A stretch of DNA of 47,467 nt, taken from positions 1 through 47,467 of the forward strand of contig JAPUIX010000178.1 in assembly GCA_027296625.1 (NCBI GenBank), written 5' to 3'. This document shows positions 1-47,467 of the stretch, in pieces. Position 1 is the first letter of the stretch. The number at the start of each line of letters is the position of its first letter. The translations under genes were made by a program, and so were the position numbers. Origin of the DNA: Gammaproteobacteria bacterium (GTDB lineage Bacteria > Pseudomonadota > Gammaproteobacteria > JAKEHO01). Below the pieces are notes generated by a model that was given only the letters and a program-made list of their open reading frames with translations, searched no databases and was not told the DNA's origin.

Positions 1-438
1 AGGGAAAACCCCGATTCGCGTCGCCTAGTTGTCAGTGCATGGAACGTGGGTGAGATTGATGAAATGGCGCTCGCACCTTGTCATGTTTTTTTTCAATTTT
101 ATGTCGCAGACGGGAAGCTATCATGCCAGCTCTATCAACGAAGCGCAGATATTTTCCTGGGAGTTCCCTTCAATATTGCATCCTATTCGCTATTGACGAT
201 GATGATTGCGCAGATTACAGGACTCGAACCTGGCGAGTTCGTGCACACGTTTGGCGATGCCCACCTTTACTTGAATCATATGGAGCAGGCAGAACTGCAA
301 TTATCGAGGGTCCCCTATCCATCGCCAAAGATGCAGATAAGTAGTGAGGTCAATTCGTTGTTTGATTTTTCCTACGACGACTTTGAGTTAGTGGGTTATC
401 AATACCACCCGGCGATACGGGCTCCGATCGCAGTGTAG
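1..438 (+). CDS. thyA: Thymidylate synthase, C-terminal part (5' end outside window)
   Basis: This is the C-terminal 145 codons of thymidylate synthase, which methylates dUMP to dTMP using methylene-tetrahydrofolate. The frame is open from base 1, so the start lies upstream of the window. The fragment begins near the conserved NPDSRR segment. It carries the catalytic cysteine in the APCH motif (residue 27 of the fragment), then [14 protein letters not shown] (dUMP phosphate binding), GVPFNIASY, and the FGDAHLY and NHMEQ folate and nucleotide segments. It ends in the usual short hydrophobic tail (IRAPIAV). folA starts 16 bases downstream, so the two dTMP-cycle genes are probably one transcript. 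Identification is secure; only the missing 5' part is unseen. Confidence 0.97.
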
Positions 439-454
439 ATTGGATACTGTTGCG

Positions 455-943
455 ATGATCATTTCCATCGTCGTTGCCATGGACGAGAATTGTGTGATTG
501 GTGCTAATGGCGCGCTGCCCTGGCACCTGCCCGCGGATTTGCAACACTTTCGCTCAATCACGATGGGCAAGCCGATTGTGATGGGCCGCAGGACCCATCA
601 AGCAATCGGCCGAGCGTTGCCGGGACGGAAGAACATCGTGGTCACCCGGGACCGTGATTTTCAAGCGCCTGGATCTGTCATTGTCCGCTCCTTGGAAGAG
701 GCATTTGTGGAAGCGGGCCAAGTGGATGAGGTGATGGTCATCGGGGGCGCAGAGCTTTATGCGCAAACATTAGTCCATGCTGATCGTATTTATCTCACCG
801 AAGTCCATGCCGATGTTGGTGGCGACGTAGTATTCCCTCCCTATGACGTGGGGCAATGGCACGAGGTGCAACGAGCGGCGTTCCCTAATGATGACAGGAA
901 CCCTATTGCTTATAGCTTTGTGATCCTGGAACGGCGGCCCTAA
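455..943 (+). CDS. folA: Dihydrofolate reductase
   Basis: This 162-residue enzyme reduces dihydrofolate to tetrahydrofolate with NADPH, regenerating the folate that ThyA oxidises. The ATG at 455 is chosen because MIISIVVAMDENCVIG matches the first strand of the family; an in-frame TTG at 440 would add five unsupported residues. Visible motifs are GANGALPWHLPADL (substrate loop with the conserved Asp), the GRRTHQAIGRALPGR cofactor segment, VIGGAELYAQ, and the TEV strand near the end. Length is normal. The gene lies 16 bases after thyA. Its stop overlaps the convergent apaH stop by 4 bases, so no terminator fits between them. Confidence 0.97.
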   Translation: MIISIVVAMDENCVIGANGALPWHLPADLQHFRSITMGKPIVMGRRTHQAIGRALPGRKNIVVTRDRDFQAPGSVIVRSLEEAFVEAGQVDEVMVIGGAELYAQTLVHADRIYLTEVHADVGGDVVFPPYDVGQWHEVQRAAFPNDDRNPIAYSFVILERRP

Positions 944-1782
944 TCACTAGTCTGTGCACGCGCTTTGCAAGGGACGCTGAAGTACTGCAAATCATCTAAT
1001 CGTACGGCTGTTAATTGCCCGCCCCATACGCAGCCGGTGTCAAGCGGATGGACTCCCTGTGACTCATAATGCTTGTCAGCCAAGTGCAAGGTGGACCAGT
1101 GTCCGAAGATGATCTGCAGGTCCTGGCTGCGACGTCCGGTGATCTCGAACCAGGGAATAAGCGCGGAAGTGCCATCCACTGGTGGCCCTTTCTCTTCGAG
1201 GGCCAGACGTCCAACTTTGTCGCAAAAGCGCAAACGGGTGAAGCAGTTAGTGATAAACCGCAGCCTGTCCCAGCCGCTTAGCTCCTCTGACCAGCAATCG
1301 GGCTGATTCCCGTACATATTATCCAAATAGACTGGGTAGTCTGCGCCCCTCAATGCGGATGTAACTTCCACCGCACATTGCCGAGCTAAGGTGAGATCCC
1401 ATTGGGGTGGTAGCCCTGCATGGATGAGTGTGAAACCGAGTAATGCATCGTGATGGATGAGCGGCAGGTGCCGGAGCCAATCGAGCAGCGCTTGTGAGTC
1501 GGGCGCGGCTAAGACACCGTCGAGCGTCGGGTTAGAACGGACCTTGTTATTATGTGCGTGTGCAACAGACAATAGGTGAAGATCATGGTTTCCCAGTACG
1601 GTGGTGGCGCTTTCTCCAAGATCTTTGACAAATCGTAACACCTCCAGCGATTGTGGCCCGCGGTTAACGAGATCGCCGGTAAGCCAGAGCCGGTCAGTCG
1701 CCGGAGCAAATTGGATGCGATCAAGGAGCGTCAGAAATTCGCTGTAACAACCTTGTATATCGCCAACGGCGTAGGTTGCCAT
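940..1782 (-). CDS. apaH: Bis(5'-nucleosyl)-tetraphosphatase (symmetrical)
   Basis: ApaH hydrolyses diadenosine tetraphosphate to two ADP, and in enterobacteria also removes Np4 caps from RNA. The 280 residues match the family length. The metallophosphatase signature is intact: GDIQGC at residues 7-12, GDLVNRGP near 36-43, GNHD near 64-67, then the later HAG and GH motifs that complete the metal site. The ATG at 1782 gives a start that aligns directly with the family (MATYAVGDIQGC). It follows apaG by 16 bases in the same direction, the usual apaG-apaH pair. No secretion signal is seen, so it is cytoplasmic. Confidence 0.97.
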   Translation of the reverse strand: MATYAVGDIQGCYSEFLTLLDRIQFAPATDRLWLTGDLVNRGPQSLEVLRFVKDLGESATTVLGNHDLHLLSVAHAHNNKVRSNPTLDGVLAAPDSQALLDWLRHLPLIHHDALLGFTLIHAGLPPQWDLTLARQCAVEVTSALRGADYPVYLDNMYGNQPDCWSEELSGWDRLRFITNCFTRLRFCDKVGRLALEEKGPPVDGTSALIPWFEITGRRSQDLQIIFGHWSTLHLADKHYESQGVHPLDTGCVWGGQLTAVRLDDLQYFSVPCKARAQTSD

Positions 1783-1798
1783 CGTATGCTAAGAAGCG

Positions 1799-2191
1799 CT
1801 AGTGAAGTGACGTTGGAGTCGATAGGCTGAAGGCGGGGATCTCTGCGTCAAATTCCACACCATCATCGGCAAGCATTTGATACGTTCCTTGCATGCAACC
1901 GACCGGCGTTTCTAACATGGCTGCACTTGTATAACGGTAAGCCTCACTCGGTCGCAAATAGGGCTGCTCGCCAACTACTCCTTCACCGCGAACCTCTTGG
2001 ACCTTCTCGTTTGCATCGGTAATGATCCAGTGGCGCGTTAACAACTTGGCGGGGATGTTGCCCATATTTTTTATGGTAATCGTGTATGCGAATACATAAC
2101 GGTTAAGCTCCGGTACAGACTGGTCTTCAACGTAGGCGCTTTCCACCTCGACGGAAATCTTATATACCGGTTGTTCTGCCATGGCGTTCAT
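1799..2191 (-). CDS. apaG: ApaG domain protein
   Basis: ApaG is a small Ig-fold protein of about 125-130 residues with no firmly established biochemical role (historically tied to Co2+/Mg2+ phenotypes). The sequence shows the family hallmarks: VEDQSVPELNRYVFAYTITI, the NMGNIPAKLLTRHWIITDA strand pair, the GEGVVGEQPYLRPSE segment with its glycine-rich turn, YRYTSAAMLETPVGCMQG, and a final acidic FDAEIPAF. The reading frame extends nine codons further upstream, but an ATG at 2191 (130 residues, preceded by AGGTG) or 2182 (127 residues) fits the family better. It sits directly upstream of apaH in one unit. Here it is separated from rsmA, its common upstream neighbour. Confidence 0.93.
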   Translation of the reverse strand: MNAMAEQPVYKISVEVESAYVEDQSVPELNRYVFAYTITIKNMGNIPAKLLTRHWIITDANEKVQEVRGEGVVGEQPYLRPSEAYRYTSAAMLETPVGCMQGTYQMLADDGVEFDAEIPAFSLSTPTSLH

Positions 2192-2230
2192 TTCACCTGA
2201 ATCGCATGAAGCGCGCAAGCAGCAGTGGAA

Positions 2231-3751
2231 CTATGCAGTCTGCAACTCCAACCGTTCCAGGCGCCGATATGAAATCGCTTCGCTAAGATGAGGTGTTTCA
2301 ATAGTATCGTTGCCGGAAAGGTCCGCGACGGTTCGAGCAACTTTCAGGATCCGGTGCATGGCGCGTGCCGAGAGGCCTAACCGCTCGATGGCGGATTCCA
2401 GCAAGTTTAAATCAGACTTGCTCAAGCGACAGAATCGCTCAACTTCACGATTGTTGAGTTGCCCGTTCGACTTACCAGCGCGATCGAGCTGGCGCTGATA
2501 AGCCGATTGCACACGTGCTTGTACTGCGCGACTGGTGTCGCTCCTTGACCTGTTTTGATCCAATAAAACCTCACGTGCTACGCTGGGGACCTCGATGTGC
2601 ATATCGATGCGGTCAAGCAGCGGCCCCGATATCCTGCTCCGGTACCGTTGCACTTGGTCAATAGTACAGTGGCACCGGCCGCTGCGATCGCCAAGGTAGC
2701 CGCAAGGGCAAGGATTCATGGAAGCAATCAGCTGGAAGCGCGCTGGGAAGTCCGCCTGATGGGCGGCGCGGGATATGGTGATGTGCCCAGACTCCATCGG
2801 CTGCCGGAGCACTTCCAAGACGCGTCGATCAAATTCCGGGAGCTCATCTAGAAACAGTACACCGTTATGGGCCAGGGAGATCTCTCCAGGGCCCGGATGG
2901 CTGCCGCCGCCGACCAGCGCCACCCCGGATGCCGTATGGTGGGGTGAACGAAAGGGGCGTTGTTTCCACTGCGCCATGTTGAAGCCGAGCGTACTGACAG
3001 AGGCCACTGCGGCGGCGCTCAATGCTTGGTCTTCGGTCATGGGTGGCAAGATCCCAGATAGGCGACTGGCTAGCATTGTCTTGCCGGTCCCAGGCGGCCC
3101 GATCATCAAAAGGTTGTGCCCCCCGGCCGCGGCGATCTCAAGCGCGCGTTTCGCGTGGTGCTGAGCCCGCACATCTGACAGGTCGTCGGTATTGTGAGGT
3201 TGCGGGACCTTGAACGTACTCGTGTGCGCGGGGATTTCAGTGTGATTGCTCAGATGGGCGCAGACCTCAAGGAGGTGCTTGCTCGGCAATACGGTTGCGC
3301 CCGCAACCAGCGCTGCTTCGTCGGCATTTTCTTCTGGAACAATGAGGCTGCGTCGTGCGCCGCGCGCAGCCAGTGCCACCGGTAATACCCCGCGAATAAG
3401 ACGCAACTCGCCAGTCAGTGCCAGTTCACCGACGAATTCGTAATTGGCGAGGGGTGTTACTGGGATCTGGCCGGACGCAGCAAGGATGCCGAGGGCAATG
3501 GGCAGATCAAAACGACCGCCTTCCTTAGGAAGATCTGCCGGCGCGAGATTGATGGTAATGCGTCGTAATGGAAAATCGAACCGGTTATTGATCAAAGCGC
3601 TGCGTACGCGGTCCTTGCTTTCCTTAACCGCAGCCTCGGGTAGGCCTACGATGGAGAGACCCGGGAGCCCGCTCGAAAGGTGAACCTCAACGGTTACAAG
3701 CGGGGCATGGATCCCCACTTGAGCCCGGCTGTAGATGATGGCTAGGGACAT
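2231..3751 (-). CDS. comM: YifB/ComM family Mg-chelatase-like AAA+ ATPase
   Basis: A 506-residue AAA+ ATPase of the YifB/ComM family. ComM is a hexameric helicase that drives branch migration of incoming single-stranded DNA during natural transformation. Residues 1-170 form the N-terminal Lon-like domain (GLPGLSIVGLPEAAVKES, NLAPADLPKEG). The Walker A motif GPPGTGKT is at 218-225, followed by the FRSPHHTAS segment, a Walker B region (VLFLDELPEF) and the CPCGYLGD..CHC cysteine cluster typical of Mg-chelatase-like proteins. The C-terminal domain ends with YRRLERL. Length is normal. In pseudomonads comM also lies beside ubiK and glnK-amtB, as here. Presence of ComM alone does not prove competence. 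Confidence 0.95.
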   Translation of the reverse strand: MSLAIIYSRAQVGIHAPLVTVEVHLSSGLPGLSIVGLPEAAVKESKDRVRSALINNRFDFPLRRITINLAPADLPKEGGRFDLPIALGILAASGQIPVTPLANYEFVGELALTGELRLIRGVLPVALAARGARRSLIVPEENADEAALVAGATVLPSKHLLEVCAHLSNHTEIPAHTSTFKVPQPHNTDDLSDVRAQHHAKRALEIAAAGGHNLLMIGPPGTGKTMLASRLSGILPPMTEDQALSAAAVASVSTLGFNMAQWKQRPFRSPHHTASGVALVGGGSHPGPGEISLAHNGVLFLDELPEFDRRVLEVLRQPMESGHITISRAAHQADFPARFQLIASMNPCPCGYLGDRSGRCHCTIDQVQRYRSRISGPLLDRIDMHIEVPSVAREVLLDQNRSRSDTSRAVQARVQSAYQRQLDRAGKSNGQLNNREVERFCRLSKSDLNLLESAIERLGLSARAMHRILKVARTVADLSGNDTIETPHLSEAISYRRLERLELQTA

Positions 3752-3925
3752 GGACTGCTTTTGTTGCCGCTAGGGCTTTTTGTTTTCGTCCTCGCATCGC
3801 TTTGCGCTTAAGCGAATTGTCGGCTCACGAATACGATAATACTGACTCGCAGCCCCGTCGTTGTACGTTACGCATGTCGATGATCGCACACGCAGAGGGG
3901 CTTTGCGGATCCCCTTTTTAGAGCT

Positions 3926-4222
3926 TTAGCGCTTCTTGTTGCGGCCTTTCGACTTTGAGCTGGCTCTATTGCTCCCTTTCCCCTTTGCCTCTTTAAGCTC
4001 CCCAACACGCCGCTCCATTTCCTCAAGGCGTTCCCGGGTCCGTGCCAGAAGGGCCGCCTGCACATCAAATTCCTCTCGCGTGACCAGATCGAGGCGGGCA
4101 AGAGACGCGCTGAGTGCAGCGCGGAGATTCTTCTTTAAGTCGCGCGTGATTTGCCGGGTGTCTGCCGGCAAGGCTTCGATGATGGACTTCGTGATTTCGT
4201 CAAGCCGCCAAGTATTGGACAT
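3926..4222 (-). CDS. ubiK: Ubiquinone biosynthesis accessory factor UbiK (YqiC-like)
   Basis: A 98-residue protein of the UbiK/BMFP family, a small trimeric coiled-coil factor that binds UbiJ and supports aerobic ubiquinone biosynthesis. The core LDLVTREEFDVQAALLARTRERLEEMERRVGELK matches the family closely, with the family's SLARLDLVTREEFDVQ stretch and a long coiled coil after it. The last 20 residues are a basic Lys/Ser/Arg tail. The ATG at 4222 gives the normal length; the frame runs 19 codons further upstream but that extension looks like noise. It is divergent from the porin-glnK-amtB unit, sharing the 4223-4545 intergenic region. Confidence 0.9.
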   Translation of the reverse strand: MSNTWRLDEITKSIIEALPADTRQITRDLKKNLRAALSASLARLDLVTREEFDVQAALLARTRERLEEMERRVGELKEAKGKGSNRASSKSKGRNKKR

Positions 4223-4328
4223 GTTGTGGGCTTCACTCGCGCAAATGCTTAGGCCCGCGGCGCTAACCGCCGCTGTCAATATTTCGACAAGTTATCGCCA
4301 TGCTTGGCCTAAAGCAAGCGAGTTGCCC

Positions 4329-4345
4329 TGCACTAAAACGGTGCA
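4329..4345. promoter_or_regulatory. Putative NtrC-binding site 1 (palindrome)
   Basis: TGCACTAAAACGGTGCA is a near-perfect match to the enterobacterial NtrC consensus (TGCACCA-N4-TGGTGCA type, GC-N11-GC). Its centre at 4337 is about 150 bases upstream of the predicted sigma-54 start, a normal enhancer distance. Binding by an NtrC homologue is inferred; no ntrC gene is in the window. Confidence 0.7.
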
Positions 4346-4359
4346 CCCCGGACCACTTG

Positions 4360-4376
4360 TGCGCAACGAAGGTGCG
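4360..4376. promoter_or_regulatory. Putative NtrC-binding site 2 (weaker)
   Basis: TGCGCAACGAAGGTGCG keeps the GC-N11-GC frame and a perfect right half (GGTGC) with one change in the left half. Its centre lies 31 bases from site 1, about three helical turns. This resembles the tandem NtrC sites of enterobacterial glnAp2. Confidence 0.5.
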
Positions 4377-4460
4377 TGCTCTCGCACGATGGCTGATAGA
4401 TCCGTTCAGGGATTGCGTCAAGGTGGTCCGTAAATCAATTACATACTGAAAGTTCGCTGC

Positions 4461-4477
4461 TTGGCACGGATTGTGCT
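4461..4477 (+). promoter_or_regulatory. Sigma-54 (-24/-12) promoter
   Basis: TTGGCACGGATTGTGCT has the invariant GG (4463-4464) and GC (4475-4476) separated by exactly 10 bases. It matches the TTGGCACG-N4-TTGCT consensus with one mismatch. Transcription should start near 4487, giving a leader of about 58 bases before the porin gene. With the two upstream NtrC-like sites this forms a complete nitrogen-controlled promoter. Confidence 0.8.
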
Positions 4478-4545
4478 CACCGATTGCTGACGCACAGTTT
4501 AATGGCTTCGATGTTTTTAAGAAGCACGTGAAGAGGAGTATACAG

Positions 4546-5322
4546 ATGAAAACCTTAAATACATTTCTCGTTGCGGTCCTCACCGCGGGTGTGGGGCTCG
4601 CTCATGCGGAGGACTCACCCCATAGCGTTAGCGCAAACGTCGCCATCGTAACGGACTATGTCTTCCGAGGCATTTCCCAGACCAATGAAGATCCCGCCAT
4701 TCAGGGCGGCTTTGACTATGGCTTCGATTTTTCCGAGCCGGCCGCATTTTATGCCGGGGTGTGGGCCTCCAATGTGGAATTCAATGAAAACGCGGCTGCA
4801 CTGATACCGGTGAACGAAGCGACCATCGAGATCGACTTCTACGGCGGCTTTAATGGTCAAATCATGGGCGCTGACTGGGATGTCGGCGGCCTCTACTACT
4901 TCTATCCCAGCAGCCCAGGTACCCTCAGCTTCGATTACGGCGAAGCGTATGGTTCTCTCGGCTACGCCTTTGGGCCCGTCGACGCCAAGGCAGGCCTCAA
5001 CTACAGCCCGGACTACTACGGGGCGGCTGGTGATGCCACCTGGCTCTACGGCGAGCTAGCGACATCGGCCCTGCCAGCGGGCTTCGGTCTCAGCTTTCAG
5101 CTTGCTCGGCAGTGGATTCAGAAAAATCTGACATTTGGTACGCCCGATTACAACACATGGAGCGTCGGGATATCGCAAAGCCCTGGGCACTTTTGGGAAA
5201 AGCTCAGTTTCATGACCTTAGAGCTGAAGTACATCGATACGGACTTAAGTAGCACCGAGTGCTTTGGCGGCGGCAGCATCTGTGATGGCAGGATCGTTTT
5301 CATGGTCTCTGGGAGTATTTGA
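4546..5322 (+). CDS. TorF-family putative outer-membrane porin
   Basis: A 258-residue outer-membrane beta-barrel protein. Residues 1-21 are a clear signal peptide ending LAHA before EDSPHS. The mature part opens with VSANVAIVTDYVFRGISQTNEDPAIQGGFDYGF, the signature of the TorF putative-porin family. Alternating aromatic strands follow (WDVGGLYYFYPSS, YGSLGYAFGPVDAKAGLNYSPDYYG, WSVGISQSPG). A cysteine pair near the end (ECFGGGSICDG) may form a loop disulfide. The ATG at 4546 is chosen for its GAGGAG ribosome site at 4532-4537 and signal peptide; the frame starts 25 codons earlier without support. It is first in a nitrogen-regulated unit with glnK-amtB, suggesting passage of a small nitrogen compound; the substrate is inferred only. 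Confidence 0.85.
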   Translation: MKTLNTFLVAVLTAGVGLAHAEDSPHSVSANVAIVTDYVFRGISQTNEDPAIQGGFDYGFDFSEPAAFYAGVWASNVEFNENAAALIPVNEATIEIDFYGGFNGQIMGADWDVGGLYYFYPSSPGTLSFDYGEAYGSLGYAFGPVDAKAGLNYSPDYYGAAGDATWLYGELATSALPAGFGLSFQLARQWIQKNLTFGTPDYNTWSVGISQSPGHFWEKLSFMTLELKYIDTDLSSTECFGGGSICDGRIVFMVSGSI

Positions 5323-5721
<399 letters not shown>

Positions 5722-5747
5722 CCTGGGCGCTTTGAGGAGAGAATGAA

Positions 5748-7076
<1,329 letters not shown>

Positions 7077-7102
7077 CGCAATCACTCCTCTGCGTAAGTT
7101 CT

Positions 7103-7127
7103 ACGGGCGCTTCGGCGCCCGTTTTTT
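7103..7127 (+). terminator. Rho-independent terminator after amtB copy 1
   Basis: An 8-bp GC-rich stem (ACGGGCGC 7103-7110 with GCGCCCGT 7115-7122) is capped by a stable TTCG tetraloop and followed by five more Ts. It separates the first glnK-amtB pair from the second. Confidence 0.93.
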
Positions 7128-7235
7128 ATGGCCGCCGCCGGCGGGGCTCAAAGCTTGGGCGTCCGAAATCCCCGTGGATGGGGTAGTTTCAGGAGCGCCG
7201 GATTACGATATAGTGTGAGCGTGGGGGGGTAATGA

Positions 7236-7625
<390 letters not shown>

Positions 7626-7651
7626 ATCGTAATAGGGGGAGGAGAGAAATT

Positions 7652-8959
7652 ATGACTGCTTTTTGCAAGTGCATTATCGTATTCGTTACCGGTACGCTCA
7701 TATCAGTGCTACCGTTGCTCGCTCTTGCCCAAGGCGATGGCGAGCTCAATGAGGGTAATACGGCCTGGTTATTGACGTCCACTGCACTGGTGCTGTTAAT
7801 GACCCTCCCCGGTCTGGCGCTGTTTTATTGTGGCATGGTGCGCAGGAAGAATGTGCTTTCTGTGCTCATGCAGACTTTTGCCATCACCTGCCTGGTGTCC
7901 GTCCTGTGGTTGCTGTTTATCTACGGCTTGGCGTTTGGCGATGGTGGCGCAGCGAACAGGGTGATTGGTTCCGGCAAGGTCCTTTTGGACGGGGTCGGGG
8001 TGGATGGTTTAAGCGGAGATATTCCAGAAACCGTGTTTTTCATGTTCCAGATGACATTTGCCATCATTACACCCGTGCTCGTTATTGGCGGCTACGCGGA
8101 GCGCATTAAATTCTCTGCGGTGCTATGGTTTACCGCGGCCTGGATGATTCTGGTCTACGCGCCGGTCTGTCACTGGGTGTGGGGTGGCGGCTGGCTTGGT
8201 GAGCTGGGGTTCATGGACTTTGCGGGCGGCAGCGTCGTGCACATCAACTGCGGCGTGGCGGCCATCGTGGCGGCCGTGGTGTTGCGCAATCGTAAGGGGT
8301 TCCCCGATACGGCAATGCCGCCGCACAACATGACACTAACCGTGGCCGGTGCCGCCATGCTTTGGGTCGGCTGGTTTGGATTTAACGCCGGCAGCGCCCT
8401 GGCCGCGGACGGCAACGCCGGGATGGCCATGGTTGCGACGCACACCGCTGCGGCGGCCGGGGCTCTGTCATGGATGACGTGTGAGTGGATCAGGCACGGT
8501 AAGCCGAGTGTCCTTGGCCTCGTCACGGGAATGGTGGCGGGGCTGGCTACGATTACGCCGGCCTCCGGTTATGTCGGTCCCGTGGGTGCGTTGATTATCG
8601 GCATCGCCGCGGGTGTAGTTTGTTACTTTGCCACGCAATTCATCAAACGGTCCCTCAAGATCGATGATTCGCTGGATGTCTTTCCCGTCCACGGGGTAGG
8701 TGGCGCGTTAGGGTTATTGTTGACAGCCGTATTTGCGGCTGGGGCCTTCGGCGGCTTGGGTCTTGCGGAAGACGTTGGGATCGGTGGTCAGTTTGTGACG
8801 CAGCTGGTTGGCGTGTTGGCCACCTTAATTTGGTGCGGCGTGCTGAGTTACATCATTTTAAAGATCATCGACGCGACCATTGGGCTGCGGGTTACGGAAG
8901 ACGAAGAGACAGAAGGCCTCGATCTCGTGCTGCACGACGAGCGCGGCTACAATCTATAA
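7652..8959 (+). CDS. amtB: Ammonium transporter Amt (copy 2)
   Basis: A 435-residue Amt channel paralogous to copy 1. The N-terminus is a signal-like hydrophobic stretch ending LALA at about residue 26. The pore twin histidines are His197 (SVVHINCG) and His347 (FPVHGVGG). CHWVWGGGWLG and the C-terminal VTEDEETEGLDLVLHDERGYNL tail are intact, so GlnK control is likely. A GGGGGAGGAGAG ribosome site precedes the ATG. It differs from copy 1 in the N-terminus, in several helix faces, and in a shorter segment before the first helix. The paired PII/Amt arrangement suggests each channel has its own cognate regulator. A bidirectional terminator follows. Confidence 0.96.
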   Translation: MTAFCKCIIVFVTGTLISVLPLLALAQGDGELNEGNTAWLLTSTALVLLMTLPGLALFYCGMVRRKNVLSVLMQTFAITCLVSVLWLLFIYGLAFGDGGAANRVIGSGKVLLDGVGVDGLSGDIPETVFFMFQMTFAIITPVLVIGGYAERIKFSAVLWFTAAWMILVYAPVCHWVWGGGWLGELGFMDFAGGSVVHINCGVAAIVAAVVLRNRKGFPDTAMPPHNMTLTVAGAAMLWVGWFGFNAGSALAADGNAGMAMVATHTAAAAGALSWMTCEWIRHGKPSVLGLVTGMVAGLATITPASGYVGPVGALIIGIAAGVVCYFATQFIKRSLKIDDSLDVFPVHGVGGALGLLLTAVFAAGAFGGLGLAEDVGIGGQFVTQLVGVLATLIWCGVLSYIILKIIDATIGLRVTEDEETEGLDLVLHDERGYNL

Positions 8960-8977
8960 AATGTATGACTACCTGGC

Positions 8978-9007
8978 AAAAAGCGGGCGCATAAACGCCC
9001 GCTTTTT
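8978..9007 (+). terminator. Terminator after amtB copy 2
   Basis: A perfect 12-bp stem, AAAAAGCGGGCG (8978-8989) with CGCCCGCTTTTT (8996-9007), has a 6-base loop. The A-run and T-run make it able to work on either strand; on + it ends the second glnK-amtB transcript. Confidence 0.93.
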
Positions 9008-9287
9008 GCTTAATTCGTAACTACTTGTTGTCAGTAGGCGTGACCTCCAGCTTTTCGGCAGGTCATTCTGAGGCGGGTCATGGCTTTTCCGAAGCTTGTC
9101 GATGAAGCGCTAAGGCATCCGTCTTCTGAATGTCTCACGGTTTTCCGATAGGGCAGGATAAAGACTGGCGTCTCGGGGTTATTCGACGCGTAGCGCCGTG
9201 GGGCTCTGTTAATATGTGGGGGGAGTGCATAGAATGACCCGCCGGCAAGTTGTTGGCTTTTGATAGTGAGTCTTGTCGAGGGACTTT
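9008..9287. other. Intergenic region upstream of the cNMP-binding gene
   Basis: About 280 bases without a credible gene. A TAATAT-like -10 (GTTAATATG near 9210) could serve the downstream gene but has no good -35 partner. Nothing else is recognised. Confidence 0.5.
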
Positions 9288-10343
9288 ATGACTAATCAAA
9301 AACTAGTTGATAAGGCGTTACTCAAAACCCTGGTACCACCGAGCGCGCTGAATCCGGAAAATTTTCAGGAGCTCGCGGGTAAGGCCGTGGTTGAAGAAAT
9401 CGCGCCGGGTAACACAATATTTAAACAGGGGGAGAAGGACGGTAAGGTGGTCTACCTGCTGGAAGGCGAAGTAAATCTATTTTCCAATAAGGGTCAAGAA
9501 ACTGTTATCCGATCCGGTACCGATATCGCCAAGCACCCCCTCGCCAATCAGCAACCCCGCCAACGGACAGCAACGGCAAAGACCCCCTGCAAGATCACGC
9601 GATTTTATAGCAGTCTGCTCGATATCTTGTTGACATGGGACCAAATGGCCGGCATTGAGGTAGATGAATTACAACGGGAAAATAAAGAAGCGTCTGACGA
9701 TGGAGATTGGATGACGCGCATCCTGCAATCGAAGGCTTTTTTGCAAGTTCCTCCCGCTAACATTCATGCCATGTTCATGCGCATGCAGGAGGTGCCCGCA
9801 CGGGCTGGCGAGATGATCATCAAACAAAACGACGAAGGGGATTACTACTACATCATCAAGTCAGGCAAGTGCAAGGTCACGCGCACGTCCAAGACGGGTG
9901 CACAGCTAACTCTGGCGCAATTATCTGAAGGTGATGCCTTCGGTGAGGAGGCGTTGCTCTCAGAAGACAAACGGAATGCCAACGTGATCATGGTAACGGA
10001 CGGCTTCTTGATGCGGCTTTCCAAGGATGATTTCAATGAGCTTTTGAAGGAACCGGTATTGAACTGGGTTATAAAATCCGAAGCGGACGCCATGATTAAA
10101 GATGGGGCGGCGTGGTTAGACGTGCGGTTAGAAAGCGAGCATAAGAATTCGGCGATCGAAGGCAGTATGAATCTACCGCTGTTCATGCTTCGGCTGAAAG
10201 CTGGTGGTTTAGATTCGAGCCGGAAATATATTGTTTACTGTGACACGGGGCGCCGGAGTTCTGCTGCTGCATTCCTGCTCAACCAACGAGGTTTGCAGGC
10301 CTATGTCCTCAAGGGAGGTTTGGTTGCTCGCTCTGACCAGTAA
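9288..10343 (+). CDS. Tandem cyclic-nucleotide-binding domains with C-terminal rhodanese
   Basis: A 351-residue soluble three-domain protein. Residues about 25-110 form a degenerate cNMP-binding beta-roll (FKQGEKDGKVVYLLEGEV). Residues about 145-260 form a second one with an intact-looking phosphate-binding cassette (SEGDAFGEEALLSEDKRNANV: GE, ALL and the Arg/Ala pair). Residues about 265-350 form a rhodanese domain with Cys318 in YCDTGRRSS. Such fusions are seen in several gammaproteobacteria, but no function is established. The combination suggests a nucleotide-gated sulfurtransferase or sensor. The ATG at 9288 follows CGAGGGAC; a TTG at 9273 in frame is less likely. It is followed 33 bases later by aroE. 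Confidence 0.85.
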   Translation: MTNQKLVDKALLKTLVPPSALNPENFQELAGKAVVEEIAPGNTIFKQGEKDGKVVYLLEGEVNLFSNKGQETVIRSGTDIAKHPLANQQPRQRTATAKTPCKITRFYSSLLDILLTWDQMAGIEVDELQRENKEASDDGDWMTRILQSKAFLQVPPANIHAMFMRMQEVPARAGEMIIKQNDEGDYYYIIKSGKCKVTRTSKTGAQLTLAQLSEGDAFGEEALLSEDKRNANVIMVTDGFLMRLSKDDFNELLKEPVLNWVIKSEADAMIKDGAAWLDVRLESEHKNSAIEGSMNLPLFMLRLKAGGLDSSRKYIVYCDTGRRSSAAAFLLNQRGLQAYVLKGGLVARSDQ

Positions 10344-10376
10344 AGCTCCTGAGTAACGAGAATCACTGCGGCCATC

Positions 10377-11234
10377 GTGTCGGAAAGTTTCGTTCTAGAT
10401 CTTCATTACGATAACTACTGTGTAATGGGTAATCCCGTTGCGCACAGTAAATCCCCTCTCATTCATGCAGCATTTGCCAAGCAGACAGGCGAGTCAATCG
10501 TCTATCAGGCGATCTTTGTTGAACGTGGACGGTTTCCGAGCGCGCTAGATACGTTTCAAAGGGCAGGCGGAAAGGGGCTTAATGTAACGCTGCCTTTTAA
10601 ACAGGAAGCGTGGTCTTTAGCCCAGCACCGAAGTCAGCATGCCAATCGCGCCTGTGCTGTTAACACGCTATGGTTTGATGAGCGCGGCGAATGTTATGGG
10701 GACAATACGGATGGTGCAGGGCTGGTCAAGGATATTCTGATCAATCACGGCGGCTGCATCAAAGGCCGTGATGTTTTAGTTTTGGGCGCCGGAGGCGCGG
10801 TGCGGGGCATTCTGGAACCGGTACTTGCTGAAGGACCCGTAAGGCTCGTACTGGCCAATCGGACCGTCCGCAAGGCAGAGGAATTGATCAGTCTCTTTGC
10901 TGATCTCGGTGAGCTTCATGCGTGCGGATATGATGCGCTCAATAGCGAGCGATTTAACCTCATAATTAATGGGACGTCATTGAGTCTAGAGGGTAAGGTA
11001 CCGCCGCTTCCTGATGACATCCTGATACCTGGGGGCTGGTGCTACGATATGATGTACGCGGATGAGCCAACAGTATTTGTTCGCTGGGCGGATGCGCACG
11101 GTGCTGAGAAGGCGTTGGACGGCCTGGGTATGTTGGTGGAGCAGGCCGCGGATTCGTTTCAACTTTGGCGTGGCATTCGACCCGATACAGGTCCTGTCAT
11201 CGAGGCAATTCGGCGCAACAACTCGCCTAAATGA
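10377..11234 (+). CDS. aroE: Shikimate dehydrogenase (NADP+)
   Basis: A 285-residue enzyme that reduces 3-dehydroshikimate to shikimate in aromatic amino-acid synthesis. The N-terminal substrate domain shows VMGNPVAHSKSPLIH (the shikimate-binding Ser pair), then GLNVTLPFK with the catalytic Lys and GDNTDGAGLVKDI with the partner Asp. The Rossmann domain has VLGAGGAVRGIL and the NRT NADP-selecting motif. INGTSLSLEG, YDMMY and DGLGMLVEQAADSFQLW complete the family pattern. The start is a GTG at 10377 with no clear ribosome site, chosen because a later start would remove strand one. It converges on dctM with 36 bases between. Confidence 0.95.
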   Translation: MSESFVLDLHYDNYCVMGNPVAHSKSPLIHAAFAKQTGESIVYQAIFVERGRFPSALDTFQRAGGKGLNVTLPFKQEAWSLAQHRSQHANRACAVNTLWFDERGECYGDNTDGAGLVKDILINHGGCIKGRDVLVLGAGGAVRGILEPVLAEGPVRLVLANRTVRKAEELISLFADLGELHACGYDALNSERFNLIINGTSLSLEGKVPPLPDDILIPGGWCYDMMYADEPTVFVRWADAHGAEKALDGLGMLVEQAADSFQLWRGIRPDTGPVIEAIRRNNSPK

Positions 11235-11270
11235 AACGCACCGGCGTGATCGCTTGCGGTTTAGTGTGTA

Positions 11271-12584
11271 CTAAAATCCCTGAAGTCTGTCCATCAGGTT
11301 CGGAAGCCAAACGGCTATCCCGGGGAATGCTGCGAGGAGCAGGAGGCAGACAAGCTGTAATGTAACGAAAGGCAGAATTCCGCGGTAGATGTGTTGGATC
11401 TTCACCTCTGGCGGTGACACTGCTTTCAGGTAAAACAGAGAGAAACCGAAGGGTGGGGTAAGGAAAGATGTTTGAAGGTTGACGGCAATCAGGATAGTGA
11501 ACCACAGGAGGTCAATGCCTAAGACAGCGGCGATTGGCCCTAAAATTGGAACAACAATAAACGTAATTTCGAGAAAGTCGAGAAAAAAACCAAGAATGAA
11601 GATCAAAACCATGCTCACCAGCACAAATCCCCAGGTTCCACCGGGCAATTGGGTCATGATGTCGTTTACTAAATGATCACCGCCCATCCCCCGAAATACC
11701 AACCCGAATGCGGTCGCGCCGATCAGGATAAGGAAAACCATGCTTGTCAGACGCGTTGTCTGGCGCATGGCGTCTTGCAGGGCAGAAAGATTCAGACGCC
11801 TGTGCAGCGCAGCGAGCAGTAGCGCCCCTAGCGCGCCTACTGCGGCCGACTCCGTTGGTGACGCGATACCGAAGAAAATCGAGCCAAGTACTGCAACGAC
11901 CAATGCAAGTGGTGGTAGGAGACTTTTTAGCATACGCGTGACCAGTCCTCGAGAGTCGGTCGTTCTAAGCGCCGGAGCAGCGCCTGGCCAGCGCCAGCAG
12001 AAGACGGCGATGGCAATCAAGAAAAGCAGAACAAGCAGCAAGCCAGGGACCACTGCAGCGATGAACAATCGGCCAACCGGCACGCCAATGACATCTCCTA
12101 GGATGATGAGGACCACGCTTGGGGGAATGATCTGGCCCAGTGTCCCTGATGCGGCGATGGTCCCTGTCGCAAGGGGAGACGAATATCCATGCTTTAACAT
12201 GGCTGGGAGCGCAATGATTCCCATGGTGACCACCGTGGCACCCACGACGCCAGTGGTTGCCGCCATGAGTGCGCCGACGACCACAACCGATAAGGCTAAC
12301 CCTCCGTGCACTCGTCCTAGCAGCAACCCCATGGTTTCCAGAAGGTCTTCCGACAGGCCAGTCTTTTCCAAGACAACGCCCATAAACACGAATAACGGTA
12401 CCGCAAGTAGTGTGAAATTAGTCATTACGCCCCAGATGCGTAAGGGCAATAGATTGAAGAAATCGAGGCCTAGAAAGATCCCGCCGAAGATGAGCGCTAC
12501 TGAGCCAAGCGTGAAGGCGACCGGGTAGCCAAACATCAACGCCGCCATGAGGGCGAAGAACATCACGAATGCCCAGATTTCCAT
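11271..12584 (-). CDS. dctM: TRAP transporter large permease, DctM family
   Basis: A 437-residue inner-membrane protein with about twelve predicted helices. It is the large subunit of a tripartite ATP-independent periplasmic (TRAP) transporter, which uses a Na+ gradient to import organic acids delivered by a DctP protein. Recognisable DctM segments are TGLSEDLLETMGLLLGRVHGGLALSVV, GATVVTMGIIALPAMLKHGY, GTIAASGTLGQIIPPSVVLIILG, ASPTESAAVGALGALLL and NLQTSFLTPPFGFSLFYLK. The last pattern is typical of the mannitol/chloroaromatic-annotated DctM group. Its start codon overlaps the dctQ stop by one base (TGATG). No dctP is present, so the substrate cannot be inferred. Confidence 0.93.
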   Translation of the reverse strand: MEIWAFVMFFALMAALMFGYPVAFTLGSVALIFGGIFLGLDFFNLLPLRIWGVMTNFTLLAVPLFVFMGVVLEKTGLSEDLLETMGLLLGRVHGGLALSVVVVGALMAATTGVVGATVVTMGIIALPAMLKHGYSSPLATGTIAASGTLGQIIPPSVVLIILGDVIGVPVGRLFIAAVVPGLLLVLLFLIAIAVFCWRWPGAAPALRTTDSRGLVTRMLKSLLPPLALVVAVLGSIFFGIASPTESAAVGALGALLLAALHRRLNLSALQDAMRQTTRLTSMVFLILIGATAFGLVFRGMGGDHLVNDIMTQLPGGTWGFVLVSMVLIFILGFFLDFLEITFIVVPILGPIAAVLGIDLLWFTILIAVNLQTSFLTPPFGFSLFYLKAVSPPEVKIQHIYRGILPFVTLQLVCLLLLAAFPGIAVWLPNLMDRLQGF

Positions 12585-13126
12585 CAGGGTCGATCCGTGA
12601 GCTTCAAGAGGTTGCGGAGGATGTCAGCCAGACCTTGGATAAGGAGCAGTACAAAGCCGACGGGAATCGCGGCTTTCAGTAACCAACGGTACGGCAGGCC
12701 ACCCGGATCGGGCGAGCCTTCCGCATAAATCAACGATTGGTGCACAAACGGCCAGGAACTCACGATGACCAAAAGAGCGAAGGGTGCGAGGATTACGAGC
12801 CCGCCGATCAGGTTAACCCACGCCCGTCGGCGCTCATTCATCCATTTGCTTTGATAGAAGAGATCCAGACGCACGTGTGCATCGTGTTTAAAGGTATACG
12901 CGGCTGCGATCAGAAAGATGAGCGCAAACAGGTGCCATTCGAGTTCCTGTAGCGCAACCGATCCACTATGAAACAAATACCGCATAGCGACATCAAAGCT
13001 GATGAGCAGCACCATGGCGATGACGAGCCAAGCGCATGCCCGCCCGGTCAGCTCGCTGGTGGCGTCAATGGCAGCGACGGTGCAGGAGAGCACGCGGCGC
13101 AGTGGGGATGGGTCTTTCATCGACAT
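12584..13126 (-). CDS. dctQ: TRAP transporter small permease, DctQ family
   Basis: A 180-residue inner-membrane protein with four predicted helices, the small subunit that scaffolds DctM. The DctQ pattern is seen in DVAMRYLFHSGSVALQELEWHLFALIFLIAAAYTFKHDAHVRLDLFY, where ELEWH, DAHVR and the paired helices are conserved. It is translationally coupled to dctM. The substrate-binding partner, normally encoded upstream, is absent: the 597 bases upstream carry no gene. Either the partner lies elsewhere or this is a reduced system. Confidence 0.9.
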   Translation of the reverse strand: MSMKDPSPLRRVLSCTVAAIDATSELTGRACAWLVIAMVLLISFDVAMRYLFHSGSVALQELEWHLFALIFLIAAAYTFKHDAHVRLDLFYQSKWMNERRRAWVNLIGGLVILAPFALLVIVSSWPFVHQSLIYAEGSPDPGGLPYRWLLKAAIPVGFVLLLIQGLADILRNLLKLTDRP

Positions 13127-13288
13127 GCCGTCAACGTCTGAGGGGCCCCCTACGATTCTGTGCCCGAGTTGGGCAATGGGACGTCCCCCTGAGATGGGCG
13201 CCGCGTAGGTCCATGCTTCGTGGTGCCCGCGGGCGTGGCGTCCGCTGGCTCATGGCGCACGGGCATCTTGGGGCTCGGGGTGAAAAAT

Positions 13289-13297
13289 TTATGCACA
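13289..13297 (+). promoter_or_regulatory. DnaA box
   Basis: TTATGCACA is an exact match to the TTATNCACA DnaA-box consensus. Chance occurrence of one box is not rare; its meaning comes from the nearby pair at 13479-13501. Confidence 0.5.
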
Positions 13298-13478
13298 GGC
13301 TTCGGGTTGCGGCTTGGAGGGGGCGTGCTGTTAGACAAAGTCTAGACCGGTACCCGGTCACAGTTTATAAGCCATTGAAATTACGAATGAAAATCAGATT
13401 GTTCAATTTCTCGCCGTTTTGTTCAGAAGCGTGCGTTGGCAAGGCTTTTGGCGCTTTGGTCTCAAACAATGCACAAAC

Positions 13479-13501
13479 TTATCCACAGTAAATGTGGGTA
13501 A
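13479..13501. promoter_or_regulatory. Inverted pair of DnaA boxes
   Basis: TTATCCACA (13479-13487, the strongest box type) faces TGTGGGTAA (13493-13501, reverse of TTACCCACA, one mismatch) across five bases. The pair could bind two DnaA molecules. Confidence 0.55.
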
Positions 13502-13723
13502 CGTCCTACGTCTTATCGGACACCCATATCTTGGGGATGTAAACCGGGAAATAACCATACGCTGTGATTGATGTGCCCCGTGACCCCACACGCACACTGT
13601 TCGTATTGGTGTATTCTCATGAGACGTCCGAGCGTCCCCCCTCCGTTGGGGATTATACTGAAGTCCCCTGAACGTACCCATCCATGGCGAGCTGCCACCT
13701 TAATGATTGATTGGCTTACCATC

Positions 13724-14518
13724 TTACTTTACGGCGTTTGCGAGCTCCGCAAAGCTATCGAGGGAGAGCGTATCGGCGCGCACGCCCGGGTCGACTCCCG
13801 CCTCGCGGATCTGCGTTTCACTAAGTAACGCTTTGAGCGAATTGCGCAGCGTCTTTCGCCGGTGGGCGAAGGCTTGTCTTACCAGATTGCTAAACTGGGC
13901 TTCATCGTAGATCTTAACAGGCGGCTCTTTGTGTGGCACAAGGCGGACGATGGCGGAGTCGACCTTTGGCGGCGGTGAGAATGCCCCTGGCCCGACAGTG
14001 AAATACGGTTCAACAGAACAATGATATTGCGCCATGACGGACAGCCGGCCATAGGCCGGCGAGCCTGGCTCCGCGGCAAGGCGGTCCACAACCTCCTTTT
14101 GGAACATCAACACCATGTCGCTAATGCAAGCGCTGTGCCTAAGTAAATGGAATAAGAGCGGCGTGGAGATGTGATAGGGGAGATTGCCAACCACCCGTAA
14201 GCACTCACTATCCTTCGCAAGACTACAGATATCGAAATTCAGCGCGTCGACGGCATGTATGCGTAGCGCGCCAAGTTCTAGACAATGCGTGTCTAAGCTC
14301 GAGGCTAGGTCGCGATCGACTTCTATCACATCCAGTGCCCCAAGATGCTTAATGAGTGGTACGGTCAGTGCTCCGTGACCCGGCCCGATTTCAACCACTC
14401 GCTGACCTGGTTGCGGGGCGATGGCGCGGATTATCCGATCAATGATATTTGGATCGTGCAGGAAATGTTGACCAAGTCGCTTGCGCCGGCGATGGTGGCT
14501 CTTTAGGGCCTTCGTCAC
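13724..14518 (-). CDS. rsmA: 16S rRNA (adenine1518-N6/adenine1519-N6)-dimethyltransferase
   Basis: A 264-residue enzyme (KsgA) that dimethylates A1518 and A1519 in helix 45 of 16S rRNA, a late check on 30S assembly. The N-terminus RKRLGQHFLHDPNIIDRI is diagnostic. SAM motif I is VEIGPGHGALT (residues 42-52), the acidic loop is IEVDRD, and the catalytic motif IV is NLPYHIS (112-118). The basic C-terminal domain includes AFAHRRKTLRNSL. The start is a GTG at 14518 overlapping the pdxA stop by 4 bases (GTGA), so translation is coupled. It is the last gene of the lptD-surA-pdxA-rsmA unit; apaG, its usual next neighbour, is about 11.5 kb away. Confidence 0.97.
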   Translation of the reverse strand: MTKALKSHHRRRKRLGQHFLHDPNIIDRIIRAIAPQPGQRVVEIGPGHGALTVPLIKHLGALDVIEVDRDLASSLDTHCLELGALRIHAVDALNFDICSLAKDSECLRVVGNLPYHISTPLLFHLLRHSACISDMVLMFQKEVVDRLAAEPGSPAYGRLSVMAQYHCSVEPYFTVGPGAFSPPPKVDSAIVRLVPHKEPPVKIYDEAQFSNLVRQAFAHRRKTLRNSLKALLSETQIREAGVDPGVRADTLSLDSFAELANAVK

Positions 14519-15570
14519 GTGGAGCCTGCTGAGGCACTGACGCTTTCGTAGTGGGAGCCTCGAACGCGTTGCGTGCCTTTCCTTCTGGCCAGCTGCAAGG
14601 CCATCTTAATGGCCGCCAGCAGACTGCTGGCCTGCGCTCGACCCGTGCCTGCGAGTTCCAATGCGACCCCGTGGTCAACTGACGTGCGAATAATCGGGAG
14701 CCCCAGCGTGATATTGACAGCCTCACCAAAACCTTGGTGCTTAAGTACTGGGAGGCCTTGATCGTGATACATAGTCAGCACAGCATCGGCTCCCTCAAGT
14801 CGCTCGGGAGTGAATGCTGTGTCGGCTGGAACAGGACCGATGAGCAACATTCCTTCAATGCGTAGCTTCTCCAGCACAGGGACGATGACATTGATCTCCT
14901 CATGACCCAAATGCCCACCTTCTCCCGCATGCGGGTTGAGTCCGCATACGAGGATGCACGGATTGGCTATGGCAAACCGATGATGGAGTTCGTGCCAAAG
15001 CACGCGCAATACGGCTTGCAGCCGATCCTTGGTGATCGCCGCGCTGACCTCTGCCAGTGGCATGTGGGTCGTAGCCAAGGCGACGCGCAGCGCGCTTGCG
15101 CAAAGCATCATGACAGGCACTTCTATGTCGGTCTCCTTTGCAAGAAATTCAGTGTGCCCCGTAAACGGGATCCCCGCATCGTTGATGATCCCTTTATGGA
15201 CCGGTGCAGTAACCATCGCGTCGAACCATCCGTCAAGGCAGCCTCTACACGCCTTTTTTAACGTTTCGATGACATAGGGGGCGTTGGTCGCCTCAAGTTG
15301 CCCGCACTGGGGGAAAGATGCTGTGGCGACCGGTAGCACGAGCAGTTTGCCGGATTGATGCGCGACGGGAGGACGGCGCGCATCATAAAAAGTCAGTTCC
15401 AACGGTATATTGAGGATCTCGGCGCGCCGGGCCAGGAGGTCGGGATCCGCGATCGCAATAAGTTCGGCGGGATACGTGTGTTGGGCTGCCTGGATAGCGA
15501 GGTCTGGTCCGACCCCAGCCGGTTCTCCGGGCGTGATGGCAATGCGTGGATAGGATAGTGAATCACTCAT
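14515..15570 (-). CDS. pdxA: 4-hydroxythreonine-4-phosphate dehydrogenase
   Basis: A 351-residue NAD-dependent enzyme of the DXP-dependent pyridoxal phosphate pathway. It oxidises 4-phosphohydroxy-L-threonine before condensation by PdxJ. Family motifs are ITPGEPAGVGPDLA at the N-terminus, VTAPVHKGIINDAG, FTGHTEFLA, the metal-binding TTHMPL, NPHAGEGGHLGHEE, TMYHDQGLPVLK and IRTSVDHGVALELAGTG. The metal ligands (His in TTHMPL, His in MYHDQG) are intact. It overlaps surA by 8 bases and rsmA by 4. Its C-terminus has a basic extension (LARRKGTQRVRGSHY) of no evident function. Confidence 0.97.
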   Translation of the reverse strand: MSDSLSYPRIAITPGEPAGVGPDLAIQAAQHTYPAELIAIADPDLLARRAEILNIPLELTFYDARRPPVAHQSGKLLVLPVATASFPQCGQLEATNAPYVIETLKKACRGCLDGWFDAMVTAPVHKGIINDAGIPFTGHTEFLAKETDIEVPVMMLCASALRVALATTHMPLAEVSAAITKDRLQAVLRVLWHELHHRFAIANPCILVCGLNPHAGEGGHLGHEEINVIVPVLEKLRIEGMLLIGPVPADTAFTPERLEGADAVLTMYHDQGLPVLKHQGFGEAVNITLGLPIIRTSVDHGVALELAGTGRAQASSLLAAIKMALQLARRKGTQRVRGSHYESVSASAGST

Positions 15571-16903
15571 CCGCTTCCGGCTCCACTGGATCCAGCCGGT
15601 ACTCTACATACGCCTCGTCGCGCAGCTGCCGCAACCATGCTTCTTGGTTTTCTTGAATCTTGCGTTGTCGGATGGCCTCCCATGCCTTGGCGCGCATCAC
15701 CTCCTCTGTGCTGTCGTAATCGCGTCGGTCGTTTACCTGAATGATGTGCCAGCCAAACTGCGTTCGGACGGGTTCACTCGTTTCACCAGGTTGTAGGGAG
15801 TGCATCTCTTCTTCGAACTCGGGTACCAGGTCCCCTGGGCTGACCCAACCCAAGTCACCACCATTTACGGCGCTAGCTGTGTCATCGGAATGTGAACGTG
15901 CAAGCTGGGCGAAGTCGTCACCCCCGTCAATTCGTTGTTTGAGCTGCGCCAAGCGCGTCCGTGCAGCCTCATTGGACGTGATATCGCTGGGGCGTACCAG
16001 AATATGGCGGACCTTGGTCTGGGTGACCATACGCTGATCGCCGCTACGAACGTCTAGAAGTTTAATAATATGGAAACCGCTGGAGGTTCGAATCAAACCA
16101 CTTACGTCGCCCTTATTCATTTTTGGTACAACGTCAGCGAAGATCGTTGGGAGCTGGTCGCCTTTTCGCCAGCCCAGGTCTCCACCATCCAATGCTTGCT
16201 GCCCGTCTGACATGGCTACGGCCGTTTCCTTGAACCCCGCATCCGCTCTTAGTTGTTCCAATACAGCCTCAGCTTTTTCCTGACTCTTTTGGACTTGGTC
16301 TGACGATGCAGCCTCCGGCACGGCGATCAATATATGTGCAAGGTGATATTCGGCGTTGATTTCACCTTGGTTCTTATATGTAGTAAGAAAGTTATCAATC
16401 TCTCGATCAGTTACTGTGATCCTGTTGTCTATCTGGCGTTGGCGGAGTTTTGTAAGGGTGATCTCGTCTCGGATGTCTTCACGGAATGCACCGTAATCGT
16501 AATCATCACGCTCAAGGATCGCCTGGAACTGGGACAATGACACGCCGTTATTCGACGCGATTTGGTTAATGGCCTTGTTCAAGGTCTCATCATCGACCCG
16601 GATCCCGGTTTGCTGTGCTAGCTGCAACTGCAGCTTCATCAGAATGAGGCGTTCCAGCACTTGTTTCTCCAAGACCGATTGTGGCGGGATCGCGGTACCT
16701 TTTTGTCTAAGTTGTCCCTGTACTGTACGTGATCTGTTATCTAGCTCACTCTGCATAATCACATCGTCATTGACGACAGCGACGATGTGATCAAGTGGTT
16801 CCCCAGCCCAAGTATTGAGAGTACAGGCAACCCACGGTATCAAAATCGCTCGTAAGAATTGGTGGAAATTGTGGCGTCCTAAGCTAGCGCTAGAACTCAT
16901 CAT
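15563..16903 (-). CDS. surA: Periplasmic chaperone and peptidyl-prolyl isomerase SurA
   Basis: SurA escorts unfolded outer-membrane proteins through the periplasm to the BAM complex. The chosen ATG at 16903 gives 446 residues with a signal peptide (basic start, hydrophobic AILIPWVACTLNTWA). An adjacent ATG at 16900 is equally possible; the frame runs 16 codons further upstream. The mature N-terminal SurA domain begins EPLDHIVAVVNDDVIMQSELD. Two parvulin (PpiC) domains follow: YHLAHILIAVPEA...GGDLGWRKGDQLP...GFHIIKLLD and KVRHILVRPSD...GGDLGWVSPGDLVPEFEE...GWHIIQVNDRR. It overlaps the lptD end by 14 bases; LptD is a known SurA client. Confidence 0.95.
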   Translation of the reverse strand: MMSSSASLGRHNFHQFLRAILIPWVACTLNTWAGEPLDHIVAVVNDDVIMQSELDNRSRTVQGQLRQKGTAIPPQSVLEKQVLERLILMKLQLQLAQQTGIRVDDETLNKAINQIASNNGVSLSQFQAILERDDYDYGAFREDIRDEITLTKLRQRQIDNRITVTDREIDNFLTTYKNQGEINAEYHLAHILIAVPEAASSDQVQKSQEKAEAVLEQLRADAGFKETAVAMSDGQQALDGGDLGWRKGDQLPTIFADVVPKMNKGDVSGLIRTSSGFHIIKLLDVRSGDQRMVTQTKVRHILVRPSDITSNEAARTRLAQLKQRIDGGDDFAQLARSHSDDTASAVNGGDLGWVSPGDLVPEFEEEMHSLQPGETSEPVRTQFGWHIIQVNDRRDYDSTEEVMRAKAWEAIRQRKIQENQEAWLRQLRDEAYVEYRLDPVEPEADE

Positions 16904-19136
16904 GATACCCGGGGATGTTCTCTTTGAGGAATGTGGTGGTCTTTTTACCAAGGCCAGCCAGGCCCTTTAATTCGACCTGAATAAAGAAGCCAGTTTGGAA
17001 GTCGCCGTTCACATCGGCCAGGAACCGGCGGGCTATCGCTCTGAAACCCCAGCAACAGGTATTATATTCAACCCCTCCAAAGACCTCTACCGTCCGGTCA
17101 TCCTGTAGCGAGTAGAGCCAGCGCCCCACGAAGTTCCAATTCGCGCTGACTGGCCAGACCCCGTTCACGTCCGTTTGCTCTATGTTCGATGACCTGCGCA
17201 GCCGGTACGCGACATTGACGATTCGGCTATCATCGTGATCGTACGCAAAATGGATGGCCCCCTTCTCGAAAATGCTGTTGTTCGGATTCCATTGCAGGTC
17301 GCCGCGTGCGCTCAAGTCCCATGGCAACTCTGTTTTCAGGTCGGCAACGAAAGGCGAGACAGGATCTGTTTCAGGAGCTACGCCAGGCAATTGCACCTTA
17401 CGATCCTCAAAGAAAAATAGCTGTCCAAGGCTGAACTGTGTCATCTCCTCGCCGCTCGAGCCATGAAGAAAACGCGTCGTGACCGCCAATGACAGCTGAT
17501 TTGCATCCCCCACCCGGTCGGCGCCCGTGAATCGATCCTGGCGGAACAGTTGGTCGAACTCGAAAGTGAAATTACCGGTATCAAACACGGGCAGATCATT
17601 TTGATTTTCAAAGGGTACATATAAATAGTAAAGGCGTGGCTCTAAAGTTTGCAGGAAGTTCGTACCGCCCATTGTCACGTCGCGTTCAAAAAACACGCCA
17701 CTGTCGAGGCTCACATATGGGATGGCCCTGTTCGGGGAACCAGTGAACGTTTGTGTCATATCAAAATTCTGTGTTCTATCAAGCGCATACTGTGTGAATC
17801 GGAAACTCACTTTTGGTTCGAGAAAGGTCGAAATCGTACGCCTTGGATAACTTACGCTTGGGTATAGATCAAAGCGCCCACCGTTCACACTGAGCGTACG
17901 ATCGAAGTTGACGGCCTCGCCCGTGAAGTCGAGGTTTAATTTCCTATTCCTGTTTTGGGTTGGCACATTGAACAAAAACTGGGGAAGCCGTTCATAGGGA
18001 CGGTCATCGGGGGCAATGGTTGGATCGACTGTCTGAAAGCTCTGCACCCGTCCAAGCACGTTCCAGCGATCGCCTCTGTATGAAACATCGCCTCTCCGTT
18101 CGAGAAAGCGTTCACTGGAAAGGCTCAGGCTGTTTCCAAAGTCGGAAAAATACTGATCGTCCGAAACATCATTATAGGTGAGAAAGAGTCTTCCACGGTC
18201 CAGAAAGCTTTGATTGTGCGTGAATGCGATCTGGTGTCTGTCTTTGTTTCGAAACTCGTTATCGCTCGGTAAATAGTCACCATTAATCTGCCCGTTACCG
18301 CGTTCTAATAGGTACCGGTATTCCCCCATCAGCATCACGCCGCGCTTACTCATACCCCGAGGGGCAAACGTCGCATCCATCGCTGGTGAGATGTTCCAGT
18401 AGAAGGGCGTCCTGACCTCGATCCCTGAGTTATTTGTATTACCGAAACTCGGGGCCAGGAAACCCGTTTTGCGCCTGTCGCTGATCGGAAAATTGATGTA
18501 CGGTAAATAGAATACTGGTTTGTTTTTGACCTTTAATATGACATGCTTGGCAGTGCCGCGTTCCGACTCGAAATCGAGCTTGAGATATTTGGCGGAGAGT
18601 TGCCAATCGTTGTCCTCCGGCAGGCAGGTGGTATAATCAACGTTCTTGAATTCGGCAAATTGCTCGTCTTCATCGACGAAAGCATCAGCCGCCTGCCCCC
18701 GTGCATGCCAATCTAACAGTCGATAGGTAACACCACCGAACTCCCCGGTATCGTCATCGAGTTCCACATGCCCGTGCTCGGCGGAGAGTATTAATTTCTC
18801 GTCCCAGTACTGTATATTTCCTTCAACGTCAACCGTTTCCTCGTTCTGATCGTAGATAACTTTGTCAGCACGCAGTTGCCGGGGCCCGCGGGTAACTTCA
18901 ACGTCGCCCCAGAAGCTCAAAGGACCGTCTTTTATGGCCTCGGCTTCGTCTGCCGTCACGTAGGTAGCGTCCTCCGCGTCGCCTTCCATGGCCTCAAAGG
19001 TTGGGCGTGGTGATATGTCAGTGGCCGGTCCACAGAGCGCCCAGCGCGGGTCTACTGTTTCGGCTAAAACGAGTGCTGATGCGCACGGATATAGACATGA
19101 CGCGGCAATCAAGAGGGTCTTAAAAGGCCGTTCCAT
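16890..19136 (-). CDS. lptD: LPS-assembly outer-membrane protein LptD
   Basis: A 748-residue outer-membrane protein that, with lipoprotein LptE, inserts lipopolysaccharide into the outer leaflet. Residues 1-25 form a signal peptide. An OstA/LptA-like beta-jellyroll occupies about residues 70-190 (LRADKVIYDQNEETVDVEGNIQYW). The rest is the large beta-barrel (FYLPYINFPISDRRKTGFLAPSFG is typical). Four mature cysteines, Cys35, Cys171 and the Cys694-Cys695 pair (NTCCWGF), match the pattern that forms the two maturation disulfides in E. coli LptD. It heads the lptD-surA-pdxA-rsmA unit. A sigma-E-like promoter lies upstream. Confidence 0.96.
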   Translation of the reverse strand: MERPFKTLLIAASCLYPCASALVLAETVDPRWALCGPATDISPRPTFEAMEGDAEDATYVTADEAEAIKDGPLSFWGDVEVTRGPRQLRADKVIYDQNEETVDVEGNIQYWDEKLILSAEHGHVELDDDTGEFGGVTYRLLDWHARGQAADAFVDEDEQFAEFKNVDYTTCLPEDNDWQLSAKYLKLDFESERGTAKHVILKVKNKPVFYLPYINFPISDRRKTGFLAPSFGNTNNSGIEVRTPFYWNISPAMDATFAPRGMSKRGVMLMGEYRYLLERGNGQINGDYLPSDNEFRNKDRHQIAFTHNQSFLDRGRLFLTYNDVSDDQYFSDFGNSLSLSSERFLERRGDVSYRGDRWNVLGRVQSFQTVDPTIAPDDRPYERLPQFLFNVPTQNRNRKLNLDFTGEAVNFDRTLSVNGGRFDLYPSVSYPRRTISTFLEPKVSFRFTQYALDRTQNFDMTQTFTGSPNRAIPYVSLDSGVFFERDVTMGGTNFLQTLEPRLYYLYVPFENQNDLPVFDTGNFTFEFDQLFRQDRFTGADRVGDANQLSLAVTTRFLHGSSGEEMTQFSLGQLFFFEDRKVQLPGVAPETDPVSPFVADLKTELPWDLSARGDLQWNPNNSIFEKGAIHFAYDHDDSRIVNVAYRLRRSSNIEQTDVNGVWPVSANWNFVGRWLYSLQDDRTVEVFGGVEYNTCCWGFRAIARRFLADVNGDFQTGFFIQVELKGLAGLGKKTTTFLKENIPGYHDEF

Positions 19137-19551
19137 GGAGCGAAACTCGTTATTAGTATGAGGACTCTAAAATCGCACAGAATGGTAGCATCTTCAATGA
19201 GTTCCTTGAGTCGGCATGTGTCTTCCGACACGCGGGCTCGATCCATCTGGTCGGCTCGACAATTTCGGCAGCTCACCGGAAGGCCGCAACAGCGGTAAAC
19301 AGTAGTGAGAGCTGCGGTTTTAATGCGACTTGGTTCTGCGCGGCGTGCGGGGTTCCTTATTTGGACGTGACCCGTGTGGCCTTGCAGGCGCTTCCACCGA
19401 CATGCGTCGTCACCCGTCTGCAGGCCGTTGATATTGAGCCCGTTAAGCGCCTGACGGGGCGGCGATTGCCGCGTCATGTAAGATCTAATGAAAGTGCCCG
19501 AGCATGTTCCAGTCGTGATGTGTGATCAACAAGACGGCAAAGCTTGGTTGA
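19137..19551. other. Intergenic region upstream of lptD
   Basis: About 415 bases with no supported gene; a 122-codon frame on the minus strand (19109-19477) overlaps the lptD start and shows no family resemblance. The lptD-proximal part holds a sigma-E-like promoter. The remainder has no feature I can identify. Confidence 0.5.
19178..19205 (-). promoter_or_regulatory. Sigma-E-like promoter for lptD operon
   Basis: On the minus strand GGAACTC (19205-19199) and TCTG (19181-19178) are 17 bases apart. This resembles the sigma-E consensus (GGAACTT, then TCTRA). Transcription would start near 19172, about 36 bases before the lptD ATG. E. coli surA-lptD genes are sigma-E controlled, which supports the reading. 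Confidence 0.4.
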
Positions 19552-20409
19552 TCAGCGATTCTCGAGACTCGATGTGCGGATAAGCACGCTATCTAGGATG
19601 CTGCTTGGCAAAATCCACTGCAGCAAGGCGAACACGTAGGTGGGAAACGTTACATAATATCGTGCTTTCGGGCGAGCGCTTTCAAGCGCGTGCAGCACCT
19701 TCTTTAACACGGCATTGGCCGGTAAGGTAAAAGGATCTGGCTTTGTAGTGCCTAGACGCTTTTCGATCGATTGGTAAATCGTGCGATGAGTGCTTTTCTC
19801 TGCATCAATATTTCGTTTGAAGGCTGCATACGCATTTTCGCGAAACCGACTTTTGATAGGTCCTGGCTCAATGAGTGACACGAAGATGCCGGTACCTTTA
19901 AGTTCCATACGCAGGGTATCCGTCAAGCCTTCCAATGCATATTTACTGGCGTTATATGCCCCGCGATATTTAAGGGCTATAAATCCCAACATCGAACTGT
20001 TTTGAATGATGCGCCCAAAACCTTGGGCACGCATGGCGGGAATCACATGGCAAGTAAGTTCATGAGTCCCTAGGAAGTTCACCTCAAATTGTTCTCTCAA
20101 TACGTCGCGCGATAGGTCCTCTACGGCACCTGGCTGTCCGAAACCGCCGTTATTAAACAAACCGTAGATACGTCCCCGAGTTCGCTCGAGCATCAACTCG
20201 ACGGCCGTTTTTATAGACGAAGAGTTGGTGAGATCAAGTTGCAGTGCGTCGAATCCGTTGGCTTTGAGGTCTTCAACATCCTCCCATTTTCGCGCTGTTG
20301 GGTATACAACATAACCGCGGGCTTGCAGGCCCTCTGCCACGCACCGACCGATCCCACTTGAGCAGCCGGTGATAAGAATCGGTCGGTTGGCTGGATTGTT
20401 AAGTGTCAT
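19552..20409 (-). CDS. Short-chain dehydrogenase/reductase
   Basis: A 285-residue classical SDR. The Rossmann glycine motif TGCSSGIG is at residues 14-21. The NNGGFGQ motif replaces NNAG. The catalytic site is the Ser of NSSMLGF plus Tyr and Lys in GAYNASKYALEGL. EPGPIKSRF follows as in the retinol/17-beta-hydroxysteroid-like subgroup. The C-terminal 60 residues contain a hydrophobic stretch (YYVTFPTYVFALLQWILPSSIL) that could associate with membrane. The substrate cannot be told from sequence. It is divergent from the membrane-protein gene at 20591 and no operon partner is evident. Confidence 0.88.
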   Translation of the reverse strand: MTLNNPANRPILITGCSSGIGRCVAEGLQARGYVVYPTARKWEDVEDLKANGFDALQLDLTNSSSIKTAVELMLERTRGRIYGLFNNGGFGQPGAVEDLSRDVLREQFEVNFLGTHELTCHVIPAMRAQGFGRIIQNSSMLGFIALKYRGAYNASKYALEGLTDTLRMELKGTGIFVSLIEPGPIKSRFRENAYAAFKRNIDAEKSTHRTIYQSIEKRLGTTKPDPFTLPANAVLKKVLHALESARPKARYYVTFPTYVFALLQWILPSSILDSVLIRTSSLENR

Positions 20410-20590
20410 CTTATGTACCCCATGTTGTCGGCCTCATCACTATATCGTGCGTACTAGGTACGACTCGTTATATGCTGACGCTTCTGATTAAAATAACTTA
20501 CATATCCTTGAAGAGTCTAAGCTGTCTGTGCGATCGTTTCGGAATGCTGCGCATGATCATAGCCCACCGAGATGAGCGTATCGATACCGC

Positions 20591-21319
20591 ATGAACACTA
20601 AAGACAAGAAAGATCGAAGCAGCGAGTGGTTTGTTCCTCGCTTTGGTACGATAAAGTTCCGCGTTTTTGTTGGACTGCTGTTCTTACCCTACACTGGTAT
20701 GGTCCTTTCTTACACGGTCATTGGGTCCATGATGGCCGAAACTATCTATTGGGATCGAGTTCTCGCGATATTGGTGGTCTATTTCTTGGCATTAGGGATA
20801 GGCGCCCATGCTTTGGATGCCTTGGGCAGTCAAGGTATTAAACCTTGGGGTAGAATCTTTTCTGATAAGACGCTCTGGATACTCGCAATTGGCTCTGTCT
20901 CAGCTGCATATGCGATCGGTGCCTATTATATGATTCTCTATACTCCACTCCTTTGGCTGATCGCAATCCCGGAAGGCTTTTTTCTCCTGGCCTACAATCT
21001 GGAATGGTTTAAGGGGCGATTTCACAGTGATGGCTGGTTTGCATTCTCATGGGGCAGCTTGCCTGTTCTTGCAGGCTATGTCTTACAGACCAATCAGATT
21101 TCATTCCCGGTGCTCCTCGTTGCTTGCGCGGCGGCAATGTTGAGCCTCGTTGAGATAAAGGCTTCACGGCCTTACAAGGCGATGAAGCGCACGGTGGCGG
21201 AAGACGGAAAGACTGTTGATCACGGTCAGGTCCAGGTATTTGAAGCCATATTAAAGAGCATTAGCTTGGGGGTTATCTTGTTGGGCGCCGGCATGTTGGT
21301 ATGGCGATGGCTCGGATAA
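20591..21319 (+). CDS. Multi-pass membrane protein, unknown function (possibly UbiA-like)
   Basis: A 242-residue integral membrane protein with about seven hydrophobic helices. I do not recognise a characterised homologue. The segment ALGIGAHALDALGSQGIKPWGRIFSDKTLW, between helices two and three, looks like the reduced Asp-containing loop of some UbiA-superfamily relatives (GAHALDEL-type). The usual second Asp-rich motif is missing, so prenyltransferase activity is doubtful. A soluble Lys/Arg-rich loop follows at about residues 195-215. The start has no strong ribosome site. It converges with the UbiE-like methyltransferase at 21364 and diverges from the SDR. This makes a quinone- or lipid-related role a guess only. 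Confidence 0.75.
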   Translation: MNTKDKKDRSSEWFVPRFGTIKFRVFVGLLFLPYTGMVLSYTVIGSMMAETIYWDRVLAILVVYFLALGIGAHALDALGSQGIKPWGRIFSDKTLWILAIGSVSAAYAIGAYYMILYTPLLWLIAIPEGFFLLAYNLEWFKGRFHSDGWFAFSWGSLPVLAGYVLQTNQISFPVLLVACAAAMLSLVEIKASRPYKAMKRTVAEDGKTVDHGQVQVFEAILKSISLGVILLGAGMLVWRWLG

Positions 21320-21363
21320 GGGTGGGTGTGCGCTCGTTTAGCGGTTAAGCCAGTAGCGGCTAG

Positions 21364-22131
21364 TTATTTTCGGGCGGTAATGATTGCGGAGCCGTATGCA
21401 GTCAGGTATTCCTCATGGATCTCGTAAAAACCGTTGCGCTGAAGTTCTTCGGTTAGTTCCGGTATCCAACGGCTCTCTTCGATGAGTTTTGGGAGACTAT
21501 GATAGATCTCTCGCCATGCGGGAAAGACGCGACTTCCAACGTGCTGCAGCATGCCGAAATAGAGACGCCAGACCCAAACCAGGTAGGCCTTTGGCGGATA
21601 GGTGAAATCGTGCATGAGTAGAAAACCGCGGTCCTTGAGATTCTTCCTTGTCATACGAGTCAGAACCTTTAGATCGGCGTATTTAGCCAGGTAAGACGAG
21701 GTCACACAGTCAAAAGGCGCATCGGCTCGGTAGTCCTCGGCTCGAGATAGGACGAGTTCCACATTTTCAACACCGAGTGTTTGGATCTTTTTCCGTGCGA
21801 TGTCCAGATACTCGTCGCGTAGTTCGACTCCAACAACATGACAGTTTGGAAAACGTCTGGCGATTTCCAAAGTGGATATTCCGGTTCCGCAGGCTAAGTC
21901 CAATATGCGTTCACATCCTGCTGGAATGAGGTCGACGATTCGGCGTTTCCAGCGCCGGTCTATGCCGAACGTAGCGAAGTTGACCATGAAGTCGTACGTT
22001 TCGCCGGTACCGGAGAAAAGGCGATGGACCTGTTCGAGTCTTGGATCCGGTTCTTCCATAACGCCATTGTACAAATTGGAAGGGGAATCGATTGGCATCG
22101 TAGCGGTCACCCAATTAGTGGCGCATTTCAT
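21364..22131 (-). CDS. UbiE/MenG-like class I SAM methyltransferase
   Basis: A 255-residue class I SAM-dependent methyltransferase. Motif I is ILDLACGTGISTLEIA, followed by the acidic GVELRDEY, SRAEDYRAD and the YLAKYADLKVLTRMTRKNLKDRGFLLMHDFTYP post-motif region. The N-terminal VHRLFSGTGETYDFMVNFATFGIDRRWKRRIV resembles the UbiE/MenG entry helix. The C-terminal segment (YLVWVWRLYFGMLQHVGSRVFPAW) is hydrophobic and may touch membrane. Quinone or lipid methylation is plausible but unproven, and the canonical ubiE is usually elsewhere. Starts at 22131, 22098 or 22059 are all possible; none has a strong ribosome site, so the longest is given. Confidence 0.82.
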   Translation of the reverse strand: MKCATNWVTATMPIDSPSNLYNGVMEEPDPRLEQVHRLFSGTGETYDFMVNFATFGIDRRWKRRIVDLIPAGCERILDLACGTGISTLEIARRFPNCHVVGVELRDEYLDIARKKIQTLGVENVELVLSRAEDYRADAPFDCVTSSYLAKYADLKVLTRMTRKNLKDRGFLLMHDFTYPPKAYLVWVWRLYFGMLQHVGSRVFPAWREIYHSLPKLIEESRWIPELTEELQRNGFYEIHEEYLTAYGSAIITARK

Positions 22132-22200
22132 CTGTTATAGTTATTAGATCTGTTCGACAGCCCATAGTGCAGAACCTAAACGATTCGCTGAAGGGACGCA

Positions 22201-23076
22201 ATGAAACTTGCAACATTCACACATAAAGGTGTGACAAGGGTCGGGATCGTGGTGAATGAAGCGATCGTGGATGTTACTGTGGAGAACGCCGATCTGCCGC
22301 AGAACATGATTGACGTGCTGGAGGGCGGTGAGCCAGTATTGGCTGTACTGCGGTCGCTTGAGCAAAGTGGCGCGCCATCGCTACCACTTGCCGAAGTACA
22401 TCTTGAGGCGCCAGTCCTACGCCCCCCGAAGTTTCTTGCGATTGGGCTTAACTATGCGGACCATATTGAGGAGACCGGGCTAGAACGGCCTGAGTTCCCT
22501 TCATTTTTTAACAAACAATCGACATGCGTTATCGGACCGCATGATCCGATACACGCGCCACGGGTGTCAGCGAAACTCGACTACGAGGGCGAACTGGGAT
22601 TTGTCATCGGTCGCCGCTGTCGCCACGTGCCGCGAGAACGGGCCCGTGACGTCATCGCAGGATATCTGATCGTAAACGATGTCACCGTGCGTGACTGGCA
22701 AGCGCGTTCGCCGACTTGGACGCTGGGGAAATCATTTGATACCCATGGTCCAACGGGGCCCTGGATTGTGACAGCCGATGAAATCGGTGATCCCCATGCG
22801 CTCGATATTGAGACATGGGTCAACGAAGAGCGGCGCCAGTCAACTAATACACGGCATATGATTTTTAATTGTTTTCAGCAGGTCGAGGTCTTATCCACCG
22901 CCTTCACGCTTGAACCAGGGGATATCATCTCGACTGGCACCAGCAGCGGCGTCGGTGTGATGATGACCCCGCGGGGTTATGTCAAGGCAGGTGATGTTGT
23001 GCGGGTGACAATAGAAAGGATAGGAGCTATCGAAAATCCAGTGATTGAGGAGCCGGACGATACCGCACGTTTATGA
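22201..23076 (+). CDS. Fumarylacetoacetate hydrolase family protein
   Basis: A 291-residue FAH-superfamily enzyme. These Mg2+-dependent proteins cleave C-C bonds in beta-keto acids (acylpyruvate or oxaloacetate hydrolysis/decarboxylation). Residues 1-70 are the variable N-terminal domain. The catalytic domain begins PPKFLAIGLNYADHIEE; the metal ligands are likely Glu129 and Glu131 (DYEGELG) and Asp160 (NDVTVRDWQ), with Lys in LGKSFDTHGPTGP. STGTSSGVG is the usual C-terminal loop. AAGGGA precedes the ATG. Neighbours do not suggest a catabolic pathway, so a general acylpyruvase or oxaloacetate tautomerase-like role is most likely. Confidence 0.9.
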   Translation: MKLATFTHKGVTRVGIVVNEAIVDVTVENADLPQNMIDVLEGGEPVLAVLRSLEQSGAPSLPLAEVHLEAPVLRPPKFLAIGLNYADHIEETGLERPEFPSFFNKQSTCVIGPHDPIHAPRVSAKLDYEGELGFVIGRRCRHVPRERARDVIAGYLIVNDVTVRDWQARSPTWTLGKSFDTHGPTGPWIVTADEIGDPHALDIETWVNEERRQSTNTRHMIFNCFQQVEVLSTAFTLEPGDIISTGTSSGVGVMMTPRGYVKAGDVVRVTIERIGAIENPVIEEPDDTARL

Positions 23077-23150
23077 TGCGTCGGTCACACTCGAACGCAA
23101 GTGATCGTTTGTGGCATTGAGGGACAAGCAGCGGAATTGGCTGGCCGACC

Positions 23151-23732
23151 TTAGGCCAGATGAAGGGCTGTTACGAATGATTGAAGCTGTTTCAGGCGCT
23201 GTCCAGCGTCATTCATTTCCAGAAGCAGCTGTTTTTCTTGGGGCGTTACGGGTAAGAGTTCAGCCAAGCGGTAGCCCACCCACACGGCGTCCCGATAGAG
23301 CTTTGAGGTCGGCGGATACGGAAGGTCGAGCTGTTCCACAATGTCCCGCAGAAGCGTTGCCGTGGGCTCATAGGTGTCAATCAGCTCTGCCGGGGGCTCG
23401 TTTGGGAACCACTCGACGCCCGCGTGGATGAGGTTATTTGCCGCTACGCTCCGTGTCCGGATCCGAAAGCGTCGTTCCCCACGTGCGGTGATGCCGAGTA
23501 ATCCGTCGGGGCGCCGGTCCCAATCTGTGATCATTGCGAGTGTCCCAACCTCGTGGCTCACAGCCGCTGCCCCTACCTCACTACCTCGCCGAATGAGGCA
23601 TACACCAAAGCCACGGCCAGTGTGCAAACACTCACTTACCATGTCGATATAGCGTGCTTCGAAGATCCGAAGGGGCAAGGTTCCGCCTGGAAACAGGACC
23701 GTATGTAATGGCAAGAGGGGGATGTGGGTCAT
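23151..23732 (-). CDS. LON N-terminal-domain protein (no protease domain)
   Basis: A 193-residue stand-alone LON substrate-binding domain. The opening IPLLPLHTVLFPGGTLPLRIFEARYIDMV is the classic LonN signature. GFGVCLIRRGSEVG and EVGTLAMI also fit, and a helical C-terminus (YPPTSKLYRDAVWVGYRLAELLPVTPQEKQLLLEMNDAGQRLKQLQSF, shown here as two LonN helices) closes it. No ATPase or protease domain is attached. The family is widespread in gammaproteobacteria and its role is unknown, perhaps protein binding. Its ATG overlaps the mpl stop by 4 bases, so it is coupled to the peptidoglycan-recycling ligase. Confidence 0.9.
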   Translation of the reverse strand: MTHIPLLPLHTVLFPGGTLPLRIFEARYIDMVSECLHTGRGFGVCLIRRGSEVGAAAVSHEVGTLAMITDWDRRPDGLLGITARGERRFRIRTRSVAANNLIHAGVEWFPNEPPAELIDTYEPTATLLRDIVEQLDLPYPPTSKLYRDAVWVGYRLAELLPVTPQEKQLLLEMNDAGQRLKQLQSFVTALHLA

Positions 23733-25096
23733 CGTTCACGAAGCGCCTGGATCAGGCGCTCGTGGATGCCGCCGAATGCCCCGTTGCTCATGATCAGGAT
23801 GTGATCGCTGGGTTGGGCAAATTTCACCGTATGTTCAAGCATCGCGCCGACGTCGCGAAATACATGACGCTTGTTTCCCAGCGCTGCTGTTGCCTCCTTC
23901 AGTTCCCAACGGAGTTCAGGTGGCTGATAGAGTAACGCCGCATCGGCCTGAGTCAGCGCCGCCGCCAATTCATCTTTGTGGACGCCCATGCGCATGGAGT
24001 TCGAGCGGGGCTCGAAGAGCGCAATGATTCGGTCATGGCCGACGCGTTGGCGGAGTGCCGTCAAGGTGCTGTGAATGGCGGTCGGATGGTGGGCGAAATC
24101 ATCGTAGACGCGAATATCGTCAACCACGGCGAGACACTCCAAACGCCGTTTCACGCCGGTGAACCCCCTCAGTGCCTCACACGCTTGCGCCGGGGCCATA
24201 CCGGCGTGCTGCGCGGCTGCAATGGCAGCCAGGCCGTTGAGGGCATTATGCTCGCCGATAAGCGGCCATTCGACCTCTCCAATTGTGGTGCTGTTTCGGC
24301 CCACCCGAAAACGACTAAAGTCCGGGCACTGGGGCTCTGCCTGCCAGTCGGCGCCGTCGCTCTCGAAGCGGCCAAAGGCCTCGCGCGGGGTCCAGCAGCC
24401 CATGGCCAGCATGGTCGTGACGGCCTCATCGTTATGGGGCAGGATGATCAGGCCGTTGCCAGGCACTGTCCGGACCAAATGGTGGAATTGCCGTAAGATA
24501 GCGGCAAGATCGGCGAAGATATCTGCATGATCATACTCGATATTGGTCAGGACTAAGGTCCGCGGCCGATAATGGACGAACTTTGAGCGCTTGTCCCAGA
24601 ACGCCGTGTCGTACTCATCGGCCTCCACGATGAAGACATCGGGGCCGCCAAGCCGAGCAGACACGCCGAAATTAGCGGGTAGCCCGCCGACTAAAAAGCC
24701 GGGATTCATCCCTGCTGATTCCAGTAACCAAGCCAGGACGCTAGCAGTCGTGGTCTTGCCGTGGGTGCCCGCCACGGCCAGTACCCACCGCCCGCCCAAG
24801 ACGTTTTCCGCCAGCCACGCGGGACCCGATGTGTAGGGTAGCCCCTCATTCAATATGTGTTCTATGGCCGGATTGCCACGCGAGAGCGCGTTTCCGACGA
24901 GCACGAGGTCCGGTGCAGGATCGGGCAGTGCCGCGGTATAGCTTTCCATGAGCTCGATGTCGTGTGCTTTAAGCTGCGTGCTCATGGGTGGGTAGACGTT
25001 GGCATCTGAGCCGCTCACCTGGTGCCCGAGCGCCTTCGCAAGGATTGCAACCCCACCCATGAAACTGCCGCAGATGCCAAGGATATGGATGTGCAT
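23729..25096 (-). CDS. mpl: UDP-N-acetylmuramate:L-Ala-gamma-D-Glu-meso-DAP ligase
   Basis: A 455-residue Mur-ligase-family enzyme that attaches the recycled murein tripeptide to UDP-MurNAc, bypassing MurC, D and E. The N-terminus MHIHILGICGSFMGGVAILAKALGHQVSGSDANVYPPMS is Mpl-like. The P-loop AGTHGKTTT is at residues 109-117. EADEYDTAFWDKRSKFVHYRPR, the H-N-x-x-N motif in GEHNALNGLAAIAAA, and DDFAHHPTAI with RSNSMRMG complete the Mpl signature. Length is normal. It is the middle gene of a three-gene minus-strand run, 2 bases after the membrane-protein gene and overlapping the LON-domain gene. Confidence 0.96.
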   Translation of the reverse strand: MHIHILGICGSFMGGVAILAKALGHQVSGSDANVYPPMSTQLKAHDIELMESYTAALPDPAPDLVLVGNALSRGNPAIEHILNEGLPYTSGPAWLAENVLGGRWVLAVAGTHGKTTTASVLAWLLESAGMNPGFLVGGLPANFGVSARLGGPDVFIVEADEYDTAFWDKRSKFVHYRPRTLVLTNIEYDHADIFADLAAILRQFHHLVRTVPGNGLIILPHNDEAVTTMLAMGCWTPREAFGRFESDGADWQAEPQCPDFSRFRVGRNSTTIGEVEWPLIGEHNALNGLAAIAAAQHAGMAPAQACEALRGFTGVKRRLECLAVVDDIRVYDDFAHHPTAIHSTLTALRQRVGHDRIIALFEPRSNSMRMGVHKDELAAALTQADAALLYQPPELRWELKEATAALGNKRHVFRDVGAMLEHTVKFAQPSDHILIMSNGAFGGIHERLIQALRER

Positions 25097-25098
25097 TC

Positions 25099-25668
25099 CT
25101 ACACCATCACGGGGAACAATGCGTTTAGTGTGCTAACGATGATCCAAAGGTAGCCAACGGCCAGTAGCAGTCCGATGCCGAACGACGTCGAGAGTGCATG
25201 GCGCAGAATATGGGCCATGATCACGACGTTCCAAACCACAAGTGCGAATAACAGCAACCCAGGTACGCGGATATCGGCTTCAGCAGCTCTTAATTCATGA
25301 AGCCAGAGTGACAGTGGTAAGGCGATGAGGCTCAAGATGATCCCTGTTCCCGCCAATGCCGTCAGCGACTGGATCCAACGTTCTGGCATGCTGCGAACAC
25401 GGAGCAGGACCACGGTAAGCAAGGCGACCAGTATAGTCTCGGTGATTCCGGACAGGGTCGCCTGGAAAGGGGGTATGGTAATGAGCGCCAGCCCTATGCC
25501 ACAGACCGTGTAGAACAGCAGGGTGACCGCTAAAAGAAAAGGCGATGCCGGTAACTCCTGGGGGCCTAAACGGAGACGGCAAATGTCAAAGAACGCCTGG
25601 AGAAGCGTAAAAATTCCGGTATACATCCTGAAATAGATACAAGGCAGCCAATTGATCGCCGACATCAT
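25099..25668 (-). CDS. Predicted membrane protein upstream of mpl
   Basis: A 189-residue protein with about five hydrophobic helices (FLLAVTLLFYTVCGIGLALI, ETILVALLTVVLLRV, ALAGTGIILSLIALPLSLWL, GLLLFALVVWNVVIMAHIL and IGLLLAVGYLWIIVSTL). The layout resembles small YIP1-type conserved membrane proteins, but I cannot name a family with confidence. Two adjacent ATGs (25668 and 25665) follow an AGG ribosome site; an internal ATG at 25626 would remove 14 residues and is also possible. It ends 2 bases before mpl, so co-expression with peptidoglycan recycling is likely, though function is unknown. Confidence 0.75.
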   Translation of the reverse strand: MMSAINWLPCIYFRMYTGIFTLLQAFFDICRLRLGPQELPASPFLLAVTLLFYTVCGIGLALITIPPFQATLSGITETILVALLTVVLLRVRSMPERWIQSLTALAGTGIILSLIALPLSLWLHELRAAEADIRVPGLLLFALVVWNVVIMAHILRHALSTSFGIGLLLAVGYLWIIVSTLNALFPVMV

Positions 25669-25767
25669 AACCTACCGTATACCGGTGGGCTACACGGGGA
25701 CCAAGGCGCACGATAGTGAATTTCCTGTCGCGCACCGCCTTGCTTACGTATGTCCAAAGGTTGTTGT

Positions 25768-25796
25768 TTATGATCGGTTAACCTCGCTGCTATATA
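25768..25796 (+). promoter_or_regulatory. Promoter for tus genes, giving a leaderless or near-leaderless mRNA
   Basis: An extended -10 TGC-TATATA ends at 25796, with a weak -35 TTATGA 17 bases before it. The predicted start falls at 25801-25803, on the tusD ATG itself. No Shine-Dalgarno sequence precedes that ATG, which agrees with a leaderless message. Confidence 0.35.
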
Positions 25797-25800
25797 ACAT

Positions 25801-26193
25801 ATGAAGTTCGCGATCCTCATTAATGAAGGTCCTTACCAGCATCAGGCGTCTGATACAGCGTACCAGTTTGGCAAAGCTGCGTTGGAGGAAGGTCACGAAA
25901 TATACCGTGTGGTTTTCTACCACGACGGCGTTTACAACGCATCGTGCCTAAGTGTCCCGCCACAAGATGACCGAAATATTATCAAGCGGTGGTCGGAACT
26001 AGCTAATCAGCACCATGTTGATCTGGTGCTTTGTGCATCGACGGCGCTGCGCCGTGGGATCCTTGATGAAGAAGAAGCACGGCGAAATGCTAAGGCTACA
26101 GGAAACCTGGCGCCGGGGTTCCGGATCGCGGGACTCGGACAGCTTGTTGATGCCGGTATCGTAGCGGAACGATTCATCGTTTTTGGGGACTGA
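25801..26193 (+). CDS. tusD: Sulfurtransferase TusD/DsrE family
   Basis: A 130-residue DsrE/TusD protein. In the TusBCD hexamer, TusD accepts persulfide from TusA and passes it to TusE on the way to tRNA 2-thiouridine made by MnmA. Cys78, in LVLCASTALRRGI, is at the catalytic position of TusD/DsrE. The N-terminus KFAILINEGPYQHQASDTAYQFGKAAL and the VVFYHDGVYNAS loop match the family. It starts the tusDCB-tusE run and ends 4 bases before tusC. The TusE neighbour here lacks the second DsrC cysteine, so tRNA thiolation rather than dissimilatory sulfur oxidation is favoured. Confidence 0.93.
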   Translation: MKFAILINEGPYQHQASDTAYQFGKAALEEGHEIYRVVFYHDGVYNASCLSVPPQDDRNIIKRWSELANQHHVDLVLCASTALRRGILDEEEARRNAKATGNLAPGFRIAGLGQLVDAGIVAERFIVFGD

Positions 26194-26197
26194 CGGA

Positions 26198-26584
26198 ATG
26201 CATAACGGTGATGAAAGCGTGGGGCGCGGGATTGCTAAGCGGTTTATGTTCGTCCATCGTAAGGCGCCCCACGGCACGATCTACGCATGGGAGCTGCTTG
26301 AAGCAGCGCTGACAGCGGCAGCCTTTGCGCAGCATGTCACCCTTGTATTCATCGATGACGGTGTTTACCAGCTCAAGAAGAACCAGGATACAACGGGGAT
26401 CGGCATAAAAGATTTCTCTCCAGTGTACCGGGCGCTGAAGGATTACGAAATTGAGAAAGTTTTTGTGGAGAGGGAGTCCGTTGAAAAACGTGGGTTGAGT
26501 CCAGCTGATTTTATTATTCCAGTCGAGATTATTGACTCTGCGGCACTGGGTAAGCTTATGGCGTGCCAGGATGTGATCCTATAG
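26198..26584 (+). CDS. tusC: Sulfurtransferase complex subunit TusC/DsrF family
   Basis: A 128-residue TusC/DsrF protein, a structural subunit of the TusBCD heterohexamer. It is recognised by KRFMFVHRKAPHGTIYAWELLEAALTAAAF and the FIDDGVYQLKKNQDT loop, followed by LKDYEIEKVFVERESVEKRG. TusC lacks the catalytic cysteine of TusD, and that position is not a conserved Cys here either. The ATG at 26198 is 4 bases after the tusD stop; an earlier TTG at 26183 is unsupported. It has about ten extra residues before the first strand compared with enterobacterial TusC, so the true start could be slightly later. Confidence 0.9.
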   Translation: MHNGDESVGRGIAKRFMFVHRKAPHGTIYAWELLEAALTAAAFAQHVTLVFIDDGVYQLKKNQDTTGIGIKDFSPVYRALKDYEIEKVFVERESVEKRGLSPADFIIPVEIIDSAALGKLMACQDVIL

Positions 26585-26591
26585 TTTTGCG

Positions 26592-26870
26592 ATGTACGAG
26601 CGTGATAGCCTTGAGACTTGTTTGCGTCTTGCAGAAAAGGGAAGCAGCGTATTGTTGATTGAAGACGCTGTCTACGCGGCCGCCAATGACAGCGTTGCAA
26701 GTGAAATTTTGGCGCAGGCAATGCAGCGTGTCTCTGTTTACGTGCTTGGCCCAGACTTGAGAGCGCGTGGATTGCAGCAAAGCAGATTGTTAGAAGGTGT
26801 AAAGGATGTCGATTATAGGGCCTTCGTTCGATTAGTTACGGAGCACAAGGGGATTCTATCTTGGTTGTGA
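26592..26870 (+). CDS. tusB: Sulfurtransferase complex subunit TusB/DsrH family
   Basis: A 92-residue TusB/DsrH protein, the third subunit of TusBCD. DSLETCLRLAEKGSSVLLIEDAVYAA is diagnostic; the Cys in LETCLRLA (residue 10) matches the conserved Cys20 of A. vinosum DsrH. The first strand (LHTVNKSP in relatives) is missing. An in-frame TGA lies six codons before the ATG, so no longer start is possible with usual codons. This suggests a shortened N-terminus or an annotation or assembly oddity. It lies 7 bases after tusC. Confidence 0.85.
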   Translation: MYERDSLETCLRLAEKGSSVLLIEDAVYAAANDSVASEILAQAMQRVSVYVLGPDLRARGLQQSRLLEGVKDVDYRAFVRLVTEHKGILSWL

Positions 26871-26899
26871 TGGATTTTGAATACAATGGCTGGGCCTAA

Positions 26900-27232
26900 A
26901 TGGTAGTTGAAGCACACGGGCGCATTATTGAGACTGACCCGGAGGGTTTTCTGGTTGATCTTGATGAATGGGATGAACAAGTTTCTAATGCCATGGCGGC
27001 TATGGATGACATTCAACTTAATGATGCCCATTGGGAGATAATTCGATTTATGCGCGATTATTACGACGAATTTAAGATCATCCCAATCATGCGCATCCTG
27101 GCCAAGGCAATTTGCAGTAGGCTCGATGAGGAAAAAGGATCGAGCCGGTATCTTTATAGTTTGTTTCCCGAAGGGCCAGTAAGACAAGCGTCCCGGTATG
27201 CGGGATTACCAAAACCGCCGAGTTGTATCTAA
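26900..27232 (+). CDS. tusE: Sulfur carrier TusE (DsrC family)
   Basis: A 110-residue DsrC/TusE-family protein that takes sulfur from TusBCD and hands it to MnmA. Family motifs are DPEGFLVDLDEWDEQVSNAMA, LNDAHWEIIRFMRDYYDEFKIIPIMRIL, and the C-terminal arm GPVRQASRYAGLPKPPSCI. The penultimate Cys109 (CysA) is present. The residue ten before it, Cys in true DsrC, is Ser here, the TusE pattern. This separates it from the DsrC of sulfur oxidisers and sulfate reducers. It converges with ispG, 10 bases away. Confidence 0.93.
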   Translation: MVVEAHGRIIETDPEGFLVDLDEWDEQVSNAMAAMDDIQLNDAHWEIIRFMRDYYDEFKIIPIMRILAKAICSRLDEEKGSSRYLYSLFPEGPVRQASRYAGLPKPPSCI

Positions 27233-27242
27233 TCGCGGCAGT

Positions 27243-28475
27243 TTATTTTTTTGCATACGTCTTCTCGATGTACTCATCCACCATCTGCTGAAATTCCTCG
27301 GCAATATTTTCACCGCGGAGCGTCACCGCTTTTTCCCCGTCGATAAATACCGGTGCCACGGGCGCCTCGCCGGTGCCAGGCAGGCTGATGCCAATATTCG
27401 CGTGTTTGCTCTCGCCCGGGCCGTTCACCACGCAGCCCATAACTGCCAGGGTCATATCTTCCACGCCGGCATAGTTCTCTCGCCAGATTGGCATTTGGCT
27501 GCGGACATAAGCTTGGATCTGGTCCGCGAGCTCTTGAAAGTACGTGCTTGTGGTACGCCCGCACCCCGGGCAGGCAGTGACCAGTGGTGTAAACGAGCGC
27601 AGACCTATTGTTTGGAGCATCTCTTGGGCGACGATGACTTCTTTACTGCGGTCGCCGCCGGGTTCGGGAGTCAGTGACACTCGGATCGTGTCGCCAATCC
27701 CTTCATTCAGGAGAACACTCATTGCCGCTGTTGACGCGACGATGCCCTTGGAGCCCATGCCGGCCTCCGTAAGGCCCAAGTGCAGCGCGTAGTCGCATCG
27801 TGAGCCCAGTTGTCGGTAAACGGCGATAAGGTCCTGTACGCCACTGACCTTACAGGAGAGAATGATTCTGTCGCGCGGCAGGCCGATTTCTTCAGCACGC
27901 TGGGCGCTTGTTAGCGCCGATACATTGAGGGCTTCGCGCATGACCTCATTGGCGTCCTTGGGCTCAGCCAGTTTGGCATTTTCGTCCATCATTTTAGTGA
28001 GCAGGTCGCTATCCAGACTGCCCCAGTTCACGCCAATACGTATGGGTTTATCGTACTTGATTGCCATTTCTATCATTGTTGCAAACTGGCTGTCACGTTT
28101 TCTACCAAAACCTACGTTGCCAGGATTGATACGATATTTTGCGAGTGCCTCTGCGCAGTCGGGATATTCTGTAAGTAATTTATGGCCGTTGTAATGAAAA
28201 TCGCCAATGAGCGGAACGCGGCAATCTTCAACCTCTAAAAGATCCCGGATCTTTGCGACCTGTCCTGCAGCATCTTCAGTGTTCACTGTGATGCGGACCA
28301 GCTCCGAACCTGCTGCCGCAAGCTGTTGCACTTGCTTGGCCGTAGCCACGGCGTCCGCCGTGTCCGTGTTGGTCATCGACTGCACGACCACAGGTGCGCC
28401 ACCACCAATGGTGATGGACCCAACCTTAACGGCCACGCTGGTACGCTGTTGATGGCTCTGAGGATTTGTAGCCAT
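27243..28475 (-). CDS. ispG: 4-hydroxy-3-methylbut-2-enyl-diphosphate synthase (flavodoxin)
   Basis: A 410-residue enzyme of the methylerythritol phosphate pathway that reduces methylerythritol cyclodiphosphate to HMBPP. The N-terminal TIM-barrel shows the [11 protein letters not shown] motif and IGDFHYN. The C-terminal part binds a [4Fe-4S] cluster through Cys302 and Cys305 (ACPGCGR) and Cys348 ([11 protein letters not shown]), with Glu354 as the conserved fourth ligand. Basic residues in the middle ([33 protein letters not shown]) are typical. Length is normal. It is a single gene, convergent with tusE. Confidence 0.97.
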
Positions 28476-28716
28476 AGTGAATAGACGGCGATATTTGCGC
28501 GATTAAATGGGTGATTCGCGCGTTCTTACTGACTCAAACGTGTGGGCCGTAAACGCGTCAAACTCCTTATTGTACCGCTCTGCCCTTATTTCAGGCTACG
28601 GCTATCGCAAGATTTACTGATGATGATAGCCAACTTCCCAACATAGAGGGAGGGGGATCTTCGCCGCAAGGCGGTTGAGTGACAGGCACCAAGCGCGGGC
28701 TTTACCGAAGGACTGA
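28476..28716. other. Intergenic region upstream of ispG
   Basis: About 240 bases with no recognisable gene. The part next to ispG presumably carries its promoter. The far side grades into the gene remnants at 28717-29085. Confidence 0.4.
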
Positions 28717-28854
28717 CTAGGGAGAAGCGATCAAGTCGAGGCCGTAGATCTCAGTATCGGGGTTAAACGCAAGCCAGGCGAACGCGAAGTAGACTCCGCT
28801 ATCTACCGGTGACAGTTGTTGTCCCCGCAGGGGTCCGTGAACGGCGCGACACTG
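28717..28854 (-). pseudogene. Possible C-terminal remnant of a DUF3179-type protein
   Basis: A minus-strand frame ending at a TAG (28719-28717) reads RAVHGPLRG then VYFAFAWLAFNPDTEIY. Spacing and composition resemble the C-terminus of DUF3179 proteins (GxLxGxxL followed by FWFAW..F.PDTE.Y). Only about 45 residues remain and no start is present. It stops being recognisable where the MFS remnant begins on the other strand. Confidence 0.35.
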
Positions 28855-29085
28855 CCGTTCCTCTATGTGCCAAGCCGACGGGCCGTCATGAACGCCGTTC
28901 CGGTGGAGAAAAAGGGCCAGGCGGCAGGAATCAATCTGACCGCCCAGCTTCTCGGCGGCACGATTGGGATGACCCTATGCGGCACGCTCTTAGCAACGAC
29001 AGGCGATTTTCAGATCGTGTTCTTGGTGACGGCTGGGATTACGCTTGCCGTCTTCGTGTTGGGCTGGTTCTTCATAGAGAGATAA
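28816..29085 (+). pseudogene. C-terminal remnant of an MFS (DHA2-like) transporter
   Basis: About 80 codons resemble the last two to three helices of DHA2-type drug:H+ transporters: FLYVPSRRAVMNAVPVEKKGQAAGINLTAQLLGGTIGMTLCGTLLATTG, then a final helix FLVTAGITLAVFVLGWFF before the stop. A whole transporter needs about 450-500 residues, so at least 80% is missing. The only in-frame start is a TTG in non-homologous sequence without a ribosome site. It is best read as debris from a deletion; the junction with the opposing remnant is near 28840. Confidence 0.7.
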
Positions 29086-29167
29086 AAAAGTGGGATTGGA
29101 GCTCTAGTGCAATATAATTGTGCAAGCAGAGACTAAATACTGCACTGAAACTGAATAGAATCCAGCC

Positions 29168-29785
29168 ATGCCCGAATTAAAGTTGACCTACTTCGACTTC
29201 CACGGCGGCCGTGGCGAGCCTGCGCGCCTCGCAATGTTTATGGGCGGAATCGAGTTCGAGGACCGACGCGTGCCGTTGGCCGAGTGGCCTGCGGTCAAGG
29301 CCGAGATGCCGTTCCACGCTGTCCCGGTTCTCGAGGTCGACGGCAAAACCTTGACTCAGTCTAACGCCATCAACCGTTATGTCGGAAAGCTTGCTGGGCT
29401 CTATCCGAGCGATCCTTGGCAAGCGGCGCTTTGTGACGAGGTGATGGACACCGTCGAGGATATCGTTAACGAGGTCGTGGCAACGTTCACGATAGAGAAT
29501 GAAGAGGAAAAAAGGGCCGCTCGGCAAGCATTGGCCGACGGCCCGCTACGCTTCTATCTGGAGCGACTGCAAACGCGGCTTGAGCAGACCGGCGGTGAGT
29601 ATTTTGCTGATAACCGACTCACGGTGGCAGACCTAAAGGTCTTCGTTTGGATCCGGAATCTGAGGTCGGGATTGTTGGACTACATTCCAACGGACCTGCC
29701 TGACCGCATTGCGCCGCTACTGGTCGAACACTTGGAGCGCGTGAACAAGCACCCCAAGATCGCCGCGTACTATGAGAGTCGCTGA
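29168..29785 (+). CDS. Glutathione S-transferase, sigma-like
   Basis: A 205-residue glutathione S-transferase. The N-terminal thioredoxin-like domain (residues 1-78) opens KLTYFDFHGGRGEPARLAMFMGG, placing Tyr8 at the position of the catalytic tyrosine of sigma/alpha/mu classes. AVPVLEVDGKTLTQSNAINRYVG contains the cis-Pro and the Gln-Ser glutathione-binding pair. The C-terminal helical domain ends LTVADLKVFVWIRNL and KHPKIAAYYESR. Its substrate is unknown; peroxide or electrophile detoxification is plausible beside the convergent peroxiredoxin. No clear ribosome site precedes the ATG. The 29816-29841 terminator lies 31 bases after its stop. Confidence 0.92.
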   Translation: MPELKLTYFDFHGGRGEPARLAMFMGGIEFEDRRVPLAEWPAVKAEMPFHAVPVLEVDGKTLTQSNAINRYVGKLAGLYPSDPWQAALCDEVMDTVEDIVNEVVATFTIENEEEKRAARQALADGPLRFYLERLQTRLEQTGGEYFADNRLTVADLKVFVWIRNLRSGLLDYIPTDLPDRIAPLLVEHLERVNKHPKIAAYYESR

Positions 29786-29815
29786 GCCGACTTCTGCTAG
29801 GCTCCGTTCAAAAGA

Positions 29816-29841
29816 AAAGAGCCGCCATTTGGCGGCTCTTT
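29816..29841. terminator. Bidirectional terminator between GST and peroxiredoxin
   Basis: AAAGAGCCGCC (29816-29826) pairs perfectly with GGCGGCTCTTT (29831-29841) around a 4-base loop. It lies between two converging genes and can end both transcripts. Confidence 0.85.
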
Positions 29842-29861
29842 CAAGTAACGCTGGAATGGAC

Positions 29862-30521
29862 TTATTTCGGTTGCGGCACGATCCGTAGATACGGTTTCGG
29901 CGCCTTCCAGCCCTGCGGGAATTTCTCCTTGGCTTCATCATCAGACACTGCCGGGACGATGATGACGTCTTCGCCCTGTTTCCAGTTAACCGGTGTGGCG
30001 ACTTTGTGCTTCGCAGTCAACTGCATGGAGTCAAGCACCCTTAAGACCTCGTCGAAGTTTCGGCCAGTGCTCATGGGATAGGTGATCATCAGCTTGATCT
30101 TCTTGTCCGGCCCGATGACGAATACCGAGCGCACCGTTGCATTGTCTACCGCCGTCCGTTCCTTGGCCTTCCCTGAGGCGTTCGGGTGAATCATATCGTA
30201 GAGCTTCGCGACCTTTAGATCGGTATCACCGATAATTGGATAGTTCACTGCATGTCCTTGGGTTTCCTCGATATCCTTGGACCATGCGGAATGGTCGTCG
30301 ACTGAATCGATACTGAGACCAATGGTTTTGCAATTGCGTTTATCAAATTCTGATTTCAGTCCGGCCATGTAGCCAAGCTCCGTGGTACAAACCGGTGTGA
30401 AATCCTTTGGATGGGAAAAGAGAACGGCCCATCCGTCTCCGACCCATTCATGGAAGTTTATCGTTCCCTCCGTTGTCTCTGCGGTAAAATCCGGCGCATC
30501 ATCGCCTATGCGTAATGGCAT
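29862..30521 (-). CDS. 1-Cys peroxiredoxin (Prx6 type)
   Basis: A 219-residue Prx6-class peroxidase that reduces H2O2 and organic hydroperoxides. The peroxidatic Cys45 is in FTPVCTTELG, with the catalytic Thr and the downstream Arg in KERTAVDNATVRSVFVIGPD. The C-terminal arm (LTAKHKVATPVNWKQGEDVIIVP, EAKEKFPQGWKAPKPYLR) is the 1-Cys Prx signature; no resolving cysteine is at the 2-Cys position. Cys64 is a non-conserved extra. It may rely on glutathione, which fits the convergent GST gene, though this is inference. A long upstream region probably carries its promoter. Confidence 0.95.
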   Translation of the reverse strand: MPLRIGDDAPDFTAETTEGTINFHEWVGDGWAVLFSHPKDFTPVCTTELGYMAGLKSEFDKRNCKTIGLSIDSVDDHSAWSKDIEETQGHAVNYPIIGDTDLKVAKLYDMIHPNASGKAKERTAVDNATVRSVFVIGPDKKIKLMITYPMSTGRNFDEVLRVLDSMQLTAKHKVATPVNWKQGEDVIIVPAVSDDEAKEKFPQGWKAPKPYLRIVPQPK

Positions 30522-30844
30522 CGTAACCTCCAGCGGGGTTCCGCTTGTTAACTTTGATAACTGCCTTAACTTGGGTGAAAGCCCATCAATAAATTATGCA
30601 ATTCCGCATAGGGTAAGGCAACTCATGGAGAGACGAATTCGAACAGGCCCGAAACGATGTCATCGCTGTAACCGTATGTTTTGAAAAGCAAGAATGAAGT
30701 GATTCGAGCCCTTTTTCGGGGAATTCTAGAGTCAAAATGCGTGCATTTTAAAACAATGACGAGGAGATACGATGAACCATATAAAATACAAGCGAGATTG
30801 AGGTAGCAAAATGGGGGCTGGCCCGTTAATTCCCAGCGTGGAGA
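30522..30844. other. Divergent intergenic region, peroxiredoxin / GFA gene
   Basis: About 320 bases without a supported gene. It contains a nine-codon frame at 30772-30801 with a strong GAGGAG ribosome site (30761-30766), which I do not count as a gene. I found no convincing OxyR-type operator by eye. Confidence 0.45.
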
Positions 30845-31348
30845 ATGAAGATGCAACTTGAAGGCTCATGTCATTGCACTAGCGTGCGTTTTACAGTCCG
30901 TTCCGCCGACCCATATCCATTCAACCTCTGCTATTGTTCGATCTGCCGAAAGACCGCTGGCGGGGGTGGTTACGCGATCAATCTAGGTGCCGAATATGAG
31001 ACGCTTGAGGTCAAGGGAAAGGAACATATCGGCACCTACCGGGCAAAAATCCCGAACCCTGAGACGGGTCAAATCGAAGAAAGTTTGGCGGAGCGAAACT
31101 TCTGTAAGCATTGCGGTAGTGCGCTTTGGGCATGGGATCCCCGATGGCCCGAGCTCGTGCATCCGGTTGCCTCAGCCATAGATTCGGATCTGCCAGTTCC
31201 GCCGGAGCGAACACACATGATGCTGGGTTCAAAAGCAAGTTGGGTCGAGGTGAAAGCGGGACCGAAGGACCAGACATTCGATGGGTATCCACAAGAGTCG
31301 CTTGCACAATGGCATCAGCGTCTAGGCCTTGAAGATATTGACTGCTAA
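30845..31348 (+). CDS. GFA/CENP-V domain protein
   Basis: A 167-residue GFA-family protein (glutathione-dependent formaldehyde-activating fold, also called CENP-V or Mss4-like). Zinc ligands are arranged as in the family: Cys9 and Cys11 (GSCHC), Cys29, Cys31 and Cys34 (CYCSIC), and the later pair in NFCKHCGSALW. The segment CRKTAGGGGYAINLGAEY is typical. The gene's function in bacteria is mostly unproven; formaldehyde activation is doubtful without the matching dehydrogenase. Two ATGs (30845, 30851) are both usable after GGAG. It is unlinked to its neighbours by operon signs. Confidence 0.88.
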   Translation: MKMQLEGSCHCTSVRFTVRSADPYPFNLCYCSICRKTAGGGGYAINLGAEYETLEVKGKEHIGTYRAKIPNPETGQIEESLAERNFCKHCGSALWAWDPRWPELVHPVASAIDSDLPVPPERTHMMLGSKASWVEVKAGPKDQTFDGYPQESLAQWHQRLGLEDIDC

Positions 31349-31648
31349 CCTGCCGCCCAAGCAGCCCGCGCGCTGTATACACCGATGTATCGTTGTAAGA
31401 GGTTTGTACTCTTCGCGACACACTAGTGGAGGAACCGGAGAATGCCTAGACGTCATCGTGAAAGACACCGCACACAACGCATCAGCTGGCTGCGCGCCGC
31501 CGTTTTGGGCGAACGTTTTTTCGAAGGCTAAATAACGCGACGCAGCGGTTGCTCAATCTTTATTCATAAATCTTGCTACTAATTCACGAATAATATACAA
31601 GTGAGATTGAGCTAGACTTTAATGTGATTACTCGCGCTATATAGTAGC
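31349..31648. other. Intergenic region upstream of the HEPN gene
   Basis: 300 bases with no supported gene. AT content rises toward the HEPN gene (ACTAATTCACGAATAATATAC near 31580), marking the left edge of the AT-rich accessory block. Confidence 0.45.
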
Positions 31649-31966
31649 ATGATGGACTTCAAGAATACTCAGGTGATGCAGCGGAAGAAAACCGCAGCAA
31701 AAAAAAGGGTGACATCAAAAGCGTCAAAGAAAACGACGCGCAAAAAGGTTGCTGCCAAAAAACAATCAAAGAAGAAGAAGAAAGCTCAACGACCTCCTCC
31801 ACCTTACGTTTCTCTGTGGCGCGATTGCGACCGCTTTTTCAACGATCTTGAGTGCATACTCGAAATGCAGCAGGTTGTATTGCCTGCCCTTGAGCATAAA
31901 GACGCCGAACGAAAAAACGCGTCGAGGCGGTCGTTTCCAAGCTACAAGCCTCGTCTAAACCATTAA
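31649..31966 (+). CDS. Lysine-rich N-terminal part of a HEPN protein (0 frame)
   Basis: A 105-codon frame. Residues 10-48 are extremely Lys/Arg-rich (AAKKRVTSKASKKTTRKK, then a run of lysines), like a nucleic-acid-binding tail. Residues 49-90 (PPYVSLWRDCDRFFNDLECILEMQQVVLPALEHKDAERK) look like the leading helices of the protein continued in the next frame. At codons 89-90 the message reads cgA-AAA-AAC. Slipping back one base there joins the frame that becomes 31969-33024, giving a fused protein of about 458 residues. Without a slip, the last 15 codons (NASRRSFPSYKPRLNH) are out-of-frame sequence. A later ATG at 31676 follows AGGTG and may be the real start. Confidence 0.6.
   Translation: MMDFKNTQVMQRKKTAAKKRVTSKASKKTTRKKVAAKKQSKKKKKAQRPPPPYVSLWRDCDRFFNDLECILEMQQVVLPALEHKDAERKNASRRSFPSYKPRLNH
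31912..31918 (+). promoter_or_regulatory. A_AAA_AAC slippery heptamer with downstream hairpin (candidate -1 frameshift site)
   Basis: The heptamer is in the exact phase required for -1 slippage from the 0 frame. A 6-bp stem (CGAGGC 31923-31928 with GCCTCG 31948-31953, 19-base loop) begins 4 bases later. The alternative explanation is a lost A in the A6 run. Confidence 0.5.
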
Positions 31967-31968
31967 AG

Positions 31969-33024
31969 ATGACTTTGTCGGAAGTTAAAGCACTGATGCT
32001 CAATATTAAGAAACTGTTGATTGCAAGGAAACTGTTTTCCGAACAATTAATTGTTTTGCTGGTGTCTCGATTCGATGAATTCTTAGCCCCGATAATTGCA
32101 GCAATCTTTAAAAATAATCAAGCGTGGCTAAGGAGTACAGACAAGTCACTCACGTATAAAGACCTATTAGAACTTGGAACGTTCGACAGCGCTTTCGATG
32201 CAATCGTTGCCAAAGAAGTTGACATTCTGATGCATGACTCGCATGTAATTCAGCTAAAATTTCTTGACGAGAAACTAAAGCTCGGCTTATTTGAGCACTT
32301 TGAGGAGATCAATTGTTTCCTTGAGGTTGCAGAACGTAGAAACCTTTTTGTTCATTCTGGAGGGAAAACAACTAAGCAATATATTGCTAACTGTAAATCG
32401 CTGGGCATTTCCATAGATTCGGAATTGAAGGAAGGGACTTATTTGCCTGCTGCAGATAAATATTTTCGCGATGCTTTACGATGGACCTTTGAATTAGGAC
32501 TTCGCATCGGGCAATCTACGATTAGACGACTTTTCCCAGATGCACTAGAGTATGCGGATCAACGACTGAACGAATTAGGTATTCGTCTGCTTGAGAGTGA
32601 AGACTGGGAGCTTGGGGAACTTGTCTTTTGTTATGGCGAATGCTTGCCGACAAATCTGCGTTCCAGTGGTGAAATGTATTATTATTTCGTGATTAATCGT
32701 TGTATTGCACTAAAGCAGTGTGGTAAGAACTTTTCAGAAGTTCTTAAGCCTATCGATTGGGAAGCATTCCATCCAAAGTATCATTTGGCTATTGCTGTTC
32801 TTAAAGAAGGCCTCTCCAAAACGGAGAAACTTATGACTTCGGCAGCGGTATTAGAAGAGGTTAGTGAAGAGGACTTTCGAACTTGGCCGCTCTTCCGAGA
32901 CTTTAGAAAGACGGATGAATTCAAACGTGCATATAAGGTGAACTTTAAGAAAGACTACGTACTTGATTATAAAAAGGATGTTGAAGATCAACCGTCTGGA
33001 AGTGATCAAGACACTAAATTGTGA
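31969..33024 (+). CDS. HEPN-domain protein, main part
   Basis: A 351-codon frame, clearly more AT-rich than the core genes. The HEPN active-site motif is R124-N125-L-F-V-H129 in EVAERRNLFVHSGGKTTKQYIANCKSLG. This RNxxxH form is typical of large helical HEPN proteins, many of which are RNases in defence or toxin systems. The start of the frame (SEVKALMLNIKKLLIARKLFSEQLIVLLVSRFDEFLAPIIAAIF) is helical. The frame is open before its ATG and continues into the upstream frame through KKRVEAVVSKLQASSKPLK, so the ATG may not be the true start. The C-terminal third is helical and repeat-like. The C-terminal tail is acidic and polar. The function is unknown. Confidence 0.75.
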   Translation: MTLSEVKALMLNIKKLLIARKLFSEQLIVLLVSRFDEFLAPIIAAIFKNNQAWLRSTDKSLTYKDLLELGTFDSAFDAIVAKEVDILMHDSHVIQLKFLDEKLKLGLFEHFEEINCFLEVAERRNLFVHSGGKTTKQYIANCKSLGISIDSELKEGTYLPAADKYFRDALRWTFELGLRIGQSTIRRLFPDALEYADQRLNELGIRLLESEDWELGELVFCYGECLPTNLRSSGEMYYYFVINRCIALKQCGKNFSEVLKPIDWEAFHPKYHLAIAVLKEGLSKTEKLMTSAAVLEEVSEEDFRTWPLFRDFRKTDEFKRAYKVNFKKDYVLDYKKDVEDQPSGSDQDTKL

Positions 33025-33154
33025 ATTGATACAGATCTCTGACACTAGATTGGCATAATGTTAACAGTTTATAGATTAACGAACTCATCTTCATTTACTA
33101 TATTGTTTCATTTGAGAATTGTGTGGTGAGCAATAGAAATATCGTGGATTCTGG

Positions 33155-33586
33155 TCATCTAGATAGCATGTGGATTGATGCGGTATGGCCAATCCTTATT
33201 TCAATATTGGATTGGTAGGTCGCTCTGGAAAATGTTTGAAGGCAATAGATCATTGTTAGGAAAAGGCGCGGCAAAGCAGTCCGGAGGTCTTCAAGCGTTA
33301 CTCGGCAATTTTTATAATTCAGATTTTTCAACGACGTTCTTGTCACACAACTCGGTAAGCAAGCCCGCCAGATATTGAGTAACTTAGCGAAGACGCGGTT
33401 TTGGGCTGGTATGAGTTCAATGTGGGGATGATTGCATAACAGGGTTAGGTGCTCGACGATTGCCGCCGCGACTATAGGACAAGGGTGAAACGAATATTGT
33501 GTTGTCAGATAAAAAAGAGCCGCTTGAAGCGTATCGAGACTGGGTGGGTCAGGGTGATGGTGCGGTTTAGTGCATTGAGCGGACAA
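33155..33586 (-). CDS. Small conserved-looking hypothetical protein
   Basis: A 143-codon frame whose first 75 residues look like a real protein: PSLDTLQAALFYLTTQYS then CPIVAAAIVEHLTLLCNHP and a short helical stretch ending NIWRA. I have an impression of ~80-residue proteobacterial hypothetical proteins with this pattern, but cannot name a family. The remaining C-terminal part (from about residue 80) is basic and irregular, as if a stop had been lost or the end replaced. No ribosome site is evident. It lies alone in the accessory block, between the HEPN gene and the Doc module, on the opposite strand. Confidence 0.4.
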   Translation of the reverse strand: MSAQCTKPHHHPDPPSLDTLQAALFYLTTQYSFHPCPIVAAAIVEHLTLLCNHPHIELIPAQNRVFAKLLNIWRACLPSCVTRTSLKNLNYKNCRVTLEDLRTALPRLFLTMIYCLQTFSRATYQSNIEIRIGHTASIHMLSR

Positions 33587-34188
33587 ATTGGTATCCTAAG
33601 ACCGATGTGTGTCATGTCTTAGTTTTAGGATGGACCGCAGTTTTTGAGCGAATAGCGCAAGTGCCGAAATGCGTCCATTTGAATCAATCCCGTTCGTTAT
33701 TTTCTTCCTTGCATGCAAGTAGAAAAAGATCTCTGATTAGGTAGTGCACTTCTCGTTTGTCAGCGGCCAAAAGCTCATAAGGTGTTATGTTTTCGTGGGT
33801 GAGCGAGCTCTTGACAGGCTCCGGATTCCAGGGGACAAAGTACGTACCGCGCGTCGTTATAAGTTTCCGAAAGCCCGGATCACTGATACAAGATCGTGGC
33901 GGTCTGCTAACCGCGGGGGCAAGATTCGAATGGGGCATGGATGAGGACTTTATAGTAAGTGCGAATGCGAATCATTCTCATGTATATACGAGATTCTGCC
34001 AACATCTTTTCAAACTGATCCCTACTTACCCAATAATGAGGCCTTTAAGGAAATGTGATCCAATAGGACGAGACAATGTGGCTCAAGAGGGCCGTTTGGG
34101 CGCACCCGACTCTCAAGTAATCTATGTAAATCAATAGGTTAAATTTATGTAGGCCTGTTTCTTTCTTTTGTTAACGTAGAGAGACAAC
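33587..34188. other. Gene-poor stretch before the operator array
   Basis: About 600 bases. Overlapping frames on both strands (33684-33938 minus, 33744-33944 and 33787-34137 plus) show no family resemblance; the minus frame has a plausible C-terminal helix (YELLAADKREVHYLIRDLF) but nothing more. A further GTTAAC copy at 34170 lies just before the regular array. Confidence 0.4.
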
Positions 34189-34295
34189 GTTAACCTATGT
34201 TAACATAGGAACACTTGGTTAACCTAGGTAAACCTAAGAAGACAGAGTTAACCTAGGTAAACCTAACAGCATTGGGTTAACATCATCGTTTAAGG
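34189..34295 (+). repeat. 29-bp-period direct repeat array (operator-like)
   Basis: GTTAAC recurs at 34189, 34218, 34247 and 34276, exactly 29 bases apart. Two units are identical over 20 bases (GTTAACCTAGGTAAACCTAA at 34218-34237 and 34247-34266). Within each unit are two half-sites about 10 bases apart (TTAACCTA and TAAACCTA; the first unit has TTAACATA in second place). The array ends 7 bases before the HTH-antitoxin ATG, so it is the likely operator of that operon. Confidence 0.85.
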
Positions 34296-34302
34296 TAGGA
34301 CT

Positions 34303-34560
34303 ATGGCGACTGAAAAATATGTCACTATCCCTGAACTGGCCAAACTCCTCGGTGTCAGCCGTACCGCGATCTACAATCGAGTCAAGAAAGGACAGATCCC
34401 TGCCACAAAAATAGGTAGGACCTACGCTATTACCGACCGGACTATCGCAGACATCCTAGGCAAGAAAGTAACGAGCCAAGGAAAAGAACGAATAGCCTCC
34501 GCTGTTCGCAAAACAGTGAAGGAATATGGAGAGGTCCTGAAACAATTGAGCAAGGAGTAG
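34303..34560 (+). CDS. HTH (excisionase/MerR-like) DNA-binding protein, probable antitoxin
   Basis: An 85-residue protein with a winged-helix HTH_17 domain in residues 1-50: KYVTIPELAKLLGVSRTAIYNRVKKGQIPATKIGRTYAIT is typical of excisionase-family DNA binders. Residues 55-85 form a charged helix (VRKTVKEYGEVLKQLSKE) that could clasp the toxin, as in Phd-Doc-like modules. Its stop overlaps the GTG of the Doc gene by one base (TAGTG), so translation is coupled. The operator-like array lies directly upstream and the protein is probably its autoregulator. Integration-related excisionase function is less likely: no integrase is nearby. Confidence 0.85.
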   Translation: MATEKYVTIPELAKLLGVSRTAIYNRVKKGQIPATKIGRTYAITDRTIADILGKKVTSQGKERIASAVRKTVKEYGEVLKQLSKE

Positions 34561-34979
34561 TGAGAATCATCACGATAGCGGACGTAGAATACCTTGCGTT
34601 CCAACTCGCACAAGAGCATCTCTCTTTCAACGAGCCAATACCGGATTTCTCCACGCGGTTTCCAAATGTGCTTGAAAGCTGTGTGTTAACCCCGTTTCAG
34701 ACATTTTCGAGCAAGGCCCTATACCCGACGCTGGTCGCTAAGGCTGGCTTTCTCTTTTACCTAATGATCAAAAATCACCCTTTCCAGAATGGTAACAAAC
34801 GAATTGCTATAACCACCTTGCTCATGTTTTTGTTTTTTAACGACAAATGGCTGAAAATTCATAATCAGGAATTGTATGAATTTACAATTTGGGTAGCACA
34901 GAGTCGATCGGAGTTCAAAGATCAGGTCGTAGCGACAATCGAGAAGTTCGTTCGACTTCATCTAGAAGATATGGACTAG
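34560..34979 (+). CDS. doc: Doc/Fic-family toxin
   Basis: A 139-residue Fic-fold protein of the Doc type. The active-site motif HPFQNGNKR is at residues 73-81 (Fic consensus HxFx[D/N]GNxRxxR). The second Arg of true AMP-transferases is replaced (RIAIT), and the GNKR form resembles Doc HPFxDANKR. Doc kinases phosphorylate EF-Tu and halt translation. LESCVLTPFQTFSSKALYPTLVAKAGFLFYLMIKN is the typical leading segment. The start is a GTG overlapping the antitoxin stop. It is the toxin half of a two-gene module; target and activity are inferred from family. Confidence 0.88.
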   Translation: MRIITIADVEYLAFQLAQEHLSFNEPIPDFSTRFPNVLESCVLTPFQTFSSKALYPTLVAKAGFLFYLMIKNHPFQNGNKRIAITTLLMFLFFNDKWLKIHNQELYEFTIWVAQSRSEFKDQVVATIEKFVRLHLEDMD

Positions 34980-35119
34980 TCTGCGCATCTAGGCAATGTA
35001 AATATTGAGTCTGGGCAGAGCACTTAGTGATAGGGATAAGGAAAATACATGTTCTGAGAACCAATGGTAGGATGTAGAACGCAGCAACAATAGCAATAGC
35101 AACAACCGATAAATAGCCA

Positions 35120-35761
35120 ATGCTCGGGCAAGGCGCAGAAAGGCACCTCGATGGCCGCTGGGTCAGTGTGTCGGCGGAACGAAACAAAGGGCCGATCCTT
35201 GAAATACTGAAGCGCATTCTTCCTTCCAAGAGTTTAGTTCTCGAAATTGGGAGCGGCACTGGGCAGCACGTAGTGCATTTCGCGAGTGCGCTGCCGGCGC
35301 TGACCTGGCAGCCGAGTGATCCCGATGGCGAATTTCGCGAGTCCATATCCCTGTGGGCAACTGCGGAGAAGCTCAGCAATGTGAATGTCCCCGTTGATCT
35401 GGATGTCTGTCGGCACCCCTGGCCGGTTCCCAACGTCGATGCGGTCTTATCGATTAATATGGTCCACATCGCGCCATGGGCAGCAACAGAAGCACTGCTT
35501 GCCGGTGCAAGCGATGTGCTTTCTGACGGCGGGGTGTTATATCTGTACGGACCCTATCGGCGTTTTGGGCGCCACACGGCGCCAAGTAATGAAGCATTTG
35601 ATGCGCAGTTGCGTGGGCGAAATCCGGATTGGGGTCTTAGAGATATGGAAGAGGTTGTTCGGCTTGCCGAGGATGCCGGATTTGAGCATGGTGAGACGAT
35701 TAACATGCCGGCGAATAATTTTAGCCTCGTTTTCCGGAAAGGGACCGCCACACGCAAATAA
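35120..35761 (+). CDS. DUF938 family SAM-dependent methyltransferase
   Basis: A 213-residue class I methyltransferase of the DUF938 family. AERNKGPILEILKRILPSKSLVLEIGSGTGQHVVHFASALPALTWQPSDPD is diagnostic; GSGTGQH is SAM motif I. INMVHIAPWAATEALLAGASDVLSDGGVLYLYGPYR and NPDWGLRDMEEVVRLAEDAGF match the rest of the family. The substrate is unknown. The ATG at 35120 gives about ten residues before the usual family start and has no ribosome site, so the N-terminus is uncertain. The preceding 140 bases contain only a short AGCAAY-type simple repeat (35080-35106). Confidence 0.92.
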   Translation: MLGQGAERHLDGRWVSVSAERNKGPILEILKRILPSKSLVLEIGSGTGQHVVHFASALPALTWQPSDPDGEFRESISLWATAEKLSNVNVPVDLDVCRHPWPVPNVDAVLSINMVHIAPWAATEALLAGASDVLSDGGVLYLYGPYRRFGRHTAPSNEAFDAQLRGRNPDWGLRDMEEVVRLAEDAGFEHGETINMPANNFSLVFRKGTATRK

Positions 35762-35832
35762 GTGACTAGCCGCCGAGAAGCGCCTGGACTCTATATGATT
35801 GCGCCGGGGTGGACATGTTTGACAGACCGTAG

Positions 35833-36366
35833 GATTGCCCGGAAATTTTCAAGGAGAAGGGGATTGAATTCAGAAATTGCAACGTCGAGATCGATGAATT
35901 TCCCTTTCCCGATGACTCCTTCGACGTAGTGACCTGCTGTCAGGTCTTGGAACATTTCGTCGGTTCATCACTGGGAACGATGGCTGAAATCAAGCGGGTT
36001 CTGCACCCAGGTGGCATCCTGGAAGTGGACGTACCCAACGTCGTCTGTTTCCGAAACAGGAGCCGGATCCTACGCGGTAAGAACATCACCTTTGATTACA
36101 AGAAGCACTACCTCTATGAAGAGTCGGTACTGTACAAGGGACATTCCTTCTACCCCATGCGGCATAACCGGGAATTCACCCGGGATGAGCTGTATCTACT
36201 GCTCGACTGTGCTGGCTTCGACGATATCAGGGTCTCCTTTCTCAAATCCAGAAGGCAGCGCACCGGCCTGGAGCGGATCCGTTCGGTGGGCTCGGCGCTG
36301 CGGGACGCGGTCCCTTCTTTGCGAAAGTCGCTGATCGCCTTGGCCTACAAGCCACAGGTCTCATGA
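35833..36366 (+). pseudogene. 5'-truncated class I SAM methyltransferase
   Basis: The frame is open from 35833 (after a TAG) to 36366 and reads FKEKGIEFRNCNVEIDEFPFPDDSFDVVTCCQVLEHF, then EIKRVLHPGGILEVDVPNVVCF. This is the middle and end of a methyltransferase similar to glycan-locus or cell-wall types. SAM motif I and the first 50-60 residues are missing. No ATG, GTG or TTG occurs in frame before 35929, where a GTG lies inside the conserved DSFDVV segment. No ribosome site is seen. A pseudogene or a recombination remnant is most likely. Confidence 0.7.
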
Positions 36367-36417
36367 AATAGTGATGTAGAACGTGGCATCTGACCTAACG
36401 AAACACCCCGGAGAAGC

Positions 36418-37062
36418 ATGGGCACTCACAGCCGATCGTTAGCCCTTAGCCTATCGCTGCTGCTGGCAATCGCTTCGGCTCCGCTGGGCGCCGGAGAGGG
36501 CAATGATGTGCTTGAGACGGTCAGCGAAGAGTACCCGATCCCACATCATGGCGTACTCACGCTGGATGTTCCCGTCCCCTGGCAGGCCGTGTTTTACCAG
36601 CCTCTATATAAGCAGTTTCCTTCGATCACGTTTTCTCCGCTTAAATCGAAAAGCTTCCAATTGTTCGTCACGGTCTTTTGGAACACGGCTTATGACGGCG
36701 ATCTCAGCCATCCAGAGTCAATCAGACAACTGGTCGAGCGGGTCGGCGAGGAGGCCCTTGTTCACTCCGATGAAGAGGAATTGATGCTAAAGCCGATCGA
36801 AGGAACGGACCTGCCAGGCTATCTCTTTGACTTGTCTGATGAATCAGCACCAGAAGGGGACTACAAGTACCTTACTCAGGGTGCCATCGGTGTTGATGAC
36901 TTGGTTTTGACCTTCACGCTGCTCGCCCACGAGCGTGATTCCCGTGAGCGCGAGGCGGCCCTGGAGATGCTAAAGAGCGCTCGCCAGAGAGAGTATCGCC
37001 AGGACGTGCGTGCGTCTTTACCATTGACTACGGCAAGCATCGCAGGCAACAGCCCGGATTAA
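36418..37062 (+). CDS. Secreted/periplasmic protein of unknown function
   Basis: A 214-residue protein with a clear signal peptide (residues 1-25, LALSLSLLLAIASAPLGAG). I do not recognise a family. The mature part has aromatic and beta-rich stretches (VLTLDVPVPWQAVFYQPLYKQFPSITFSPLKSKSFQLFVTVFW) and a helical C-terminal third (ERDSREREAALEMLKSARQREYR). The GGAG site and ATG at 36418 are convincing. The next gene downstream is msrB, 471 bases away with the sRNA candidate between. A lone envelope protein, perhaps stress-related; nothing stronger can be said. Confidence 0.8.
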   Translation: MGTHSRSLALSLSLLLAIASAPLGAGEGNDVLETVSEEYPIPHHGVLTLDVPVPWQAVFYQPLYKQFPSITFSPLKSKSFQLFVTVFWNTAYDGDLSHPESIRQLVERVGEEALVHSDEEELMLKPIEGTDLPGYLFDLSDESAPEGDYKYLTQGAIGVDDLVLTFTLLAHERDSREREAALEMLKSARQREYRQDVRASLPLTTASIAGNSPD

Positions 37063-37141
37063 GAGATCGACGCTTCTATAAGGGCTAACTACCAGCCGAA
37101 TAGGCTGTGTTAGAAGCACTTCCCAGAGAAATTTCTTGATT

Positions 37142-37157
37142 TGTGACGTGCGTCATG
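37142..37157. promoter_or_regulatory. Weak CRP-like site
   Basis: TGTGACGTGCGTCATG has TGTGA-N6-TCAtg. It lies 53 bases (about five helical turns) upstream of the stronger site and shares its face of the helix. Confidence 0.4.
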
Positions 37158-37194
37158 AATCAGTAAGGTCATTAACGAGATGGAATTTTGTTTT

Positions 37195-37210
37195 TGTGAT
37201 TTGATTCACA
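37195..37210. promoter_or_regulatory. CRP-like site
   Basis: TGTGATTTGATTCACA is an exact TGTGA-N6-TCACA, the CRP core consensus. Its centre (37202.5) is 41.5 bases from the predicted RNA start, the class II CRP geometry. Confidence 0.65.
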
Positions 37211-37231
37211 GTATTCAGATCCGATCTTTAT

Positions 37232-37237
37232 TAATAT
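37232..37237 (+). promoter_or_regulatory. -10 element of sRNA promoter
   Basis: TAATAT is a fair -10 hexamer. With a start at about 37244 it places the CRP-like site at -41.5. The -35 region is overlapped by that site, as expected for an activator-dependent promoter. Confidence 0.5.
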
Positions 37238-37243
37238 TGTAAC

Positions 37244-37333
37244 CGCTCATCATAACCTCCCATGATGATCTTATTGCTCGGTACTTGCTCTTACCCTCCT
37301 CCTCCCACCTAGAGCAGTACCGGGCACTTTTTT
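37244..37333 (+). ncRNA. Candidate small RNA with two C-rich anti-Shine-Dalgarno loops
   Basis: About 90 bases. Hairpin 1 (TCATCAT 37247-37253 with ATGATGA 37262-37268) has a perfect 7-bp stem and the loop AACCTCCC. Hairpin 2 (37275-37291 with 37311-37326) has a 16-bp stem with one bulged T and one G-U pair, and its 19-base loop contains CCCTCCTCCTCCCACC. It is followed by six Ts. Both loops can pair with Shine-Dalgarno sequences. Alphaproteobacterial cuckoo/CcsR RNAs and Xanthomonas sX13 use similar loops. No open reading frame explains the sequence. Confidence 0.65.
37275..37333 (+). terminator. Terminator hairpin of the sRNA
   Basis: The strong stem at 37275-37291/37311-37326 followed by T37328-T37333 is a Rho-independent terminator and also the second C-rich loop of the RNA. 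Confidence 0.8.
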
Positions 37334-37533
37334 ACCCCGAGATCCTCGGCCCCCACAGGCCCAGCCGCGATGAAATCCCTTGCCGCCTTTGCTGAGTCCT
37401 CGCGGCCGTGTGCTCGCCTCATTGGGTTTGTGCTTGTCTGAGCTAGGCTCGAAACACTCGAGTGCGCTATGATGTGGGAAATTCCGTCTAAGTCAGCACA
37501 GAGATCTAGACGACTCAGCAGTTTGAACGTGTC

Positions 37534-37947
37534 GTGGACGATAAACATAATCGATTAGATGAGGAGTGGCGGCAGTTGCTGTCGCCTGAGGCGTACGCCG
37601 TCTGTAGGAAAAAAGGGACAGAACGGCCCTTTAGCGGCAAATATCACGATTGCAAGGAAGAGGGTGTTTACCTATGTGTCTGTTGTGGCACGGCGTTGTT
37701 CCACTCCGAGACTAAGTTTGATTCGGGGACAGGTTGGCCAAGCTTCTCGGCACCGATCGCTGAAGAAAACATCAGCGCGAAATCAGACAATAGCGATGGT
37801 ATGCGTCGTATCGAGGTGCTCTGTCGGACCTGTGATGCCCATCTTGGTCACGTGTTCGACGATGGCCCAGCACCCGCAAATCAGCGTTACTGTGTTAACT
37901 CTGTCGCACTAGCGTTTGAGAAAAAAAGCGATCAATCAAAAAGCTAG
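37534..37947 (+). CDS. msrB: Peptide-methionine (R)-S-oxide reductase
   Basis: A 137-residue methionine-R-sulfoxide reductase that repairs oxidised methionine in proteins. The structural zinc is held by Cys48/Cys51 (LCVCCG) and Cys97/Cys100 (LCRTCD). GTGWPSF and HLGHVFDDGP are the MsrB signatures. The catalytic Cys120 is in RYCVNSVAL. A resolving Cys near residue 63 in some relatives is replaced here, so a thioredoxin-independent or single-Cys mechanism is possible. It starts with GTG at 37534 without a good ribosome site. It has no signal peptide and is cytoplasmic. Confidence 0.95.
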   Translation: MDDKHNRLDEEWRQLLSPEAYAVCRKKGTERPFSGKYHDCKEEGVYLCVCCGTALFHSETKFDSGTGWPSFSAPIAEENISAKSDNSDGMRRIEVLCRTCDAHLGHVFDDGPAPANQRYCVNSVALAFEKKSDQSKS

Positions 37948-38005
37948 ACTTATCCACGACCCTAGCCCGGGCCCCGCTGATTGATGCGTATAGATTATTT
38001 GAGCT

Positions 38006-38380
38006 ATGACAGACCTTGCCGAGAGACGCTGTAAGCCCTGTGAAGGGGGTGTCCAACCATTGGGTAAGGCCCAAGCGTTGGAATTGGGGGCCCAGGTGGC
38101 AAGCTGGTCTCTCGATGATGCAGGGACCCGAATCAGCAAGACCTATCAGTTCAAGAATTATTATCAAACGATGGCCTTTGTAAACGCGGTCGCCTGGGTC
38201 GCCCATCACGAGGATCACCATCCCGATATGGAAGTCAGTTGGAACCGCTGTGTGGTTCACTATACCACCCACGCAATCAATGGCTTGTCTGAGAACGATT
38301 TCATCTGCGCTGCCAAGGTAGACCACTTATTTATGGGGGAACAGGGCCAATCGGGGACGATTACGGCGCAAGGCACTTGA
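38006..38380 (+). CDS. phhB: 4a-hydroxytetrahydrobiopterin dehydratase (pterin-4a-carbinolamine dehydratase)
   Basis: A 124-residue PCD/DCoH-family protein that dehydrates 4a-hydroxytetrahydropterin after aromatic hydroxylases. The active-site segment is VAWVAHHEDHHPDMEVSWNRCVVHYTTHAINGLSENDFICAAK, with the HHPD motif and the later His conserved. No phenylalanine hydroxylase gene is in the window; in other bacteria PCD may also serve molybdopterin-related or other pterin chemistry. The extra 15 residues at the N-terminus include CKPCEGG, seen in many proteobacterial members. Confidence 0.94.
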   Translation: MTDLAERRCKPCEGGVQPLGKAQALELGAQVASWSLDDAGTRISKTYQFKNYYQTMAFVNAVAWVAHHEDHHPDMEVSWNRCVVHYTTHAINGLSENDFICAAKVDHLFMGEQGQSGTITAQGT

Positions 38381-38452
38381 TTCAAGCGAAACCCCACGGG
38401 GCACAGTCCTTGGAGAAGCCCTCAAGAGGGTGGTCCGCCCGAGGGCAGCGGT

Positions 38453-39859
38453 CTAGTTTGGTTGATCGGGGTCTGCCGGTTCGAACCACGCGAGACTTTC
38501 GTGGAGTTTCACGACGTCTCCCACAATGATCAGACTGGGTGGGTGAATTTCGTGCTCCTTGATGATTTCGGGCAGCGTTTGTAACGTCGCAGCAAACACC
38601 CGCTGTTTTTGTGTTGTACCCTGCTGAACCAGCGCCGCGGGAGTTCCGGCGCCCATCCCATGGGCGATCAATTCACGACATAGAACATCTATCCCATGGA
38701 CACCCATGTAAACTGCAATGGTCTGCTTAGGCTGGACGAGCGCGTTCCAGTTTAGGTTCATCGAGCCATCTTTCAGGTGTGCTGTGACGAAAATGCAGGA
38801 GTGGGCGTGATCCCGATGGGTAAGCGGGATGCCCGCATAGCAGGCGCACCCGGACGCGGCGGTAATGCCTGGTACGACCTGAAATGGAATGCCTTCTGCT
38901 GAAAGCGTCTCGATCTCTTCACCACCCCGCCCAAATATGAACGGATCACCGCCCTTGAGGCGCAGTACCCGATTCCCTTCTTTGGCAAGCCGCACCAAAA
39001 TTTCGGTTATCTCCTGTTGCCCCATGGCATGTTGGCCTTTCTCCTTGCCCACGTAGATCCTTTTGGCGTCTTTGCGCGTTAATTCTAGGAGGGCGGGGGC
39101 GACCAGACGGTCATATAGCACGACGTCAGCCTGCTGCATGAGCCGCAGCGCACGAAATGTCAGCAGGTCTGGATCACCGGGGCCACCACCCACCAGATAG
39201 ATCTCCCCCACGGATTGTGGGCTTGAGGCCGTCTCGTCCAGTTCGCTTTCTAGGGCGGCTAGGGCGGCTTTGTCCTGTCCAGCGAACAACATTTCAGCGA
39301 TCGGCCCCTGCAGGATCTGCTCCCAGAACCGGCGACGGTCTCTCATCTTGGGGAAGCGTTTCTTCACTCTGCCACGGAAATCGGCCATCAAGGTTGCGAG
39401 GCGTCCGTATGCGGCAGGTATCATCGTTTCGAGGCGCGCGCGGAGAAGCCGTGCCAGCACCGGTGAGGCACCTCCCGTCGATATCGCAATCTGTACAGGT
39501 GCGCGGTCAACGATCGAAGGCATGATGAAAGTGCACAGTTCTGGACTATCAACAACGTTGACGGGGATATTGCGTGCCTGTGCAAGCTCGGAGACACGTT
39601 GATTGAGTTTGCCGTCATCCGTTGCCGCGATGACGAGCGCGCAGTCATCGAGGTGCTTGGCGGAAAAATTTTTTGCCTTGTGATCGATCCGGTTATCTGC
39701 GAGTAGTTGCGTGAGCTCTTCATTCAGCGTCGGAGAAACAACCCGCACCTGGGCTTCTGCTTGCAAGAGGCGAGCTATCTTCCGTACAGCGACATCCCCG
39801 CCACCCACCACGAGGCACAGCCGACCTTTTGCATTAAAGACAATGGGGAGAAATGTCAT
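38453..39859 (-). CDS. cysG: Siroheme synthase CysG (three activities)
   Basis: A 468-residue fused enzyme making siroheme from uroporphyrinogen III. Residues 1-150 form the precorrin-2 dehydrogenase and ferrochelatase Rossmann part (VVGGGDVAVRKIARLL at 18-32, ATDDGKLNQRV, STGGASPVLARLLRARLE). Residues 150-210 are the sirohaem-synthase dimerisation segment. From residue 221 the SUMT domain begins with YLVGGGPGDPDLLTFRALRLMQQADVVLYDRLV; KGGDPFIFGRGGEE and TAASGCACYAGIPLTHRDHA follow. The full fusion suggests an assimilatory sulfite or nitrite reductase elsewhere. It converges with the pterin dehydratase. Confidence 0.97.
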   Translation of the reverse strand: MTFLPIVFNAKGRLCLVVGGGDVAVRKIARLLQAEAQVRVVSPTLNEELTQLLADNRIDHKAKNFSAKHLDDCALVIAATDDGKLNQRVSELAQARNIPVNVVDSPELCTFIMPSIVDRAPVQIAISTGGASPVLARLLRARLETMIPAAYGRLATLMADFRGRVKKRFPKMRDRRRFWEQILQGPIAEMLFAGQDKAALAALESELDETASSPQSVGEIYLVGGGPGDPDLLTFRALRLMQQADVVLYDRLVAPALLELTRKDAKRIYVGKEKGQHAMGQQEITEILVRLAKEGNRVLRLKGGDPFIFGRGGEEIETLSAEGIPFQVVPGITAASGCACYAGIPLTHRDHAHSCIFVTAHLKDGSMNLNWNALVQPKQTIAVYMGVHGIDVLCRELIAHGMGAGTPAALVQQGTTQKQRVFAATLQTLPEIIKEHEIHPPSLIIVGDVVKLHESLAWFEPADPDQPN

Positions 39860-39907
39860 AAAGAGGGCAGGCAGAGCGCAGTTGCGTTGAAGATGGGCCT
39901 CAACGAC

Positions 39908-40474
39908 TCAGGCCTTAGGCAAGGTAACACCTTTCTGTCCCTGGTATTTCCCTTCCCTGTCCTTGTAGGAGGTCTCGCACACTTCATCCGATTCAAGAAA
40001 GAGCACCTGGGCTATGCCTTCGTTGGCGTAGATCTTGGCGGGAAGCGGTGTTGAGTTGGAAAACTCCAACGTAACGTGGCCTTCCCACTCCGGTTCAAGG
40101 GGTGTGACATTGACAATGATTCCGCAGCGGGCATAGGTTGACTTGCCAACGCAGATCGTAAGGATGTTTCGTGGGATACGAAAATATTCCACGGTACGGG
40201 CGAGTGCAAATGAATTCGGCGGAATAATGCAGATGTCGGCCTTAACGTCAACGAAGCTATCGGCGTCGAAATTTTTAGGATCGACGATGGCGGAGTTTAT
40301 ATTTGTGAACACTTTGAACTCGTTGGCGCATCGGACATCGTAGCCGTAACTGGATGTCCCATAGGAAACCAGGCGGCCGTTATCGTTGTGCCTTACCTGC
40401 GAAGCCTCAAAGGGCTCAATCATGCCGTACTCTTTTACCATACGGCGGATCCATTTATCAGATTTTACGCTCAA
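39908..40474 (-). CDS. dcd: dCTP deaminase
   Basis: A 188-residue homotrimeric enzyme that deaminates dCTP to dUTP, feeding dTMP synthesis through dUMP (ThyA is at the left end of the window). Recognised by [119 protein letters not shown], with the catalytic Glu in the [12 protein letters not shown] stretch. Length is normal. It lacks a dUTPase fusion. It starts 80 bases downstream of apbC on the same strand. Confidence 0.97.
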
Positions 40475-40553
40475 GAACTTGGTCGCTGATTAGTAACAAT
40501 TATAGTGGTTCATAGGAAATGAAGTGTCGGCGTTGATCGTACTATGGTGACCC

Positions 40554-41645
40554 TCAATTGTTTTGAATCACTATTTTTGGGAACTTGGCCGTATAGTCCT
40601 TTGCTTGCAATGAAAGCTTTGCCGCAACCCGCCTGGCAATTTCGAGATAAATTTGGGTTGCCTTTGAGTCCGGATCCATTGCAACTGTAGGCCGGCCACT
40701 GTCTACCCCCTTCCGTATGTTGATGTCAAGGGGTAGGGCACCGAGCAGCTCGACACCATACTGTTCGGCCATTCGCGCTGCACCGCCTGCGCCAAAGATG
40801 TGTTCTTCGTGCCCGCATTGGCTGCAGACGTGCACACTCATGTTTTCGACGATTCCGAGCACGGGCACGTTCACCTTCTCGAACATTTTGAGGCCCTTGC
40901 GGGCGTCCGCTAGGGCAATATCCTGGGGCGTCGTCACAATCACCGCGCCGCTTACCGGGATCTTCTGGCTCAGGGTGAGCTGAATGTCACCGGTCCCTGG
41001 CGGCAAATCGACTACGAGATAATCAACATCTTTCCAGTTGGTGTCGCTGAGCAGTTGTTGCAGTGCTTGCGTAACCATGGGGCCACGCCAGATCATGGGC
41101 GTGTCTTCTTCGATAAGGTAGCCAATGGACATTGACTGAACATGGTAGCTGATCTTGGGTTGCACGGACTTGCCGTCAGTTGTCTCGGGCTTCCCGTGGC
41201 ATCCAAGCATCCGTGGCTGACTGGGGCCATAAATATCTGCGTCCAGGATGCCAACTGTCGCACCTTCTGCCTGCAAGGCGAGGGCGAGATTCACGGCAGT
41301 CGTGGATTTGCCGACACCGCCCTTACCGGACGCGACAGCGATGATGTTTTTGATGTTGGGTAGGGGTGTGACGCCCTTCTGGACGGCATGGATGGCAATA
41401 TTACTGTGGAGGTTTACCGAGACCTCTCCAATCCCGGCAATCCCGGCGAGTGTTTCCTTTAAGTCTCCAATAAGCTGGTCCTGATAGCCTTTTGCGGGGT
41501 ATCCGAGTTCGACGTCCACCGTTACATTGCCGTCTTTAACGGTGATGTCCTTTATTGACTTGGCCGAGACAAGATCAGTCCCTAGGTAGGGCTCCTGATA
41601 CTTGGAAAGGGCCGCTTCGACCTGCTCACGGGTGATATCGGGCAT
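40554..41645 (-). CDS. apbC: Iron-sulfur cluster carrier ATPase (Mrp/ApbC)
   Basis: A 363-residue P-loop protein of the Mrp/ApbC/NBP35 family, which carries and delivers Fe-S clusters. An N-terminal MIP18-like domain (residues 1-95) is followed by the deviant Walker A GKGGVGKST, then GILDADIYGPSQPRMLG and VDYLVVDLPPGTGDIQLTLSQ. The CxxC motif that binds the bridging cluster is in VHVCSQCGHEEHIFG. The gene lies divergently from metG, a common arrangement in gammaproteobacteria. It may serve the Fe-S proteins IspG and RsxB/C, though this is inferred. Confidence 0.96.
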   Translation of the reverse strand: MPDITREQVEAALSKYQEPYLGTDLVSAKSIKDITVKDGNVTVDVELGYPAKGYQDQLIGDLKETLAGIAGIGEVSVNLHSNIAIHAVQKGVTPLPNIKNIIAVASGKGGVGKSTTAVNLALALQAEGATVGILDADIYGPSQPRMLGCHGKPETTDGKSVQPKISYHVQSMSIGYLIEEDTPMIWRGPMVTQALQQLLSDTNWKDVDYLVVDLPPGTGDIQLTLSQKIPVSGAVIVTTPQDIALADARKGLKMFEKVNVPVLGIVENMSVHVCSQCGHEEHIFGAGGAARMAEQYGVELLGALPLDINIRKGVDSGRPTVAMDPDSKATQIYLEIARRVAAKLSLQAKDYTAKFPKIVIQNN

Positions 41646-41829
41646 GGGATGAGAGTCGCTCTAGGCCTCAGACTGCTGAGGGAGACATTTTACAACAAAT
41701 ACTGTAGGCCGTCTTACCTGGTCGCTGCGTGCATAACGCCTGCCCACAGAGGCAGTAACGGCGGTCGGTGGCGCTGACTGACACATGGTGATACCTTAGG
41801 CGCGCATTTTTTTCAGTGAAACAAGGGGC

Positions 41830-43881
41830 ATGTCGGAACCGATCCGAAAGATTCTGGTAACCAGCGCCTTGCCCTATGCGAATGGGCCGATCCATATCGG
41901 CCATCTTGTCGAGTACATCCAGACAGATATCTGGGCGCGCTTCCAGAAGATGCGTGGGCATGAGTGCTATTACGTCTGTGCGGATGATGCGCATGGGACG
42001 CCGATCATGCTGCGAGCTCAGCAGGATGGCATCAGCCCCGAGCAATTAATTGAGCGTGTCGGCCGGGAGCACCGGGCGGATTTCGCCGACTTCGCTATTG
42101 ATTTTGATAATTATCACACCACGCGGTCACCCGAGAATCGCGCGCTTGCCAATACCCTATACGAGCGATTGCGCGATGCCGGCCATATCTCTCGCCGCAC
42201 GATTCGCCAGGCCTATGACCCTCAGAAAAAGATGTTTCTCCCGGACCGCTTTATCCGCGGTGAGTGCCCCAATTGCGGATCGGCGGACCAGTACGGGGAC
42301 AGCTGCGAGGTCTGTGGTGCCACGTACTCTCCTGTTGATTTGAAAAACCCGGTTTCAGCCCTCTCTGGTGCGACGCCAGTTGAGAAGGAATCCGAGCATT
42401 ATTTTTTCAAGCTGGGCAACTTCGAGGCGATGTTAAAAAAGTGGACTCAGGCGGGGCATCTGCAACTGGAAGTAGTCAACAAGCTCGAAGAGTGGTTTCA
42501 AGCGGGTCTTAGGGAATGGGATATCTCTCGAGACGAACCGTATTTTGGTTTCGAAATCCCGGACGCTCCGGGCAAATTTTTCTACGTTTGGCTGGATGCG
42601 CCGATTGGATATCTTGCGAGTTTCAAACAGCTGTGCAATCGGGAAGGACTGGATTTCGATGCCTTTATTGGTGCAGGGAGCACGGCGGAGATGTATCACT
42701 TTATTGGTAAGGATATTATCTATTTCCACGCCCTGTTTTGGCCCGCAATGCTGGAAGGTGCCGGGCTACGTACACCAACCGCCATCTTTGCCCATGGGTT
42801 TTTAACGGTCAATGGGCGAAAGATGTCAAAGTCCCGTGGCACTTTCGTCACTGCACGGGCCTACCTCGATCACCTGAACCCAGAATTCCTGCGCTACTAT
42901 TTTGCCAGTAAGTTGGGTAATGGCATCGATGATATTGATCTGAACTTGGAGGACTTCGTTCAACGAGTCAATGCCGACATCGTAGGCAAGGTCGTGAATA
43001 TTGCGAGCCGATGTGCTGGCTTTATCAGTAAACGGTTTGACGGCCGCTTGTCGGATGACATTGCAGCGCCAGAACTACTTGAATCGTTTATTGCCGCTGG
43101 CGACGAGATCGCCAGTGCTTACGAGTCACGTGAGTATGCAAAGGCCATGCGAGACGTGATGGCCTTAGCGGACAAGGCCAATCAATATATTGATGAAAGA
43201 AAGCCGTGGGTCATTGCAAAGGAAAAGGGCAAGGACAGCGAGCTACAGGCTATCTGCACGATGGGGTTCAATCTGTTCCGTGTGCTGATGGGCTACCTTG
43301 CGCCTGTCTTACCCGTGATGGCTTCAAAGGTCGAAAAATTCTTGAAGATTGAACCATTGACTTGGGATAGCATTGGAGAGCCTCTTACTAATCATGTCAT
43401 TGGCAAATTTGAACCGTTAATGACTCGAGTTGAAGGTTCAGAGGTTAACGCTATGATCGAGGCATCCAAGTCCGACCTTGCGGCCGCCGAGGGCGATTCA
43501 TCGAACAATGGCTCGAATCCGACACCTACTTCGAAAGTAAGCGAGAAAACTGTGGAGCAGATTAATCACGAAGACTTTGCCAAATTAGATTTGCGCATTG
43601 CACGCATCAATAAGGCTGAACACGTTGAGGGTGCGGACAAGTTATTACGCCTTGAGTTAGATCTTGGTGGTGAGATGCGCTCTGTGTATGCAGGTATTAA
43701 GGCTGCTTATTCACCGGAGGAGCTTGAAGGTAAGCTTACGGTCGTGTTAGCTAACCTGGCGCCGCGCAAGACGCGCTTTGGTATATCCGAAGGCATGGTG
43801 CTTGCCGCTGGGCCCGGTGGCAAGGACATCTGGTTGTTGCATCCGGACCCCGGGGCCGAGCCTGGGATGAAGGTCAAATAA
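41830..43881 (+). CDS. metG: Methionyl-tRNA synthetase
   Basis: A 683-residue class I synthetase charging tRNA-Met. HIGH is at residues 22-25 ([17 protein letters not shown]). The zinc knuckle cysteines are 146, 149, 159 and 162 (CPNCG...CEVCG). KMSKS is at 331-335. The anticodon-binding helical domain follows. From about residue 575 the C-terminal EMAP-like tRNA-binding domain ([32 protein letters not shown]) is attached as in E. coli MetG. The AAGGGG ribosome site precedes the ATG. It is divergent from apbC and followed by rsxA. Confidence 0.97.
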
Positions 43882-43904
43882 GCTAGAATCACTCCCGAAG
43901 TTGG

Positions 43905-43929
43905 CGTGTCTTTGGGGCGGGACACGTTT
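43905..43929 (+). terminator. Possible weak terminator after metG
   Basis: CGTGTC (43905-43910) pairs with GACACG (43921-43926) around a 10-base loop and is followed by TTTG. The T-run is too short for confidence. Confidence 0.3.
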
Positions 43930-44055
43930 GTCCAAATTGGGCGTCTGTGATTTGTGGCGGAGAATGGGTATCTAGCAGCTGCTATCGTACTTGTCGCCGT
44001 AACAACAGATGTTCATACTTGCTGGAAATATCAAGGCCCCGTAGCATGCGATCTT

Positions 44056-44637
44056 GTGAGCGAATACGCGCTGATCCTCGCCAGCACTGTACTGGTAAAT
44101 AATCTGGTACTCGACCGACTACTCGGTGTGTGCCCCTTCTACGCGGTGTCGCGTAAGGTGGAAACTGCCATCGGGCTTTCCTGTGCGACGCTGTTTGTTC
44201 TCACGCTGGCCTCAGCAAGTAGCTACCTGGTGTTTACGTACCTTTTGGTCCCGCTAGGTATTGAGTATCTGCGCATCATTGTATTTATCCTTGTAGTTGC
44301 GGTTGTAGCGCAGTTCACGCAGTGGGCGATCGATGCGGTAAGTCCGTCTTTCTATCATCTATTGGGGATCTTTTTGCCCCTTGCCGCTGTTAACTGTGCG
44401 GTCTTGGGTGTGGCACTCATCAATCTTCAGGAGCCCCACAGCTTCATCCAATCATGCGTTTATGGCTTCGGTGCCGGCCTTGGGTTTTCGATCGTGTTGA
44501 TTTTGTTCTCAAGTCTGCGTGAGCGACTTGCCGTTGCCGACGTGCCAAGGCCGTTTCAGGGAGCATCTATCGCGTTGGTAACGCTCGGATTGATGTCTAT
44601 CGCCTTTATGGGCTTTGCCGGGCTAGTGAAGGGATGA
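44056..44637 (+). CDS. rsxA: Electron transport complex subunit RsxA/RnfA
   Basis: A 193-residue inner-membrane subunit of the Rsx/Rnf complex, which couples electron transfer between NADH and ferredoxin to ion movement; in E. coli Rsx also resets SoxR. Six helices are expected. The start is a GTG at 44056 giving [28 protein letters not shown], which aligns with family MTDYLLLLISTVLVNNFVLVKFLG. The frame runs 34 codons upstream, but that extension is not homologous. Its stop overlaps rsxB by 4 bases. Conserved NNLVL and [11 protein letters not shown] motifs are present. Confidence 0.93.
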
Positions 44638-45191
44638 CCATCGTCAGCGCACTCTGGGTAATGAGCACGCTCGCGATTGGGGCGGCTTTGTTACTTGGTT
44701 ACGCCGCAGCACGGTTTACTAGGGGAAGTTTATCTCTAACCGACAAGATCGATGCGTTACTACCGCAAACCCAATGTGGTGACTGCGGCTATTCGGGTTG
44801 TCGGCCCTATGCCGAGGCTATTACGCGTGGTGATGCCGACATCAATCAGTGCCCACCTGGCGGTGCTGTCACTATCATCGCCCTCGCTGAGTTGCTCGGG
44901 CGTGATCCCAAGCCTCTTGATCGGCACTATGGCACCTTGATGCCCAAGCAGGTTGCCGTTATCGATGAGGCCGTGTGCATAGGCTGCTTCAAATGTATTC
45001 AAGTCTGCCCCGTTGACGCAATATTGGGTGCCCCGAAACAGATGCACGCGGTGATCGCGTCCGAATGCACAGGCTGTGAACTCTGTATCGTGCCCTGCCC
45101 GGTGGATTGCATAAGCATGACGGAAGTCAACCAAGGGATTGCGAGTTGGCGTTGGCCAAGGTCGCAAGATGCGTCGAGGATCAGCTTTTGA
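44634..45191 (+). CDS. rsxB: Electron transport complex subunit RsxB/RnfB
   Basis: A 185-residue iron-sulfur subunit. Residues 1-25 are a membrane anchor. Cys48, Cys51, Cys56 and Cys73 ([10 protein letters not shown]...QCPPGG) bind one [4Fe-4S] cluster. Two ferredoxin clusters follow: Cys115/118/121/125 and Cys145/148/151/155. The C-terminus is short (about 30 residues after the last cluster), fitting the RsxB form rather than longer anaerobic RnfB. It overlaps rsxA by 4 bases and rsxC by 4, so it is translationally coupled. Confidence 0.96.
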
Positions 45192-46768
45192 GCCGGAAAC
45201 TGTGGCAATTTCCCGGCGGGATAAAGCTTCCAGGGCACAAGGCGCTATCTAATCGGGAGCCATCCATCCCGGCGGCGATCCCGGTGCGCCTGTATTTACC
45301 CCTTCAACAGCATATCGGTATCACATCTCACCCCGTCGTCAAGATCGGTGACAAGGTTTTAAAAGGGCAGGTCATCGCACGCGCCGAGAGTTATGTCAGT
45401 GTGCCTATCCATGCCAGCACGTCTGGCACTGTGGCAGACGTCGGAGAATACCCCGTTCCACATCCTTCCGGTCTCAGCGCTATGTGTGTTGTCATCGAAG
45501 CCGATGGCCAAGATCTTTGGATCGAAAAGAAGCCGCCGAAGGACTACGAATCGTTGGAACCGGATGCACTCATCCATATCGTTCGAGATGCTGGGATCGT
45601 TGGCATGGGTGGTGCAGGCTTCCCGTCCCACGTTAAGGTTAACGAGGGTACGGAGAATGTTGTGAACACATTGATTATCAACGGTGTTGAGTGCGAGCCC
45701 TACATTACCTGTGACGATCGTCTGATCTGTGAGCGGGCTGATGAGGTCATTGGTGGGGCGCGGATCATCGCTCATGCCGTGAAGGCCAAGCGTTGTATCG
45801 TTGCCGTGGAGGATGATATGCCGGAAGCCTATGCGGCCCTGGAACGAGTGTCAGGTTCAGACATTGAACTGGCTAGGGTTCCTGCCATCTACCCGGCTGG
45901 CGGCGAAAAGCAGTTGATCTTAACGCTGACCGGTGAGGAGGTGCCGATTGGGCGCCTGCCCATCCACATTGGCATTGTAATGCACAATGTGGCGACGGCT
46001 GCGGCTGTTTACCGTGTCTTGGAATACGGTGAACCACTTGTATCGCGCTATGTGACTGTTACCGGTAGCGTGGCGCGGCCCCGGAATGTGCAGGCGCTCC
46101 TGGGGACGCCTGTTAGGGATCTGATTGACCAGTGTGGACGTGAGCTCGGTGCGCCTATGAAAGTGATCATGGGCGGTCCGATGATGGGTCTTCCCGTACA
46201 CGATGAAAATGTACCCGTGACTAAGACGACGAACTGCATCCTCGTCACCAACAGTCTTGAAAGGGGTCCCGAGATGCCGTGTATTCGATGTGGTGACTGC
46301 GTTGACGTCTGTCCGGTCAATCTTCTTCCTCAGCATTTGTACTGGTACACCCGTGCGCACGACTTTGATACAGCACAAGACTTCAATCTTTTTGATTGTA
46401 TTGACTGTGGCTGTTGTGCACACGTTTGCCCAAGCAACATCCCGCTCGTCCAGTATTTCTTCTTTGCAAAGTCGGAAATCGCAGTTGAAGAAGAGGCAAG
46501 GGAATCTGCGGATTTGGCGCGTCGGCGGTTCGAATCAAGGACTGTTCGCCTTGCGCAAGAAAAGCCGGCACGCAAGTCTCCTGTGCAGAAGGAAGAAGTT
46601 GTAGTTGGTGGGACACAAGAGGATCGCGGACAGAAAAGGGCCTATATTCAAGCAGCCATAGCAAGAACGAAAGCAAAGCGTGCTCGAGCCGGTGAAGCTA
46701 GACGCAGCAAAGAACCAAGCACTGCAATAGACGCGGACAGCAAATCGGCTTCTCGATCTGATGAATGA
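45188..46768 (+). CDS. rsxC: Electron transport complex subunit RsxC/RnfC
   Basis: A 526-residue peripheral subunit that accepts electrons from NADH. The likely start is a TTG at 45188 overlapping the rsxB stop by 4 bases; it yields [22 protein letters not shown], the family N-terminus. The frame opens further upstream inside rsxB. FMN/NADH-binding motifs are IVGMGGAGFPSHVK and VNTLIINGVECEPYITCDDRL. Two [4Fe-4S] ferredoxin motifs are CIRCGDCVDVCP and CIDCGCCAHVCP. The Ala/Lys-rich C-terminal tail (QKRAYIQAAIARTKAKRARAG) is the short form of the repeats seen in enterobacterial RsxC. Confidence 0.95.
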   Translation: MSRKLWQFPGGIKLPGHKALSNREPSIPAAIPVRLYLPLQQHIGITSHPVVKIGDKVLKGQVIARAESYVSVPIHASTSGTVADVGEYPVPHPSGLSAMCVVIEADGQDLWIEKKPPKDYESLEPDALIHIVRDAGIVGMGGAGFPSHVKVNEGTENVVNTLIINGVECEPYITCDDRLICERADEVIGGARIIAHAVKAKRCIVAVEDDMPEAYAALERVSGSDIELARVPAIYPAGGEKQLILTLTGEEVPIGRLPIHIGIVMHNVATAAAVYRVLEYGEPLVSRYVTVTGSVARPRNVQALLGTPVRDLIDQCGRELGAPMKVIMGGPMMGLPVHDENVPVTKTTNCILVTNSLERGPEMPCIRCGDCVDVCPVNLLPQHLYWYTRAHDFDTAQDFNLFDCIDCGCCAHVCPSNIPLVQYFFFAKSEIAVEEEARESADLARRRFESRTVRLAQEKPARKSPVQKEEVVVGGTQEDRGQKRAYIQAAIARTKAKRARAGEARRSKEPSTAIDADSKSASRSDE

Positions 46769-47467
46769 ACTCTAGCGTACCTCCCTCTCTACGGGACGCC
46801 GAGCCGCGTTCGGTCTCGTCCATCATGCGCCAGGTGTTGTACGCGCTGGTGCCGGGGGTTGTTATCTACGTTTGGTTTTTCGGGTTTGGCGTTGTGATCA
46901 ATTGCCTGATCGCAGTGACCGTGGCCCTTGCGTTGGAGGGCATCATGCTGGGACTTCGCAGGCGCGCCGTTAAACTATTTCTCACCGATGGAAGCGCCGC
47001 GGTTACCGGCATGCTCCTGGCACTGGCGATGCCGCCCTATGTGCCGTGGTGGGCGACGGTCATTGCCACTACCTTCGCAATTGTCGTCGCAAAACATCTA
47101 TTTGGTGGCCTCGGTTACAATCCGTTTAACCCGGCGATGGCCGGCTATGCATTAGCATTGATCTCTTTCCCGGCACAGATGACCACTTGGCCGCTGCCGC
47201 ACATCTTAAGTGAAATCCGTCCGGGTCTCATTGATAGTGCGCTGATAATTTTTACTGGTCACCCGGCAGGCGCACTTAGCCTGGATGCATTGAGCAGCGC
47301 TACACCGCTGGCACATATCAAAGCCGAGCTCGGACTTATGCAAACGGTGTCGGAGGCCCGTGATGCACCGATCTTTGGTGTATTCGGTGGAAAAGGGTGG
47401 GAGTGGTTGAGCATAGGCTATTTGGTAGGTGGTCTGTGGTTGTTGTACCAAAGAATCATCAAGTGGC
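46765..47467 (+). CDS. rsxD: Electron transport complex subunit RsxD/RnfD (3' end outside window)
   Basis: The first 234 codons of the membrane flavoprotein subunit. The ATG at 46765 overlaps the rsxC stop by 4 bases (ATGA). The protein opens MNSSVPPSLRDAEPRSVSSIMRQVLYALVPG, then hydrophobic helices, NPFNPAMAGYALALISFP, and the FMN-attachment motif LSSATPL with Thr180 as the covalent site. The frame is open to the end of the window. rsxG and rsxE would be expected downstream. Confidence 0.95.
   Translation, partial: MNSSVPPSLRDAEPRSVSSIMRQVLYALVPGVVIYVWFFGFGVVINCLIAVTVALALEGIMLGLRRRAVKLFLTDGSAAVTGMLLALAMPPYVPWWATVIATTFAIVVAKHLFGGLGYNPFNPAMAGYALALISFPAQMTTWPLPHILSEIRPGLIDSALIIFTGHPAGALSLDALSSATPLAHIKAELGLMQTVSEARDAPIFGVFGGKGWEWLSIGYLVGGLWLLYQRIIKW

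Follow-up and report, generated by a model that had tools for sequence, protein, structure and literature searches.

A predicted CRP-controlled small RNA with two C-rich loops in a gammaproteobacterial genome and its relatives

The RNA gene, its promoter and the sister genome

The window (the whole 47,467-nt stretch of DNA analysed here) contains a predicted small RNA gene downstream of a protein gene without Pfam match (36418-37062). On the same strand, msrB (37534-37947; PF01641) is located about 200 nt downstream of the RNA. The RNA and its promoter comprise the following features:

37142..37157, plus strand: distal CRP-like site TGTGACGTGCGTCATG, centre at about -94.5, two mismatches to TGTGA-N6-TCACA
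37195..37210, plus strand: proximal CRP site TGTGATTTGATTCACA, a perfect palindrome; its centre, 37202.5, is at -41.5, the class II position
37232..37237, plus strand: -10 element TAATAT (TAGACT in the sister genome and most commonly in the family)
37244..37333, plus strand: predicted small RNA of ~90 nt, start from promoter geometry (37241-37245), end at the U run
37247..37268, plus strand: hairpin SL1, 7-bp stem and 8-nt loop AACCUCCC (37254-37261), from folding and covariation
37269..37274, plus strand: A/U-rich linker UCUUAU between SL1 and terminator, a candidate Hfq contact
37275..37333, plus strand: intrinsic terminator, 16-bp stem and U run (37328-37333), from folding and covariation

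The proximal site is the only perfect TGTGA-N6-TCACA palindrome in the window. Its centre lies 29 nt before the -10 element and, with +1 at 37244, this spacing places it at -41.5. The promoter consists of the CRP site and a sigma70-type -10 element, and a GGAACTT element is absent. The distal site, located 53 bp upstream of the proximal one, is weaker; it is also where the region delimited in a first-pass annotation of this DNA begins (37142).

The RNA (37244-37333) folds with -31.1 kcal/mol, compared to -12.1 +/- 2.4 kcal/mol for shuffled sequences (z = -7.84), and none of the 200 shuffled sequences folded as well. In the terminator hairpin (37275-37326), a 16-bp stem with a bulge of one base carries a 19-nt C-rich loop UACCCUCCUCCUCCCACCU (37292-37310); a generic terminator scanner did not detect this hairpin because the loop limit of the scanner is 8 nt. 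Both loops carry sequences resembling the anti-Shine-Dalgarno (anti-SD) sequence, ACCUCCC in SL1, the loop of which is the complement of GGGAGGUU, and CCCUCCUCC in the terminator loop. No plausible protein covers 37244-37333; a minus-strand ORF of 79 codons (37309-37548), most likely spurious, touches only the terminator end of the RNA. Thus the perfect CRP site centred at -41.5, the TAATAT element, the 7-bp hairpin and the 16-bp terminator reported in the first-pass annotation are all present in the sequence, and both the fold and the lack of a credible overlapping gene agree with its proposal of a ~90-nt RNA in a protein-free region.

Among 94 related genomes compared, a long match was obtained only from a genome of the same genus (JAKEHO010000082.1, Gammaproteobacteria bacterium isolate PMV_7.24), referred to here as the sister genome. 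The RNA is identical at 86 of 90 positions (95.6%), the proximal CRP block at 19 of 23 and the distal CRP block (37140-37160) at 18 of 21. Identity is 15 of 31 in the DNA between the two CRP sites, 40 of 77 (52%) in the 77 nt upstream and 74-80% in the coding neighbours. The distal site of the sister genome reads TGTGAATTGCATCATG and its 53-bp spacing is unchanged. Within the RNA, the two genomes differ in the linker, in one additional 3-nt repeat gained by the terminator loop of the sister genome, and in two bases just ahead of the U run. At the sequence level, this pattern of conservation fits selection on the RNA and its promoter. The counterpart of the upstream protein gene (L002 1805-2370, minus strand) carries an in-frame stop and gaps in the sister genome and appears to be broken or decaying, next to an RNA that has hardly changed.

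Relatives in six families and covariation of the stems

A first covariance model, built on the RNAs of the window and the sister genome, revealed four convincing distant loci (L042-L045) in 369 genomes of the class. Matches L046-L051 of the same model were dropped, as each lacked the terminator U run, the CRP site or the C-rich loops. Iterated models (R2 and R3), followed by searches within the orders of the first-model matches, brought the RNA family to 38 loci in six families (f1, f66, f91, f119, f133 and f140). In the order of f119, model matches were found in 28 of 53 genomes and 15 of 18 genera, and 25 of the matching genomes contribute individually inspected loci. The models were seeded with the C-rich loops and loop conservation in the distant matches is therefore partly by construction. 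When the genome collection was scanned by pattern for the two exact loops, the sister genome was the only true match and eight others were chance occurrences.

The CRP site was not part of the covariance models. At 34 of the 38 loci a TANNNT hexamer, of which TAGACT is the most frequent form, is preceded at a distance of exactly 29 nt by a CRP palindrome with at most one mismatch. In the background (854,930 positions of other loci) there are 24 such palindromes, none of which has TANNNT at that spacing. The predicted site of a class II/III CRP promoter, centred at -41.5, is thus present at these 34 loci, and activation by CRP would be expected from its position. The CRP site lies 18 bp further up (-59.5) at L042 and L103 and is shifted by 1 bp at L109; counting these three, 37 of the 38 loci have a CRP site, L043 being the one without. 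In most relatives a second CRP-like site (0-2 mismatches) is found 5' of the proximal one, mostly 39-53 bp upstream. Its distances cluster near 41 and 50 bp, which would correspond to about four or five helical turns.

In an alignment of 40 copies fitted to the model, compensating changes occur in 22 of 23 base pairs, i.e., in all seven pairs of the SL1 model helix and in 15 of the 16 model pairs of the terminator. Altogether 87.4% of the cells of this alignment pair. Its covariation score, 0.604, compares with 0.204 in shuffles and 0.076-0.117 for slid partners. Folding of single sequences, which is free of any alignment, placed a C-rich loop in the main hairpin of 39 of the 40 copies and in the 5' hairpin of 26. 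From a sequence-only MAFFT alignment, which misregistered the stems, RNAalifold recovered five pairs in the upper terminator stem, all five compensated. The covariance search suggested in the first-pass annotation has accordingly produced the compensating stem changes it was meant to look for, within a model-fitted alignment.

Several RNAs stand at the margin of this set. At two loci the RNA is followed in tandem, about 220 nt downstream, by a diverged second copy (L113:1728-1821 and L119:1720-1811), which has no CRP site in the class II position. L059 and L100 come from two other families and were left out of the 38 loci as uncertain; both are C-rich-loop RNAs that follow purB-like genes and have CRP-like sites, and judging from their sequences they are possibly a further CRP-linked group. 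L052 and L137 were also left out: they represent a C-rich two-hairpin RNA of f64, preceded by an AT-rich stretch containing TTGAC but no CRP site.

Putative function and comparison with known RNAs

No Rfam family matched the window at gathering score. At E values up to 10 only chance matches of snoRNA type were obtained around the RNA, and its relatives also gave chance matches only. The RNA family is uncatalogued, being outside Rfam 15 and not described in the papers searched. Similarly, no CRP-controlled C-rich small RNA near msrB or outside the enterics was found in the literature accessible to us, subscription papers being mostly beyond reach. Alphaproteobacterial cuckoo/CcsR RNAs also have C-rich loops. 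They and sX13 had been named in the first-pass annotation as RNAs with similar loops to be compared through Rfam, a comparison that produced no family match for the window RNA and, for cuckoo/CcsR, chance matches only at E up to 10.

The genome of the window encodes a CRP/Vfr orthologue, which is 54% identical to Escherichia coli CRP, has the recognition helix CSREMVGR and finds its best PDB match in Pseudomonas aeruginosa Vfr. An Hfq orthologue is encoded as well, and the RNA has a U tail. The nearest working analogue, as judged by comparison, is CyaR (RyeE) of Enterobacterales, a CRP-activated RNA of about 87 nt with its own terminator. The C-rich segments of CyaR are CCACCUCCUU and the terminator loop UCUCCC, and it binds the Shine-Dalgarno (SD) region of ompX (PMC11795201). 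The promoter geometry is the same: E. coli cyaR has a CRP site with two mismatches exactly 29 nt before the -10 element TATCAT, so that in both cases the predicted site is near -41.5. However, the main C-rich segment of CyaR is between the hairpins and not in the SL1 loop, and the gene neighbours yegQ and yegR differ from those of the window RNA. Model R3 did not match the E. coli cyaR region even at E = 10, and the CyaR model RF00112 matched neither the window nor the relatives. By analogy, the RNA most likely works like CyaR while not being detectably homologous to it.

The structural likeness to sX13 of Xanthomonadaceae, a compact RNA with apical C-rich loops, holds, although the sX13 covariance model (RF02232) does not match the window RNA. 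sX13 has three hairpins with 4C/5C loops and resides at the polA locus; the window RNA has two hairpins. sX13 base-pairs through its loops with G-rich motifs that lie close to the start codons of mRNAs, and it is Hfq-independent (PMC3771888). The first-pass annotation was therefore right about the structural resemblance, but CyaR, the nearest working analogue, was not among the RNAs it named.

From the CRP and Hfq orthologues, the spacing shared with CyaR and the loops shared with sX13, we infer that the RNA is made at high cAMP, may depend on Hfq and represses messages with G-rich ribosome-binding sites. With a probability of roughly 0.8, on the grounds of sequence and analogy, it is a trans-acting small RNA, activated by CRP-cAMP and probably associated with Hfq, that pairs with SD regions and thereby blocks translation. 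At high cAMP, the Vfr/CRP orthologue would bind at -41.5, probably helped by a second CRP dimer about 4-5 helical turns upstream. The bound CRP would recruit RNA polymerase to the TANNNT -10 element, a layout read from sequence and conservation. The resulting ~90-nt RNA is predicted to end at its own intrinsic terminator and, according to folding and covariation, to expose an anti-SD-like sequence single-stranded in both loops. As in CyaR and sX13, the loops could then pair with G-rich SD regions in a subset of mRNAs and prevent the initiation of translation, so that expression of the targets would be lowered at poor carbon or energy state. Repression of many messages at once is plausible by the same analogy.

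Putative targets were searched for with the motif GGGAGGT-N4-10-ATG, and the reversed motif served as a control. The motif was found at 26 places compared to 17 for the control in the genome of the window, and at 24 compared to 15 in the sister genome. In two relatives it was 4-6 times commoner than the control (64 compared to 15 in G331 and 43 compared to 7 in G212). When the ORFs that follow the motif were compared between the window genome (19 places) and the sister genome (20 places), a single pair was shared, which is apparently not a real gene start. Since this motif search found no conserved mRNA targets and C-rich loops are able to pair with any G-rich RNA, the RNA could instead be a sponge or decoy, the loops of which bind G-rich small RNAs or another factor. 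We consider this improbable, as the sequence of the loops is that of the anti-SD core and the targets of the two best-studied analogues are SD or G-rich sites in mRNAs, namely the G-rich motifs recognised by sX13 (PMC3771888) and, for CyaR, ompX (PMC11795201).

It is also quite improbable that the RNA is a member of the ErsA/Pseudomon-1 (RF01719), anti-hemB (RF02837) or sX13 families. ErsA and anti-hemB have C-rich loops of the same kind and a similar terminator, and the models of the new family pick up such RNAs as well. Indeed, many of the weaker covariance matches have no CRP site; they show a sigmaE-like element of the GGAACTT type and one more hairpin at the 5' end. Several of these match RF02837 (up to 42.4 bits; gathering 49.5), RF01719 or RF02232, always below gathering. 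The window RNA and its true relatives, however, match none of these Rfam models, and the window RNA has neither a covariance match to ErsA/anti-hemB nor a sigmaE/AlgU-type promoter. Moreover, the genome of the window has a separate RNA of that kind:

G000:C183:20253-20340, plus strand: second C-rich-loop RNA (L096), sigmaE-like GGAACTT element; RF02837 at 32.8 bits (gathering 49.5)

The sigmaE-like RNAs serve as a negative control for the CRP promoter finding, and by its sequence features the window RNA is placed in a group distinct from the ErsA/anti-hemB/sX13-like RNAs.

Gene neighbourhood and significance

The position of the RNA is syntenic within groups; some of the neighbouring gene names rest on recognised conserved sequence motifs. 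In f91 the order is ROK kinase, RNA, convergent response regulator and msrB, and f66 has the same order with msrB not in view. The RNA is found between ispG and phhB-cysG in f133 and is followed by (msrB), phhB and cysG in f1. In f140 the order is Kef-type antiporter, RNA, lexA and msrB, and in f119 a Kef-type antiporter or ketosynthase-like gene precedes the RNA, which is followed by varied genes. The overlapping gene contexts support common descent of the RNAs, and the downstream genes, being varied and often convergent, indicate that the RNA is an autonomous transcription unit.

In the window msrB is located between the RNA and phhB. It is absent from the corresponding stretch of the sister genome (L002 1334-1509), in which phhB is the next gene; the difference is an insertion or a loss within one genus. 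That the RNA is a cis-acting 5' leader or attenuator of msrB (methionine sulfoxide reductase B), as its distance to msrB on the same strand might suggest, is extremely improbable and is rejected by synteny, since RNA and promoter are conserved in the sister genome without msrB and in relatives the RNA is followed by convergent genes (for a response regulator, LexA or a protein kinase) or by an unrelated one (phhB). The description of the RNA as residing at an msrB locus therefore applies to the window, and msrB is a recurrent neighbour; it is not a constant one, being missing at the locus in many relatives too.

The central proposal of the first-pass annotation, that a compact small RNA with two C-rich loops is expressed from a class II CRP promoter, gains strong support from the footprint in the sister genome, the promoter geometry in six families, the compensating changes and the CRP and Hfq orthologues. 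The RNA is most likely a real, conserved small RNA gene of a known kind, i.e., CRP-controlled, with anti-SD loops and, by analogy, CyaR-like in function.

To our knowledge, CRP-driven small RNAs have been studied in detail mainly in enterics. The chances are about even that the uncatalogued family is ancient in Gammaproteobacteria outside the enterics and fills the role of CyaR there, with an ErsA-type anti-SD RNA under sigmaE control working separately beside it. If so, carbon state and envelope stress would both act on one class of ribosome-binding sites. In practice, C-rich-loop covariance matches need to be split by promoter type (CRP or sigmaE-like) before they are given one family label. 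For experiments outside the enterics, the family provides a defined model together with coordinates and relatives. With a class II CRP promoter that hardly varies across six families other than the enterics, the coupling of cAMP-CRP to anti-SD small RNAs would be both general and old.
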